Part shown: piece after piece, positions 1-64,000 of the stretch
Layout: the number at the start of each line of letters is the position of its first letter
How positions within the stretch are numbered: position 1 is the first letter of the stretch
Assembly: GCA_031281275.1 (NCBI GenBank)
Contig: JAITFP010000072.1
Span: forward strand, 1 to 64,000
Source: Candidatus Fibrimonadaceae bacterium
Lineage (GTDB): Bacteria; Fibrobacterota; Fibrobacteria; Fibrobacterales; Fibrobacteraceae
DNA: 64,000 nucleotides
Direction: 5' to 3'
Made by a program: the position numbers and the translations under genes
Notes under the pieces: generated by a model
Databases searched by the model: none
The model's input: the letters and a program-made list of their open reading frames with translations, nothing else
Told to the model about the DNA's origin: nothing

Positions 1-123
1 ATAGTAAATGCTGATTAACTCGCTAGGCTAGTGGGGAATGGCTAGTGGCTAGTGGGAAAGCCATAAAAACCAGTATTTCTAGGACGACTACTAGCTACTT
101 ACCACTAGCTACTCCCAAATTTC
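1..123 (+). repeat. Dispersed CTAGTGG-family palindromic repeat, copy R1
   Basis: aatgctgattaactcgctaggctagtggggaatggctagtggctagtggg...accagtatttct..gacgactactagctacttacc; near-identical to 41273-41402 and to the reverse complement of 20249-20393; may be clipped by the window edge. Confidence 0.85.
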
Positions 124-128
124 CATAC

Positions 129-854
129 TCAATCATTCCTCCTACCGCCAATCAAACCGGCTTTATAAGCCCAGTACAAAAGCATCAAAATAGAATTTAT
201 AGCCGCAGCCACATAAGTTAGCCCTGCTGCGGTTAAAACAGAAGAAACCGTATTTGCCTCTGTTCCGGGCTTAACAATGCTCAAATTCTCCAACTGCCGC
301 TTTGCCCTAGCAGAAGCATCGAACTCAACGGGAACGGTGACCAAGGTAAAAGCTGTTGCCATAGCAAACAGAGCAACCCCCAAAACAGCGAGATAATGCC
401 CCAGCCCAGAGTTAATCTCTGCCCCAGCCCCAAGCATAATGCCTATAATAATAATCCAAGGACCCAAATTGCTGCCTATATTTGCCACAGGCACAATAGT
501 TGAGCGAACCCACATGGGAAAATAATTCTGCGAATGTTGAATAGCATGTCCAACCTCATGCGCCGCAACGCCAGCTGCCGAAGCAGACCGCCCATTATAA
601 ACCTCCGGGCTTAAATTAAGCGTTTTGTTGAGCGGATTATAATGGTCAGAAAGAAACCCCTTATGTTCATGAACACTAACATCGCTAATCCCGCAGCTCT
701 GCAAAATAGCCTTAGCCACCTGCGCCCCAGTATAACCGCTGGAAATAGCTATTTTTTCCCCACTCTTAAACCGAAGTTTAACCATAAAAGCCGCCCCGCC
801 CGACAAAACAAGAGCAAAGAGCATAAGGATCATATACATAGGGTCAAAAAGCAT
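129..854 (-). CDS. YugP-like membrane zinc metallopeptidase
   Basis: HEVGHAIQH zinc motif, multiple TM segments. Confidence 0.85.
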   Translation of the reverse strand: MLFDPMYMILMLFALVLSGGAAFMVKLRFKSGEKIAISSGYTGAQVAKAILQSCGISDVSVHEHKGFLSDHYNPLNKTLNLSPEVYNGRSASAAGVAAHEVGHAIQHSQNYFPMWVRSTIVPVANIGSNLGPWIIIIGIMLGAGAEINSGLGHYLAVLGVALFAMATAFTLVTVPVEFDASARAKRQLENLSIVKPGTEANTVSSVLTAAGLTYVAAAINSILMLLYWAYKAGLIGGRRND

Positions 855-880
855 TTTAGCCTCCGAATTAATCTAAAGTA

Positions 881-1035
881 AATGCTGATTAATTCAAACT
901 TCATTGCTTGGCTAGTGGCTAGTAGGGAGTGGCTAGTGGTAAAAACACTTAAATTTACCTGAATTTAGTGCTTTTATTTCTTGTAACCACTAACTACTAG
1001 CCACTAGCCACTAGCCTAGCAACTTAATCAGCATT
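881..1035. repeat. Dispersed CTAGTGG-family repeat, copy R2, with perfect 12-bp terminal inverted repeats
   Basis: AATGCTGATTAA at 881-892 and TTAATCAGCATT at 1024-1035; inner ggctagtggctagtagggagtggctagtgg / ccactagccactagcc. Confidence 0.85.
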
Positions 1036-1203
1036 TATATTACTTATTAAATTTAAATTTTTAAACCAAAAAAAACCAAAAATTAAAGGAAAATGGGGAT
1101 ATATTGCATATTTGGGGGTATTAAAAAATTTTTTTCATTTTTTAGGATTTTTTTTCCCTTTTTTTACGTCTAATAGGTAACAAACAAAAAAATGGAGGTT
1201 TTT

Positions 1204-1250
1204 ATGAAAAAAAACGGCTATAATTTTCTATCTTTGAAGGAGGTACAGCC

Positions 1251-1266
<16 letters not shown>
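1204..1266 (+). CDS. Short upstream ORF (MKKNGYNFLSLKEVQPWKAF) overlapping the next start codon
   Basis: TGGAGG SD then ATGAAAAAA; stop lies inside the 1251 ORF; same arrangement at 15825-15742 (-). Confidence 0.45.
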
Positions 1267-2731
<1,465 letters not shown>

Positions 2732-2744
2732 AATTGGAGATTAT

Positions 2745-3254
2745 ATGGCTATAGAATTCAAATTGAACGAGCGAAAAGCGGTGGAAGCCGTTCTGTGGTT
2801 CATTGAGGAAAAGAAAGTCAGCGATATGTACGCCATCTTCAAAATGTTATTCGCCGCTGAAAAATACCATCTGAACAAATACGGAAGACCTATAACCGGT
2901 GGCATATACATGGCCATGGAGCACGGCACGGTTCCGAAATGGCTTTATTTCGATGCTTGCAATATGCTCAATGTAGGATTCGCCAAGGTTGGAACGGATT
3001 TTGTGGCGGAAAAACCTTGCGTAAAAGACTTTTTCTCCGAGACCGACATCGAGGGATTGGATCACGGATACGAGGAATACAAAGGAATGGGGTTCCATGC
3101 CATAAGGGACAAAAACCACAAAGAACCCGCATGGGAAAAATATTGGAAACTCAGGGGAGCATTCAATTACAAGGAAATACCGTTTGAAGAGTTCATAGAA
3201 GAAAATTGGCTTAGAGAAGAACTGTCATGGAAATCGCATTTCATGGTGATTTAG
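2745..3254 (+). CDS. Panacea-domain (DUF4065-like) protein, putative antitoxin
   Basis: FKMLFAAEKYHLNKYGRPITGGIYMAMEHGTVP resembles the Panacea core; 1 nt from the next ORF. Confidence 0.7.
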   Translation: MAIEFKLNERKAVEAVLWFIEEKKVSDMYAIFKMLFAAEKYHLNKYGRPITGGIYMAMEHGTVPKWLYFDACNMLNVGFAKVGTDFVAEKPCVKDFFSETDIEGLDHGYEEYKGMGFHAIRDKNHKEPAWEKYWKLRGAFNYKEIPFEEFIEENWLREELSWKSHFMVI

Positions 3255-3255
3255 C

Positions 3256-3669
3256 ATGGACACAATCGCAATTCCGCAAATATCCGAAGTTTACGTCATG
3301 GATGTGTCTGAAAAACTGGAGCATAGAACAACCAAGCATTGCGTTTGCATTTCGGCAGGAAACGGCAGATATGTTTTGATAAATTCCGAGCATCGCGAAA
3401 TGTACGATGACTTTGAAATCAAAGTTTCTGATTATGATTTTTTGAAACAAGATAGCTATGTCGGATGCGCCGAAGTCATTGTACTGAAACAAGAACGCAT
3501 AATTAGAAAAGTGGGAAGCATGAAATACGAAGATATGCTCAAAATATTGGAGAAAATACGAAAGCCCAAGCACATAGCGAAACCCAATCGCGCGGAAATG
3601 GTTCTTGAGCTTGAAACATGGATTGACAACTATCAAGAAAATAAATTAAGGGTATTCAATAATAGATAA
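3256..3669 (+). CDS. Small protein, putative toxin partner of the Panacea protein
   Basis: Immediately downstream of the Panacea ORF; RYVLINSEHREM...DYDFLKQDSYVGCAEVI. Confidence 0.5.
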   Translation: MDTIAIPQISEVYVMDVSEKLEHRTTKHCVCISAGNGRYVLINSEHREMYDDFEIKVSDYDFLKQDSYVGCAEVIVLKQERIIRKVGSMKYEDMLKILEKIRKPKHIAKPNRAEMVLELETWIDNYQENKLRVFNNR

Positions 3670-3784
3670 ATATGCCTAATATATAATATATATATTACAA
3701 ATACTATATCCACCCCCTGAAAAATCCCAAAAATCCTGAAAATCGGGTGAATCGGGGTTCAGACAAAAAAAATTCCCCACCCCC

Positions 3785-3813
3785 TTGACAAATTTCCAAC
3801 ATTTTTCTATATT
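3785..3813 (+). promoter_or_regulatory. Sigma70-like promoter TTGACA-17-TATATT, copy 1 of 3
   Basis: ttgaca 3785-3790, 17-nt spacer, tatatt 3808-3813; followed by a ~100-nt leader conserved in all three paralogs. Confidence 0.85.
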
Positions 3814-3912
3814 TATACCTGTCGGAAAAAAATAACCTTTTTTTTGGGCAAGCGAATAAGCCGAAAATCGCGCAAAAAGCAAAGAGTAGGCATAGGAAGA
3901 AGGGAGAGATAT

Positions 3913-6537
3913 ATGAGGTTAAACAGAGTTCTTCTATTGGCGGCAACAATCACCACGATGATGTTTGCCTTGGTATTCACAATTTCTTGTTCTGGCGAAG
4001 ACGGCAAAAACGGCGCAAATGGCAAAGGTTGCACGATGGAGCAAGACGATAACGACTGGAATATTATTTGCGACGGCGAAGAAGTAGGCACAATACACGG
4101 CGGTGATGGCAAAGACGGCACCGATGGTCAACCCGGCAAAGACGGCGACAACTGCTGGCTCAACAGAGTAGGCAGCAGCTACGAAGTTCGTTGCGGCGCT
4201 GGCAATGGTCAATTGAAAGGCAACCTCGATGGATGCTCCCTTACTGCCGACATAGAGGAAAATCCTTACCAAGTTACTCTCATCTGCGGAAAAAACGAAG
4301 TCAACTTGTGCAACAACAAGATATATGATGCCACAGAAGACGCTTGCGGTACCAATGGCGTTATTCAGTCTGGCGGCGCAATATCTTGGGAGTTCTGCCC
4401 AAGCCTCACCGTTAGCTCAAAAGGCATAAAATACAACTCAAAGAAGCAATACTGCGGCTTTGGCGAAGGCGATGATGAAAAATACAACGGTCAGCCCGGA
4501 ACAGTGTACGACTTTTGCGGACCAACATCAAACGACCAGCCCAACAAAACAGAATACAATGCTGAAGAATATTGCAGATATCTCGGTATAAATTCAAAAT
4601 ACGCAAAATTGGCAGGCACAGAAACTGGCGACTACTGCAACGGCAAACCAATCAACAAAGATGCTTGGAAAGGCGAATATTGCGGATATGCTAGCAACGA
4701 TGTGAAAATCAAAAGCATTATCACAGGTATATGCGACAGCACCGCCGAAGCCAATGGACCTCAGGGACCAAACGAATTGGCTTTTGGTCAAGGATACTGC
4801 GAAGTTAAATTCTCAAACAGAAAAAATGGCAGAACCACCTATTCTGAAAACCTATGCGGCACCAGCGAAAACAACAAACCAAACAATGGAGTATGGAAAA
4901 ATGAATATTGCGGCTTTGCTGCCGAAAATTCAGCTGCTCCAACCAAAGTTTACGCCGGTCTTTGCGATGACTCAAAGAGCAACGATGAATTATACGGACC
5001 TCATATGCTAGGCTATAACCAAGGCTACTGCAGAGCAAATAGGCTTGACTCAACAACCTACACAGAAACTGATTTCTGCGGTGAAGACCCAACCCAAAGA
5101 CCCAATGATGGACAATGGAAAGGCGAATATTGCGGATATAGCAGCGCAACAGATACCGGTCCAGTGAAAGCACTCTCTGGCATTTGCGATAACGACGAAG
5201 GTCCCAGCCAAGACTCTTGGAACCCAAATGAATATTGCGAATACGACAACAATGAGAAGAAAACATTCAAAACAGAAAATGTTTGCGATAATGGCGATAA
5301 AATCAATGAAAACGAATGGAAAACCGAATATTGCGGTTATGCCAGAGGCGAAACAAAAACCTCCAGACAAACTGGCGTTTGCGATAATGGCGACGGTCCC
5401 AACTCTGTGGAATTCGGTGGTGGATATTGCCAAGTACCCGTAGAAAACAGACTCACCGGCAAAACAGTGTACACCGATGATTTCTGCGGACAAAGCGGCA
5501 AAGTGAACGAAGGCAAATGGAAAGGCGAATATTGCGGCTATGCCAACAAAAACTCCGAAGACGATGACAAAGTATGGACTGGCGTTTGCGACGACGGAAG
5601 CGGAAAGCACAAAGGTGGCTACGACCAACCGGGCTATTGCTACTCACCTAGCGAAGGCGCTCCAACAGTGTTCGGCGCAAGATTCTGCGGCACAAACGGC
5701 AAATACAATGAAAACGGCTGGAAAGGCGAATATTGCTACTCCGTTGACCAAAAAGTAGGAAAATGCGCAGCTGGCTTGTTGCCAGACCTTAACGTTGCAT
5801 CCACAAGCGCAGCAAGATGCGTTTTGCCCGCCACAATGGACAGATGCACACGCGACAGCTTATTTACCGCAACCCCGCAGGTAAAAGGGAAATATCAGAA
5901 CAATCTGTGCTACCTTGACCCAGCTCCAGTTGCCACGCCCAATCCATTTAGCTCCACTAAAGACCTTGACCAATGGAGATGTGAAATCCAGAAGGGTGGT
6001 GCTGACACGGATAATAGAAGTACTGTTAACTCATCAGGTAAGACAACTAGTAGAGATAATGCTTATGTTGAAAAAACTTGCATAATAAAGAAGTTCAACA
6101 CAAACCCAACTTTCAATGCTACCAACCCCGCCACTTTAGTTGACGAAACAAATCTTGCTAAGATTGATACCATATCCAAGTGCATAGCACCCAGCACCTC
6201 CAAATACGGCTCTAACTGCGCCGAAGGTGCCGAAAAAATTGCCCATCAAGCCGCAGGCTTCACCCCGTGGCCCTCAGGCAACCTAAGCACTCCTGTAAGC
6301 GTAGATAGCATTCAAATAAGGGCAACTTTGAAAGTGGAATGCACCTGGGCTCCCAGCACCAGCCTCAGAGCCGGCAAATGCCAGATCAAAGTAACACAGG
6401 CTAATCCTTATGATTATAATTTAGTAGGTAAAATGACATCAAGCACTTGCTCGTATGGTGCCACTGCTGCCACTGGTGGAGTAATTTCTGGAAACGATTC
6501 CACGAGCTTTACTGCAAGATGCTACTTTACCCCATAA
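3913..6537 (+). CDS. Cys-rich modular surface lipoprotein A (collagen-like GXX stretch plus WKGEYCGY modules)
   Basis: SD ggagag then ATG; MRLNRVLLLAATITTMMFALVFTISC lipoprotein signal; repeated (K/E)WKGEYCGY...CDDG.GPN...GYC...FCG modules. The ORF-track start at 3844 lies in the leader. Confidence 0.85.
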   Translation: MRLNRVLLLAATITTMMFALVFTISCSGEDGKNGANGKGCTMEQDDNDWNIICDGEEVGTIHGGDGKDGTDGQPGKDGDNCWLNRVGSSYEVRCGAGNGQLKGNLDGCSLTADIEENPYQVTLICGKNEVNLCNNKIYDATEDACGTNGVIQSGGAISWEFCPSLTVSSKGIKYNSKKQYCGFGEGDDEKYNGQPGTVYDFCGPTSNDQPNKTEYNAEEYCRYLGINSKYAKLAGTETGDYCNGKPINKDAWKGEYCGYASNDVKIKSIITGICDSTAEANGPQGPNELAFGQGYCEVKFSNRKNGRTTYSENLCGTSENNKPNNGVWKNEYCGFAAENSAAPTKVYAGLCDDSKSNDELYGPHMLGYNQGYCRANRLDSTTYTETDFCGEDPTQRPNDGQWKGEYCGYSSATDTGPVKALSGICDNDEGPSQDSWNPNEYCEYDNNEKKTFKTENVCDNGDKINENEWKTEYCGYARGETKTSRQTGVCDNGDGPNSVEFGGGYCQVPVENRLTGKTVYTDDFCGQSGKVNEGKWKGEYCGYANKNSEDDDKVWTGVCDDGSGKHKGGYDQPGYCYSPSEGAPTVFGARFCGTNGKYNENGWKGEYCYSVDQKVGKCAAGLLPDLNVASTSAARCVLPATMDRCTRDSLFTATPQVKGKYQNNLCYLDPAPVATPNPFSSTKDLDQWRCEIQKGGADTDNRSTVNSSGKTTSRDNAYVEKTCIIKKFNTNPTFNATNPATLVDETNLAKIDTISKCIAPSTSKYGSNCAEGAEKIAHQAAGFTPWPSGNLSTPVSVDSIQIRATLKVECTWAPSTSLRAGKCQIKVTQANPYDYNLVGKMTSSTCSYGATAATGGVISGNDSTSFTARCYFTP

Positions 6538-6559
6538 AAAGGTAAACTGAGCTTATCTG

Positions 6560-6595
6560 CTCCCTTGGTCCCCACCAAGGGGGCTTTTTTATTTT
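6560..6595 (+). terminator. Rho-independent terminator after lipoprotein A
   Basis: CCCTTGGT-CCCC-ACCAAGGG hairpin then T-run. Confidence 0.9.
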
Positions 6596-6609
6596 TTTGT
6601 GTTTAACCC

Positions 6610-6638
6610 TTGACAAATTCCCAAGATTTTTCTATATT
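6610..6638 (+). promoter_or_regulatory. Sigma70-like promoter TTGACA-17-TATATT, copy 2 of 3
   Basis: ttgaca 6610-6615, tatatt 6633-6638, same leader downstream. Confidence 0.85.
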
Positions 6639-6737
6639 TATACCTGTCGGAAAAAAATAACCTTTTTTTTAGGCAAGCGAATAAGCCGAAAATCGCGCAA
6701 AAAGCAAAGAGTAGGCATAGGAAGAAGGGAGAGATAT

Positions 6738-9700
6738 ATGAGGTTAAACAGAGTTCTTCTATTGGCGGCAACGGTCAACATAATGATTTTTGCCTTGGTA
6801 TTCACAATTTCTTGCTCCAACGGCGATGATGGCAAAGATGGGAGACCTGGTTCAGCTTGCGTTGTTGACGGCGACTGGAATATTGTTTGCAACAATGTAG
6901 AAATAGGTAAGCTAGAAGGCAAAGCTGGCAAAGATGGTCAACCTGGCAGAAATGGCACAGATGGCACAGGCTGCTGGATAGGTTCCAAAACAGACGAAGG
7001 TGGCTATGAAATTTTCTGCGGTGCTGCCGATGCTGGCGAACTCAAAGGCATAATAAACGGCTGCGTATCCAAAGATTTGGGCAAATACGAAGTGGGAATC
7101 ACTTGCGGCACAGTGAAAATCAATATGTGCTTAGGCAAGCTGTTTGACTCAGAGGAAAACTACTGCGACGAAGTTTCCAAGAGCATAAAGCCGCTCCCGT
7201 CCTCCTACACAAAAAAATGCGGCAAGGTGGAATACGATACTCGCAAACAGTATTGCGGATTCTCGGAAACAGACGATCCTTCTTCCTCGTCGGGTACAAC
7301 CATATATGACCTTTGCGGCGGCACAGAAAACAAAACCGTGCTCGTCAAGCAACCCAATGAAGACTCATGGGACGATGAATATTGCAGATGGACCTCAGAC
7401 ACAACCGCCATAGTCGGAAAACCAGCCACTGTAGCTGCCGACACTTGCGATGGCTTGCCACTCAACAAAGATAGCTGGAAAGGCGAATATTGCGGTTACA
7501 AAAGCAACACTGCTGTCAAGAAAACTGTTGTAACAGGTATATGCGACAGAATGGGCAAAACCGCAGCTGGCACCCTCCCTGTAGCATGGTATCAGGGACC
7601 AAACGAAAGAGCCTTTGGTCAAGGATACTGCGAAGTAAAATATGACGACAGAAAAAGCGGCAAAACAACATATTCAGAAGATTTATGCGGCACCTCTTCC
7701 AATAACAAGCCGAACAACGGCAAGTGGAATGCAGAATATTGCGGATACACATCAGTCAAATCAGCAGTTTGGGACAAAATATACAAACCTATTTGCGATG
7801 ATGGCTATGGACCAAGCAGACTAAAAGTTGTAAGCTCTCTCAGCGGTGGCGTTGTTGATTCCATTATCAGAAAGGATTACTGCGCTTACACACCCGATGG
7901 CACAACAGAGTTAGACTTATTCTGTGGCGACAATGGCAAACCCAATGCTTCCAAATGGAACAGGGACTATTGCGGTTTATCCAAAGACAATCCAGATCCA
8001 GCCAACGACAAAGTGCTATACACCAACGGTCTTTGCGATAGTGGTCCTTTCAGCTACTACAAAGAGAATGGTCCAAATACCGCCGCGGCATTCGCCACAA
8101 AAACAACCGCAGCTGGTTCTGATCCAGGTCCCACAAAGAGCAACTTCTGGAATGGTTATTGCAAATGGAATACCATAACCGAGAAAACAGAATTAACCTT
8201 GTACGCAGATACCTGCGGCGTTGAAGGCACCGGCTCCAAGAGACCGAACAGCGGCAAATGGAACAAGGAATATTGCGGCTATGCCAGCCAAGATGCATTA
8301 GGAATCAAAGGAGCTGGAGTCGCACTTTATGATGGCACAACCGACCCGACCTCAGTTCTTTACAACCGTACCGTTTATATTAACCAAGTCTTGAAAAATG
8401 ATGCCTGCGAAGATGGCACCGGACCAAGCGACGGCGAAGAAAACAAAATTTTGCCCATTAAGGCAGACGGATCATTAGACGCCGCTGTCACAATAAAAGG
8501 ACAAACAATCAACTCCAATAACTATTGCGCAATTGTGAATCTCGCAAAGCAAGGCGTTAAAGTTATTCCCAGCAAAAAAACAACTGCTGTTGGACCTTGC
8601 GGCAACTCCGACAAACCCAATAGCGGCAGCTGGAAAAACGAATATTGCGGATATAACTCCATGACTTCCGGTCTGTCCATACAAAAAGGACTTTGCGGTG
8701 ATGGTAACGGTCCAAACCAAGCTCAAGATGCCACCTATGGCGGCTACTGCCAGTGGAAATCCGCTGACGCTACCTACACAACATTCGTTCCTAAAAACGA
8801 TTTAACAGGCGGTTACTGCGGCGACGGCAGTACAATGGCGAAGTTCAATGAGTTAGTCTGGAAAAACGAATACTGCTTCTCCGACAAAAAAGTGGCTACC
8901 TGCCCTGGCGGCAGAGTAGGTCTCATCTACACCATGAAGTCCACCGACCCAGTGAACGACCGTTGCCCAACCAAAGCCTCAGCTTGCAGCTGGGACAAAG
9001 CCAGCCAATGCGCAAGTGATGCGGGCTGCACCAACATAAATGGTCCTGGTCTCTGCTCCAGCGGCGGTTGCTATGCATGGGATGCAGCCGAAGTCGGCAG
9101 CGTAAAGTGCAAGCCAACAAACAAATTCAGATGCAACACCTACAACGGCTTCACCGATAACAGCGGCACCTACCAAGGCGTATGGACCCCCGGCGCCGTC
9201 GGCACTAGCGGCAACGCATTCAACGACAACCCAAATAACACAGGTACTTGCACCGACCCAACCTTGACAACTACCCTATTGTGCACAGCCACTGGCGACG
9301 GTCCCACAGACGCGCTCAACGGACTTGGCGGCTGGAAATACGACCGCGTCTTTGCGGAAACCCGTGAATGCACAAAAACAGGCGTTAGTGGCGTTGGCAT
9401 TGGTTCTTGCCCCACCACAACAGGTGCTGCTAGCGGCGATCCTAACGAAGCAGATGAATGGACAACAACCGCAGGTCAATGCACTTGGCCCGGTGCATGT
9501 AGCGCAGTAACTGGAATCACTGGCGGCACAGACGTGACAATCGGTACCTGCAAAGACGAAAATGCCGCCTACGCAACTTCCTGCCCTGAAATTGCTAGTA
9601 AAGAAGGTGCCCGTCATATCACCGAAGGCACTTGCAACTGGACTAACGTGTCTGGTGCGGCTTTAACCGCTTGCCCCGCCACAGTAACCAGCGGCTCAGG

Positions 9701-10943
9701 CTCCAGAAATTTTGTAACGACCACAGGTACTTGTAATTATACCGCTGTAGCTCCTAATGCGTGCACCACTGCTCAAGGCTCAGTCGGAGCAACCGTCTCT
9801 GGCACGTGCGAAAAAGCTGCTCCGACACCTGGCGGAGCAACTATTGACGCAAAATGCGGAGGCGTCGCCGGCACCTTTACCGACTTCTCACCCACCGCAG
9901 GCACCTGCACAGTAGCAGCTCCAACACCGGCTGCTGCTGGCGAAGAATGTAACGGTCTTGTCCTTACTGGCAACGAAAACCCCAGCTTTGCCTTCGAAGC
10001 AACCGCAGGTCAATGCACATATGCAGATACGGGTGATGATGATGATCCATGCTCTATTACCACTGGTGATCTAGCTGGCACAATTCAAGACAACAAGTGC
10101 ATCACTACTTCCACTGCTGTATCAAAAACAGACTGCGATAGCAAATCTGGCGAACTAACAACTGTCACCGCAGGCACCTGCACAGTAGCCTCTGTGGCAG
10201 CCACTGCAGCAACCGATGCTCTTAGATGCGCTGGTCTTACTACTCCTACCTTCACTGCCACCGCAGGCACCTGTTCAGTCTTATCTACTGATCCAACTGA
10301 TGCTAGTGGTGATGGTGAATGCGATGGCACTGATTTAGTTGGCACCACTTTCCACATAGCCACAGCTGTTTGCACAAAAACACTTTCTTCATCATCAACT
10401 GGTACTGGCATTACCTCCGCCAATTGCGAGACTATTGGTGGCAGCGCGGCGGCAAGCTTAACATCCACCATAATCAGATGCACGGAAACAGGTGTTGATG
10501 CTAGCGCAGTGACCCAGCAGTCTTCAACCAATCTGAATGCACTTTGCTCCACAAATCCTGCTACAGTTGCTCCTGGACAACAAAGTGTCAAATCCCTTGT
10601 GCCAACCAAATCCGAATGCACTTGGGTTGGCGTAACAGGAACCCAATGCAATAATGGCACAGCAACAGCAAGCGTGACCGACATAGAAGCAGATGGTACA
10701 GACACTCCAAGAACAGCTGCCTGCCAGAAGACAGATGCAACATATCTCAGCCTGAGCGTTTGCGACGGACTCAAATCCGGCTCCAACAGCTGGACACCCA
10801 CAGCAGGCACATGCACATGGAACGACAAAATCCAGTCTATTTGCGAAGGCACAGGTCCAACTGGTCTTACCGGAACATGGGACGCAACAACTGCCTCAAG
10901 CAAAACAACCTGCACAGTGAGAAACTGGACATTGGTACCATAA
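6738..10943 (+). CDS. Cys-rich modular surface lipoprotein B (1401 aa)
   Basis: Same signal peptide and leader as A and C; N-terminal WKxEYCGY modules, then TAGTC-type C-terminal repeats; ORF-track start at 6597 lies in the promoter/leader. Confidence 0.85.
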   Translation: MRLNRVLLLAATVNIMIFALVFTISCSNGDDGKDGRPGSACVVDGDWNIVCNNVEIGKLEGKAGKDGQPGRNGTDGTGCWIGSKTDEGGYEIFCGAADAGELKGIINGCVSKDLGKYEVGITCGTVKINMCLGKLFDSEENYCDEVSKSIKPLPSSYTKKCGKVEYDTRKQYCGFSETDDPSSSSGTTIYDLCGGTENKTVLVKQPNEDSWDDEYCRWTSDTTAIVGKPATVAADTCDGLPLNKDSWKGEYCGYKSNTAVKKTVVTGICDRMGKTAAGTLPVAWYQGPNERAFGQGYCEVKYDDRKSGKTTYSEDLCGTSSNNKPNNGKWNAEYCGYTSVKSAVWDKIYKPICDDGYGPSRLKVVSSLSGGVVDSIIRKDYCAYTPDGTTELDLFCGDNGKPNASKWNRDYCGLSKDNPDPANDKVLYTNGLCDSGPFSYYKENGPNTAAAFATKTTAAGSDPGPTKSNFWNGYCKWNTITEKTELTLYADTCGVEGTGSKRPNSGKWNKEYCGYASQDALGIKGAGVALYDGTTDPTSVLYNRTVYINQVLKNDACEDGTGPSDGEENKILPIKADGSLDAAVTIKGQTINSNNYCAIVNLAKQGVKVIPSKKTTAVGPCGNSDKPNSGSWKNEYCGYNSMTSGLSIQKGLCGDGNGPNQAQDATYGGYCQWKSADATYTTFVPKNDLTGGYCGDGSTMAKFNELVWKNEYCFSDKKVATCPGGRVGLIYTMKSTDPVNDRCPTKASACSWDKASQCASDAGCTNINGPGLCSSGGCYAWDAAEVGSVKCKPTNKFRCNTYNGFTDNSGTYQGVWTPGAVGTSGNAFNDNPNNTGTCTDPTLTTTLLCTATGDGPTDALNGLGGWKYDRVFAETRECTKTGVSGVGIGSCPTTTGAASGDPNEADEWTTTAGQCTWPGACSAVTGITGGTDVTIGTCKDENAAYATSCPEIASKEGARHITEGTCNWTNVSGAALTACPATVTSGSGSRNFVTTTGTCNYTAVAPNACTTAQGSVGATVSGTCEKAAPTPGGATIDAKCGGVAGTFTDFSPTAGTCTVAAPTPAAAGEECNGLVLTGNENPSFAFEATAGQCTYADTGDDDDPCSITTGDLAGTIQDNKCITTSTAVSKTDCDSKSGELTTVTAGTCTVASVAATAATDALRCAGLTTPTFTATAGTCSVLSTDPTDASGDGECDGTDLVGTTFHIATAVCTKTLSSSSTGTGITSANCETIGGSAAASLTSTIIRCTETGVDASAVTQQSSTNLNALCSTNPATVAPGQQSVKSLVPTKSECTWVGVTGTQCNNGTATASVTDIEADGTDTPRTAACQKTDATYLSLSVCDGLKSGSNSWTPTAGTCTWNDKIQSICEGTGPTGLTGTWDATTASSKTTCTVRNWTLVP

Positions 10944-10973
10944 ACTTAACTGACGATATATAAACCTCCCTGC

Positions 10974-11009
10974 CTCCCCCGTCGCAAATGCGGCGGGGGA
11001 GCTTTTTTT
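10974..11009 (+). terminator. Rho-independent terminator after lipoprotein B
   Basis: CTCCCCCG...CGGGGGAG hairpin then T-run; near-identical inverted copy at 13330-13367. Confidence 0.9.
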
Positions 11010-11022
11010 GTATATTATAAAT

Positions 11023-11259
11023 ATGCTGGACAAAGAATTTTCTTATTATCTTGCGAACCAGAACGAGTTATTGAAGAAATACAATAACCGTTTTATCGTC
11101 ATTATGGGCGAAAATGTCGTGGACGACTATGATACTTACGAGCAGGCTTTATTTCAATCCTCCCAAAAGCACGAATTGGGCACTTTCTTGATACAGGAGT
11201 GCACGGAAGGCGAAGGCGCTTATACTCAAACCTTCCATTCTCGCGTTGCTTTTAGGTAA
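11023..11259 (+). CDS. Small DUF5678-like hypothetical protein
   Basis: MLDKEFSYYLANQNELLKKYNNRFIVIMGENVVDDYDTYEQAL; TATATT ends 6 nt before the ATG. Confidence 0.5.
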   Translation: MLDKEFSYYLANQNELLKKYNNRFIVIMGENVVDDYDTYEQALFQSSQKHELGTFLIQECTEGEGAYTQTFHSRVAFR

Positions 11260-11263
11260 ACTT

Positions 11264-11731
11264 ATGGATCAAATACAACTTAAATCATTTACGGTTGACT
11301 ACAACGGGATAATTCCGTATTTAGAAACTTCCTGCTGGATTTGTGCTGCGTTTGACCCAGTTTTTTTGCCATCGGGAGCTACGCCTCCACCCTTGGTGGA
11401 ATTTAAGGCTTTATGGGATACTGGGGCTACAGGATCTGTTATATCTGAAAATGTGGCTCGCAATTTGGGATTAAAATCATCCAGCAAGACAAAGGTATAC
11501 CATGCTAACGGCGAATCTTATGCGGAAGTTTACAGCATAAATATTTTGCTTCCGAATGAAGTAAGCTTTCGGGCTTTGCGGGTAACACAAGGCATTCTGA
11601 AAGACATAGATGTTCTTATAGGCATGGATATTATTTCAAAAGGGGATTTTGCGGTTACTACGTCTTTGGGCAAAACTAAATTTTCTTTCCAAATTCCATC
11701 TACGCACGATATTGACTTTTCAAGAGATTAG
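11264..11731 (+). CDS. Retropepsin-like aspartyl protease family protein
   Basis: ALWDTGATGSVIS catalytic motif, VLIGMDIISKGDFAV. Confidence 0.75.
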   Translation: MDQIQLKSFTVDYNGIIPYLETSCWICAAFDPVFLPSGATPPPLVEFKALWDTGATGSVISENVARNLGLKSSSKTKVYHANGESYAEVYSINILLPNEVSFRALRVTQGILKDIDVLIGMDIISKGDFAVTTSLGKTKFSFQIPSTHDIDFSRD

Positions 11732-11733
11732 AA

Positions 11734-11755
11734 AACTGCTCCTTGGGGTGGGTTT
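11734..11755. repeat. 22-bp direct repeat, left copy, flanking the Rpn gene
   Basis: aactgctccttggggtgggttt, identical to 12667-12688. Confidence 0.9.
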
Positions 11756-11785
11756 GTCCAAAGATGTTTTTCGCTTGGATTGATA

Positions 11786-12643
11786 TCATCGTACGGCATA
11801 ATTCCTAGAAAGCCCAAGCCTTCGTTTAGCCTCCGACAAAGGAATACCCCTTTCCAAAAGGGCAAGCAATTTTTTCATGCCTTTTATTTCGCCTCTAGCT
11901 TCGCCTCTAGCTTCGCCTTCCTCTATGCCTTCTTCATACCTAACGGCAAGGGCATCTTTCAAATTGAACTCTGTGCTCAACATATTCACTACCTCCGATG
12001 AATTTTGCTTCAAATAATCACGCAATATCCCTTTGTCTATGCAATAAACGACAGCCTTCTCTATCGCTTCCTTCAAGGAAGTGCCACTGGACTGAAATTC
12101 TCTAACCTTTGCTACAAAAGCAGAATAACCTGCCAAATTCTTGCTCCTCTGTTCCAGCTTTGGATTATGACCCTTGTTTATATTCAGCACTCGAACTGAC
12201 AATTCCAGCTCAGGTGCTTTCTTTATGCCGATTTGCTCAAAAGCTTCTGAAAGTTTCAATATTTTTTCTTTCGGATATTTGTCCACTCCGTTGTATAGAA
12301 CTATGAATTCGGGTCTTGGGATTTTTATCAAATTCTGTTTGTAAATGCTTTTGGGGTCTATTATCTTTTCATATACCTTAGAAACATATATCAGAAAACG
12401 CAAAGGCATATTTTCATTTATGCTAGATTGATGCTCGATGAGTACAACCAATTTGCCGCCTATCGTGAAAGATATATCGTTCTGCCTATTTGGGAACAGA
12501 ACGCCATCCAAGGTGTTGATGTTTATCATATTAGGGTCTTTGTAGGAAGTTCCCTCTATCGCGTTGTACAATTCCAGCAGACGCTTCTTGTCTTTGAACA
12601 AGGAAGTGAAAACCGAATCTTTGTATTTGCGTTTAGCCGGCAT
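11786..12643 (-). CDS. Rpn family recombination-promoting nuclease / putative PD-(D/E)XK transposase
   Basis: MPAKRKYKDSVFTSLFKDKKRLLELYNAIEGTSY, DISFTIGGKLVVLIEHQSSINENMPLRFLIYVSKVYEKII, C-terminal EEGEARGEARGE tail. Confidence 0.85.
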   Translation of the reverse strand: MPAKRKYKDSVFTSLFKDKKRLLELYNAIEGTSYKDPNMININTLDGVLFPNRQNDISFTIGGKLVVLIEHQSSINENMPLRFLIYVSKVYEKIIDPKSIYKQNLIKIPRPEFIVLYNGVDKYPKEKILKLSEAFEQIGIKKAPELELSVRVLNINKGHNPKLEQRSKNLAGYSAFVAKVREFQSSGTSLKEAIEKAVVYCIDKGILRDYLKQNSSEVVNMLSTEFNLKDALAVRYEEGIEEGEARGEARGEIKGMKKLLALLERGIPLSEAKRRLGLSRNYAVR

Positions 12644-12666
12644 AAAGATAATATAGAAAAAGGAAT

Positions 12667-12688
12667 AACTGCTCCTTGGGGTGGGTTT
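12667..12688. repeat. 22-bp direct repeat, right copy
   Basis: aactgctccttggggtgggttt. Confidence 0.9.
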
Positions 12689-12920
12689 TATCTATAAAAC
12701 ACTTTTCCTATTCTCTCAATGTGTTCTATTAAATTCTCGTTTTTTATGTTTGAAAATAATGAAATATCCACCAAATCAGTAAGTTAGTAAATTTTGGAAA
12801 TTTAAAGGTGTTTAAGAAAAATGCACATTTTTGCAAACACTTGTTTGCAAAATTCACTTTTCTGAATTTTTTTCCCGTTTTTTTCCGTCTAATAGGTAAC
12901 GAATGAAAATGGAGGTATAT

Positions 12921-13315
12921 ATGAAATATAATCCTGATCGGCATGGCAGGCATTCTATACGTTTACGTGGCTATGATTATGCGACCACTGGGGCGTATTT
13001 TGTTACGATATGTTTGAATCGGCGGATTTCACGTGGGCAACGTGGGTATGGGCAATATGGGTATGGGCAACCACGTTGGGTTGCCCAAATACACGTGATT
13101 GCACCAACCGCAATTTGCCATATTTAATTGACCGTTTCAAAACCGGAACAACGAACAAATATATAGACGGGGTTAAAACAGCCAAATGGAAACCATTTCA
13201 TAAAAAACTATGGCAACGTAATTATTATGAATATATAATCCGTGATGAGGCGGCATACGCAAGAATTGCAGAATACATCCGTAATAACCCTATTTTATGG
13301 GAAAAGAAACATTAA
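12921..13315 (+). pseudogene. Decayed REP-associated tyrosine transposase (RAYT, Y1_Tnp)
   Basis: N-term MKYNPDRHGRHSIRLRGYDYATTGAYFVTICLNRR and C-term KLWQRNYYEYIIRDEAAYARIAEYIRNNPILW in different frames; HUH core missing, replaced by a GGGTATGGGCAA microrepeat. Confidence 0.8.
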
Positions 13316-13329
13316 AAACCACCCCCCCA

Positions 13330-13367
13330 AAAAAAAAAGCTCCCCCACCGCAATTGCGATGGGGGAG
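13330..13367 (-). terminator. Terminator of the inverted cassette D
   Basis: Reverse complement ctcccccatcgcaattgcggtgggggagctttttt; near-identical to the gene B terminator. Confidence 0.85.
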
Positions 13368-13393
13368 GCAGGGAGGTTTATATCGTCAGTTCT

Positions 13394-15415
13394 TTATGGT
13401 GCCCAGCCAGCCACTGTGCAGGTTGTTTTGCTGGAGGCAGTTGTTGCGTCCCATGTTCCAGTAAGAGTGCTTGTGCAAAGAGTCTGTTGTTTGTCAGCCC
13501 ATGTGCATGTGCCTTCTGTGGCTTTCCAACCACCTTTGGCACCGACACTGCCGCAGGCAGCTATGTTGACATACGCTACATCTTCTTTCGTGCAAGCATC
13601 TGAAGTTTCAGCGCTAGCTGTTACGTTTCCAGCAGTGACGCACTGGGTATTAGTCACGTCAGACCATACGCAGGTGGCTTGGGTGGAAGTATAGCCGGCG
13701 GTGGTGGCAGGTATTGTTACCGTTCCGCCGCAGGCAGTGACTGCCGCCGTAGTGAGATTACCACCAGGCGCAACCGGAGTAGATATAGCTACTCCGGTTT
13801 GTGTGCAGGTGCCTTTGGTGTATTTGCCAGCCGCAAGTGTGCCGCTAATATTGCCTGCGCCTGTACCGCATTGGGTAGCAGTTTTCGTGCCGTAATCGCA
13901 GGTGCCCGCTGTGGCTTTGAAAGTGAATGTGCCGCCAGCAAGACCACCGCATTCATTGTCTGTATCAGTTGCGTCTGTTGCTGTTGCTGTGCAGGTGCCT
14001 GCAGTGCCATCTAATGTGCCATTGCCCAAATCGTCGTCTTCGCAATCCGTGTCGTCTGCTGCAACAATAGTAGCAGTGTGCACGCAGGTGCCTTTGCCTT
14101 GTTGTGCTGTTGTGCCACCCCAAGTACCAGTAACAACGCTCTTGCATTGAGCAAAAGTAGTTCCTGTTGCAGTGCATGTGCCTGTGCCTGTGCCTGGGAT
14201 GCCTGGGATGCCTGGGATATCAGTGGCGCAAGCATCATTTTCAGTCCAAGAGCATGTGTTCGTGTTTTCAGTCCAGCCGGTGCCGCAATCAGTATCTTCC
14301 GTATCGGTCCAAGTGCATGTGCCCGCTGTGGCTTTGTATCCGAAGCTACCGCCGCTTAAGCTGCTGCAATCATCGGCAGTCACATTGGCACTGCAAGTGC
14401 CTGCTGTGGGTGCGAAGGCTGTGGCTGTGTGTGTGCCAGCAGTGCATTCGCTGGGGATAGCTGTTGTGCTGGTGATTCCTGTGATTGTCTTTTCGCATAC
14501 GCCTTCGGTTGCAGACCATGAGCCGGAGCCTGTCTTGTTGGTAGCGCAGCCATCGGCACCGCTGTTTGCGGGCACGTCAATCCATCTGCAGGTGACTTGT
14601 GATACTAGCATGGAGGAAGCACTTTTGCCGTCTCTTTCAGCGCAAGCGCCACTAACGAGAGTAGCACTAGTTTCTGTGCAGGCATCTACTAGAGTTGCTG
14701 AGGTGCCGCCGGCAATGCTGTTGGCTGCGCAAGTGCCAGTCCATTTGCATTCGCCTTTGGTTGTTTCCCATTCATCTGCGTCATCAGCGCCGCTGTTGTT
14801 GGGGCAAGATTCAACGCCAACGCCACTAACGCCTGTTTTTTTGCATTCGCGGGTTTCAGCAAAGGTGCGGTCGTATGACCAGCCGCCAAGTCCGTTGAGC
14901 ATGTCTGTGGGACCGGCGCCAATGGCTGTGCACAATAGGGTAGTTGTCAAGGTTGGGTCGGTGCAAGTACCTGTGTTATTTGGGTTGTTGGCGAATGTGG
15001 GAGCGGTGCCACCAGCTAGAGCAGGACCGTTTTTCCAGTCGCCTTGGTAGGTGCCGTTGTTATCGGTGAAGCCATTGTAGGTGTTGCATCTGAATTTGTT
15101 TGTTGGCAAGCAGTGCGTGCCGCTTGTGGCTGTAGTGCCGGGATTATCCCATGCGTAGCAACCGCCGTTTGAGCAGAGACCAGGACCAACTATGTTGCTG
15201 CAGCCAGCTTCGTTCAAGCATTCGCTGGCTTTGCCCCAGCTGCAAGCTAAGGCTTTGGTTGGGCAGCGGTCGTTCACTGGGTCGGTGGACTTCATGGTGT
15301 AGATGTTGCCTACTCTACCGCCTGGGCAGGTTGCAACTTTCTTATCGGAGAAGCAGTATTCGTTTTTCCAGACTAACTCATTGAATTTAGCCATTGAACT
15401 GCCGTCGCCGCAGTA
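13394..15415 (-). pseudogene. Inverted, 5'-truncated Cys-rich C-terminal cassette D (open frame, no signal peptide)
   Basis: Starts in the middle of the family (YCGDGSSMAKFNELVWKNEYCFSDKKVATCPGGRV...), strongly matching gene B from 8814; no lipoprotein N-terminus or family promoter; 3' end and terminator match gene B. Confidence 0.75.
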
Positions 15416-15439
15416 CTCTCTGCCTTGTGCCTTAATTGT

Positions 15440-15757
15440 TCAAATAGTGAGCCTGCTATCCACGAACTCCTTGTCTTCTTTTGACAAAGAACCATTTTTC
15501 TCAAGAGTAAACGTCAGTGCCTCTATGGTATTCTTTAATGCATCCATAGTACTGTTCAAATGAGCAAAATCGTTGTATTTCAGTTCGTCTATCCGCTTGT
15601 CAACTTCGTCTATCCGTTTGCCTAAGGAAGCTGTAGCTCCGTCTATTTTCTTTTCTAGAGACGTTTTAAGCAATATAAAACCGCTAAAGCCGAATACTAG
15701 CATTAATAGCATTCGCGCATTTTCTGCGTTAATTATGAGATTTAAAATGCTTTCCAT
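15440..15757 (-). CDS. Small TM plus coiled-coil protein, paralog of 1251-1610
   Basis: MESILNLIINAENARMLLMLVFGFSGFILLKTSLEKKID. Confidence 0.7.
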   Translation of the reverse strand: MESILNLIINAENARMLLMLVFGFSGFILLKTSLEKKIDGATASLGKRIDEVDKRIDELKYNDFAHLNSTMDALKNTIEALTFTLEKNGSLSKEDKEFVDSRLTI

Positions 15758-15825
15758 AGCAGTCCCTCCTTTGAATATACAAAATTCTTGCCACCAATGC
15801 AGGGTTTAACCCTTTCTTTTTTCAT
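15742..15825 (-). CDS. Short upstream ORF (MKKERVKPCIGGKNFVYSKEGLLWKAF) overlapping the next start codon
   Basis: CGGAGG SD then ATGAAAAAA; same arrangement as 1204-1266. Confidence 0.45.
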   Translation of the reverse strand: MKKERVKPCIGGKNFVYSKEGLLWKAF

Positions 15826-15960
15826 AAAAAACCTCCGTTTTTATTCTGTTACTATGTTAGACGTAAAAAAAGGGGAAAAAAATTCTAAAAAGTGAAAATT
15901 CTGCAAAAATTCTTTAAATTCTGCAAATTCTGGTCAAAAACACTTTTTTTAACTTTACCC

Positions 15961-15989
15961 TTGACAAATTTCCAAGAATTTTCTATATT
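15961..15989 (+). promoter_or_regulatory. Sigma70-like promoter TTGACA-17-TATATT, copy 3 of 3
   Basis: ttgaca 15961-15966, tatatt 15984-15989. Confidence 0.85.
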
Positions 15990-16088
15990 TATACCTGTCG
16001 GAAAAAAATAACCTTTTTTTTAGGCAAGCGAACAAGCCGAAAATCGCGCAAAAAGCAAAGAGTAGGCACAAGAAGAAGGGAGAGATAT

Positions 16089-18590
16089 ATGAGGTTAAAC
16101 AGAGTTCTTCTATTGGCGGCAACAGTCAACATACTGATATTTGCCTTACTATTCACAATTTCTTGCTCCGGCGAAGATGGAAAACCCGGCAAAAATGGCA
16201 CTGATTGCACTGTAGAAGCAGACGGCGACGCCTTCAAGGTATTATGCGGCGGCGAAGAAATCGGCGTCCTCCAAGGCACTGCCGATAGAGACGGCAAAAA
16301 TGGTCCAAATGGCACCGATGGCAAAGATGGTAGTTACTGCGTAGTTGGAACTTCATTAACAGCTGCCGGCGGCTTTGAAATTAAGTGCAATGGAGAAGTA
16401 AAAGGTACTCTGGATGCATGCGATATCAAAGACTTGAGCAACAGAGAACTGCAAGTTTCTTGCGGCAAAACAAAGCTCAGCACCTGCGATGGCATAGTAT
16501 TTGACCCAACAAAAAAATTCTGCCCCACCCTTGCTGGCGCTCCTCTCTCAGATGTGAAGAACAATTTGGGCACATGCCAAGGCGATGCAAAACCCAATAC
16601 TCGCAACAAAACAACCGAATATTGCGGCTATGCAAGCGAAAAAGCCACCAAAAGAACCAAGCTCCCCAAATGCCACTATGCTATACCTGACGAACTTCAA
16701 CCCAATGCAGGTACAGATTTCATTGATGTCTACTCTACCGAAAAAGAATGCGTTGATGCTGGCGGTGATACTGTCATAACCCACGTTTATTACGGTGATG
16801 TTTGTACAGTAAGAGGAAATACTTCTGATTTAGCCAGTGGTTATGTTGACTGTTTGACTACTGATCCTGCTGATAAAATTGTTGCTGGTACTATAACCAC
16901 TGTGCAAGGTTACAACGTTGGTAAAGAAAAACGTAGGCTTTATTCTGCATGTATTTTAAATCTGAAAGATTTAACAAGAAAACTTGGTACTACAGTTGAT
17001 GATATTGCGGTTTCCGACGATGCCCAAGGTTGCAAAATGCTCGGCGGAGAAATAATTCCGAAGGGTGCTGATCCTAATACCTTGACAAGTAGCTCATATA
17101 ACATCCGTTGCGTATCCACATTCCAAAATCAATACTGCAGATACTTAAGCCAAAAGCCCACAGTGTTCCCAACAGTATCAGATGAGCTTTGCGGTGGTGC
17201 TAAACTCAACGAAGGCAAATGGAAAGGCGAATATTGCGGATATCTTGAAAAAGTCAACGGCAAAGGATTTATCAAAGGCGTACAAACCGGTCTCTGCGAT
17301 GATTATGAAGAAAATATGACATTATCACCTACCGTTGTCACTCCTTCCGCTTCTAATCCTACAGGTCAAACTTTCACTTGTAAAGCTGGTGCACAGTGCT
17401 TGGGTCCAAATCAGAAAAATTTTGGCGCTGGATATTGCGAAGTTCTGTACAAAGACAAACTATCAAACAAAACCTCATATTCAGAAAACTTGTGCGGAAC
17501 CACTTCCAAAAACAAACCCAATAACGGCAAGTGGGCTAAAGAATATTGCGGTGGATCAGTTGTAACCGTCAATTCTTCTTCTAGCGTAGTTCCTCGTTCA
17601 AAGGTATATAACGATATCTGCGATGATGGCAACGGTCCTATGGAAAACTACAATAAAACCAACTATTGCGAAGTGACATTCAAAAATAGGCTTACCGGTT
17701 TCACCACAGTTCAAACCAGCACTTGCGGCGCAAGTGGCCAGCCCAACAAAGGCACATGGCAGGGTCAATACTGCGGATACAAAAACGACAAATCCAATGG
17801 TCCCGACAAAGTGTACTCTGGTATATGCGATGATGGTTCCGGACCAAATGAAAACGGATATAATAAAGATGAGTATTGCCAATCTCAGAAAAACGGTAAA
17901 ACATTCCTTTCAACATTTGCTTGCGATGATGGCAACAAAATCAATGAAAAGGATTGGAAAACCGAATACTGCGGAGTTCCAGATAAAGATTCCACATCAA
18001 CAACCAGGCAAACTGGCGGTTGCGGTGATGACAGAGGTCCAAATTCAGAATCATTCGGTGGCGGATATTGCCAAGCCATCAATAAAAAAGGTGATTTGGA
18101 ATACACCTCTATATTCTGCGGCGAAGAAGGCAAACCAAATGATGGCGAGTGGAAAGGCGAATATTGCGGATATGCAAGCGCAACCTCCGCTGGTCCAGAC
18201 AAAATCTACTCCGGTGCTTGCGATAACGGCGGTGGTCCCAATGCAGGTGGCTTTGAATCTGGATATTGCCGCTGGACAACCGAATCCTCCACAGGAACAG
18301 AGTTCACAGATGCTCTCTGCGGTGGTGCAAAAATAAATGAAGGCGAATGGAAAGGCGAATACTGCTACTCAGACGACAAAGTGGCTGTATGCACAGGTGG
18401 AAGAATACCTAATGTTGACAAAAAGTCCACTGACCCATTCACTGTCAGATGCTCCTTCACAAGCAATGACCTTGTTTGCTCAGACTCCAACCTCAAGTTC
18501 TGCGACAAAGACGGTTGCGATGATCTCGGCTCAAGCTACAAATGGGACGAAGAAGCCTTTGAATGCAGAGCATTAGAATCAGCAGAATAA
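16089..18590 (+). CDS. Cys-rich modular surface lipoprotein C
   Basis: MRLNRVLLLAATVNILIFALLFTISC signal; EWKGEYCGY / CDDGSGPN modules; EYCYSDDKVAVCTGGRIP..KSTDP junction shared with B and D. Confidence 0.85.
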   Translation: MRLNRVLLLAATVNILIFALLFTISCSGEDGKPGKNGTDCTVEADGDAFKVLCGGEEIGVLQGTADRDGKNGPNGTDGKDGSYCVVGTSLTAAGGFEIKCNGEVKGTLDACDIKDLSNRELQVSCGKTKLSTCDGIVFDPTKKFCPTLAGAPLSDVKNNLGTCQGDAKPNTRNKTTEYCGYASEKATKRTKLPKCHYAIPDELQPNAGTDFIDVYSTEKECVDAGGDTVITHVYYGDVCTVRGNTSDLASGYVDCLTTDPADKIVAGTITTVQGYNVGKEKRRLYSACILNLKDLTRKLGTTVDDIAVSDDAQGCKMLGGEIIPKGADPNTLTSSSYNIRCVSTFQNQYCRYLSQKPTVFPTVSDELCGGAKLNEGKWKGEYCGYLEKVNGKGFIKGVQTGLCDDYEENMTLSPTVVTPSASNPTGQTFTCKAGAQCLGPNQKNFGAGYCEVLYKDKLSNKTSYSENLCGTTSKNKPNNGKWAKEYCGGSVVTVNSSSSVVPRSKVYNDICDDGNGPMENYNKTNYCEVTFKNRLTGFTTVQTSTCGASGQPNKGTWQGQYCGYKNDKSNGPDKVYSGICDDGSGPNENGYNKDEYCQSQKNGKTFLSTFACDDGNKINEKDWKTEYCGVPDKDSTSTTRQTGGCGDDRGPNSESFGGGYCQAINKKGDLEYTSIFCGEEGKPNDGEWKGEYCGYASATSAGPDKIYSGACDNGGGPNAGGFESGYCRWTTESSTGTEFTDALCGGAKINEGEWKGEYCYSDDKVAVCTGGRIPNVDKKSTDPFTVRCSFTSNDLVCSDSNLKFCDKDGCDDLGSSYKWDEEAFECRALESAE

Positions 18591-18620
18591 AACCCGAACG
18601 ATAGATAACTCTCCCCCTGC

Positions 18621-18656
18621 CTCCCTCAGAGCTCCCGCTGAGGGGGCTTTTTTTAT
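18621..18656 (+). terminator. Terminator after lipoprotein C
   Basis: CCCTCAG...CTGAGGG hairpin then T-run. Confidence 0.85.
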
Positions 18657-18675
18657 TTCTATTTTACATATAACA

Positions 18676-20244
18676 ATGCGCGAATTCAACGTAACTGGCA
18701 TTTGCCTTCCCAAAGAACATTATATGGTTGACATCACCAACAAAGTCAACCAAATTGCCGCTATGGTAGAAAAAGGCAAATACTTCACCATAAATAGAGC
18801 CAGGCAATATGGAAAAACAACAACCATAAGGCAATTGGAAAAATTTTTGCTGGGAAAGGGCTATCAGGTAGCTCGCATAAGCTTTGAGGGAATAGGGGAC
18901 GAACCTTTTGAAAATGAGAAAAATTTTTGCCAAACCTTGCTGAGACAAATATCTGATGCGTTGAAATACAAAGAGGTGGAAGACTACAATACGTGGATAA
19001 ATGAATCTGTTTTCACTTTTGAAAATTTGAAGTTGTATTTAAATAATGTTTGCCAAAAGAAAAGAGTAGTTTTGATTATAGACGAAACGGATAAAACCTC
19101 CAACAACCTTGTGTTCCTGCGATTTCTAGGAATGCTTAGGGATAAATATCTTGAAAGAGAAAACCCATCAAAAGCCACATTCCAAAGCGTTATTTTAGCA
19201 GGAGTTTATGACATAAAAAATCTCAAGCTCAAAATGATTCAAGCTGGTACCCATCAGCTTCAAGATGGCGAAAAACGCATGAATTCTCCTTGGAATATAG
19301 CTGTTAATTTTGAAGTGGATATGTCTTTTTCAGCTTCCGAAATAGCCACTATGTTAAACGAATACGAAAAAGACCACAAAACTGGAATGGATATAGAGGC
19401 TGTATCAAAGGAAATTAGAGCTTATACCAGTGGCTATCCATACTTGGTTTCTAGAATTTGCCAAATTATAGACGAAAAGCTGGGCAAAACTTGGACGGAG
19501 AAAGGCGTGCAAGAGGCGGTGAAACTTATTCTGTGCGAAAACAGCACGCTTTTTGACGATATAAACCAAAATCTGGAAAACAATGAAAATCTGAGAAATT
19601 TAGTTTACAACATAATAATTCAAGGGGAAAAATATCCGTTTAAAATTGCTTCCCCAGAAGTAAATTTAGGAGTTATGTTTGGGGTACTGTCCAATAAAAA
19701 CAATATAATTGCCATAGATAATGAGATATTTGAAAACCATATATGCGACTATTTCATATCTCAGAGTTATAGCATAAAAGGCGGTTTAAGTTCTCGCGTG
19801 GGAATAGCCCCCGATGTGGTTGAAAACGGCAAATTCAATATGGAACTCGCAATCAAGAAATTCGCACAACATTATTATGAAATATACAATGGGAAAAATG
19901 CCAAATTTTTGGAAAATGAATGTCGTTTGCTATTCTTAACTTATTTGCGCCCATTGATAAATGGAGCCGGATTTTTTCACATAGAATCGGAAACAAGGGA
20001 TAACAAGCGAACCGACCTTATTGTTGACTACAGTTCGGAGCAATTCATAATTGAGCTAAAGCTCTGGCATGGCGAGCAAAAGCATGAGCAGGCGCACAAA
20101 CAGCTAATAGAATACCTAAATTCCAAAAATAAAAGCATAGGCTACCTCCTCACCTTTGATTTCCGAAAAAATCGAGCAAAAAAGCCGAGCGCAAAATGGG
20201 TTAAAAAAGGCAAAAAGAAATTTTTGGATTGTTTGGCGGTGTAG
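18676..20244 (+). CDS. AAA-like ATPase with C-terminal PD-(D/E)XK-like domain
   Basis: RARQYGKTTTIRQLEK Walker A; VVLIIDETDK Walker B; C-term RTDLIVDYSSEQFIIELKLW. Confidence 0.75.
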   Translation: MREFNVTGICLPKEHYMVDITNKVNQIAAMVEKGKYFTINRARQYGKTTTIRQLEKFLLGKGYQVARISFEGIGDEPFENEKNFCQTLLRQISDALKYKEVEDYNTWINESVFTFENLKLYLNNVCQKKRVVLIIDETDKTSNNLVFLRFLGMLRDKYLERENPSKATFQSVILAGVYDIKNLKLKMIQAGTHQLQDGEKRMNSPWNIAVNFEVDMSFSASEIATMLNEYEKDHKTGMDIEAVSKEIRAYTSGYPYLVSRICQIIDEKLGKTWTEKGVQEAVKLILCENSTLFDDINQNLENNENLRNLVYNIIIQGEKYPFKIASPEVNLGVMFGVLSNKNNIIAIDNEIFENHICDYFISQSYSIKGGLSSRVGIAPDVVENGKFNMELAIKKFAQHYYEIYNGKNAKFLENECRLLFLTYLRPLINGAGFFHIESETRDNKRTDLIVDYSSEQFIIELKLWHGEQKHEQAHKQLIEYLNSKNKSIGYLLTFDFRKNRAKKPSAKWVKKGKKKFLDCLAV

Positions 20245-20248
20245 TAAT

Positions 20249-20393
20249 TAATGATTAATTCAATGTTTGGGAGTGGCTAGTGGTTAGTGGCTAGTGGTTA
20301 GTGGCTAGTGGTCGTCTCAGAAATACTGGTTTTTGTGGTTTTCCCACTAGCCACTAGCCATTCCCCACTAGCCTAGCGAGTTAATAAGCATTT
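20249..20393 (-). repeat. Dispersed CTAGTGG-family repeat, copy R3 (inverted)
   Basis: Reverse complement matches R1 and R4 including ggctagtggggaatggctagtggctagtgggaaaaccacaaaaaccagtattt. Confidence 0.85.
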
Positions 20394-20433
20394 TCTATAT
20401 TATACATAACCGTACCAAATAGAGGATAAAAAT

Positions 20434-20988
20434 ATGTTCCGATTGCTGATGTTGTTTGCTATTTTTTCCATCTTAGCTTGTGCAGGTGGCAAGCTTAGTA
20501 GGTATAATGCCGATCCGGATAAAACTACCGAGGTTATGATTACTTTTGTTCAAAGAGCGCAAGCTGGCTTTTGGAAAGAAGCCATGGAAAACGTGTCTTT
20601 GCAAGAAAGGTCAGAAATGATGGATGGCGTTAATGTGATGCAGGAATATAAAGATGCAGTGAACCGCATTCGCCTTAGCACCATCAAGAATATGGACCTC
20701 AGCTTAGACAGCCGTGGGCGCTTGGTGGGTCTCAAAGATATTCTGGACGAATCAAATGAACGCAATGTATCCTCAGACGAAAAGGTGGTTATTGACCCCA
20801 GCAAGCTGGAAGACCGCGCGGCGCTCCGCCAAAAGCAAGAAGAAGAAGCCGCCAAGAAAGCCGAATTAGAGCCTGTTAAAGAAGAGAAAAGCACTTGGCT
20901 AGATGTTTATTACGGCAACACAAAATCTGGCGGCGGTGGCAGGGTAGTTAAGAATAAGAAAGCCGAAGAAGAAGAGGAAGAGGACTAG
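20434..20988 (+). CDS. Putative lipoprotein, Lys/Glu-rich C-terminus
   Basis: MFRLLMLFAIFSILAC lipobox. Confidence 0.6.
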   Translation: MFRLLMLFAIFSILACAGGKLSRYNADPDKTTEVMITFVQRAQAGFWKEAMENVSLQERSEMMDGVNVMQEYKDAVNRIRLSTIKNMDLSLDSRGRLVGLKDILDESNERNVSSDEKVVIDPSKLEDRAALRQKQEEEAAKKAELEPVKEEKSTWLDVYYGNTKSGGGGRVVKNKKAEEEEEED

Positions 20989-20992
20989 CAGC

Positions 20993-22282
20993 TTGCGTAT
21001 AGGAATAATTGGAGTTGGCACTGTTGGCAGTGGCGTTATTGAAATTATAGAACAAAAAAGAAATGAGTTTCACGCAAAACTTGGAATTCTTTTGGAAATT
21101 GCCGGAATTGCGGCAAAAACAGAAGATGAGCTTGCTCCCTTTATAGCAAAAGGCTACAAAGGTTTTACAGATGCAAACTCCCTTTTAGAAGACGATTCCA
21201 TATCCGTTATTTGCGAACTTGCTGGCGGCTACGACTTGCCATTTAAATGGATTACCAGAGCTATTGAGCATGGAAAAAGCGTTGTCACTGCTAACAAGGC
21301 GTTGCTCGCAAAGTACGGCAGCGAAATTTTTCCGCTTGCGGGGCAAAAAAGATGCCATGTTCTTTTTGAGGCAGCCGTTGGCGGAGGCATTCCCATTATC
21401 CGCACTTTGCAAGAGGCTTTGGTGGGCAACAAAATAAATTCCCTGAGCTGCATAATAAACGGAACTTGTAATTATATCTTAACAAGAATGACAGTTGAGG
21501 GTCTCTCTTTTGAAGAAGTTTTAAAAGATGCCCAAAAACTCGGCTTTGCAGAGGCAAACCCTTCTTTTGACATAGACGGAATAGATGCCGCCCACAAAAC
21601 CGCAATACTTGCGAGCTTGTGCAGCGGGCGTTTTATTGATTTTGAAAAAATTCACATAACCGGAATAAGCGGCATAACTGCCCAAGATATTAAATTTGTT
21701 GATGAGCTTGGAGGCGTTGTGCGGCTGCTGGGTTTGTACAACAGGGTTGGCGATGGCGTTGATGTGCGCGTTCATCCTTGCATTGTTCCAAATGAGCATT
21801 TGCTGGCTGGCGTTAAATACGTGCTGAACGCGGTTTATTTGCAGTGCGATAATCTAGGTCCAACTTTACAAACAGGTGCGGGCGCAGGCAAGCTGCCAAC
21901 CGCAAGCGCAGTGGTGGCAGACCTTGTATCTCTGGCTCGTTCCACAGAAACAGGTCATATGGAGCCTTTGCCTATGGGTTGGTTTCAAAAAGAAAATTCC
22001 GCCACCTTGGTTCCCATAGGCGAAACCTCCACCCGCTATTATTTCCGTTTTGTTACAAAAGACAACTACGGCGTTCTCTCAAAAATCACAGGAATTTTAG
22101 GCGAGAATCAAATATCCATAGAATCCATTTTGCAAAAAAACACCAAGAACAGAGAAAAAGTTGATATAGTTGTAACAACAGAAAAAGCAAAAGAAAGCAA
22201 CGTTGAAGCCGCCCTAGCAAAGATTGATTCATTGCCGGAGATTAGCGAGAAGAGCCGGATGTTGCGGTTTTTGGACTGCTAA
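20993..22282 (+). CDS. hom: Homoserine dehydrogenase with ACT domain (TTG start)
   Basis: RIGIIGVGTVGSGV, SVVTANKALLAKYG, INGTCNYILTRM, C-terminal ACT domain. Confidence 0.95.
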   Translation: MRIGIIGVGTVGSGVIEIIEQKRNEFHAKLGILLEIAGIAAKTEDELAPFIAKGYKGFTDANSLLEDDSISVICELAGGYDLPFKWITRAIEHGKSVVTANKALLAKYGSEIFPLAGQKRCHVLFEAAVGGGIPIIRTLQEALVGNKINSLSCIINGTCNYILTRMTVEGLSFEEVLKDAQKLGFAEANPSFDIDGIDAAHKTAILASLCSGRFIDFEKIHITGISGITAQDIKFVDELGGVVRLLGLYNRVGDGVDVRVHPCIVPNEHLLAGVKYVLNAVYLQCDNLGPTLQTGAGAGKLPTASAVVADLVSLARSTETGHMEPLPMGWFQKENSATLVPIGETSTRYYFRFVTKDNYGVLSKITGILGENQISIESILQKNTKNREKVDIVVTTEKAKESNVEAALAKIDSLPEISEKSRMLRFLDC

Positions 22283-22288
22283 TTTCCT

Positions 22289-22426
22289 TTTGTCTGAACC
22301 CCGATTCCCCCGATACCTAACTCACAGGATTTACAGGATTGCAGATATATACGCATTATATATTATAGCCAATAAATGTGAAATCGGGTAAATCGGGTGA
22401 ATCCTGAGAATCGGGGTTCAGACAAA
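22289..22426. repeat. Dispersed imperfect inverted repeat, TTTGTCTGAACCCCGATTC ... GAATCGGGGTTCAGACAAA
   Basis: Terminal inverted repeats of ~19 bp; related copy at 25827-25964, half copy near 3745-3765. Confidence 0.8.
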
Positions 22427-22521
22427 GGTTCAGACAATTAACCAAATTTTCACAACTGCTTAATGAAAATTTAACACCCCGATTCTAACTTATATTCATG
22501 TGTATTTAATGGGAGATTTTT

Positions 22522-23913
22522 ATGATGAAAATTAAGAAAGCTTCAAAGCTTGCAAGATTATCTGTTGCTGCTTTGTTGTTAAGTGCTTCAATTGTGGCTG
22601 CGCAGGAGGTTCCTGAAAACGCTGCGGAAAGTGCGCCGGTGGTAGTTCCTGAAACGCCAGCGCCTGTGTTTGTACCTGCTCCTGCTCCGGTGGCGGTGGC
22701 AGTAGCGGAAGTTGCGCCTGCAAAACCGGCGGAGACAGTGTCTGCTACTGTGGCTGGAACTAAAATTTCTTTGTATGGGCGTTTGGAATTGAATTCCGCT
22801 TATGAAACTGATGTAACAGATGGTTTGTGGTCGTGGCGCGCTCCCTCTGGAGCTAAAGGCGATGCGCAAGGTAGAACCTCGCTCAGCGTGGCTCGCACTA
22901 GGTTTGGTTTTAATTTGGAAGGTCCTTCAAAAGAAGGCGAGCCGAGCTTGAAAGGAAAATTTGAAGCAGATTTTGCTGGCAGCGACAGCTACAGCAATTT
23001 TAACGGTTCTTCTGGGTTCCGCATACGCCAGTCTTGGGGTTCGGTAACTTTCAAAGATATAGGCTTAACTCTTTTATTCGGTCAAACAGATGATGTGGTG
23101 AACGCGATTGATCCACCTTCAATAAATCCGAGCAGTTTAAACGGTTCAGGCAATTTTGGCACTCGCCGTCCTCAAATTCGCTTAACCCAAGTGATTGGAC
23201 CTGTTGATATAGCCGTTGCCGCAACACACGATCGCACTTATGGCTATACAGCTAGGGTAAATAAAGAAGAGGTTGGTGCCGGTGGTCGTGCAGATTCAGC
23301 CGTTTCCGATGCTGTTGCTCCTTCATCTCCAGCTGTACAGGGTCGCTTGGGCTTGAAAGTTCCAGCATCTTGGGCTGGCGAAAAAGCAAACCTAGCACTT
23401 GGCATTGGTGGTCTTTATGGCAAAAACGAAGGTGCGAATTTAGATGATAAAAATCGCTTTGATAGACCAGAACCTTCTTATGTGTTCGGCTTGGATTTAT
23501 CGCTTCCCATAATAGATATTTTAACCCTTACAGGTGAATTCTTTTCTGGACAAAACCTAAGCCGTTATGGCGATGGAAGCATGAAACAGTCCCGTGCTTA
23601 CAGCGATGATGGTGGCATACAATCTATTGGCTGGTGGGGAGGTCTCTCAGCTAAATTACCTTCCGACATCTCTGCCGGAGCCGGTATTGGCTCAGAAAGC
23701 CTTGACAAGAAAAGCAAAAGAAATGGACAGCCAGAGAGCAATATGTTTATATTCGCAAACCTAGCTTATAACTTCACTTCTGCCGCGAAAGTAACTTTTG
23801 AATACTTAACCTATTCAACAGACTACGCGGTTTTCAACGGTAGCGATTACGATACCAGCGACAATAGGTCTTTAAATCGTTTTGAATTGAACTTCAGGTA
23901 CGATTTCAAATAA
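22522..23913 (+). CDS. Outer-membrane porin-like beta-barrel protein
   Basis: Signal peptide, Pro/Ala/Val-rich linker, beta-barrel-like repeats, C-term RFELNFRYDFK; upstream of pho/pst genes. Confidence 0.65.
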   Translation: MMKIKKASKLARLSVAALLLSASIVAAQEVPENAAESAPVVVPETPAPVFVPAPAPVAVAVAEVAPAKPAETVSATVAGTKISLYGRLELNSAYETDVTDGLWSWRAPSGAKGDAQGRTSLSVARTRFGFNLEGPSKEGEPSLKGKFEADFAGSDSYSNFNGSSGFRIRQSWGSVTFKDIGLTLLFGQTDDVVNAIDPPSINPSSLNGSGNFGTRRPQIRLTQVIGPVDIAVAATHDRTYGYTARVNKEEVGAGGRADSAVSDAVAPSSPAVQGRLGLKVPASWAGEKANLALGIGGLYGKNEGANLDDKNRFDRPEPSYVFGLDLSLPIIDILTLTGEFFSGQNLSRYGDGSMKQSRAYSDDGGIQSIGWWGGLSAKLPSDISAGAGIGSESLDKKSKRNGQPESNMFIFANLAYNFTSAAKVTFEYLTYSTDYAVFNGSDYDTSDNRSLNRFELNFRYDFK

Positions 23914-23942
23914 TTCAGGGGAAAAATCTAAATTATATTTCA

Positions 23943-24635
23943 ATGGCACAGATTCAGAAAAAGAAAATTTTGGTTGTGGATGATGATCGTGATATTTGCG
24001 AGATATTATCCTTCAACCTCAAACACGAGGGCTACGAAGTGGATAGCGTACATTCTGCCGAAGAAGCTCTCAAAAAATTATCACCTGAGCATTGCTTGAT
24101 TTTATTGGATGTTATGATGGGCGGTATGTCTGGTTATCAGATGGCAGAGAAATTGCGGAGAGATGGCAATAATATAAACATTATATTTTTAACTGCAAAA
24201 GATACCGAAAACGATATGCTCACAGGATTTTCAGTTGGCGCAGACGATTATATTTCAAAACCATTTTCGCTAAAAGAAGTTTCTGCCCGCGTTAAAGCGG
24301 TTTTAAAGCGGCAGGTGGAAAATGCAAAAGAAGAAGAGCAAACTTTGCTCACCATTGATGATTTGCAAATAAATTTTCAGTCAAAAGAAGCGAAAATAAA
24401 AGATGAGGTAATTCCTCTAACAAAAACGGAATTTGAAATTCTCGCCCTGCTTGCGCAAAACCCAACGCGGGTATATTCCCGCCAAAATATTATAAGTCAG
24501 GTTTGGAAAGATACTATTTACATTACAGAGAGAACGGTTGATGTGCATATAACTCGCTTGCGCAAAAAGCTTGGCGCAAAAGGTTCACTGATATCCAGCC
24601 GTGCCGGATTTGGGTATAAGTTTAATGAATTTTGA
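23943..24635 (+). CDS. PhoB-like winged-helix response regulator
   Basis: KILVVDDDRDICEIL receiver; ERTVDVHITRLRKKLG output domain. Confidence 0.9.
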   Translation: MAQIQKKKILVVDDDRDICEILSFNLKHEGYEVDSVHSAEEALKKLSPEHCLILLDVMMGGMSGYQMAEKLRRDGNNINIIFLTAKDTENDMLTGFSVGADDYISKPFSLKEVSARVKAVLKRQVENAKEEEQTLLTIDDLQINFQSKEAKIKDEVIPLTKTEFEILALLAQNPTRVYSRQNIISQVWKDTIYITERTVDVHITRLRKKLGAKGSLISSRAGFGYKFNEF

Positions 24636-25833
24636 AAATTACAGCACTTTAATTTCTGTACTGTCGGCGATAATACTAGCTTTTGTTGGGCTGCTTGTTC
24701 GCTATATCTATAATTCCAAGCAATTAAAAGAATTGAAAGAGGAACTTGGAGACATCAAAAATCGCCACGCGAAAATAATTCAGAGAATAAAAGACGATGA
24801 GTGGCGAATGGAGGGGGAAAAAGAAAAACTTTTGATGCACACCCAGGTTTCTGCCGAGGGTATATGTTTTTTTAAACCAGACCGCACAGTTGATTTTCAC
24901 AACGGACTTTTTTTGCAATACTTCAATATGATTGCTTACGATTCAATGAACATAGAGCGTGAAATGCTGCGCGATGATGTGTTTATTCCGGTGGTGAATT
25001 TTTTAGATAGCCACGTAAACGAGGGTTGTTTTGAAACTCGCGTTAGCAGGCAAGGCAACGAATTTTCCTTGCTTGTGAACACTTTTGCAGACAAAAGCTT
25101 TGAAATCATATTAACAGATATTACGACACGCGAAAAAACCAGGCGTTTAAAGCAAGAAATGACCGGAAACATAGCGCACGAGCTGCGAACACCTGTAACG
25201 AGCATACGAGGTTTTTTGGAAATAATTTTGAGCAATAGTCTTGATGAGGAAAAAAAACAGGAATATTTAAAACGCACATATAACCAAACTCAAATATTAT
25301 CCGAACTTATTGCAGATATGAGCCTTTTAACCAAAATGGATGAACACGCAGAAAGCCTTAAAAAGGGCAAAGTGAATATAAATGAATTACTCCAAAATAT
25401 AAAAACCGCCTCTGCCATTGCGCTTTCAGAAAAAAATATTCAGTTCAATGCAAACATTTCAGAAGATTTATTCATATTTGGCAACGAAAGCCTGCTATAT
25501 TCCATTTTCAGGAATTTAACCGATAATGTTATACGCCACGCGGGCGAAAATGTGAGCATAAATATAAGAACTCTGCCAGATTTAAACGATGGAAAGGTTT
25601 ATTTTGTGTTTTCCGACACGGGAAAGGGTGTGGGGGAAAACGTTATATTGGAACGCTTATTTGAGCGTTTTTACCGAGTGGAAGAGGGGCGTTCCCGCGA
25701 TACGGGGGGTTCGGGGCTTGGGCTTTCCATTGTGAAAAACGCGGTTCTTTTCCACGGCGGCACCATCACGGTGCGCACCGGAGGGGAAAATACGGGGTTG
25801 GAGTTCCTGTTCTCACTCAAGAAAAATGTCTGA
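24625..25833 (+). CDS. PhoR-like sensor histidine kinase
   Basis: NIAHELRTPVTSIRGFLE H-box; DTGKGVG, GGSGLGLSIVKN; start overlaps the regulator stop. Confidence 0.9.
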   Translation: MNFENYSTLISVLSAIILAFVGLLVRYIYNSKQLKELKEELGDIKNRHAKIIQRIKDDEWRMEGEKEKLLMHTQVSAEGICFFKPDRTVDFHNGLFLQYFNMIAYDSMNIEREMLRDDVFIPVVNFLDSHVNEGCFETRVSRQGNEFSLLVNTFADKSFEIILTDITTREKTRRLKQEMTGNIAHELRTPVTSIRGFLEIILSNSLDEEKKQEYLKRTYNQTQILSELIADMSLLTKMDEHAESLKKGKVNINELLQNIKTASAIALSEKNIQFNANISEDLFIFGNESLLYSIFRNLTDNVIRHAGENVSINIRTLPDLNDGKVYFVFSDTGKGVGENVILERLFERFYRVEEGRSRDTGGSGLGLSIVKNAVLFHGGTITVRTGGENTGLEFLFSLKKNV

Positions 25834-25964
25834 ACCAGAATTATCAGAATTTTCAGTATTTCCAGAATTAACCACATATATTGGCTTTTTTGCTTTTAAT
25901 AAAACCAGTAAGGGTGACTCATTCTGTTTAATTCATTAATTCTGTGAATTCTGGTTCAGACAAA
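25827..25964. repeat. Dispersed inverted repeat (TGTCTGAACCAGAATT ... AATTCTGGTTCAGACA) entering the kinase 3' end
   Basis: Terminal inverted repeats; the kinase TGA stop lies within the left end. Confidence 0.75.
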
Positions 25965-26053
25965 AGAATTTCTTAACCAAATCTTAATACGAACTCATCC
26001 CCTTCGTAACCTTCAAAATTTAAATTTATAGTGTTTAACAAGGAGATTAGAGT

Positions 26054-26872
26054 ATGAGAAAATTCTTGCTCGCTACGCTTGCCATATTGATGGCTGTTTC
26101 TGCACTTTATGCACAGAAAGTCAAAGGTTCGGACACTGTGCTTCCTCTTTCGCAACAAGAGGCTGAGAGTTTCACAAAAGCGAATAAAAATGCTAACGTC
26201 ACGGTAACTGGGGGGGGAAGTGGCGTTGGCATTTCTGCATTACTAGAAGGCACCACCGATATTGCCCAGTCTTCCCGCAAAATAAAATTTGAAGAAAAAC
26301 AAAAACTACAGGAAAAAGGTGATAAAGTAGTTGAAAAAATAATAGCCTACGATGCCCTTGCGGTTATTGTGCATCCTTCAAATCCGGTGAGCAAACTCAC
26401 CCGCGAACAGATGGAAGATATTTTCACAGGCAAAACCACCAACTGGAAAGAAGTGGGCGGTCCAGATATGAAAATAATTCCTTATTCCCGCGAAACATCT
26501 TCTGGCACCTATGAGTTTTTCAAAGAACACGTTTTGAAAAACAAAAACTATGTGAATGGCATAATGAGCATGCCCGCCACAGGCGCAATAGTCCAATCCA
26601 TAAGCCAAACAAAAGGCGCAATTGGATATATTGGTCTCGCTTATTTAGACAAGAAAATAAAAGCCGTTGAAGTTTCTTTTGACCAGGGAAAAACCTACAC
26701 AGCACCTTCCGTGAAAAGCGCTATGGACGAAACTTATCCCATTGTTCGCCCGCTTATATACTACTACGTAGAAAAATCCGAAAGCACGGTGAAACCCTTT
26801 GTTGACTATGTGTTTTCTGCGGCTGGGCAAAAAATTGTGAAGGATATTGGGTTTATTCCAATTAGTAAATAA
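26054..26872 (+). CDS. pstS: Phosphate ABC transporter substrate-binding protein
   Basis: KGSDTVLPLSQQEAE, GGGSGVGISALLEGTTDIAQSSR, SRETSSGTYEFF. Confidence 0.92.
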   Translation: MRKFLLATLAILMAVSALYAQKVKGSDTVLPLSQQEAESFTKANKNANVTVTGGGSGVGISALLEGTTDIAQSSRKIKFEEKQKLQEKGDKVVEKIIAYDALAVIVHPSNPVSKLTREQMEDIFTGKTTNWKEVGGPDMKIIPYSRETSSGTYEFFKEHVLKNKNYVNGIMSMPATGAIVQSISQTKGAIGYIGLAYLDKKIKAVEVSFDQGKTYTAPSVKSAMDETYPIVRPLIYYYVEKSESTVKPFVDYVFSAAGQKIVKDIGFIPISK

Positions 26873-26874
26873 AT

Positions 26875-28074
26875 ATGAGACGGTTTATTGAGAAAATCGT
26901 AGAGAATATACTGAGGCTTAGTGGCGCAGTGACCACCATCATCATTTTGTTGATGGTAGTCTTTTTGTTTAAAGAAGGTTTTGGGCTTTTCAACAACCCT
27001 GTTGTTGAAAGGGGGCACGTTTTGTGCGTTAATGCCTCTAATAAAATTGCTTATTTGAATTCCAAAGAAATAAAATTGATATTTGATGGAGAAATAGAAA
27101 ATTGGAATAAATTGGGCGGCGAAGACATGGCAATTGAAATATTTAGATTCAATGAGATATTTAGCCGTTATTCAGAAGAAGAATTTGGAAATGATTACGA
27201 AAAATTGCCGGAGAAATTGGGGGAGGTTATATCTTCCACGCCCGGAATAATAGCTTTTATACCGGGGCAATATATGCCTTCTTCCATGCCCAAAGTGAAA
27301 GCGCTTGCAGATGAAAAAATAGGCGGGGCAGATTTTTTTGGCGGCAAAGAGTGGATTCCAACATCTGTGCCATCTCCGCAATTCGGAGTGCTGCCTTTGG
27401 TGCTTGGAACATTGCTCGTTAGTTTTATAGCGATTTTAATTGCCCTGCCACTTGGGCTTGGAGTTGCTGTTTATCTTTCTGAACTTGCAAAGGATAGAGT
27501 ACGCAAAATTTTAAAACCAGCTGTGGAATTGCTTGCGGGAATACCATCTGTTGTTTACGGTTTTTTTGGCTTGGTGGTTTTGGTTCCTCTTGTGCAAAGA
27601 GCACTTAATTTGCCAGTTGGCGAAACCGCATTCACAGGCAGCTTGGTGTTAGCCATTATGGCACTCCCAACTATTATCACGGTTGCAGAAGATGCTATGC
27701 GAAGCACGCCTAGCGCAATGCGCGAGGCAAGCCTCGCTTTGGGCGCAACACACTGGCAAACTATATACAGGGTGATTATCCCTTATGCTTCTTCGGGAAT
27801 TTCCGCTGCGGTTATTTTGGGCATTGGCAGGGCAGTTGGAGAAACAATGGCTGTGCTTATGGTAACGGGAAATGCTGCTGTGATGCCAACATCTCTGTTT
27901 GCCCCGATTCGCACAATTCCGGCAGCCATCGCTGCCGAACTCGGCGAGGCGCCGGTGGGCGGAGCGCATTATCAGGCTTTGTTCATGCTGGGTTGCATTT
28001 TGTTTATTATAACGCTTGTGATGAGCATTGCATCTGAACTTATTTCTAAACGAGATCCGGGGAAGGGGGTGTAA
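26875..28074 (+). CDS. pstC: Phosphate ABC transporter permease PstC with PstS-like insert
   Basis: C-terminal permease EAALALGATHWQTI-type motif; insert LNSKEIKLIFDGEIENWNKLGGEDM. Confidence 0.9.
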   Translation: MRRFIEKIVENILRLSGAVTTIIILLMVVFLFKEGFGLFNNPVVERGHVLCVNASNKIAYLNSKEIKLIFDGEIENWNKLGGEDMAIEIFRFNEIFSRYSEEEFGNDYEKLPEKLGEVISSTPGIIAFIPGQYMPSSMPKVKALADEKIGGADFFGGKEWIPTSVPSPQFGVLPLVLGTLLVSFIAILIALPLGLGVAVYLSELAKDRVRKILKPAVELLAGIPSVVYGFFGLVVLVPLVQRALNLPVGETAFTGSLVLAIMALPTIITVAEDAMRSTPSAMREASLALGATHWQTIYRVIIPYASSGISAAVILGIGRAVGETMAVLMVTGNAAVMPTSLFAPIRTIPAAIAAELGEAPVGGAHYQALFMLGCILFIITLVMSIASELISKRDPGKGV

Positions 28075-28917
28075 ATGAACAAGAAACTCGCTCAAAGCAT
28101 AGCATTTTGGATTTTCCGTATTCTGGGAATATTGGTGGTTGGAATTTTGCTGTGGATTTTAGGTTTTATAATTTACAACGGCATTGGAGCAATTAGCTTT
28201 GAGTTTCTTTTTTCTGAGCCTAAAGAGGGAATGACAAAGGGCGGTATTTTTCCCGCCATTGTTGGAACGTGCTGTCTTATTGCTGGCAGCATGCTGGTTG
28301 CTTTTCCCATTGGGGTTATGTCTGCCATATATTTGAACGAATACACCGTAAATGGGAAAATCGCAAAATTCATACGCACAATGACAAATAATTTGGGTGG
28401 TGTTCCTTCTGTTATTTTTGGATTATTTGGAATGGCTCTGTTTGTGAATGCAATGAAATGGGGCGATTCAATAATAGCTGGTTCATTCACCCTTGGGCTT
28501 TTGGTGTTGCCTTTGGTGATTCGCACCACGGAAGAGGCACTCAAAATGGTACCGGATTCATTCCGCACAGGGAGCTATGCTTTGGGAGCAAACAAATTGC
28601 AAACCATTAGGCGCGTTGTGCTGCCCACTGCATTCCCGAATATTTTGACAGGTTTAATACTTGCGGTTGGAAGAGTTTCGGGCGAGACGGCACCAATTTT
28701 ATTTACGGTGGCTGCTTACTTTTTGCCAAAACTGCCAACAGGCATTTTTGACCAAGTTATGGCGCTCCCATATCATCTCTATGTTATATCCACCAGCGGC
28801 ACAAATTTGGAAGCAACGCGCCCAATGGCGTATGGTACTGCGCTTGTGCTTATCACTTTGGTTTTGTGCATAAATTTGTTGGCTGCTTTTTTGAGGCGGA
28901 AATTTGGGAAGATGTGA
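28075..28917 (+). CDS. pstA: Phosphate ABC transporter permease PstA
   Basis: GVMSAIYLNEYT, GGVPSVIFGLFG, SYALGANKLQTIRRVVLPTAFPNILTG. Confidence 0.92.
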   Translation: MNKKLAQSIAFWIFRILGILVVGILLWILGFIIYNGIGAISFEFLFSEPKEGMTKGGIFPAIVGTCCLIAGSMLVAFPIGVMSAIYLNEYTVNGKIAKFIRTMTNNLGGVPSVIFGLFGMALFVNAMKWGDSIIAGSFTLGLLVLPLVIRTTEEALKMVPDSFRTGSYALGANKLQTIRRVVLPTAFPNILTGLILAVGRVSGETAPILFTVAAYFLPKLPTGIFDQVMALPYHLYVISTSGTNLEATRPMAYGTALVLITLVLCINLLAAFLRRKFGKM

Positions 28918-30028
28918 AATACAAATAACTGACCAAATTATAGGCAAACCAAAACGAAATTCGTTTTCTCCCTTTATCCCTATAATTTGTCATAAATAAG
29001 GAATGGTAGCGATTTCTATTGTATTCCATTTCTTTATTGAATAGCTTTATTATTTTTTCTTGCTCCCGCACACTAACCGTTTTTGGGAATAACAGCTGAA
29101 TTTGGTGCCTTGATGTTTTTATGCTTATCAAAGCATCTAAATTATATTTCCTAATATCTTCCAAACAAATTTTCCCCTGTTCGGAACCAGAATCTATTGC
29201 TTTTAGTATAACGATATTCTTTTTGATTTTTGATAAGAATTCACGGCTCACATAAAATTTTCGCACTTGGTTTAAATTATTGTATGCGGCTTTAATGGCA
29301 TGAGTTCCAGATTGTATATGTTTTTCTTCTAAACGGCGAATGCGAAGTTTTTTGGGACAAGCATTTATTTTTGCCAAAAATTCACCGCCTATTTGCCAGT
29401 TGTATTTTTGCTCTAGAATTATTTTTGAACATTTGTTCTGAGGATATATGTTAAAATCTATTGCCATTTTATTTGCTTCCTTTTTCTTTTTTTTGTAGTA
29501 AAAAGCAATTACGTTATATGTTGTGTCTTTAAAAACCTGTTCGGAAAAATAATTTGCTTTTTTTATTTCAAATTTTGCCAAAAATAATTCTCTTATATAT
29601 TTTGAATTTTCTGCGGACAAAAAATTCACAGGAACTATTGCTATTCCTTCATTGCTGTTCATAATTTTTTCAAGAGAGAGCTGGTAAAGGTCGGTATGTT
29701 TGCTGTTTGCGAGCAAACTTTTGTTTTTCATTTTATTTTGATAGAGGTATGGCGGGTTTGTTAGAACAAATTTGTATGCTTGTGGGTTTTGCAAACTATC
29801 GCGCAAAAAAATCAATTTATTATCCGTTTTTGTTTTGTCTATATCGTAGCCAATAAGTGAGCTTGCTCCGTTATTTTTAGCCCACTTCAATAAATCTCCC
29901 GCTCCAGCAAAAGGGTCTGTTATGTTTTTATTTTTGACAAATTTGGCAAAACCTTGCAATATATAAGTGGTGTTTTTTGTGTAGAATTGACCGAGTTGCT
30001 GTTTGCTGGTTTTGTGGGTTATGGGCAT
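28853..30028 (-). CDS. N6-adenine DNA methyltransferase, orphan
   Basis: DPFAGAGDLL (motif I), VLTNPPYLYQNK (motif IV NPPY); no restriction enzyme adjacent. Confidence 0.8.
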   Translation of the reverse strand: MPITHKTSKQQLGQFYTKNTTYILQGFAKFVKNKNITDPFAGAGDLLKWAKNNGASSLIGYDIDKTKTDNKLIFLRDSLQNPQAYKFVLTNPPYLYQNKMKNKSLLANSKHTDLYQLSLEKIMNSNEGIAIVPVNFLSAENSKYIRELFLAKFEIKKANYFSEQVFKDTTYNVIAFYYKKKKKEANKMAIDFNIYPQNKCSKIILEQKYNWQIGGEFLAKINACPKKLRIRRLEEKHIQSGTHAIKAAYNNLNQVRKFYVSREFLSKIKKNIVILKAIDSGSEQGKICLEDIRKYNLDALISIKTSRHQIQLLFPKTVSVREQEKIIKLFNKEMEYNRNRYHSLFMTNYRDKGRKRISFWFAYNLVSYLYFTSSQISASKKQPTNLCTKPK

Positions 30029-30091
30029 GGGGGTAAGGTAGAAATTTTACTATATTTATACATATATTCGATTAAAACAAGGAGTTTTTGC

Positions 30092-30265
30092 ATGGCTACT
30101 TTAGTACAAACAAGAATAGACAACAAAATCAAGGTTGGAGCAGAACGGATTTTGAAAGAACCAAACGAAGAGACTATGAAAGCAATTAAAAGAGTCGATA
30201 GAGGAGAAGGTTTAATAAAAATGACATTACAAGAATTTGAAGAAATGTTGGATAAATATAAATGA
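30092..30265 (+). CDS. RelB/DinJ-like antitoxin, shortened
   Basis: MATLVQTRIDNKIKVGAERILKEPNEETMKAI..; SD aaggag; overlaps the toxin by 4 nt. Confidence 0.7.
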   Translation: MATLVQTRIDNKIKVGAERILKEPNEETMKAIKRVDRGEGLIKMTLQEFEEMLDKYK

Positions 30266-30531
30266 AAAATTTATCAATTGATCCAGAATATGAAAAATGT
30301 ATAAAAAGACTTAAAAAGAAGCATTACAATATAGAGCTTCTTAAAGAGCCTATAAGACTTTTGGTAGGAAATATTCCATTGCCACAAAAATATCATGACC
30401 ATGCTTTATCGGGAAATTTAAAAGGAAACAGAGAATTACATATTGAACCTAATTGGCTTTTGATGTATAAAAGCACGGATACTGAAATAATATTGATTAG
30501 AACAGGCTCTCATGATGATTTGTATAAATAG
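30262..30531 (+). CDS. YafQ/RelE-like mRNA interferase toxin
   Basis: PLPQKYHDHALSGNLKGNRELHIEPNWLLMYKSTDTEIILIRTGSHDDLY. Confidence 0.88.
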   Translation: MKNLSIDPEYEKCIKRLKKKHYNIELLKEPIRLLVGNIPLPQKYHDHALSGNLKGNRELHIEPNWLLMYKSTDTEIILIRTGSHDDLYK

Positions 30532-30579
30532 CTTAGCTCCTGTTCCGTTATATAGAAAAATTTTTCTACCTTACCCATA

Positions 30580-33228
30580 ATGTCTAATACACCAAAAACC
30601 TCTGCGGAAATCCGCAATTCTTTTATAAAATTCTTTGAAAGCAAAGAACACTTATTCGTACGCTCTTCACCCGTGGTTCCTCAAGATGACCCAACCTTAA
30701 TGTTTATAAATGCCGGCATGAATCAGTTCAAAGCCTGCTTTTTGGGAGATAACCCGAACAACTACAAAAGGGTGGCAAATTCGCAAAAGTGCATTCGCGT
30801 TTCGGGCAAGCACAACGATTTAGACGAAGTGGGGCGCGATACTTACCACCACACGTTTTTTGAAATGCTCGGAAACTGGAGCTTTGGAGACTATTATAAA
30901 AAAGAAGCCATTGAATGGGCTTGGGAACTTTTGACTGAGGTTTGGAAACTTCCCAAAGAGAGATTATTTGTAACCGTTTATCAAGACGATGACGAGGCTT
31001 GGCAAATTTGGAAAAATGTAAGCGGCTTGCCCGATGCTCGCATAATGCGGTTTGGGGAAAAATCGAACTTTTGGGAAATGGGAGATACAGGTCCTTGCGG
31101 TCCTTGCTCCGAAATACACTACGACAAAGGCGACCTTGCAACGCAAGAAGCAACTTTTGCAGACCCTGTGCAAGGCGTGAATGGGGCGAATGCACGCTAT
31201 ATTGAAATTTGGAATAATGTGTTTATGCAATTTGAACGCATAAAAAGCGGCGAGTTGCTTCCTCTGAAAAATAAAAATGTCGATACGGGAATGGGTTTTG
31301 AGCGAGTGTGCGCAATTTTGCAAGGCAAGGATTCTAATTACGAAACAGATGTGTTTTCTCCAATCATAAACAAAATAGCCGAGCTTTCCGGTGTGCCATA
31401 CAATGCAGACCAAAGCGGAATGCCTCACCGAGTTGTTGCAGACCACCTTCGCTCACTCAGTTTCGCAATAGCAGACGGCGCACTCCCAAGCAATGATGGG
31501 CGCGGCTATGTGCTTCGCAGAATTTTGCGCAGAGCGAGCCGCTACGCCCGTCTTTTAAACCAAAAAGAACCATTCATAAACCGCCTAGTGCCAACCTTGG
31601 CTCAAACAATGGGCAAAGCCTTCCCCGAAATACGCGAGCGCGCAGATTTTGTAGCAGAGGTAATCCGCTCCGAAGAGGAGAGATTTATAAGAACCCTAGA
31701 TGCTGGCTTGGAAAGGTTTGAGAAAATAGCCACTAGCCACTCCCTAATCCCAGGCACCCAAGTATTTTTGCTCTACGACACTTACGGTTTTCCACCAGAC
31801 CTAACACGCATTTTAGCAGAAGAAAAAAATTTGCAAATAGATGAGGCGGGTTTTGAAACAGAGATGGAAAAGCAAAAGGAACGTGCTAGAGCTTCGCAAA
31901 AACAGGGACTTTCTGCCATAGGCTCCGAAGGCTGGACTGTTTTTGGAGAAGGTTCAACCGAATTTTTGGGTTATGAGGCAAGCACGGTACAGGTGAAAAT
32001 TTTACGCTATAAAGAAGATAAGGGTTCTTATTCAATTGTTTTAGATCGCACACCTTTTTATGCGGAAATGGGCGGAGAAATAGGCGAAAGGGGAACTCTT
32101 GAAAATTCTGGTGCAACGCTCAAAGTTTTTGATACCGTAAAAGTAAATGATATTTGGATTCACCGCGCAAAACTTTTGAGCGGAGAAGTGAATGGGCAGG
32201 AATATACAGCAAGCGTAAATTTGGAAGAAAGGGCAGCAACGCGAAAAAACCATTCGGCTACGCATTTGCTCCAAGCAGCTTTGCGCAAGGTTGTGGGTGA
32301 GCATGTTACCCAGCAAGGCTCAAGGGTTGCTCCCGAAAATTTGCGTTTTGACTTTACCGCCTTTGCCGCATTAACAGCAGAGCAAATAAAAACAATAGAA
32401 AATCTGGTGAATGAGAAAATTCAAATGTGCCTGCCCATATCCACAGAGGTGATGCCTGTGGAAAAAGCAAAAGAGAGCGGAGCTATGGCGCTTTTCGGTG
32501 AAAAATATGGTGCAGAAGTCAGAGTTGTTTCAATGGAAAATTTTTCCAAAGAGTTTTGCGGAGGCTTGCACGCAAAAAACACCGGCGAAATAGGAGTATT
32601 CCGCATTTTGAGCGAAAGCAGCGTTAGCGCAGGGGTTCGCAGGATAGAAGCGACAACGGCATTCGGTGCGTTAGATAGTTTTAGGGAAGAGGCGAAAGTT
32701 GTATCTTCGCTCAGGGAGCAGTTCAAGGCAAAAACGGAAAATATTTTAGAAAGGGTGTCTTTGCTAACTGAGCAATTAAAAGCGAGCGAAAAACTTGCAG
32801 CAGATTTGCGGGCAAAAATCGCGGAAAGCCAGAGCGCGGATTTGTTCAAAAATTCCATTCAAGTAAAAAACATTCCCCTTTGGGTTTCAAAAGTGAGCAT
32901 GGAATCCAGCGAATTTGCCGCTCTTTTGGAAGGTGCGCAAAAAACAATGCCTTTGCAGGGCATAGCGGTTGTGGCAAATGTTAGTAGGGACACGATTAAT
33001 CGTGTCCCTACTGGCACAATAGCGGTGGTTGTTCATGCGGAGTTGGTTAAGAAAAAAATTAGCGCAGGAGATATAGTTAAAAAATTAGCCGAGCTTGCCG
33101 GAGGCAAAGGTGGAGGCAGACCAAATTTGGCGCAAGCTGGGACAAAAAATCCAGATAAGATAGATGAGGCTTTGGGAGCGGCGGAAAGGATTATTGTAGA
33201 ATTGATCAATGGAGGTAAAAATGGATAA
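30580..33228 (+). CDS. alaS: Alanyl-tRNA synthetase
   Basis: SSPVVPQDDPTLMFINAGMNQFK, TYHHTFFEMLGNWSFGDYYK, NHSATHLL, C..H zinc site, GGGRPNLAQAG. Confidence 0.98.
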   Translation: MSNTPKTSAEIRNSFIKFFESKEHLFVRSSPVVPQDDPTLMFINAGMNQFKACFLGDNPNNYKRVANSQKCIRVSGKHNDLDEVGRDTYHHTFFEMLGNWSFGDYYKKEAIEWAWELLTEVWKLPKERLFVTVYQDDDEAWQIWKNVSGLPDARIMRFGEKSNFWEMGDTGPCGPCSEIHYDKGDLATQEATFADPVQGVNGANARYIEIWNNVFMQFERIKSGELLPLKNKNVDTGMGFERVCAILQGKDSNYETDVFSPIINKIAELSGVPYNADQSGMPHRVVADHLRSLSFAIADGALPSNDGRGYVLRRILRRASRYARLLNQKEPFINRLVPTLAQTMGKAFPEIRERADFVAEVIRSEEERFIRTLDAGLERFEKIATSHSLIPGTQVFLLYDTYGFPPDLTRILAEEKNLQIDEAGFETEMEKQKERARASQKQGLSAIGSEGWTVFGEGSTEFLGYEASTVQVKILRYKEDKGSYSIVLDRTPFYAEMGGEIGERGTLENSGATLKVFDTVKVNDIWIHRAKLLSGEVNGQEYTASVNLEERAATRKNHSATHLLQAALRKVVGEHVTQQGSRVAPENLRFDFTAFAALTAEQIKTIENLVNEKIQMCLPISTEVMPVEKAKESGAMALFGEKYGAEVRVVSMENFSKEFCGGLHAKNTGEIGVFRILSESSVSAGVRRIEATTAFGALDSFREEAKVVSSLREQFKAKTENILERVSLLTEQLKASEKLAADLRAKIAESQSADLFKNSIQVKNIPLWVSKVSMESSEFAALLEGAQKTMPLQGIAVVANVSRDTINRVPTGTIAVVVHAELVKKKISAGDIVKKLAELAGGKGGGRPNLAQAGTKNPDKIDEALGAAERIIVELINGGKNG
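32983..33012. repeat. Perfect 30-bp palindrome inside alaS
   Basis: AGTAGGGACACGATT|AATCGTGTCCCTACT. Confidence 0.95.
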
Positions 33229-34228
33229 AATTAAATTGACGGCTCTGTTGTTGTTCATTTTAGTTTCTTCTGCATACTCTCAAAGCAAAAAGGTCACGCT
33301 CCTCAATGTTTCTTATGACCCTACTAGGGAACTGTATAAAGAATACAACAAGGCTTTTAGCGAATATTACAAGGGAAAATCGGGAGTTGAGGTAACCGTG
33401 AACCAGTCTCACGGCGGTTCTGGTGGACAGGCGAGAAGCGTTATTGAGGGGAATCAAGCCGATGTTGTGACTTTAGCTATGGCTTATGACATAGATGATA
33501 TTTGTGAAAAGCGCAATGGTCTTATAGCCGAGAGTTGGATAACACGTTTCCCGCAAAACAGTTCGCCTTATACTTCTACCATTGTTTTTCTTGTTCGGAG
33601 TGGCAACCCCAAGGGCATAAAGGACTGGGGCGACCTTGTGAAATCAGGTGTTAATATTATAACCCCCGATCCCAAAACCTCTGGCGGGGCGCGTTGGAAT
33701 TATTTGGCGGCGTGGGCTTACGCCCGTGCCAAATACGGAAGCGAAGATAAAGCTCGCGATTTTGTCAAGAAACTATATGGCAACGTGTCGGTTTTGGATC
33801 CAGGGGCACGTGGTGCCTCTAATACATTTGAGCACGGCACGGGCGATGTGCTGCTGGCGTGGGAGAACGAGGCTTTTTTGATTAAAAAAGAGGCTGGCGG
33901 CGGCAAGTTTGAGATAATTACCCCTAGCCTCAGCATACTCGCGGAACCCTCCGTTACTTATGTTGATGGCATAGTGAACAAGCGTGGCACAAAAGACATT
34001 GCCATTGCTTATTTGGAATACTTATATTCAGATGCCGCGCAGCGGATTATAGGCAAGAATCATTACCGTCCTTCCAATCTGGCAATTGCCAAAGAATTTC
34101 CATATTTTGCAAACCTTAAATTGGTGACAATAGATAATGATTTCGGGGGATGGAAGGCGGCGCATAAATTGCATTTTTCCGAAAATGGGATATTTGACCA
34201 GATAATGATGGAGTTGAAAAAGAAATGA
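33221..34228 (+). CDS. Sulfate/thiosulfate ABC transporter substrate-binding protein, orphan
   Basis: LLNVSYDPTRELYKEYNKAF, GSGGQARSVIEGNQADVVTLA, TPDPKTSGGARWNYLAAW. Confidence 0.9.
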   Translation: MDKIKLTALLLFILVSSAYSQSKKVTLLNVSYDPTRELYKEYNKAFSEYYKGKSGVEVTVNQSHGGSGGQARSVIEGNQADVVTLAMAYDIDDICEKRNGLIAESWITRFPQNSSPYTSTIVFLVRSGNPKGIKDWGDLVKSGVNIITPDPKTSGGARWNYLAAWAYARAKYGSEDKARDFVKKLYGNVSVLDPGARGASNTFEHGTGDVLLAWENEAFLIKKEAGGGKFEIITPSLSILAEPSVTYVDGIVNKRGTKDIAIAYLEYLYSDAAQRIIGKNHYRPSNLAIAKEFPYFANLKLVTIDNDFGGWKAAHKLHFSENGIFDQIMMELKKK

Positions 34229-34749
34229 TAAAAATCGCTATCCTTGTTTGTGTATTGTTTTGTGTTGCTTGTGAGCTGCAAGAAGGCACATTCACAGATA
34301 TACGAGACAGCAAAGTCTATAAAACCATAAAAATCGGCGAGCAGGTTTGGTTTGCGGAGAATTTGAATTACGAAGCAGACGGCAGCAAATGTTATGAAAA
34401 CAAACCCGCCAACTGCGATAAATACGGGAGATTATATAGTTGGAAAACGGCTATGAAGTCTTGCCCAGACGGTTGGCATTTGCCGAGTAAGGCGGAGTGG
34501 GAAGTATTGATGGAATCGGTTGTCGGTGAAAAAACAGAAAATCAGTTCGACTTTTTCGCCTTGTCGGGAGGCTATGGCTATTCGAGTGGTTTTTTCTACG
34601 ATTTAGGCAATCTCAGCTACTGGTGGAGCGCTAATGAGTACGGTAGCTACAGTGCTTCCCGTAAGAACATATATTATATAAACGAGTATGCAGACGACGA
34701 CAGCTACGTTAAAAACATTTTGCGAAGTGTTCGTTGCGTGAAAAAATGA
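34225..34749 (+). CDS. FISUMP-domain lipoprotein
   Basis: YKTIKIGEQVWFAENLNYEADGSKCYENKPANCDKYGRLYSWKTAMKSCPDGWHLPSKAEWEVL. Confidence 0.9.
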   Translation: MIKIAILVCVLFCVACELQEGTFTDIRDSKVYKTIKIGEQVWFAENLNYEADGSKCYENKPANCDKYGRLYSWKTAMKSCPDGWHLPSKAEWEVLMESVVGEKTENQFDFFALSGGYGYSSGFFYDLGNLSYWWSANEYGSYSASRKNIYYINEYADDDSYVKNILRSVRCVKK

Positions 34750-34779
34750 TGAAAAATAAAATTACTATATTATTCTCAA

Positions 34780-35124
34780 ATGGATAGTTGCCTATTTTGT
34801 AGAATTGCAAATCACGAAGTCCCCTCGGATATTCTTTACGAAGACGATTCTATTGTGGCTTTTAGGGATATTTCTCCGCAAGCACCCGTTCATTTTCTTG
34901 TTATACCCAAAAAACACATAGATAACATAATGGAAATTCAAGAAAACGACAAGGAATTGCTTGGGAATATGCTTTTTCACGCCCAAAAAATTGCAAAAGC
35001 CGAAGGCTGTGAAGAAAAAGGCGCAAGATTTGTTTTAAATTGCAAAACAGATGGCGGTCAAACCGTTAATCACCTGCATTTGCACGTGTTAGGAAAAAGA
35101 ATGCTATACTGGCCTCCGGGATAA
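34780..35124 (+). CDS. HIT family protein
   Basis: CLFCRIANHEVPSDILYEDD; HLHLHVLG. Confidence 0.95.
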   Translation: MDSCLFCRIANHEVPSDILYEDDSIVAFRDISPQAPVHFLVIPKKHIDNIMEIQENDKELLGNMLFHAQKIAKAEGCEEKGARFVLNCKTDGGQTVNHLHLHVLGKRMLYWPPG

Positions 35125-35125
35125 T

Positions 35126-35872
35126 ATGCGTACCCAAATAATAGTTCTTCACCGCTACGCTTATGGCGATAGTTCCTGGATAGTCAAGGCACTTAGCCCA
35201 GACCTTGGCGTTCTTTCTCTTTTGGTGAAGGGGGCAAAATCCAAAAATTCCAGATTTAAAGCCAGCATAGACCCCCTTGCGCACAGCGAAATAGAAATTC
35301 GCTATAACCGCTGCAAGGGAAATTCATCTTTGATAATTCCCAAAGAGGCATTTTTGCAAAATTATTTTCAAAAAATGCGCACAAATTTGCAAAGTTTGGC
35401 AGCCGCCCAACTTATGGCAGAAATTTTGCTTAGGCTCGGAAATAATTTTAGCCATGCGGCAGAAGAGTTCAAATGGTTGCTTAACAACTTGGAATACTTA
35501 GAGTTAAATGAGGCAAACGAAAATTCGCTCTCTCTTTGGTTGCATAAATTGTGTGATATTCTAGGTTATGCGCCAATGCTTTTGAACTGTGGGTTATGCG
35601 GGCAAAAAATTTTGCAAGCTCCGGCAGATTTATGGCACAGCGCTGGCGGAGCGGTGTGCGAGAGTTGCCTTGGAGAGAAAAAACCGAGCTACGACCAGTT
35701 TTTTTTGCAAGAACTTGGGAATTTTGCAAATGGAAAGAGCAATTCCAGGCAAAATTCCTGCCAACGCATAGAGAATTTTTTCTTGGGGCACTTGAAAGTT
35801 CATGCAGGTGCCTTGGATAATTTGCGCTCTTATGAATGGTTAATTGAAACAAGAAAGTTGGTAAGTGGCTGA
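35126..35872 (+). CDS. recO: DNA repair protein RecO
   Basis: LHRYAYGDSSWIVKALSPDLGVLSLLVKGAKS; CGLCGQ / CESC. Confidence 0.85.
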   Translation: MRTQIIVLHRYAYGDSSWIVKALSPDLGVLSLLVKGAKSKNSRFKASIDPLAHSEIEIRYNRCKGNSSLIIPKEAFLQNYFQKMRTNLQSLAAAQLMAEILLRLGNNFSHAAEEFKWLLNNLEYLELNEANENSLSLWLHKLCDILGYAPMLLNCGLCGQKILQAPADLWHSAGGAVCESCLGEKKPSYDQFFLQELGNFANGKSNSRQNSCQRIENFFLGHLKVHAGALDNLRSYEWLIETRKLVSG

Positions 35873-35873
35873 A

Positions 35874-36626
35874 ATGCTTAGCAAAAGCGATTTTTATTCC
35901 ATGAAAAAGAACGGGCAAGCCATTTCTATGGTCACCGTTTATGATGCGGCATTCGCCAGAATGGCGGAGGCAGCAAAAATAGATATGCTTTTGGTTGGGG
36001 ACTCTGCTGCCAACGTGATGCTTGGAATGGATAGAACCGCTGGTATTTCCATGGAAGCGATGTGCATATTCACTAATGCCGTAAAACGTGGTGCGCCAAA
36101 TAGTTACATCGTTAGCGATATGCCTTATGGTTCGGATGCGGAACCAAAACTCGCGTTGCAAAATGCAACAAAATTATTAGAAGCAGGAGCACACGCGGTT
36201 AAAATAGAAGGACTCCCACTTGAATCTCTTAAAGCACTCAGAGAAAAAAAGATAGAGATAGTAGGGCATCTTGGTTTGCTCCCTCAAACCGCAAAAAGTT
36301 TTAAGCAAGTTGGCAAAAATGAGGAAGAAGCGGAAAAAATTATTAAGCAAGCAAAAATTTTAGACAGCTTTGAGCCTTGCGCAGTAGTTTTGGAACATAT
36401 CCCAGAACAGCTTGGAGAAAAAATCTCGCGGGCTATAAATACGCCTACAATCGGCATTGGTGCGGGACAGCAAACCGATGGGCAGGTACTTGTTATGCAC
36501 GATATTTTGCTTATGCATCCATTTAAGATCCCACCTTTCGCCAAAAGTTTTGCAAACTTTTGGGAAGCAGGAGTGAATGCTTTTTGTGATTATAAAAATT
36601 GGGTTTGCAAAAAAAAGTTATTTTAG
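35874..36626 (+). CDS. panB: 3-methyl-2-oxobutanoate hydroxymethyltransferase
   Basis: MVTVYDAAFARMAEAAKIDMLLVGDSAANVMLG; GHLGLLPQ. Confidence 0.95.
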   Translation: MLSKSDFYSMKKNGQAISMVTVYDAAFARMAEAAKIDMLLVGDSAANVMLGMDRTAGISMEAMCIFTNAVKRGAPNSYIVSDMPYGSDAEPKLALQNATKLLEAGAHAVKIEGLPLESLKALREKKIEIVGHLGLLPQTAKSFKQVGKNEEEAEKIIKQAKILDSFEPCAVVLEHIPEQLGEKISRAINTPTIGIGAGQQTDGQVLVMHDILLMHPFKIPPFAKSFANFWEAGVNAFCDYKNWVCKKKLF

Positions 36627-36693
36627 TCTTGCCAACTTGAAAAAAAAATTCTATATTTATTCTTGACATTCACAAACAAAAGGAGTATTCCTC

Positions 36694-36846
36694 ATGGCTA
36701 CAAAAACCGTTATTAAAAAACCTGCAGCTCCCGCTAAAAAGGCAGCTGCAAAAAAAGCAGCACCTAAAAAGGCTGTAAAAAAAGCAGCTCCTAAAAAAGC
36801 AGCTCCTAAAAAAGCCGCTCATAAAAAAGCTGCTCCAAAAAAATAA
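36694..36846 (+). CDS. Histone H1-like Lys/Ala/Pro-rich 50-aa protein
   Basis: MATKTVIKKPAAPAKKAAAKKAAPKKAVKKAAPKKAAPKKAAHKKAAPKK; SD aggag; TTGCCA-17-TATATT promoter; not in the ORF track (too short). Confidence 0.85.
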   Translation: MATKTVIKKPAAPAKKAAAKKAAPKKAVKKAAPKKAAPKKAAHKKAAPKK

Positions 36847-36863
36847 CGTAACATTGTACACGG

Positions 36864-36895
36864 GCCTCCAATCTTTTAGGTTGGAGGCTCTTTTT
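36864..36895 (+). terminator. Rho-independent terminator after the H1-like gene
   Basis: GCCTCCAA...TTGGAGGC hairpin then T-run. Confidence 0.92.
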
Positions 36896-38381
36896 ATTTT
36901 GGAATCTTTTTTATTAGAGCAATAAGAACTATGAGTAGCGAAAAATAAAACAAAACAAGTTCAGCATAATCACCAATCGCAGAATAAAACGTAAAACGAG
37001 TTTCCAAAGGAATGTTTTGAACTATTATCCTCTGCTCAAACAGCTTTGTTTTCTCCAGAATTCTCCCATTTGGCAATATAAAAGCGCTAATTCCCGTATT
37101 TGCCGCCCTAACAACCCCTATTCCGTTCTCCACAGCGTGGGAACGCACCAAATTAAAGTGCTGGTATGGGGCAATGCTTTTGTAAAACCAGCCATCATTT
37201 GTGATGTTGGCAATGAAATTAGCCCCTTTTCGCTTTGCATCCCTCAAAATATTGCCATAAATTGCCTCGTAACATATAAGAGGGCTAAAATTCCCCGGTT
37301 GCCATATTGAAAGGCTATCACCTGGCGAAAAAGTGCCTCCACCCAAGTCCACATAGTTTACTATTGGAAAAATATTGTCAAAGGGGACTTTTTCACTGAA
37401 AGGCACAAGATGTATTTTTCTGTATTCTGGCAGTGGTTCGCCAAAGCCGAACAAAAAAGCCGAATTATATATATCGTATTTCCTTTTTTTATTCTTTGTA
37501 TCTGAGGTCCAAAATCTATTCAATGCCCCAATGACAATGGCAGAGTTACTCTCTTGAGTATAGTTATCCAAAAAATCGATTTCTCTATATCGCGAATTTA
37601 TATAGTCTGGAATTGCTGTTTCGGGAAATAAAATTAGGTCAACGCTATCTGGTTCCAGAGTTTCAAACAAATCCCAAGTTTGAGTCATAACAGAATCATA
37701 GTATTCCCTGCTCCATTTTTTTGTTTGGTGAATGCTAGGTTGCACAATTGCGACTGTCAAAGAATCGGAATCTGCGTTTTTTTCATTTGCCAAAATTCCA
37801 TAACCTCCAATATAAAAGATTATGGCTAGACCTAGCGGTGCAAGCCCTAGCTTTTTTTTCTTTTTCAAAATAGCAGTTGCTAAACACATATTTGAAGCGA
37901 TGATTATCGCAGAGCAACCAAACACTCCAAAGAAAGCATAAGACTGCATAAGCTCTAAGTTATTCCCAAACACAAGCCCAAGCGAGAGCCACGGAAAGCT
38001 CATATCGCCTTTTGCTCGCAACACTTCAATGCCTGCCCAAAAAAACGGAAAAATAAAAATGTATGGGAGTTTAATAAAAACATAAGCACACAAAAGCGTA
38101 AATAAACTTAAAAAGGCAATGCTCAAAAAAAGTCCAGAAAAAATTAGAGCCGGTGGTGCAACATCTCCAACATGATAAAGCCAATATATGCTAATGGCAT
38201 TGAACACAATAGCACCGAGGTAGCTTGAGGTCAAGGCTACCCTTTTGCTCGCTGTTTTTAAAACATAAAACCACGGAGCCAAAGATACTAGAGCTACAGG
38301 ACCAAGCGGGAAGGGGGGAAAGCAAAGCGCTAGTAGTATCCAAGAGGCGAGCGAAAGCAAAATGGCTTTTTTTGTGTTCAT
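36894..38381 (-). CDS. lnt: Apolipoprotein N-acyltransferase
   Basis: FPETAIPDYINSRYRE, LICYEAIYGNILRDAKRKGANFIANITNDGWF. Confidence 0.92.
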   Translation of the reverse strand: MNTKKAILLSLASWILLALCFPPFPLGPVALVSLAPWFYVLKTASKRVALTSSYLGAIVFNAISIYWLYHVGDVAPPALIFSGLFLSIAFLSLFTLLCAYVFIKLPYIFIFPFFWAGIEVLRAKGDMSFPWLSLGLVFGNNLELMQSYAFFGVFGCSAIIIASNMCLATAILKKKKKLGLAPLGLAIIFYIGGYGILANEKNADSDSLTVAIVQPSIHQTKKWSREYYDSVMTQTWDLFETLEPDSVDLILFPETAIPDYINSRYREIDFLDNYTQESNSAIVIGALNRFWTSDTKNKKRKYDIYNSAFLFGFGEPLPEYRKIHLVPFSEKVPFDNIFPIVNYVDLGGGTFSPGDSLSIWQPGNFSPLICYEAIYGNILRDAKRKGANFIANITNDGWFYKSIAPYQHFNLVRSHAVENGIGVVRAANTGISAFILPNGRILEKTKLFEQRIIVQNIPLETRFTFYSAIGDYAELVLFYFSLLIVLIALIKKIPK

Positions 38382-38384
38382 CTT

Positions 38385-40865
38385 TTAACTTTCCGAAAGT
38401 TGCCAATCTGAATTATTCTTTATTTTATCCGTAGCTGCTTGCATAATTCTTTCTGTGGCAAGAGAGTTTCCACCCAAGGCTTGTTCCAAATTTTCTTTGC
38501 AAGCATATAATTCTTCTGGAATCTTGTGAGTGTTGCTGTCGTCTAAAAATTTTTTCAAAATGCCATTGCAAGCATCCAAAGCTTCTTTGAAAAAATTTTG
38601 CAGAATAAGACAATTCACATAAGTTTTCCAAGTTATGAAATAATAGGGACCTTGCATAGCAACCTCGTATATTTTGCAAGCCTTGGCATATTCGCCTTTG
38701 CGTGCATATAGCTCTGCCATAAGGGAATCTATTCTAGCGCAATGCTTGGGATTATCCTTTTCTTTTTCTTTTATGGTTTCGTAAAGTTTCAAAGCTTTTG
38801 TAAAATAGCTAATGCCTCGCCTAGCAGGTCCTGTTGCAGATTTTTGTTTATCTGCAAGAGAGGCATAGCAAAGAGCCACATTTCTCCAAGTGGAAAAGAA
38901 GTAATCCGCTTCCCAATTTATTTCATTGTAAACATCAAGAGCTTTTGCGTAATCTTGCTTGAGCCTGTATATGAAGGCTATGGATTTTTTTGCAGAGATG
39001 GCATAAGAATTGTCTTTTTCCATTTCTGTTATTTTTTGGTAATAAATCAAAGATTCGTCGAGCCTCCTCATCTGGCATATACAATCTGCGAGACCTTCGT
39101 AAACTTCTCTGTTATAGTTCTTGGTGCATTTTTTATAATAGCCTTCTGCATTGCTGAATTTTTTATGAAAGCGCAAAATATTTGCCATAGTTAAGTTCAA
39201 AGAAAATGAAAGCGGATTTTTGTTCAAATAAGATTTTGTGAAACTAACTGCTTGCTTTAAATTTCCTGCCTTGCTGTAGTTTGTGGCTATGGATATTATT
39301 GCGCGTTCATTTTCGGGTTCTTTTGCAAGCAACTGAACAAAGCAATCGTGAGCTTTTACAAAATCTCCTTTCTCTTGCCAAACTCTTCCCATAGATATAA
39401 GAGAGTAAGAATCTCTGGGTTCTTTTTCTAGCAGCTCTGTTAAGCACTGGGCAGAATCGTTGTATTTGCCGAGCTTGCCCAAAATAACGGCGCGCATTTT
39501 TTTTGCTGGTTGAGAATCCGGTTGTATTTCCAGCAATTTGTCTGTTATGCCAAGAGCTTTTTCGTATTCGTTATTTCTTGCAAGTGAAGAAGCGAGATTG
39601 TGCAAAACACCAATTGAATTATTTGATTTTTCCATAGCATATTCAAAACAAGGAATGGCTGCGGAATAATTTCGCATTTTGTGATATATGCGACCGATGG
39701 CATTTTCTATTTCCCAAATTTTGTCTGCACCCTCGGCTTCTTTTGCTTTTTGGAGCATATCGAAAGCCTGTTCCAAATTGCCAGCATCCAAAACTTTTGA
39801 AGCTTGTTCAAAAGCCTCATAAGCAGGCAGTTTATATCTGGAATCATCTTTTGGAGTTGCATTTTCTTTGCTTTCAAAAAGTTTGCGAGATGCCATGCTC
39901 TCAAAGAAATTTATGGATTTCATCGCAGAGTTTCTATGCGCAGGATTTTGGTCTATGGATAAAATATATTGATATACTTTTAATGCCAAAGGAAATTTTT
40001 GCAATTTTGAAAGAATGGTTGCTATTGAATTATAAAGCGTGAAGCTGTACATCCGCCCTATTTTCCTAGCTTTGTTGTAATGCAAAAAAGCTTTGCGATA
40101 ATTTTTTTCAGAAAAAGCAAGCCCGCCCGCGAGTAAATGAGCCTCCGAGGAATTTGGCGAAAATGAAAAAAGCAAATCGCAGCTTTCCCAAGCCTCTTTA
40201 TAATTTCCTTGAGCGTGGTAAATTGTTCCTTTTAACTTCAAGGCTTTTTCGCTTTTGCTATTTACCTGTTGCAAAATTTTATCTGCACATTCCATTGCTT
40301 CGCTTAAATTTTTTGAATGGAAAAGTGTGTAGCCAAGCGATATGAAAACTTTTTCAATATCTGAATTTTGCGGGTTTTCATATTTTAACACATCGCAAAG
40401 AATTTCATAAGATTTTTTGAAATCGCGTTGCATTTGCTTAACCACTGCCATAGAGGTAAAGCATTTTATATTGTGCGGTCTGAGCGCAAGCGAAGACTGA
40501 AAACAGTTATAGGCTTCGTCGAACAGATTCAGTTCCATATTTGCAATGCCCATGTTGTACCAAACGCCTGCAACATCATTGCTCGAATTACCCTGCGCAA
40601 TTTTCAGCGAAAGCAAAAATTCGTCAATAGCCGCTTTTTGCTGCTCGGTTCTCAAAAGCATAAGTCCCAAAAGCGAATGAAGTTCAAAAACCTCATTTTC
40701 AGGATCTTGCTTTTTTAATTCTAAAATTTCGTTCAAGAGCTTTTGATATTCTCTTGTACGCTTTTCACCAAACAAACGAGAGGCTTCCGTAATATCCAAA
40801 GATATACGTGCACATTCATTCTTTATTTCAGAATAAAAACCATCTTCGTAATTTGCATTATTCAT
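38385..40865 (-). CDS. Large TPR-repeat protein
   Basis: Many 34-aa TPR-like repeats. Confidence 0.85.
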   Translation of the reverse strand: MNNANYEDGFYSEIKNECARISLDITEASRLFGEKRTREYQKLLNEILELKKQDPENEVFELHSLLGLMLLRTEQQKAAIDEFLLSLKIAQGNSSNDVAGVWYNMGIANMELNLFDEAYNCFQSSLALRPHNIKCFTSMAVVKQMQRDFKKSYEILCDVLKYENPQNSDIEKVFISLGYTLFHSKNLSEAMECADKILQQVNSKSEKALKLKGTIYHAQGNYKEAWESCDLLFSFSPNSSEAHLLAGGLAFSEKNYRKAFLHYNKARKIGRMYSFTLYNSIATILSKLQKFPLALKVYQYILSIDQNPAHRNSAMKSINFFESMASRKLFESKENATPKDDSRYKLPAYEAFEQASKVLDAGNLEQAFDMLQKAKEAEGADKIWEIENAIGRIYHKMRNYSAAIPCFEYAMEKSNNSIGVLHNLASSLARNNEYEKALGITDKLLEIQPDSQPAKKMRAVILGKLGKYNDSAQCLTELLEKEPRDSYSLISMGRVWQEKGDFVKAHDCFVQLLAKEPENERAIISIATNYSKAGNLKQAVSFTKSYLNKNPLSFSLNLTMANILRFHKKFSNAEGYYKKCTKNYNREVYEGLADCICQMRRLDESLIYYQKITEMEKDNSYAISAKKSIAFIYRLKQDYAKALDVYNEINWEADYFFSTWRNVALCYASLADKQKSATGPARRGISYFTKALKLYETIKEKEKDNPKHCARIDSLMAELYARKGEYAKACKIYEVAMQGPYYFITWKTYVNCLILQNFFKEALDACNGILKKFLDDSNTHKIPEELYACKENLEQALGGNSLATERIMQAATDKIKNNSDWQLSES

Positions 40866-40897
40866 TTTTCCCCCTACTAGTTATAACCTTCAAACTT

Positions 40898-41257
40898 TTA
40901 TTTTTTATTATCCATAATTCTATTATTTTTGTTAACTTTTACAACCTTGGGTTGCCAGCTCTTTGCTTCTTCTGGTGTTAAAGAAATGTAAGCAGCGATT
41001 ATCACCAAATCATTTTTTTGCACAAGTCGTGCTGCCGCTCCATTTAAGCATACTGTGCCGGATTTTTTTTTACCCTCTATTACATAAGTTTCAAAACGTT
41101 CTCCATTGTTTAAATTAAGCACGTGAACTTTTTCGTGCGGAAAAAGCCCAGCAGCTTGCATAAGCTCCTTGTCTATTGTTATTGACCCCTCATAATCCAA
41201 ACAAGCATCGGTTACTGTAGCTCTATGGATTTTGCTTTTTAACAATTCTATTAACAT
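40898..41257 (-). CDS. panD: Aspartate 1-decarboxylase
   Basis: [43 protein letters not shown]. Confidence 0.96.
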
Positions 41258-41272
41258 ATCTGATTATAATAT

Positions 41273-41402
41273 AGTAAATGCTGATAATTAGTTAGGCTAG
41301 TGGGGAATGGCTAGTGGCTAGTGGGAAAACCACAAAAACCAGTATTTTCAAGACGACTACTAGCTACTTACCATTAGCTACTCCCAAACATTTAGTTAAT
41401 CA
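41273..41402 (+). repeat. Dispersed CTAGTGG-family repeat, copy R4, reaching into the rpe 3' end
   Basis: aatgctgataattagttaggctagtggggaatggctagtggctagtgggaaaaccac... Confidence 0.85.
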
Positions 41403-42030
41403 TAGTAAGAAACTTCCTAGTTTCTTCTTCGATGTTCTTTGCGCTGAATATGGCGGAGCCTATAACAAAAATATTTGCACCAGCATCACGGGCAAGAGGC
41501 AAGGTTTCCAAATTCACTCCGCCGTCTATCTCTATTTGCAAATTTGGTTTCATTGCGCGCAAATTGTGAATTTTTTCCAAACAATATGGAATTAACGATT
41601 GCCCGCCAAAACCTGGGTTTACGCTCATAATCAAAACCATATCTGCTAGGTCTAAAACTTCTTCAATGGATGCAAGCGGCGTGGCAGGATTTATTGCAAC
41701 TCCAGCTTTGCATCCCAATTCCTTTATTTGATTCAGCAATCTATCCAAATGTTTTGTTGCTTCTGCGTGAACGGTTATGTATTGAACTCCGGCACGTGCG
41801 AATGCCTCTATGTGTAGCTCTGGGTTGTTTATCATCAAATGGCAATCCAACGGAAGTTTTGTGCAATTACGAATTTGCTGCGCGATGCCGGGACCAAAGG
41901 AAATATTGGGAACAAAACTTCCATCCATTATATCCAAATGAATCCAGTTTGCGCCACCTTTTTCGGTGGCTTTTATGTCTGCTTCCAAATTCAGGAAATT
42001 GGCATTTAAAACACTGGGAGCTATTATCAT
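41392..42030 (-). CDS. rpe: Ribulose-phosphate 3-epimerase
   Basis: IIAPSVLNANFLNLEADIKA; HLDIMDGSFVPNISFGPG; MSVNPGFGGQ. Confidence 0.96.
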   Translation of the reverse strand: MIIAPSVLNANFLNLEADIKATEKGGANWIHLDIMDGSFVPNISFGPGIAQQIRNCTKLPLDCHLMINNPELHIEAFARAGVQYITVHAEATKHLDRLLNQIKELGCKAGVAINPATPLASIEEVLDLADMVLIMSVNPGFGGQSLIPYCLEKIHNLRAMKPNLQIEIDGGVNLETLPLARDAGANIFVIGSAIFSAKNIEEETRKFLTMIN

Positions 42031-42035
42031 ATAGG

Positions 42036-42977
42036 TTAATTTACATAAATTCTTTCATATCCATTTCTTATTTCCGTGAAATTCTCTGGATTTTTTCTGA
42101 AAGCCAAATCGTCTGTGCGAATTGAATAAGTGCCAGTTTTATTTTGGGAAATATCAAAGCGAATATCGCACTCCACTCCGAAAAATTTGCACAATGAGTC
42201 TATTATCATTTTATTTGCATTTATTTTTGCTTGTGCGCTGTGACCTGCTATGTGCGGAGTTGCTATTTCAACCAAGGGCAAAAGCGAGGTATCTATGTTA
42301 GGCTCGTTTTCCCAAGTGTCTATAACCGCGCCACCCAAATGCTTTGTTTGCAAAGCCTCGCACAAATCCGTGCTGTTGCACACTGCTCCACGGGCTGCAT
42401 TTATAAGCCATGCCCCTTTTTTTGTTTTGCTGAAAAATTCTCTGTTTGCAAGATATTTGGTTGGATATTTTCCTCCTATTTCAAGAGGAGTGTGGAGTGT
42501 TATTATGTCTGCGGCAAAAATATCATCATTTAAATTTTTTGGCGGGTCGCATAACAAAAGCCTCATTCCAAAACTCTCCGCATTTCTTTTTACGCAAGAG
42601 CCAACTGCACCAACTCCAACAATTCCGAGTGCAAGTTCGTTTAAGGGTTTGCTTATTTTTTTTGAAATTTCAATCAAAACGGCAGATATATAATCTGCAA
42701 CAGACTCTGCATTGCTGCCATGTGCCGTTGCAAAAAAAATCCCGTTCTGTTTGCAAAACTCGGTATCTATATGCTCATAACCAGAAGTAACCGTTCCTAT
42801 AAATTTCACCTTTGTACCTAGCAATATTTCTGCCCCATATTTTCTGGTTGAGCGAATAATCAAAGCATCGGAATTTTTAAGCGTTTCTTTTGAAATATTT
42901 TCAGAGTTTAAATATTGTACAGTGAACCAAGGTTCCAAAACACCATGCAAAGAGTGGATAGTTGAGTCTATGGACAA
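42036..42977 (-). CDS. pdxB: Erythronate-4-phosphate dehydrogenase-like D-2-hydroxyacid dehydrogenase
   Basis: SDALIIRSTRKYGAEIL; GSNAESVADYISAVL; ALGIVGVGAVGSCV. Upstream in-frame extension is tRNA-Val; TTG at 42977 is the tentative start. Confidence 0.75.
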   Translation of the reverse strand: MSIDSTIHSLHGVLEPWFTVQYLNSENISKETLKNSDALIIRSTRKYGAEILLGTKVKFIGTVTSGYEHIDTEFCKQNGIFFATAHGSNAESVADYISAVLIEISKKISKPLNELALGIVGVGAVGSCVKRNAESFGMRLLLCDPPKNLNDDIFAADIITLHTPLEIGGKYPTKYLANREFFSKTKKGAWLINAARGAVCNSTDLCEALQTKHLGGAVIDTWENEPNIDTSLLPLVEIATPHIAGHSAQAKINANKMIIDSLCKFFGVECDIRFDISQNKTGTYSIRTDDLAFRKNPENFTEIRNGYERIYVN

Positions 42978-43045
42978 TACAAGATTTGAACTTGTGACCT
43001 CTGCCGTGTGAAGGCAGCGCTCTAAACCAACTGAGCTAATTGTCC
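42971..43045 (-). tRNA. tRNA-Val (anticodon CAC)
   Basis: GGACAAT-TA-GCTC..GAGC-G-CTGCC-TTCACAC-GGCAG-AGGTC-ACAAG-TTCAAAT-CTTGT-ATTGTCC-A; all four stems pair; CCA not encoded. Confidence 0.93.
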
Positions 43046-43058
43046 CTTTCAAACTTCT

Positions 43059-44012
43059 TTAGATTGTATATTTGCTGGGTGATAAATCAAAAGTCGCACC
43101 AAAAGGAGAAGCTGTAGCAGTTGTATTTGTATTTGGACTTGCAGACGGCTTTCTGTAAATAGTAGTAGCTCCATACCTTTCGGTAGTGAATTCATCGTTG
43201 AGGTTATACATATTTTCAGCTGAACCTAAAAGCAAATAACCGTTTGGAGCAAGCGTTTGATATAATTGCGCGAGGATTTTGCGTTTTGCATCGTCTGTGA
43301 AGTAAATTAAGATGTTGCGGCAAAATATAACATCAAAAGAACCTATTTGCGTGAATGGGTCTTGAATGTTGAATGCCTTAAACTCTATAACGTTACGGAT
43401 GGTATTGTTTATGATATAATTGTCACCCTCTTGCAAAAAATATTTTTTGCGCATTTCAGGCGATAATCCGCGAGCAACTTCCAAAGGACCGTATTTGCCT
43501 TCCATAGCTTTTGCTAAAACTTTTGAAGAAATATCCGTGCCCAGAATGCCAAAATCTTCCATAGTGGTTAAGCCCATGCCCCTAGTGCTAACTACATCTG
43601 CAATGATCATAGCCATGGAATAAGGTTCCTGCCCTGTGCTTGCTGCCACGCTCCACATCCTAACTTTTGGTCCTCTGCGTTGCCAAGACCGCTCTTTGCG
43701 CTGTACAACAGTTTCCATCATAGCAGGCATAATTTTTTCTCTGAATGTCACATAAGGATGATCGTCTCTAAACCACGAAGTTTCGTTAGTGGTCATGGCA
43801 TTCAGCATTTTTTCGCGAGTTAAGAAGGTTGTGGCTCCAGAGCTTAGTTTTTGTGCCAACTGTGAAAAATTTTCACAGCCAAATTCGTCCAAAATAGGAG
43901 ATAAGCGTTGCTCAATCAAATATTGTTTATCATCGCCTAAAACAATTCCACAGATATCAAAAACATATTTGATAATTATATTGTAATCATCATGACTCAT
44001 TAATACGCTCAT
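43059..44012 (-). CDS. cheR: Chemotaxis protein methyltransferase
   Basis: TTNETSWFRD; WSVAASTGQEPYSMAM; DVIFCRNILIYF. Confidence 0.93.
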   Translation of the reverse strand: MSVLMSHDDYNIIIKYVFDICGIVLGDDKQYLIEQRLSPILDEFGCENFSQLAQKLSSGATTFLTREKMLNAMTTNETSWFRDDHPYVTFREKIMPAMMETVVQRKERSWQRRGPKVRMWSVAASTGQEPYSMAMIIADVVSTRGMGLTTMEDFGILGTDISSKVLAKAMEGKYGPLEVARGLSPEMRKKYFLQEGDNYIINNTIRNVIEFKAFNIQDPFTQIGSFDVIFCRNILIYFTDDAKRKILAQLYQTLAPNGYLLLGSAENMYNLNDEFTTERYGATTIYRKPSASPNTNTTATASPFGATFDLSPSKYTI

Positions 44013-44025
44013 AAAAACCCTCCCT

Positions 44026-45150
44026 TTATTTTCTGCCTAGGTTAATACGTTCAACTATAGCTTCAGGGATACGAATTAAAGTTGCAACTTTATCTAATAA
44101 ACCTGTTGCTGCCGCTGCACGAGGCATTCCGAACACTACAGAAGATTCTTCGTCTTGAGCTATTAAATAGGCATTTTTGTTTTTCAAATATTGCAAAGAG
44201 GGCGTACCATCATTGCCCATGCCTGTTAAAATAACTCCAACAAGAGTGTCTGCGGGGTAAGCTTGAGCCGCAGAGCGGAACAAAACGTCCACGCTTGGAC
44301 GGCAGCCGTTCTCTGGCGGATTGTTGTTATTGTCCAAAACATAATGTGCTCCTCTGGAGTTCACAACCATGTGGCAACCACCGGGAGCAATATAAACGGT
44401 TTTATCTTCAACCACGGTACCCGGCAAGCCTTCTACCACGGTATGGTTGCATTTTGCGTTAAGGCTATCTGCCAAAGATTTTGTGAAATTTGGTGGCATG
44501 TGCTGCACAAGCAAGATTGGCAGGTCTGTCATTGAACAGAGTTTTGGAAGCATATCTGCCAAAGATTTTGGACCTCCAGTGGAGACTCCTATTACTATTG
44601 CTTGTATGGGCTTTGTATGTACAGATGGTTTTGCCAAAGTATAGGTAAAACCCGCTGCCGCCCCTGCTCCTGCGGCTGTAGCTGCGGCAGGATGAACGCT
44701 GGTGCGAGTAGGAGCGGTTCCGCCTCTGTTTTTGCGAGAAACCCATGCAGATATGGTGGTATTGAGCATTCTGTTAAGGCTTTCTTGCGAATTGGGAATT
44801 TCTGGAGCTGGCTTTGCTATAAAATCAAAGGCACCGCATTCAAGTGCTTTCAGTGTAATGTCAGAACCCGTGCGAGTTAAGGAACTTACCATCAACACGT
44901 CGGGCGAGGATTTAAGCTCGCCTTTGCTGGCAAGCATCTTTTTGAGCGTTGCAAGCCCATCCATTCCTGGCATTTCAACATCCAGAGTCATTAAATCTAC
45001 TGGGCGTATTTTCAAAAACTCCAAAGCAGCCAAGCCACTATCTACGGTACCGACAACCTGAACCCCAGGTATGTTGGCAATCATTTTTTCCAATATGCTC
45101 CGAAACACTCTGGAGTCATCGACTATTAAAATTTTCGCTGATTCACTCAT
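44026..45150 (-). CDS. cheB: Chemotaxis response regulator / protein-glutamate methylesterase
   Basis: Receiver TLDVEMPGMDGL; GVSTGGPKSLADMLPKL; LTGMGNDGTPSLQYLK. Confidence 0.95.
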   Translation of the reverse strand: MSESAKILIVDDSRVFRSILEKMIANIPGVQVVGTVDSGLAALEFLKIRPVDLMTLDVEMPGMDGLATLKKMLASKGELKSSPDVLMVSSLTRTGSDITLKALECGAFDFIAKPAPEIPNSQESLNRMLNTTISAWVSRKNRGGTAPTRTSVHPAAATAAGAGAAAGFTYTLAKPSVHTKPIQAIVIGVSTGGPKSLADMLPKLCSMTDLPILLVQHMPPNFTKSLADSLNAKCNHTVVEGLPGTVVEDKTVYIAPGGCHMVVNSRGAHYVLDNNNNPPENGCRPSVDVLFRSAAQAYPADTLVGVILTGMGNDGTPSLQYLKNKNAYLIAQDEESSVVFGMPRAAAATGLLDKVATLIRIPEAIVERINLGRK

Positions 45151-45181
45151 TTTTTTTCCTCAAGTAAGGTTAATATAGTAA

Positions 45182-46609
45182 TTACCACAGGACCATTGCT
45201 CTTGAACAAAACGCATTTTTGTCAAAAAACGTGTATTCTGCGCTAATGGCATAGCGGTTACTCATGTAAGATAGCGCCGGAGTTAATGAATAATTCATTT
45301 TTGCCCCGTCTAAAAACCTTTTGGCGGTTGAAAAATGGTCATTTTCGGGCGTTAAAGAGTCAATACTGCCACCATCATGACCCTTCCATGACCAGCTCTG
45401 CCTTAACTGCATTTGAAAATGTTTTGCATGTTTTGCATAAACAAGCCAGTCAATATTTAGGCTATTGGGTCCGGCTTGGTTGCCTATGGGGTAGTTCAAG
45501 TGCGCCATTTGGGCGGTATAAGGCTTAAAATGGGTATATACATAAGGCTCAATCCTTGCATATTCCGCTATGCTCCCAGCTTTCCACCCTAAAAAATCTG
45601 TTGCATATTCCAAGCCTGCCATCCAAGCCCATTTTGCCTCTATATTATCGTTTCTAACAAGGCTAGACGGGCTTTCCATATCGTCAAGGAAAAATTCCGA
45701 ATAAATGCGAAACCCTAGTGGGAATCTGTAGCTAAAATCAAAGGCTATTGCGCCGTTGTTGCGGTCTTCATTGTAATTTCCTTTTTCTGCAAAGAGCGGT
45801 ACTATGGGAACAAATAGCCAATAGGGGTTTATATCGTAAATAACGGTGATTTCGCTTATGCCAAGCATAAGGTTGCCAAAATCAAATTCATAGCGATGCC
45901 CATATAAATTGCGGCTGAATTTTTTATCCATGCTGCTACCTCCAGGGTCTAGGTCGCCATACAAGCTTATAACGGAGAGAGGTCCTATTTTTGTTGAGAG
46001 CGAAACTTGATTGTAAGGCACGGAGGCTTGGTTCAATGTTATGTTGTTGTAATAGCCAGGTCCCCAGTGTCTGGCATCTCGCGCAAAATCCAGCCCAGCC
46101 CAGCCGAGGCGCAGTGCAAAATGCCCTCGATACCTAGCATAGCTAGAGTACTTAGTTTCACCCTCTATATCTTTATTCCCCTGTGTTTCCAAAAATTCCC
46201 TGTCCCAAGATTTCCATTCTGCCGGATTATCATTTGAGTGCAACTCGCTGAAAATTCTCGCATCAAGCCAAAATTCCGCGGAGTCAATGTAGCCACTTAA
46301 AAACACTCCGCCGTCGAAACTTTTTATAGTATCTGCAAAAGTTTTCCCGCCGCGAACATCAAAGGCGAAGAGAGGCCTTATGTTCAAGGCAAAAGGCTTG
46401 CCGCTTTGCCTGAAAGAGGAATCTATTTGCGGGTAAAAAAAAGTTTGAGGAACCTCTCCTGCGGTAATGGCATGGTAGCGGTCCAGCAGTGGAGAGTATT
46501 CCAATGTGCGAAGCGTATATGGTCGGTCTAGGTTGTAAGTTGGATATGTTTGAGCAGCCACGGCTGCGAAACACAGAACAGTTGCCAATGACATATTTAC
46601 GAATTTCAT
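45182..46609 (-). CDS. Capsule assembly Wzi-like outer membrane protein
   Basis: RDARHWGPGYYNNITLNQASVPYNQVSLSTKIGPLSVISLYGDLD. Confidence 0.7.
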   Translation of the reverse strand: MKFVNMSLATVLCFAAVAAQTYPTYNLDRPYTLRTLEYSPLLDRYHAITAGEVPQTFFYPQIDSSFRQSGKPFALNIRPLFAFDVRGGKTFADTIKSFDGGVFLSGYIDSAEFWLDARIFSELHSNDNPAEWKSWDREFLETQGNKDIEGETKYSSYARYRGHFALRLGWAGLDFARDARHWGPGYYNNITLNQASVPYNQVSLSTKIGPLSVISLYGDLDPGGSSMDKKFSRNLYGHRYEFDFGNLMLGISEITVIYDINPYWLFVPIVPLFAEKGNYNEDRNNGAIAFDFSYRFPLGFRIYSEFFLDDMESPSSLVRNDNIEAKWAWMAGLEYATDFLGWKAGSIAEYARIEPYVYTHFKPYTAQMAHLNYPIGNQAGPNSLNIDWLVYAKHAKHFQMQLRQSWSWKGHDGGSIDSLTPENDHFSTAKRFLDGAKMNYSLTPALSYMSNRYAISAEYTFFDKNAFCSRAMVLW

Positions 46610-46637
46610 AGGAGAAATCCAACCTTAGGGTAGAGGC

Positions 46638-47003
46638 TTAGGCAGCGGTTTTCTTTTTCTGCATTCTCAAATAATTGTTCCGTTTGAAATCGTTCCTATG
46701 TTCCAAGCAAAAGCGTGGATAAATGAACTGTTTCGGGAACATTTTGACTGTGAAAACATTGTCACAGCCAGAGAGGCAGCACTTGAATTGAACATCAACG
46801 GTTTCGCCATATCCGTGCTTGAAAACCATATTGCGCATTTCAAGACTGTCTGGAGTCTTTTTAGGTTTTTGCCTAGCTTTTATATCTCTGTGAAGCTCAC
46901 AGTATTTCGCTATTGGATGACCCCAAAACTCACGCCCGCAACCAGGCTCTTGGCACTTCTTGAGTTTTACCCTCTTCTTCTTTTTATATTTTGGTAGCTG
47001 CAT
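46638..47003 (-). CDS. Small putative zinc-binding protein with two C-x4-C...C-x2-H modules
   Basis: CQEPGCGREFWGHPIAKYCELH and CCLSGCDNVFTVKMFPKQFIYPRFCLEH. Confidence 0.6.
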   Translation of the reverse strand: MQLPKYKKKKRVKLKKCQEPGCGREFWGHPIAKYCELHRDIKARQKPKKTPDSLEMRNMVFKHGYGETVDVQFKCCLSGCDNVFTVKMFPKQFIYPRFCLEHRNDFKRNNYLRMQKKKTAA

Positions 47004-47046
47004 GGTGGTAATATAGAAAATTTGGGGTTTTACTATATTCTCTCCT

Positions 47047-48054
47047 ATGCAAACTCAAAGCGAAGATGAAATTGACCTGCTGGAACTTGTGCTTTCAATA
47101 ATAAAACGGACTTTGAAGCATAAGGTTTTGGCGGTTTTGGTGTTTGTGCTTGTTGTGGGGATGGCTTTTGCATTTGCGTTTTTGTCCACGCCTTTTTATC
47201 ACACAGAAGCAAAAATCATTTACCAAACCACTGGAGGTCCTCAAAGCAGTGGGCTTGGGGCACTTGCAATGCTCGCTGGAGTTTCCACTTCCAAAGGGGA
47301 CGACCCTTCTGCTTATTTGCAAGATATAATTTTATCCAACAATATGCTTCAATCCATTTTGGCAGAAAAATGGAAAGTTTCTGATGCCCTGCCAGATACT
47401 TCAACTCAAGTTGATTTACAGACACTTTGGAAAATAAAGCCAGATACCACAAAGGAAAAATGGCAAACACTGCTGGAATATAGCATGCTGAAAGCTCTTA
47501 AAAAAGGCAGGTATATAGTTTTTTCGCAAGACAAAAAAAGCGGAGTAATAACGCTTTCCACGGAATTTGAAGACCCCCAGGTTTCTTTTGATGTGAATAA
47601 TTTTATATATAATCAGTTAAATTATATTTTGAAAAATAAAATGCACTTCAAGGCATCGGAAAATCGAAAATTCACGGAAGAGCGGCTTTTAGAGGTAAAA
47701 AACAACCTTAAAGAAGCAGAAGAAAATCTTCGCAGGTTTAGGCAGCGAAATAGGCTTCGCGTTGACCCTGCAGATGAGTTGGAAGATGCGCGGTTGCAAA
47801 GAGATGTTCTTATGAATCAGGAAATTATGATACAATTGCAAAAGCAATATGAGATTGCAAAAATTGACGAAGCTCGCGATATACCTGTTTTAGATGTTAT
47901 AGATTTGCCTATGAAACCAATTGAAAAATCCAAGCCAAAAAGAAAAATGATTATTTTAGGCGGGGGAGTGGCGGCTATATTTCTTGCCATTTTGTTTGCT
48001 GTTTTTTACGATGTATTTTTAGAGAAAAAAGCTACTTGGAGAAAAGATGTCTAG
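47047..48054 (+). CDS. Wzz/GNVR-type chain-length determinant protein
   Basis: N- and C-terminal TM segments, long coiled-coil, VIDLPMKPIEKSKPKRKMIILGG. Confidence 0.8.
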   Translation: MQTQSEDEIDLLELVLSIIKRTLKHKVLAVLVFVLVVGMAFAFAFLSTPFYHTEAKIIYQTTGGPQSSGLGALAMLAGVSTSKGDDPSAYLQDIILSNNMLQSILAEKWKVSDALPDTSTQVDLQTLWKIKPDTTKEKWQTLLEYSMLKALKKGRYIVFSQDKKSGVITLSTEFEDPQVSFDVNNFIYNQLNYILKNKMHFKASENRKFTEERLLEVKNNLKEAEENLRRFRQRNRLRVDPADELEDARLQRDVLMNQEIMIQLQKQYEIAKIDEARDIPVLDVIDLPMKPIEKSKPKRKMIILGGGVAAIFLAILFAVFYDVFLEKKATWRKDV

Positions 48055-49861
48055 CGGTGACTTGTGGGTTGGCGTTGATGTTGGTTCAACCACAGTTAAA
48101 ATTGCTATTGTAAAACCAGAAACAGGGCGGCTTTTGCACAGCCGCTACCAAAGGCATAATGCTATGCAGGCAAAAACTGTTCGCGAGCTTTTGATAGAAG
48201 CCCATAATTTATTTGAGAACAATTTTGTGGTTTCTTTTTGCGGTTCTGGTGGGCAGCCCTTTGCAGAAAAAACGGGTTCTTTCTTTGTTCAAGAAGTTGT
48301 TGCAAATGCTTTGGCAGTGCGCGAAATGTATCCCGAAACCAGAGTTGCGATAGAGCTTGGCGGGCAAGATGCAAAGGTTATATTTTTTGAAAAAGACAAA
48401 ACAACGGGCAAACTGCTCGCAAGCGATATGCGAATGAACGGAGTGTGCGCTGGCGGAACCGGAGCTTTTATAGACCAAATTGCGGAACTTTTGAAAATAA
48501 AAACAGAGGAATTTGAAAACTATGCCTCCAGAGGCGAAAAGGTGTACGAAATTTCCGGTAGGTGCGGTGTTTTTGCAAAAACAGATATTCAGCCTCTTTT
48601 GAATCAGGGAGTTGCAAAAGAAGATATTGCGCTTTCCAGTTTTCACGCCATTGCAAAACAGACAATAGGCGGGCTTGCGCAGGGAATGGAAATTAAACCG
48701 CCTGTGCTTTTTGAAGGTGGTCCTTTGACTTTCAATCCATCTCTTGTTGGGGTATTTCAGCAACGCCTTGGAATTTTGAGTTCGCAGGTTTTGGTGCCAG
48801 AGCATTCAGAAATTCTGGTTGCCTGGGGTGCTGCTCTTTCTGCCGGAGCAATATATAAGGGAAAAAAATGCAATTATAACAAAGAAAAAAGTTTGCACGC
48901 ACTTGAACATTTTTCTGCAAACAGCAAAAGCAAAAGCGATAACGAAGCAACTCCGCCATTTTTTAAAAGCGAAAAGGAAAAAAGCGAGTTTATACGCAAA
49001 CATCCACTATTTGATGGGAATTATCCTGCGCCAGAAAAAGGCGAAACTGTGCGGGCATATCTCGGCATAGATGCCGGTAGCACAACAACAAAGTTCGTGC
49101 TGTTGAATGAAAATGAAGAGATTATAGACAGTTTTTATTCCGGCAATCAGGGCGATCCCCTTGTTGTGCTTAAAAGCGCACTTATTCAATTGAATGAACG
49201 CTATAAAGAGGCTGGAGCAACACTTGAAATTTTGGGTGTTGGAACAACGGGATATGGCGAATTGCTTTTTTATCGTGCGCTTCACGCCGATTATCACACC
49301 GTTGAAACGGTGGCTCATGCGAAGGCTGCAAAAAAAGTTTGCGATGATGTTAGTTTTATATTGGATATAGGCGGTCAAGATATGAAAGCCATTTCTGTGG
49401 CTGGCGGAGTTGTGACGGGCATAATTTTGAATGAAGCCTGTTCTAGCGGTTGTGGTTCATTTATAGAAACTTATGCTCGCAGCCTTGGAATTAAAATGGA
49501 GCAAATAGCGGAAATGGCTTTTCACTCAAAAAACCCCTCAAAGCTCGGTAGCCGTTGCACGGTGTTTATGAACAGTTCCATTATAACGGAGCAAAGAGAT
49601 GGCAAAAAACCAGAAGATATAATAGCTGGGATTTGCCGCTCCATTATAGACAATGTTTTCACAAAAGTAGTTCGCTTGCGCAATTTAGATTCTTTGGGCA
49701 AAAAAGTTGTGGTTCAGGGCGGCACATTCAAAAACGATGCCGTGCTGCGCGCATTTGAGCAATACACGGGCTTAACGCCAATTCGCCCCATTCATCCGGG
49801 AGAAATGGGAGCCATTGGCATTGCGCTTTTAACTAAGGAGTATATGAAAAAGGAAAAATGA
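48047..49861 (+). CDS. Tandem BadF/BadG/BcrA/BcrD ATPase domains (2-hydroxyacyl-CoA dehydratase activase-like)
   Basis: VGVDVGSTTVKIAIV and LGIDAGSTTTKFVLL; CAGGTGAF and CSSGCGSF. Confidence 0.9.
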   Translation: MSSGDLWVGVDVGSTTVKIAIVKPETGRLLHSRYQRHNAMQAKTVRELLIEAHNLFENNFVVSFCGSGGQPFAEKTGSFFVQEVVANALAVREMYPETRVAIELGGQDAKVIFFEKDKTTGKLLASDMRMNGVCAGGTGAFIDQIAELLKIKTEEFENYASRGEKVYEISGRCGVFAKTDIQPLLNQGVAKEDIALSSFHAIAKQTIGGLAQGMEIKPPVLFEGGPLTFNPSLVGVFQQRLGILSSQVLVPEHSEILVAWGAALSAGAIYKGKKCNYNKEKSLHALEHFSANSKSKSDNEATPPFFKSEKEKSEFIRKHPLFDGNYPAPEKGETVRAYLGIDAGSTTTKFVLLNENEEIIDSFYSGNQGDPLVVLKSALIQLNERYKEAGATLEILGVGTTGYGELLFYRALHADYHTVETVAHAKAAKKVCDDVSFILDIGGQDMKAISVAGGVVTGIILNEACSSGCGSFIETYARSLGIKMEQIAEMAFHSKNPSKLGSRCTVFMNSSIITEQRDGKKPEDIIAGICRSIIDNVFTKVVRLRNLDSLGKKVVVQGGTFKNDAVLRAFEQYTGLTPIRPIHPGEMGAIGIALLTKEYMKKEK

Positions 49862-49868
49862 GGGATAT

Positions 49869-50729
49869 ATGGATTATGAATTCGCAGAAATATTAAAAAA
49901 ACTTGTTTCTACTTATGGAATTGATATTTTAAAAGATGTAAACAAATGTGAATCTTTGCTTTCGGAACATTCTGACAAATACAAACGCGATATTGAATTA
50001 TTTATAGAAATATTGAAAAGCAATGTTCAAACCAAACCATTGCCAGCAAAAAAAGAAAACACGGTTTTGGCTATTGGAGTTTTGATTGCTTTTTTGATTA
50101 TGGCATTAATTTTCACTTTTATTTTGAGTAGCCTTTCTAACCCTATTGAGGAACATAATCCATTTTTGGGCATTGCAAGCAGCAAACCCGAAGAAAAAGC
50201 CATTGAATACGTTTCTTTTATAGACAATCGAGATAACAAAACATATAAAACCATTGTTATAGGTTCTATAACTTGGTTTGCAGAAAATTTGAATTACAAA
50301 ACAGGAAACTCCTGGTGCTATGAAAATGATGAGTATAATTGCAAAAAATATGGTCGCTTATATGATTGGAACACAGCACGGATGGCTTGCCCCAGCGGTT
50401 GGCATTTGCCAAGCCGGGCAGAATGGGACGATATGATTTACTCTGTTGGCGACAATTCCGTGGGCAGAAAATTGAAATCCAAAAATGGCTGGAATAAAAT
50501 TGGCAGAATAGGAACGGACGAATATGGATTTGGCGCTTTGCCTGGCGGCAGGCGTTTTGCAAATGGCAATTTTCGTCTTATTGGTGAGGCGGGAAATTGG
50601 TGGACATCCACGGAGTGCAGCCATTTGGAAGCTTATTACAGATATATGAACGCAAGCATAAACGAAGTGGGCGAGAGCAACTATTACCGCAAAATCATGG
50701 GCTTTTCCGTGCGCTGCGTAAAGAATTAA
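49869..50729 (+). CDS. FISUMP-domain membrane protein
   Basis: TM segment, then YKTIVIGSITWFAENLNYKTGNSWCYENDEYNCKKYGRLYDWNTARMACPSGWHLPSRAEW. Confidence 0.9.
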   Translation: MDYEFAEILKKLVSTYGIDILKDVNKCESLLSEHSDKYKRDIELFIEILKSNVQTKPLPAKKENTVLAIGVLIAFLIMALIFTFILSSLSNPIEEHNPFLGIASSKPEEKAIEYVSFIDNRDNKTYKTIVIGSITWFAENLNYKTGNSWCYENDEYNCKKYGRLYDWNTARMACPSGWHLPSRAEWDDMIYSVGDNSVGRKLKSKNGWNKIGRIGTDEYGFGALPGGRRFANGNFRLIGEAGNWWTSTECSHLEAYYRYMNASINEVGESNYYRKIMGFSVRCVKN

Positions 50730-50730
50730 A

Positions 50731-51996
50731 ATGATACAAATAATATCACAAGGTTGTAGTGCGAATTTAAGTGAAAGCGAACAGATCGCTGGCTTGCTTT
50801 CAAAAAACGGTTATGATGAAGAAAATGCCATAGTTTTGAATTTATGCACAGTTAAAGGCGATAGTTCCGCATTGAAGGCGGTGAGAAACGCAAAAGAAAA
50901 TTACCCAAGCCTCCCAATGCTGGTAACGGGTTGTACAACGCCTGAGCTAATTGCATTGCTAAAAAAAATTGACCCAAAAATTTCCATAGCCAGCACACAT
51001 GCCCTTGAAAGAATTCCAGCAATAATAAAAAAAATGATTGCAGGCGAAACGGTTTTGGATTTGCAAAAAGAACATTCCCCGAAACTTGGAATTCCAAAAA
51101 TCCGCAAAAATCCCATTGTGGGAATTGTGAGCATTGCCGAAGGCTGCATGGATGCCTGCTCATTTTGTTCCACAAGAATGGTGAAAGGAAGGTTGAAAAG
51201 CTATGTGCCAGAGCAAATTGTAGAAGAAACAAAAACTTTGGTAGAGGGGGGATGCAAGGAAATTTGGCTAACAGCGCAAGATGCCGCTTGCTATGGTTTT
51301 GATATTGGAACAGACTTAGCCGAGCTTGTTATGCAAATTTTAAAAAAAACAAAGGGGGACTACCGCATAAGAATGGGAATGGGAAACCCAAGGCACACTT
51401 TGAGCTATGCGGAAAAACTCGTGGAGGTTTACAGGGATGAAAGGGTATTTAAATTTTTGCATTTGCCCGTGCAAAGCGGAAGCGATGAAATTTTGCGGGC
51501 AATGAAACGCAAACACACAGTTGACGATTACAAAAAACTGGTGGATTTTTTTTACACCGAATACAACGACTTTGCCATTTCCACTGATATAATAGTTGGC
51601 TTTCCTGGGGAGACCGAAGAAGATTTTCAAAAAAGTTTGGATTTAATAAAATGGAGCAAGCCAACGGGTTGCAACAGAACCCGTTTTGTTCCTCGCAAGG
51701 GAACTCTGGCAGCGAAAGAGCCAAACCAAATTCCGAGCCTTGAAAAATATAGGAGAAGCGCAGAGCTAACAAAAGTTTTCACCGAGGTTGCCTTGCAAAA
51801 TAATTTGAAATACGTAGGCACAGAGCATAGTATTTTGATAGATGAACTCGGCAAAAGGAATTCCCTCATTGGCAGAGCAGGCAATTACAAACCGGTTGCC
51901 GTACGCGGTGATTATAAGATTGGCGATAGAATAAGTGTGAGAATTAAGGATGCAGAGGCATTTGCATTGATTGGGGAAGAGAGCCTCTATCAGTAG
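50731..51996 (+). CDS. MiaB-family radical SAM methylthiotransferase, e-MtaB/CDKAL1-like
   Basis: SIAEGCMDACSFCSTRMVKGRLKSY; LTAQDAACYGFDIGTDLAELV; FKFLHLPVQSGSDEIL; STDIIVGFPGETEEDF. Confidence 0.85.
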   Translation: MIQIISQGCSANLSESEQIAGLLSKNGYDEENAIVLNLCTVKGDSSALKAVRNAKENYPSLPMLVTGCTTPELIALLKKIDPKISIASTHALERIPAIIKKMIAGETVLDLQKEHSPKLGIPKIRKNPIVGIVSIAEGCMDACSFCSTRMVKGRLKSYVPEQIVEETKTLVEGGCKEIWLTAQDAACYGFDIGTDLAELVMQILKKTKGDYRIRMGMGNPRHTLSYAEKLVEVYRDERVFKFLHLPVQSGSDEILRAMKRKHTVDDYKKLVDFFYTEYNDFAISTDIIVGFPGETEEDFQKSLDLIKWSKPTGCNRTRFVPRKGTLAAKEPNQIPSLEKYRRSAELTKVFTEVALQNNLKYVGTEHSILIDELGKRNSLIGRAGNYKPVAVRGDYKIGDRISVRIKDAEAFALIGEESLYQ

Positions 51997-52021
51997 ATTG
52001 AATTTTTCTATATTATATAGA

Positions 52022-53098
52022 ATGCCATCTTCGGTTTTTGCTAAAAATATTCGCTGGTTTTTTATGCGTTTCTTCTCGGAACGGTATGTTAGGCTCTGGT
52101 TTGAGAAAAAAAGCGGCGGCGAGCCTGAAATGTTTCAATATAAGGCAGATATTTCCACTTGCGAAAAAATTGTTATATTTTTGCCCTCAGAACTGGATAG
52201 GTTTTTTGTTCTTTTGCCTTTTGCGCTGTCTCTTTCCATAAAGCGAATGCCAGACAATTTTTTAATCATTGTAGATGAGAACAACCGTCACATTTTAAGA
52301 GCTATGGATTTGGAAAGGGCATCTTTGTTTTACAACGACAAAACTATGCTTTACGGTAGCTCAGATTTTTTTGACATAGAAAAAAGAATTCAGGAAAGAA
52401 GATGGGATTTGTGCCTTTTTTTGCAAGAAAATGCCAACCTTCCCTTTCTTTATTTGGCACGTGCAACAGGTGCTTCTTACCGCATGGGTGTAAAACAAGA
52501 TTTTCCTTTTTTAAACATAACCCTTAAAAATGCTTCGTTTAGCGATGATATTTATGCAAACCGTAATTTTCTCTATAAAACATTTTTGATAGATACCCAA
52601 AAAGCAGAACAAGATAGCATTCGCGCTACGCAAAAAAACGAAAAATTGAATTCAATTTCAAAACTCTCCACTGCGAATACTGTGTTGGTGAATTTGGAAC
52701 CACCAATACAAGGGGAGCCTTGGTCAGAAAGCGAAGTTATAGCTTTGTGCAAAGCGTTTCAACCCGGCTGGCGCTTAATAGCCATAGCCGCAACAACTGC
52801 ACAGCTAGATATGTATTCAAAAGTTATGGAAGAATTGGATATGCGCAGCAATCACGTTCTTTTGCATTCGGAATCCGTATTTAGCTTGCTCAGGCAGTAT
52901 CCTGGCATAATAACCCTTAATTCCGTGCACTGCCATTTATTTTTGAATTTGAGCAATATAAAAGTTCTTATGCTTGAACATGATGGCGACCAGAGTTATA
53001 TGGTGCCAAACAATCAAAGAATGATAAAATTCTCAAGGAATGGAAATTTTTATTCCCTTTCCAAATTAGCCTCGGATTTTTTAAAGGAACCCAAGTGA
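52022..53098 (+). CDS. Putative glycosyltransferase family 9-like protein
   Basis: Heptosyltransferase-like layout (FLPSELDRFFVLLPFALSL...; LARATGASYRMGVKQ); true start at 52022. Confidence 0.5.
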   Translation: MPSSVFAKNIRWFFMRFFSERYVRLWFEKKSGGEPEMFQYKADISTCEKIVIFLPSELDRFFVLLPFALSLSIKRMPDNFLIIVDENNRHILRAMDLERASLFYNDKTMLYGSSDFFDIEKRIQERRWDLCLFLQENANLPFLYLARATGASYRMGVKQDFPFLNITLKNASFSDDIYANRNFLYKTFLIDTQKAEQDSIRATQKNEKLNSISKLSTANTVLVNLEPPIQGEPWSESEVIALCKAFQPGWRLIAIAATTAQLDMYSKVMEELDMRSNHVLLHSESVFSLLRQYPGIITLNSVHCHLFLNLSNIKVLMLEHDGDQSYMVPNNQRMIKFSRNGNFYSLSKLASDFLKEPK

Positions 53099-54021
53099 AA
53101 TGTATTTTGGCAAAGCCAAGAGGTTTTTGCGCAGGCGTTGAGCGCGCTATTTTAATGGTTGAAAAATCCGTGGAGAAATTCAGGGAACCGGTTTATGTTA
53201 GGCACGAAATTGTACACAACCGCTTTGTGGTTGATAGCCTGAGAAAAATAGGCGTTGTATTTGTTGAAGATTTATCAAAAGTACCTTGTGGCTCGGTTGT
53301 GATATTTTCTGCGCATGGGGTGAGCAGAGATATTTACGAAAGTGCAAAAAACAGGCAACTTAAAGTTATAGATGCAACTTGCCCCATTGTGAGAGCTGTA
53401 CACAGAAACGCAATTAAATATGCAAATTCAGGTTGCTCCATAGTTTTGATAGGTCACCCAGGGCACGCAGAAATTGACGGGACTCTTGGGCAATTGCCAG
53501 CCGGAAAAATGCACCTTGTAAGCTCGGTGGAAGATGTTCAAAATTTACCAACAGTAGATGGAGATATTGCCTATTTAACGCAAACAACGCTTTCTACCGA
53601 AGAAACGGCAGACATAATATTTGCTTTGAAAAAAAAGTACCCTGACATACAAGGTTCAAAAACTGGAAATGTGTGCTATGCCACCACCAATAGGCAAAAC
53701 GCGGTTCGCTCAATATGCAGAGAAATAGATATGCTCTTGATAGTTGGGTCTCAGAACTCCAGTAATTCAAACCGTTTAAGAGAACTAGGCGAAGAGTACG
53801 GGGTTAAAAGCATTTTGATAGATTCCGTGAAAGATTTGAGCAAAGATATGTTCCTCAAAATAAATTCAGTGGGAATATCAAGCGGAGCCAGCGCGCCGGA
53901 ATATTTGGTTTTGGAAATAGTGGAATGGCTAAAAGAACATTTTAGCATTGAAGAAATTGTAGAAGAGCGGGTTGTAAAGGAAATAACAAAATTCCCCTTG
54001 CCTCTGGAGTTAGAAGAATGA
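53095..54021 (+). CDS. ispH: 4-hydroxy-3-methylbut-2-enyl diphosphate reductase
   Basis: AKPRGFCAGVERAI; HEIVHN; DATCPIV; SGASAPE. Confidence 0.97.
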   Translation: MKCILAKPRGFCAGVERAILMVEKSVEKFREPVYVRHEIVHNRFVVDSLRKIGVVFVEDLSKVPCGSVVIFSAHGVSRDIYESAKNRQLKVIDATCPIVRAVHRNAIKYANSGCSIVLIGHPGHAEIDGTLGQLPAGKMHLVSSVEDVQNLPTVDGDIAYLTQTTLSTEETADIIFALKKKYPDIQGSKTGNVCYATTNRQNAVRSICREIDMLLIVGSQNSSNSNRLRELGEEYGVKSILIDSVKDLSKDMFLKINSVGISSGASAPEYLVLEIVEWLKEHFSIEEIVEERVVKEITKFPLPLELEE

Positions 54022-54022
54022 A

Positions 54023-54496
54023 CTAGTTATTGCCTTGCCAAGTATATACTTCTATGCTGCCCGGTACACCGCATTGTAAAAAGCTACTGTGGCTTTTGGT
54101 GTTGGATATTCTCAATTCTGCTCCTGAGCGAAGAACCTCAACTGTGGCATCAATGGGGTATATTCCTTCTATGCAATCTCCAGATTCGCAATCTATTTTC
54201 ATTCCTGTTTCGTTTAGTTCCCAATCTCCATTTGTCTCCAAAATCAAATTCTGATAACCGCCTTTAAAGGAAAAATTACCCTTTTTTGTAAACTTTAAAT
54301 AGTTCTCAGTTTCTTTATTTGGATCGCATAGTGAGTTTGCTTTTTCTACCCTGTCAAGATACCATCTACCTACAAGGCATTTCTTGACGACTGGTATTGT
54401 GGCACAAAGTTCGGAATGTGTGGATTCTGGTTTATCTTCTGAGCAGGCAACCAGCGCAAAAATTGCAAAAGCGAGAAAAGGAAGGAGTTTGTTCAT
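54023..54496 (-). CDS. Small lipocalin-like lipoprotein
   Basis: MNKLLPFLAFAIFALVAC lipobox; LVGRWYLDRVEKANS...GDWEL. Confidence 0.5.
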   Translation of the reverse strand: MNKLLPFLAFAIFALVACSEDKPESTHSELCATIPVVKKCLVGRWYLDRVEKANSLCDPNKETENYLKFTKKGNFSFKGGYQNLILETNGDWELNETGMKIDCESGDCIEGIYPIDATVEVLRSGAELRISNTKSHSSFLQCGVPGSIEVYTWQGNN

Positions 54497-54545
54497 ATAT
54501 GTTGTAATATAGTAAGTGCAAGGAGTAGCTTTCTATATTACCCTT

Positions 54546-55304
54546 ATGAAAAAATCCTACATTCTTTCCGCAGTTGCCGGTTTGGCAATTATTTTTTGCT
54601 TTTCTTTCGCGTCTTGTGATTTGAACGCGAATAGCAAAGCCGTTTCAAACAAAGCCGCGCTTGAAACCCCGCGTGGCAAGTATAGCTATGCTGTTGGCTC
54701 AGATTGGGGCAGGGCAATAAGGCAAGCTATAAATCAGGTGGAGGCAGATTTAGATTATTCTTTGATTTTGCAAGGAATAAAAGACCAATTTGACACCACG
54801 CAATCTGTTCTTATGAACGATAGTGAGGTAACAGCCGCTCTGCAAGAATTTATGGCTGAAATACAAAGATCCCGTACGGCAAAAGATTCCATTGCTAGGG
54901 AAGAGAGAAAACAAAAAGCTAATGCCTTTCTTGAAAAAAACAAGAGTGAAGTTGGCGTTGTTGTCACCGAAAGCGGTTTGCAATACATAATTTTAAAAGA
55001 AGGCGAAGGCAAGATTGCAAAAGATGGCGATACCATAACAGTCCATTACACGGGCACTTTTATGGACGGCAATAAATTTGATAGTTCCCTGGACCGCAAT
55101 CAGCCTCTATCCATAGCACTAGGCGAAGGTCAGCTCATCTCGGGCTGGGTGGAAATGCTTCGCTTGATGAATAAAGGCGAAAAGGTAAAAATCTGGGTTC
55201 CAAGCCATTTGGGATATGGAGAAGTTGGCAATAGAGCAATACCAGGCAATTCAATGCTTATTTTTGAAATGGAATTACTGGACATCAAGCCGGCTAAAAA
55301 ATAA
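54546..55304 (+). CDS. FKBP-type peptidyl-prolyl isomerase lipoprotein (Mip-like)
   Basis: GDTITVHYTGTFMDGNKFDSS; ISGWVEMLRLMNKGEKVKIWVPSHLGYGEVG. Confidence 0.93.
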   Translation: MKKSYILSAVAGLAIIFCFSFASCDLNANSKAVSNKAALETPRGKYSYAVGSDWGRAIRQAINQVEADLDYSLILQGIKDQFDTTQSVLMNDSEVTAALQEFMAEIQRSRTAKDSIAREERKQKANAFLEKNKSEVGVVVTESGLQYIILKEGEGKIAKDGDTITVHYTGTFMDGNKFDSSLDRNQPLSIALGEGQLISGWVEMLRLMNKGEKVKIWVPSHLGYGEVGNRAIPGNSMLIFEMELLDIKPAKK

Positions 55305-56372
55305 TTGAGTGCGCTCTCTATTTCGCAAGGAGTGGCAGAGAAATCTGTTGTGAACCCTGATATGGAGGCTGTGCTTGCAAAGCGCCGCCGAAGGGAGCCT
55401 AGTGTAGATGAGCTTTTCAAAGGCATTTTAAAAGGCGACCGCTCTGTGCTTGCCAAAGGCATAACACTTGTGGAAAGCAACTTGCCCGAACATCAGAACA
55501 AGGCACAGGAGTTAATTCAAAAATGCCTACCTCATTCCGGGAATTCTTTGAGAATAGGAATAACTGGAAGCCCAGGTGCTGGCAAAAGTTCATTCATAGA
55601 AACCTTTGGCGTTTATTTAATAGAAGAGCATAAAAAAAAATTAGCCGTTTTAGCAATAGACCCAACGAGCCAGCGCACAAAGGGCAGCATTTTAGGTGAT
55701 AAAACCAGAATGAATTGCCTCTCTGCAAAAGATGAGGCTTTTATACGACCTTCACCATCTGGCTCTTCTTTGGGCGGAGTAGCGCAAAAAACGCGCGAAT
55801 CCATACTCCTTTGCGAAGCGGCAGGTTATACCACAATATTGATAGAAACAGTGGGAGTTGGTCAAAGTGAAACTGCCGTGCACGGAATGACAGATTTCTT
55901 TTTGCTTTTGATGCTTGCGGGCGCAGGCGATGAACTACAGGGCATAAAGCGCGGAATAATGGAAATGTGCGATGGCATGGCTATAACAAAATGCGATGGG
56001 CAAAATATCACAAAAGCCCTCGCTGCCCGAAGCGAATACCAAAACGCACTGCATCTATTTCCTGCAACTCAAAACGGCTGGTCACCAAAAGTGATAGCCA
56101 CATCTTCTGTTACAAAAGAAGGACTCTTGGAAGTTTGGCAAATGATAACTGAATTTGAAAACACAGTTAAGCAAAACAACTGGTTTTATCAAAACAGAAA
56201 AGAACAGCAAAAAAACTGGATGGAAAGCACAATCCACGATAGCTTAATGTTTAATTTTTACAATCACCCCGATGTGCAAAAAGAACTTCCTTTGGCAGAG
56301 CAAGCCGTTTTGGAAGGAAAGGAGAGCCCATTCAAGGCGGCAAACAGATTGCTCAGTTATTTTTCTCGTTAA
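55305..56372 (+). CDS. meaB: MeaB/ArgK GTPase, methylmalonyl-CoA mutase chaperone (TTG start)
   Basis: [47 protein letters not shown]. Confidence 0.93.
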
Positions 56373-57231
56373 ATCTTTTGAAAATATAATCCCTATATGG
56401 GCATTTGGGCATATTGCTTTCTAAATATGCTTTCATTTTTTCCCAAGTAACAAAGCCTCGGTCAACGGCTATTTCTTCTAAGCAGGCTATTTTAAGACCT
56501 TGCCTTGATTCCAAGGTATAAACAAAATTGCTCGCTTCCAAAAGAGATGCGTGGGTGCCTGTATCTAGCCATGCAACTCCGCGCCCTATTTTTTTCACAA
56601 ACAAGGTTCCTTCTTGCAAATACATTTTGTTTATATCTGTTATTTCTAGCTCGCCTCTTGCGCTGGGTTTTAGAGATTTGGCTTTTTCCAAAATGCTTTT
56701 ATCGTAAGCATATAAACCAGGCACTGCGTAATTGCTCTTTGGTTTTGCCGGTTTTTCTTCCAAAGAAAGTGCTTTGCCTTTTGCATCAAACTCAACAACT
56801 CCATAACGCTCAGGGTCATTAACCGCATAGCCCAATATGCGCGCTCCTGTGAAATTTTTTGCATCTGCCATTATGCCATATAAATCAAAAGCTCCGTAAA
56901 AAATATTATCGCCTAAAATCAATGTGCAGGGCTGGTCTTTAATAAAATCTTCTGCTATCAAAAAAGCCTGAGCTATGCCCTCAGGACGCGGTTGAGCGGC
57001 ATATTGAATGTTTAGCCCCCATTGACTTCCATTGCCGAGCAAATTTTCAAAACGTGGCAAATCCACAGGTGTACTTATCAGCAAAATATCCCTTATTCCG
57101 CCGAGCATCAGCGTGGAAAGAGGATAATAAACAATTGGCTTGTCGTACACGGGTTGAAGCTGTTTGCTTGCAACTGCGCTTAAAGGGTAAAGCCTAGAAC
57201 CCGCACCTCCAGCTAAAAGAATGCCTTTCAA
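56353..57231 (-). CDS. rfbA: Glucose-1-phosphate thymidylyltransferase
   Basis: [51 protein letters not shown]. Confidence 0.97.
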
Positions 57232-57234
57232 TCT

Positions 57235-58791
57235 TTACCCGCTAACCTGCACATTAAATGTTTTTCCGCCAACGGTAACGCCATAATTGACGGTTCCGCT
57301 AATGGGTGCAAAAACCAGTGGAGATGCTACTGGTGCAGCCTGCGTAGCTGGCGCAGCAACGGGTGTAGCGGCAGCCGGAGCAGCAGGTTTCTTTTTGGGA
57401 ACGCTAACTCTTGCCTTGCCCTGCAAGAAATCCAAACCTTTGTTGCCGCCCTTTGTTGCCATTGCGCCAATTATGAAAATATTTTCATCGGTTACAGGCA
57501 AATGGTTATCTTCCAAAACTTTTTTCGCTTTTGGAATGCCGGGTTCCAAAACATCCAATGGATTTCCAGTGAACACAGGTTTTTTCATTTGCTCGCTTGC
57601 AATTTTAACTATTTCTGGATCTGGCTCTCTGGGTGTTTTGCCAAGGTAGCCAAGAACCATATTGCCATAGCCATCGGTTATTTTTTTCCAAGGTCCTTGA
57701 ACTGTGTTTGCATAAGCCTGCTGGAAATAAAATTGAGAAACAGGGGTAACGCTTGAGCCAAATCCACCGCGAGCCACGCACTCTGCCATATTTTTAATCA
57801 CTTGTGGGTAAAGATGGAATGTTTTGGTTTCGCGCATCATCAATGTGTTTGCGGTTAAGGCACCGCCTGGCATTGGGCTAAAAATAACTTCGGGTTCAAT
57901 TGCCAGAGCCTCTGGTGGAAAGTCATATTCTTTGAAACATTCCTTGCTCACCTGGTTTGCTTCCATAATTTTTTCAACATCAATATCCAAAGTGTAATCT
58001 GTGCCTTTTAAAGCGTGCCAAAGAGAAAGCAAATCGGGTTGAGCTGTTCCACCGCTGAGAGGTGATCTGCCACAACAAACACCGTCTGCGCCACCTTCAA
58101 TAGCAGCCACATATTGGGCAATGCCTGTTCCGCAGGTATCGTGAGAGTGTATGCGAAGCTCCACTTTGTCGCCAAGAAGTTTGCGCGCTTGTTTAAAGGT
58201 TTCGTGAACTTTGCGTGGATTTGCCGTGCCGCTTGCATCTTTAAAGCATACACTTACAAAAGGAACGCCGGAATCCAAAATCTTTTTTAAGGTTTCAAGG
58301 TAAAATGCAGGTTCGTGCGCACCTTCGCCCTTGCAGTGGCGGGGCAATTCCATCATGGTCACCACAACCTCATGTTCCAAGCCAGCATCAGTTATGCACT
58401 TTCCTGAATATATGAGGTTATTCACATCGTTCAAGGCATCAAAATTGCGAATGCGTGTCATGCCGTGCTTTTTAAACATTTTGGCGTGTAAATCTATCAT
58501 ATCTCTGGGCTGGGGTTCCAAGGCAACCACATTTATGCCACGAGCGAGCGTTTGCAGGCGAATTTTAGGACCCACAGTTTTGCGGAAAGTGTCCATCATA
58601 TTAAAAGCATCTTCGTTGCAATATAGGTAAGGTGCTTGGTATCTTGCGCCGCCACCAGCTTCAAAATGCTCAATTCCCGCATGAACCCCCGCTTCCAAAG
58701 CAGGGAGAAAATCTTTTGTCAAAACGCGAGCGCCAAAAACCGACTGAAAGCCATCGCGAAAGCTAGTATCTTGGAATAGTATCTTTTTCAT
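57235..58791 (-). CDS. Carboxyltransferase subunit (PycB / oxaloacetate decarboxylase alpha / transcarboxylase 5S family) with C-terminal biotinyl-like region
   Basis: FQDTSFRDGFQSV; CFKDASGTANPRKVHETFK; RIHSHDTCGTG; MPGGALTANTLMM. Confidence 0.88.
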   Translation of the reverse strand: MKKILFQDTSFRDGFQSVFGARVLTKDFLPALEAGVHAGIEHFEAGGGARYQAPYLYCNEDAFNMMDTFRKTVGPKIRLQTLARGINVVALEPQPRDMIDLHAKMFKKHGMTRIRNFDALNDVNNLIYSGKCITDAGLEHEVVVTMMELPRHCKGEGAHEPAFYLETLKKILDSGVPFVSVCFKDASGTANPRKVHETFKQARKLLGDKVELRIHSHDTCGTGIAQYVAAIEGGADGVCCGRSPLSGGTAQPDLLSLWHALKGTDYTLDIDVEKIMEANQVSKECFKEYDFPPEALAIEPEVIFSPMPGGALTANTLMMRETKTFHLYPQVIKNMAECVARGGFGSSVTPVSQFYFQQAYANTVQGPWKKITDGYGNMVLGYLGKTPREPDPEIVKIASEQMKKPVFTGNPLDVLEPGIPKAKKVLEDNHLPVTDENIFIIGAMATKGGNKGLDFLQGKARVSVPKKKPAAPAAATPVAAPATQAAPVASPLVFAPISGTVNYGVTVGGKTFNVQVSG

Positions 58792-58806
58792 AGGGTAAAT
58801 ATAGAA

Positions 58807-58954
58807 AATTAATATCTCCCTTTCCAACGAGCTTCACCCAGAGGTTTGCTATGATTTTATGCGTTTTGAACGGTTCGGCTTTGGGGCTTGGAATGGATTG
58901 CACAAGGCGCAAGATGCCTTTGGCGAGTTTGGGTTAATTTGGTTCACCGTGTGA
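58807..58954 (+). pseudogene. Possible 3' gene remnant
   Basis: Open frame ISLSNELHPEVCYDFMRFERFGFGAWNGLHKAQDAFGEFGLIWFTV* without start codon. Confidence 0.3.
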
Positions 58955-58974
58955 AAAGGTGCTAAGGAATTTTC

Positions 58975-60561
58975 TTAGCACCCAAAAATTGTTATCTTCT
59001 TTCCTGCCGATTGCTTGACCTCTTTCACGTAAAGTTTTTTGCTCCAGCTTTTTTTGGGAGTGCGGTCAAAAATCACTACCCAGCCTTCTTTTGAGCCTAC
59101 TTTATCCATATATTTCAAAATTTGTTCTGTGGAATCTTTTATTGTTTTAACTCCCTTGTAAATTTTAAGCTCAATAGGGTATTTATGATTCTCCCACTCA
59201 ACGCAAATATCAGCACGGTTTGTGCCTAAAGCCATTTCTCGGCTAATATGACCGCCGCCATTTATCACACGCTGCAAAAATGCCTGAATCACCAAATGAG
59301 GGGCGGCTTCGTCATATTGGTAAAAATTCTCTTTGTAGCGTTGTATCCATATCTCGCTGTTCTCTCGCCAAAAAACTTGAAAATCTTTCAGCAAAGCATT
59401 GACGTTTATTTTCCCACCCTTCAAATAATGTGGAACATCATAATCTTTGTATTTGGTTTTTAGTATATCTTGAACATTCCAATTAAGTGACCTAACTATC
59501 AATTCGGCATAAATGGGATTGGCTGGCTCTATTTGGTCACAGCTGTCTCTGATTATTCCCAAATCCCTAGTGTAAAGATAGTCATCCGATGATTTGTCCA
59601 TTGTATAATCTTCGCCAAGAATCAAAGGCTGTATTACTTTGCGGACACGTTCCTCCTTTAGCCTCTCCATAAGCGAATCAAAGTGCGTTCCCCTTGCAAG
59701 AACTATATTTTGGATAGCCTGCTTTGCAATATCTTGTGTTATGACGGTGGAGTAATCAGATTTGCAAATTTTTTCAACCGCTTCCCTAGCTATGGCGTTC
59801 ACAAGCCAAGGCTGCCCCTGCGTTTGTTCAAAGATAAACTGGGTAGCATCTTTTTCAAATACCTGTTCTGTTGCTGTGGTATGCTGATTGTAAAGTTCTG
59901 TCACATCGTCTTTCGTGAAATTTTCTAAAGTCATAGCTTCGGTCACTATGTTGAATGGGCTTGCACTGCCGAGCGTTTCGCGGTCTGGGCGAATATGGGC
60001 TTTGTAGTCCCTTATGTTGCGCATTCCTACCAAAGCTATGCTATGAACAAATGGACTTCTCGCTCTGGACACAAAACCTTCTCGCAACTGCCTTAAAAAT
60101 GTGATTAAAGTTCCGTTGCTAAGGCAATCGGCTTCGTCAAAAAATATGACCAAAGGCTTGTCTAAAATTTTGCTAATTTTTGAAAGTTCAAATTGCAGCA
60201 AGGAGGCAAAACCTATATTGCTAGGTTCTTTTGCAAACATATCTCCTTTAGGAAAATTTGAGCGATAAAAAGCAATTTTTAAAGCATCTATTATCTCCGG
60301 CATTGCTTCTTTTGCTTCTGTAATTCCTTGTATCTTTTCCAAAGAGCAATATAAAGCATAATACTTACCCTCTGCATTTATTTTATCTACGAGTTCCAGT
60401 AAAAGAGTTGTCTTTCCGCTTTGCCGAGCGGCGTGAAGGACAAAATAATCTTTTTGCTCTATTAAATTTATCAGTTCTTTGCCTATATTACGCAAAGGGT
60501 CAAGCATATAATGCTCATTTGAATTGCAGGGACCAGCTATATTGAAGCGTTTTTGAGACAT
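58975..60561 (-). CDS. AAA-like ATPase with C-terminal PD-(D/E)XK-like domain
   Basis: AARQSGKTTLLLELVDK Walker A; PLVIFFDEADCLSNGTLITFLRQLRE; RADICVEWENHKYPIELKIYKG. Confidence 0.75.
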   Translation of the reverse strand: MSQKRFNIAGPCNSNEHYMLDPLRNIGKELINLIEQKDYFVLHAARQSGKTTLLLELVDKINAEGKYYALYCSLEKIQGITEAKEAMPEIIDALKIAFYRSNFPKGDMFAKEPSNIGFASLLQFELSKISKILDKPLVIFFDEADCLSNGTLITFLRQLREGFVSRARSPFVHSIALVGMRNIRDYKAHIRPDRETLGSASPFNIVTEAMTLENFTKDDVTELYNQHTTATEQVFEKDATQFIFEQTQGQPWLVNAIAREAVEKICKSDYSTVITQDIAKQAIQNIVLARGTHFDSLMERLKEERVRKVIQPLILGEDYTMDKSSDDYLYTRDLGIIRDSCDQIEPANPIYAELIVRSLNWNVQDILKTKYKDYDVPHYLKGGKINVNALLKDFQVFWRENSEIWIQRYKENFYQYDEAAPHLVIQAFLQRVINGGGHISREMALGTNRADICVEWENHKYPIELKIYKGVKTIKDSTEQILKYMDKVGSKEGWVVIFDRTPKKSWSKKLYVKEVKQSAGKKITIFGC

Positions 60562-60721
60562 TAATGATAAAATAGAAAAACTATCACGCTTTAGGCAATC
60601 AACCCCGAAAAGCACCAATAAACGCCATTTTTATGCGAATTTAGCCGTTTTTGCAATGCAGCTTATGATAGAAAATTATTTTGTGACATATTCGTAAATT
60701 TTTACTATATTCACACATAAG

Positions 60722-61369
60722 ATGATTAACTTATTATGGATAATAATACTATTTATCGGGCTGGCTAACGCACAACCCATAACTTACACATATAAATACG
60801 CACTGGAAACTCCTGTGAATATCAGGTCTGGGCAGAGTTCCAAGCACGATATTGTGGGGCAGTTGAAAATGGATGAGCGTTTTGAAATGGATGCTGCCTG
60901 CAAGTCCGGTTGGTGCAGGGCAAGAGCTGGAAATATTGAGGGATGGGTGCATATCTCCCAAGCAAAGCAAGCACCAACACAAGCAAAAACAGCAGAGCCA
61001 GCAAAGGCGGCGACCAATACCGAAGAAGATTTAGAATGGTGGGCTATACCATTGACAATACTGGTATTAATAATAGGGCTATTTGTAATATGGAAACTCA
61101 AATGGATTATCATAAAAATTATTGGCGGAGTTTTCAAAATAATATTATATCTGATGCTGGGCTTGTTTAGAGATAGACCTTTGCCTATAATTTCTTATGC
61201 AAGTCAAGAAGGCGCGAATGTTGTAGTATATGGTGAGCAAAATAGATATCTTTTTAGTAAAAAGGGCCAGCTATATAGCTATACCGATACAACTGTTTCT
61301 ATAATTTTGAAAGATAATATCAGTACTTTTGATTCAAATGAGGTTCTTTTGGAGCAAAGGCGCATATAG
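60722..61369 (+). CDS. SH3-domain membrane protein
   Basis: PVNIRSGQSSKHDIVGQLKMDERFEMDAACKSGWCRARAGNIEGWVHIS, then TM segments. Confidence 0.7.
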   Translation: MINLLWIIILFIGLANAQPITYTYKYALETPVNIRSGQSSKHDIVGQLKMDERFEMDAACKSGWCRARAGNIEGWVHISQAKQAPTQAKTAEPAKAATNTEEDLEWWAIPLTILVLIIGLFVIWKLKWIIIKIIGGVFKIILYLMLGLFRDRPLPIISYASQEGANVVVYGEQNRYLFSKKGQLYSYTDTTVSIILKDNISTFDSNEVLLEQRRI

Positions 61370-61469
61370 AAGAATTTGCGTCGCGGACGGCGCAAACTAG
61401 CCAAATTCTGTGTTCTCAGGAATTTGGTGAATAAAAAAGAACGGGAAAACAAAAAACGGAGTTTGAAAA

Positions 61470-62063
61470 ATGAACAAAACTAAGTTCTCTCTATTAGCGG
61501 CAGGCATTTCGCTTGCCTTGGTATTAACCTCTTGCTTCGGCAAATCTGCGGTTACGGATTCTGCCTCTGGCTCAAAAAGTAAGCGGATTGCCGATGCACC
61601 AGAAATAGAGCTTGAAAATAAGCTTACAGAAAGTCAGCGTAAATCTATTCCTTGGGGCATAGGCACTGGCGTTTCCACCGACAGGCAAATGGCAAGAACA
61701 GAATCCATTGCTCAAGCACAGGCGGCAACAGCCCGAAATTCCAAACTCATAGTCACAGGGCTTTTGGATACTTACGCAAAGAACGTAAATGGCGAAGCCA
61801 AACGCATAACCGAAGACAAAATCAACAACTTCGTTGATACACAGATAGAGGGCAGTTATGTGTTTGAAACTATTATGGAATTCAACGAAGAAGACAAGAA
61901 ATACAGCGTTTACACTCTTGTTTTGCTCGATCCAGACAGAATCGCAGAAGCATTGAAAGCTGCGTTGGGTAACCAGGAAGAACAGGAATTGCGAGCAGCT
62001 TCTGAAAAGATGCAGGATAGACTGGAACAGATGAAAGCGGAATACCGTGGTTTGAAGAAATGA
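61470..62063 (+). CDS. LPP20-like lipoprotein
   Basis: MNKTKFSLLAAGISLALVLTSC; IPWGIGTGVSTDRQMARTESIAQAQAATAR. Confidence 0.6.
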   Translation: MNKTKFSLLAAGISLALVLTSCFGKSAVTDSASGSKSKRIADAPEIELENKLTESQRKSIPWGIGTGVSTDRQMARTESIAQAQAATARNSKLIVTGLLDTYAKNVNGEAKRITEDKINNFVDTQIEGSYVFETIMEFNEEDKKYSVYTLVLLDPDRIAEALKAALGNQEEQELRAASEKMQDRLEQMKAEYRGLKK

Positions 62064-63094
62064 GATTCATTATCCATACTATTTTTCTGTGTTTACTCAT
62101 CTCTTGCTTAGGTGTGACAAGCCCCAAACCCGTGAATTCAAATTCAGGGCAAGGGGGTTCAAGCACAGACTTAAATCAGGCATTGAATGATGTTTCTTGC
62201 CCGAATACAAATGATTTTCGCGGAACTGGCATAGGCGACAACGAAAACGAGGCACTTGCGCAAGCCCGCTCAAATATGGCTTTGGAACACTTTTCACAAA
62301 AATTGAAATCTAATGTCCAAATAATCGGGCAGAATATAAATCAAGTGGCTAGTACAAACACTAAAACGAGCATAGAGCAGGAAGTTGCCCTTGCAAACGC
62401 ACAAGATGCCAAATTGAGCTTCTCTGCACGAAGTGGCAATAAAACAGGAGTTATAGCCTGCATGAGCCGTGCCGATGCAGCAAAAGGCTTTTTGGAGCAG
62501 CAGCGGCTTGTGTTGGATTCCCTAGAGCTAGCTTCAAATACAGTATTAAACATAGAACACCCCAAGCATAAAAACGAAGCCTGGCAGGGAACTCAAATGT
62601 ATTATAACAATATTGTTGCAATACAGAATTTGCTGAATGACTGGGGAGTTGCAAAGACTGATTATTTTGATAAAGCTGGTGAAATTTATTCCAAAACAAG
62701 GGAAGATTATAAAAAATATTGCCAAACCACCAAGCTGCATTGGAACCCAGAAAAGAAAAACCCTTATTCTGAGATAGCTTTTTCCAAGCTCTCCAGCGGC
62801 ATAAAAATGGAAAATACTTCTTGCACAGGCAGGGGCATATCACTTGTTTACAAGGAAGCAAAACCCGAATGTGAATCTCATGGCGGTCTCTATGGCTGCT
62901 CGTATCAGCCATTTTTGGCGATAACTTCTTGCAATGGGGCAGAACTTCGGCTTTTGGAAAGCACAGCACCAATAAAAGGCTTTGGTCAAAAAGAGGAAAT
63001 TGCTGTGGAAAAACTGCAAGATAAATTGAAAAAAGAAAACTTTTTGAATCAATGGATACAGGAAATTAAACAATGGAGTCCGCAATGCGAATAA
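62060..63094 (+). CDS. LPP20-related lipoprotein
   Basis: Lipobox LLISC; FRGTGIGDNENEALAQARSNMALEHF; ATGA overlap with the previous gene. Confidence 0.5.
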   Translation: MRFIIHTIFLCLLISCLGVTSPKPVNSNSGQGGSSTDLNQALNDVSCPNTNDFRGTGIGDNENEALAQARSNMALEHFSQKLKSNVQIIGQNINQVASTNTKTSIEQEVALANAQDAKLSFSARSGNKTGVIACMSRADAAKGFLEQQRLVLDSLELASNTVLNIEHPKHKNEAWQGTQMYYNNIVAIQNLLNDWGVAKTDYFDKAGEIYSKTREDYKKYCQTTKLHWNPEKKNPYSEIAFSKLSSGIKMENTSCTGRGISLVYKEAKPECESHGGLYGCSYQPFLAITSCNGAELRLLESTAPIKGFGQKEEIAVEKLQDKLKKENFLNQWIQEIKQWSPQCE

Positions 63095-63636
63095 TAATTA
63101 TATTAACCGCCTTAATGTCCACACTTTGTTTTGGGCAATCACATAAACTAAATCCACTGCCCAAGCAATTGCAAGGCACAATTCCAAATTTCAAGGTGCT
63201 TGCAATAGACAACGAAACCGAACTAAATCAGAACGATTTAAAAACAAATGCTAAAAAAGCCGGAGCCAAACGCATAATTCTTTCCTTTTTCGCTACTTGG
63301 TGCGTTAATTGCATAGAAGAGCTTGTTCGCCTAAAAGAAAATGCAAACGAACTAAAAAAAAATGGGGTGCAGGTATATCTGATAAATGCTGGGGAAAGCA
63401 TCCACAATGATGGCGATAAAGTTAGCGATATGGTAAAAAAATATGCAGGAAATTCTTTCCCCCTTTGGTTTGACCCCAATGGTAATTTATTGAGGAAATC
63501 TGGCTTTATCCAAGAAAACAGCGGTAAATTTTCCTTGCCATTGATTATTATCTTGGATCCCGATTTGCGTGTTCTAGGCGTTTTATCGGCTATAAGCAAA
63601 GATGACTTTCCTAAAGTTTTGTGGGGTGAATTTTGA
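63085..63636 (+). CDS. TlpA/ResA-like thioredoxin-fold protein
   Basis: LSFFATWCVNCIEELVRLKENANEL (C-x2-C). Confidence 0.8.
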   Translation: MRIIIILTALMSTLCFGQSHKLNPLPKQLQGTIPNFKVLAIDNETELNQNDLKTNAKKAGAKRIILSFFATWCVNCIEELVRLKENANELKKNGVQVYLINAGESIHNDGDKVSDMVKKYAGNSFPLWFDPNGNLLRKSGFIQENSGKFSLPLIIILDPDLRVLGVLSAISKDDFPKVLWGEF

Positions 63637-64000
63637 AAAAAGTTTTGATTTTATGCTTATTTGCATTTTGCTTTGCCTCTGCTGCAAAGAAAAGCCTTGC
63701 TGTGATGCCCTGCGTGGGCGATTTTGATGCCAAAGGATTAGAACGTTTAAGAAATAAAATAGAAGAGGTTACAAGGGCTGTTTTGCCATCCGCTGATTTC
63801 AGAATGATACCTTACAAGAATGTACAGGAAGAGATAGGTGATGAAGCTCTTTTCAATGCGTGCAAGGAAGGGGGGGTATGTTTCGGAGACTTGGCAGGAA
63901 GAGTCAATGCGGATTACGGAGCGTGGTGCATGGTCAATAAGTATAGCAACAAATTTATATTCACGTTTCAACTGTATAGCGTAAGAGAAAAGGATCTTAT
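63633..64000 (+). CDS. Secreted protein, CsgG/LpoB-like N-terminus (partial, TTG start)
   Basis: MKKVLILCLFAFCFASAAKKSLAVMPCVGDFDAKGLERLRNKI; runs off the window. Confidence 0.5.
   Translation, partial: MKKVLILCLFAFCFASAAKKSLAVMPCVGDFDAKGLERLRNKIEEVTRAVLPSADFRMIPYKNVQEEIGDEALFNACKEGGVCFGDLAGRVNADYGAWCMVNKYSNKFIFTFQLYSVREKDL

Follow-up and report, generated by a model that had tools for sequence, protein, structure and literature searches.

A perfect palindrome is translated within alaS

The window, a 64,000-nucleotide (64-kb) stretch of a Candidatus Fibrimonadaceae contig, carries a complete alaS gene for alanyl-tRNA synthetase (AlaRS; 30580-33228, + strand, 882 aa), whose product matches the Pfam families tRNA-synt_2c, tRNA_SAD and DHHA1 and which is the sole alaS match in the genome. 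Direct reading of the window showed that positions 32983-33012 (no strand assigned), with the sequence AGTAGGGACACGATTAATCGTGTCCCTACT, form a perfect 30-bp palindrome, self-complementary at 30/30 positions and located exactly where the earlier note had placed it. Its conserved 28-bp core (32984-33011; GTAGGGACACGATTAATCGTGTCCCTAC) is paired at 14/14 positions, with GTAG base-paired to the CTAC of the opposite end. The second-longest palindrome of the window is 18 bp, and about 1e-4 perfect 30-bp palindromes would be expected by chance in 64 kb (hand arithmetic, with a complementarity chance of ~0.26 per position). The palindrome had also been described as translated in frame inside alaS, and the complete 882-aa ORF agrees with this: the codons AGT AGG GAC ACG ATT AAT CGT GTC CCT ACT give SRDTINRVPT as AlaRS residues 802-811. 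The frame starting with GTA is open as well and the third frame contains TAG; because the element is palindromic, it is read identically in either orientation.

The DHHA1 (C-Ala) domain of AlaRS (32962-33198, + strand; residues 795-873 by Pfam) carries the insertion at a beta-hairpin turn. In an AlphaFold2 model covering AlaRS residues 696-882 (mean pLDDT 86.9), the insert corresponds to model residues 107-116, at the predicted turn between strands 100-108 and 115-123. A fold search matched this model to C-Ala domains of AlaRS from Archaeoglobus and Aquifex (2zvf, 3wqy and 3g98), and a PDB sequence search of AlaRS returned no coverage of the insert. Predicted structure and fold search thus agree with the surface-loop position that had been proposed. 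The simplest reading of the model is that the insert lengthens a surface beta-hairpin, and it is likely to be neutral for AlaRS.

The insertion is confined to two sister genomes

AlaRS orthologs were taken from 40 related genomes, and the aligned set spans the same genus, family and class; the genomes of the close relatives are all MAGs. Among the aligned orthologs, the insert is common only to this genome (G000) and its sister G011 (92% amino-acid identity) and is absent from all others. AlaRS of G006, also 92% identical, lacks the insert and is 6 residues shorter at the site, as are nearly all other aligned orthologs. The insert-free loop within the genus mostly reads N-(I/V)-Q-S-(D/S)-S-G-(S/T)-I-A-V, and that of G007 is even shorter. 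At the DNA level, GTT/ATT-CAGAGCAGTTCT-GGC in G006 stands against GTT-[30 bp]-GGC in G000, so that the palindrome replaces about 12 bp of native loop relative to the closest empty ortholog and the net gain is 6 residues. The earlier note had proposed a test for a lineage-specific insert of about 8-10 residues; the lineage specificity holds, with only two genomes carrying it, and the net gain is smaller. The insertion is not clean, some residues of the native loop having been lost. A search of the empty sites for target-site duplications yielded none that could be delimited, since sequence of the native loop had been replaced. Taken together, the palindrome is almost certainly an in-frame, lineage-specific insertion of a dispersed palindrome.

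G000 and G011 share 86% identity across alaS and agree at 207/340 four-fold sites (61%), and their palindromes are identical at 30/30 positions. The identity reaches beyond the 28-bp core, by 7 bp on the left and 24 bp on the right. Such a pattern could result from a recent insertion in the common lineage, from transfer of the segment or from selection at the nucleotide level.

The palindrome is one copy of a dispersed repeat

The alaS palindrome is one copy of a dispersed 28-mer, GTAGGGRCRCGATTAATCGYGYCCCTAC. Among 111 family genomes, exact copies number five in this genome, two in G011 and one in G006; the other nine genomes of the genus and the remainder of the 111 contain none. Allowing up to 3 mismatches raises the counts to eight in this genome (five exact and three diverged) and four in G011 (two exact and two diverged), and G006 stays at one. 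A second copy in this genome lies in frame in a CydC-like ABC transporter gene and uses the same reading frame as in alaS, and other copies are intergenic. In purL of G011 the 28-mer is also in frame, there in the other open frame. A search across GTDB genomes gave 91 stretches that contain the identical 28-mer, in many phyla, including Fluviicola and other Flavobacteriales, Prevotellaceae, Chloroflexi, Spirochaetes, Gracilibacteria, WOR-1, Omnitrophota, a cyanobacterium and others; one exact copy is in Nodosilinea nodulosa. The suggestion that the palindrome is a dispersed repeat is therefore well founded, with seven more copies in the genome and many in other bacteria.

In a Candidatus Gracilibacteria MAG, the 28-mer lies in frame in the DNA repair gene radA (L049) and in another ORF (L115), so genic insertion is not limited to the genus. 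In Fluviicola loci (for example L054, L090 and L125) the 28-mer is mostly intergenic, and its A/T-rich flanks mirror each other perfectly over 5-11 bp, an arrangement that resembles bidirectional terminators. For such intergenic copies with A/T-rich extended stems, a role in termination was weighed; it is inapplicable inside genes.

GTAG/CTAC palindromes are frequent in coding sequences of the genus

A wider pattern, GTAGRGRY-N10..14-RYCYCTAC, matched 145 sites in 12/12 genomes of the genus (2-47 per genome), against a single match for the reversed control pattern. The cores vary (GATAATTATC, GCAATGCATTGC, AAGGCGCGCCTT, GTTGCATGCAAC, CGATTAATCG and others) and nearly all are self-complementary; in every core copy searched, GTAG stands at the 5' end of both strands. 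Copies were scored as intragenic when the ORF around them was 180 aa or longer and extended for 20 aa or more on either side. By this measure, 47/90 distinct copies examined together with their flanks are in frame within long ORFs; they use only the two frames free of stops, one of them in 34 cases and the other in 13. The copies are not a random sample, since 47/90 come from G007. Random positions in the same loci qualify as intragenic 74% of the time, and genes are therefore only mildly avoided.

The confirmed conserved host genes are serS, pheT, ileS, uvrA, mutL, tsaD, miaA, mnmE and priA. Curated families add queG and nuoG, some host-family matches lying below the curated cut-off because the ORFs are partial, and other hosts encode a UDPGP-type uridylyltransferase, glycosyltransferases and a DegT aminotransferase. 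The putative host ORFs of L205, L206, L220 and L227, which are among the 47, had no match in the family search, and the copy in L173 may precede the true start codon. These termite-gut relatives thus carry many such insertions in essential genes, and the host proteins are presumed to be functional on grounds of conservation. In G007, loci L175, L182, L183, L201 and L206 encode a repeated C-terminal domain (...YNLQGKRVHSRDAMHRVST.GEMQIPVQSKGMYIVKAG) with the same palindrome at a turn; as several paralogs share it, the insertion there probably spread with the domain.

The same loops receive different inserts

Besides alaS, cydC and purL, 15 host genes were compared at the insertion site among sister genomes. 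In most sisters the palindrome is missing and the loop is shorter or different, and several have another insert in the loop that elsewhere holds the palindrome. GTAG-type palindromes whose cores differ are found in pheT of four genomes, and in queG and in cydC the palindromes of two or more genomes likewise differ in their cores. The tsaD loop holds a GTAG palindrome in two genomes; in four others it is occupied by (CAACTCT)n heptamer repeats, which translate as NSQLSTL. Heptamer inserts are also present in miaA, mnmE, purL and a nadD-like gene, making (CAACTCT)n a second class of coding repeat in the loops of essential proteins. Since palindromes and heptamers occupy the same loops across sisters, variable loops repeatedly receive different repeat types. 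The heptamer-repeat loci are L301, L340, L338 and L339 (tsaD), L318 and L319 (miaA), L328 and L330 (mnmE), and L324 and L325 (purL).

RAYT genes contain the element

Genes resembling those of REP-associated tyrosine transposases (RAYTs) were detected in 11/12 genomes of the genus at E <= 0.001, with NF047646 as the best family, mostly below its curated cut-off, and with some of the matches being IS200 proteins or fragments. For six of the six RAYT-like proteins tested, NF047646 was the best family and ranked above IS200 where both matched, with scores of 43-71 bits against a curated NCBIfam cut-off of 80 bits; one gene of G002 reached 96.5 bits, and the intact RAYT of the genome studied here matches only below the cut-off. 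A search with PF01797 missed the RAYTs of G007 and yielded only the IS200 TnpA in this genome, which is why NF047646 was needed as the RAYT detector. That TnpA (L037, contig C21) is an intact IS200-type protein (NF033573, E 5e-39) with hairpins near its ends, and is the sole Y1_Tnp match above the Pfam cut-off in the genome.

An association with RAYTs, as in a REPtron, was found in several hosts. A RAYT gene of G007 has perfect 28-bp GTAGAGACGCAATGCATTGCGTCTCTAC palindromes on both sides and a third, variant copy in frame. The intact RAYT of this genome (contig C66), in which the MPDHIHGI motif is kept, harbours a pair of degenerate copies inverted relative to each other, GGACGCGATAAATCGCGCCCCTAC and GTAGGGGCGCGATTTATCGCGTCC, which are closely similar to the alaS element. 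Three other bacteria (WOR-1, Bacteroidetes and Prevotellaceae MAGs) have RAYT genes with an exact, in-frame copy of the ATTAAT element. Studied RAYTs cleave single-stranded GTAG-ended hairpins (PMC8266576). With the element found inside or beside RAYT genes of this genome and of three other bacteria, RAYT-driven spread is the best-supported mechanism, and on these sequence associations a RAYT probably mobilises the palindrome.

The window itself holds a decayed RAYT-like transposase relic (12903-13315, + strand), 20 kb from the alaS palindrome, with intact-looking N-terminal (MKYNPDRHGRHSIRLRGYDYATTGAYFVTICLNRR...) and C-terminal (...KLWQRNYYEYIIRDEAAYARIAEYIRNNPILW) parts, the latter matching NF047646 at 13109-13294 (E 4.6e-9). 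Its frame is broken and the catalytic HUH segment is missing. Inside it lies a relic GGGCAACC...GGTTGCCC palindrome, GGGCAACCACGTTGGGTTGCCC (13065-13086, no strand assigned), the core of the GTAGGGGCAACC... repeat type.

Origin of the alaS palindrome

The flanks of the repeats are themselves often mirrored. Palindromic pairing of the flanks amounted to 312 paired positions for all genus copies (203 +/- 12 expected; 0/5000 shuffles) and to 183 for the genic copies (108 +/- 9.5 expected; 0/5000 shuffles). Six copies have flank extensions of 7-13 bp, against 0.33 expected, with 13 bp on each side in queG, 12 bp in the DegT gene and 11 bp in a TolB-like gene. The queG copy (L212 of G007, about 1506-1559) is in this way a 54-bp perfect palindrome inside a gene, made up of the GTAG repeat and 13 bp of mirrored flank per side. 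In uvrA of G009, a hairpin (GCCGCC-CCTCT-GGCGGC) is already present at the empty site, which fits insertion at a hairpin tip. In pheT of G010 (L289) and G008 (L282), the left half or the left flank is repeated in direct orientation beside the palindrome, and an inverted copy lies on the right; such duplications are a signature of polymerase template switching and fit fold-back copying. Hairpin-tip targeting and fold-back copying may both operate.

The reading we favour, with a probability of roughly 0.8, is that the alaS palindrome is a copy of a small mobile repeat, probably moved by a RAYT, that landed in frame in an AlaRS loop. The repeat, 28 bp long, REP-like, GTAG-ended and fully self-complementary, would be non-autonomous; in the common lineage of this genome and G011 it would have entered a variable surface loop and displaced part of it. 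Its likely mover would be a RAYT, an HUH tyrosine transposase recognising single-stranded GTAG-ended hairpins. The insert could persist because its length of 30 bp is divisible by three and it brings no stop into this frame, so that AlaRS gains only an extended beta-hairpin turn. The flanking dyads would either have pre-existed, under hairpin-tip targeting, or have arisen later by fold-back copying.

Alternatively, the repeat could be REP-like and yet owe both its arrival and its changes at sites in genes not to insertion catalysed by a RAYT but to replication template switching and recombination, with flanks copied by fold-back and cores exchanged between the conserved GTAG/CTAC ends. Native loop sequence replaced instead of split, the long inverted flanks of queG, DegT and the TolB-like gene among the six extended cases, the direct and inverted duplications in pheT, and the different cores in the same queG, pheT and cydC loops of sisters all speak for this route; it leaves identical 28-mers in unrelated genes and unrelated phyla unexplained and gives no reason for the element in RAYT genes, and the pre-existing uvrA hairpin of G009 fits targeting. 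We consider this route unlikely, though worth weighing, beside movement by a RAYT.

It is far less probable that the palindrome is a functional cis element of the alaS mRNA or DNA (a hairpin for pausing, mRNA stability or autoregulation) under nucleotide-level selection. The full identity of the palindrome between the diverged alaS genes of G000 and G011, and its continuation into the flanks, would be compatible with such selection, but the identical tract outruns the palindrome, so that a recent segment transfer or a recent insertion explains it equally well; moreover, the element is absent from alaS of all other relatives aligned and recurs in genes unrelated to alaS and at intergenic sites. 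That the palindrome arose by chance in a native AlaRS loop, or is an artefact of assembly, has the MAG status of the genome as its single argument; this reading has a negligible probability and is refuted by the chance expectation given above, the absence from orthologs and the seven further copies in the genome, and the same insertion recurs in an independently binned sister MAG.

Relation to known repeats

GTAG and CGTC repeats are known in more than 80 species, and GTAG repeats are linked to RAYTs (PMC3733652). Repeats inside ORFs, including uvrA, DNA repair and tRNA synthetase genes, and insertion into small palindromes have been reported (Di Nocera et al. 2013, PMC3733652). The earlier note had named Rickettsia as a precedent for protein-coding palindromes; the Rickettsia part is correct, and in-frame GTAG repeats outside Rickettsia, also in tRNA synthetase genes, had been missed (PMC3733652). 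The phenomenon is thus already of a known kind, since GTAG repeats inside genes have been on record since 2013 (PMC3733652) and the in-frame palindromes of Rickettsia for longer. What differs here is the full symmetry, the roughly 50% intragenic placement, RAYTs with the element in their own frame, and the turnover of inserts in the same loops.

With GTAG-tagged REPs, the element shares short palindromes, a 5' GTAG, the RAYT association, several families per genome, and copies in genes and within small palindromes. Here, however, GTAG is paired with CTAC at both ends in perfect symmetry, with no loop and no unpaired one-sided tag, and the copy number is low with about half of the examined copies intragenic, whereas those REPs are mostly extragenic and of high copy number; it is therefore a REP-like variant and not a plain GTAG REP. 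The hosts, of Fibrobacterota type, are outside the phyla listed for GTAG repeats in PMC3733652. As general background, the small dispersed repeats of cyanobacteria are compact mobile palindromes too, some of them genic.

Like the Rickettsia palindromic elements (RPEs) and the WPEs of Wolbachia, the palindromes lie in frame in conserved genes, are absent from orthologs and are translated into tolerated peptides. RPE-4 and RPE-6 are classed as CGTC repeats, which have no dedicated transposase (PMC3733652), and carry CGTC ends, whereas the present element has GTAG/CTAC ends and occurs within RAYT genes; the element is not an RPE, the end motif setting it apart. The RAYT/TnpA-REP family (NF047646; PMC2817692, PMC8266576) corresponds in its HUH tyrosine transposase, in the repeats flanking the gene and in the role of GTAG in cleavage by studied members, but here the RAYT genes also bear the repeat inside their own reading frame.

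A broader proposal, which we put forward tentatively as possible though rather doubtful, is that the GTAG/CTAC palindromes of this genus constitute a coding transposable element, for which insertion into essential genes would be normal, with the same surface loops overwritten repeatedly by different palindrome families or by 7-bp tandem repeats, and with the RAYT carrying its repeat in its own reading frame. If true, RPE-like coding palindromes could be assigned a definite transposase, and their insertion would proceed at hairpin tips or by fold-back. A coding palindrome comparable to those of Rickettsia, present in essential genes as well as in RAYT genes, makes a mechanism of spread testable. 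Sister genomes with different mobile inserts in the same loops offer a natural experiment in the conversion of selfish DNA into protein sequence. For annotation, strings such as VGARLIAPL, SRDTINRVPT and VETDNYPSL flag repeat DNA rather than conserved motifs.
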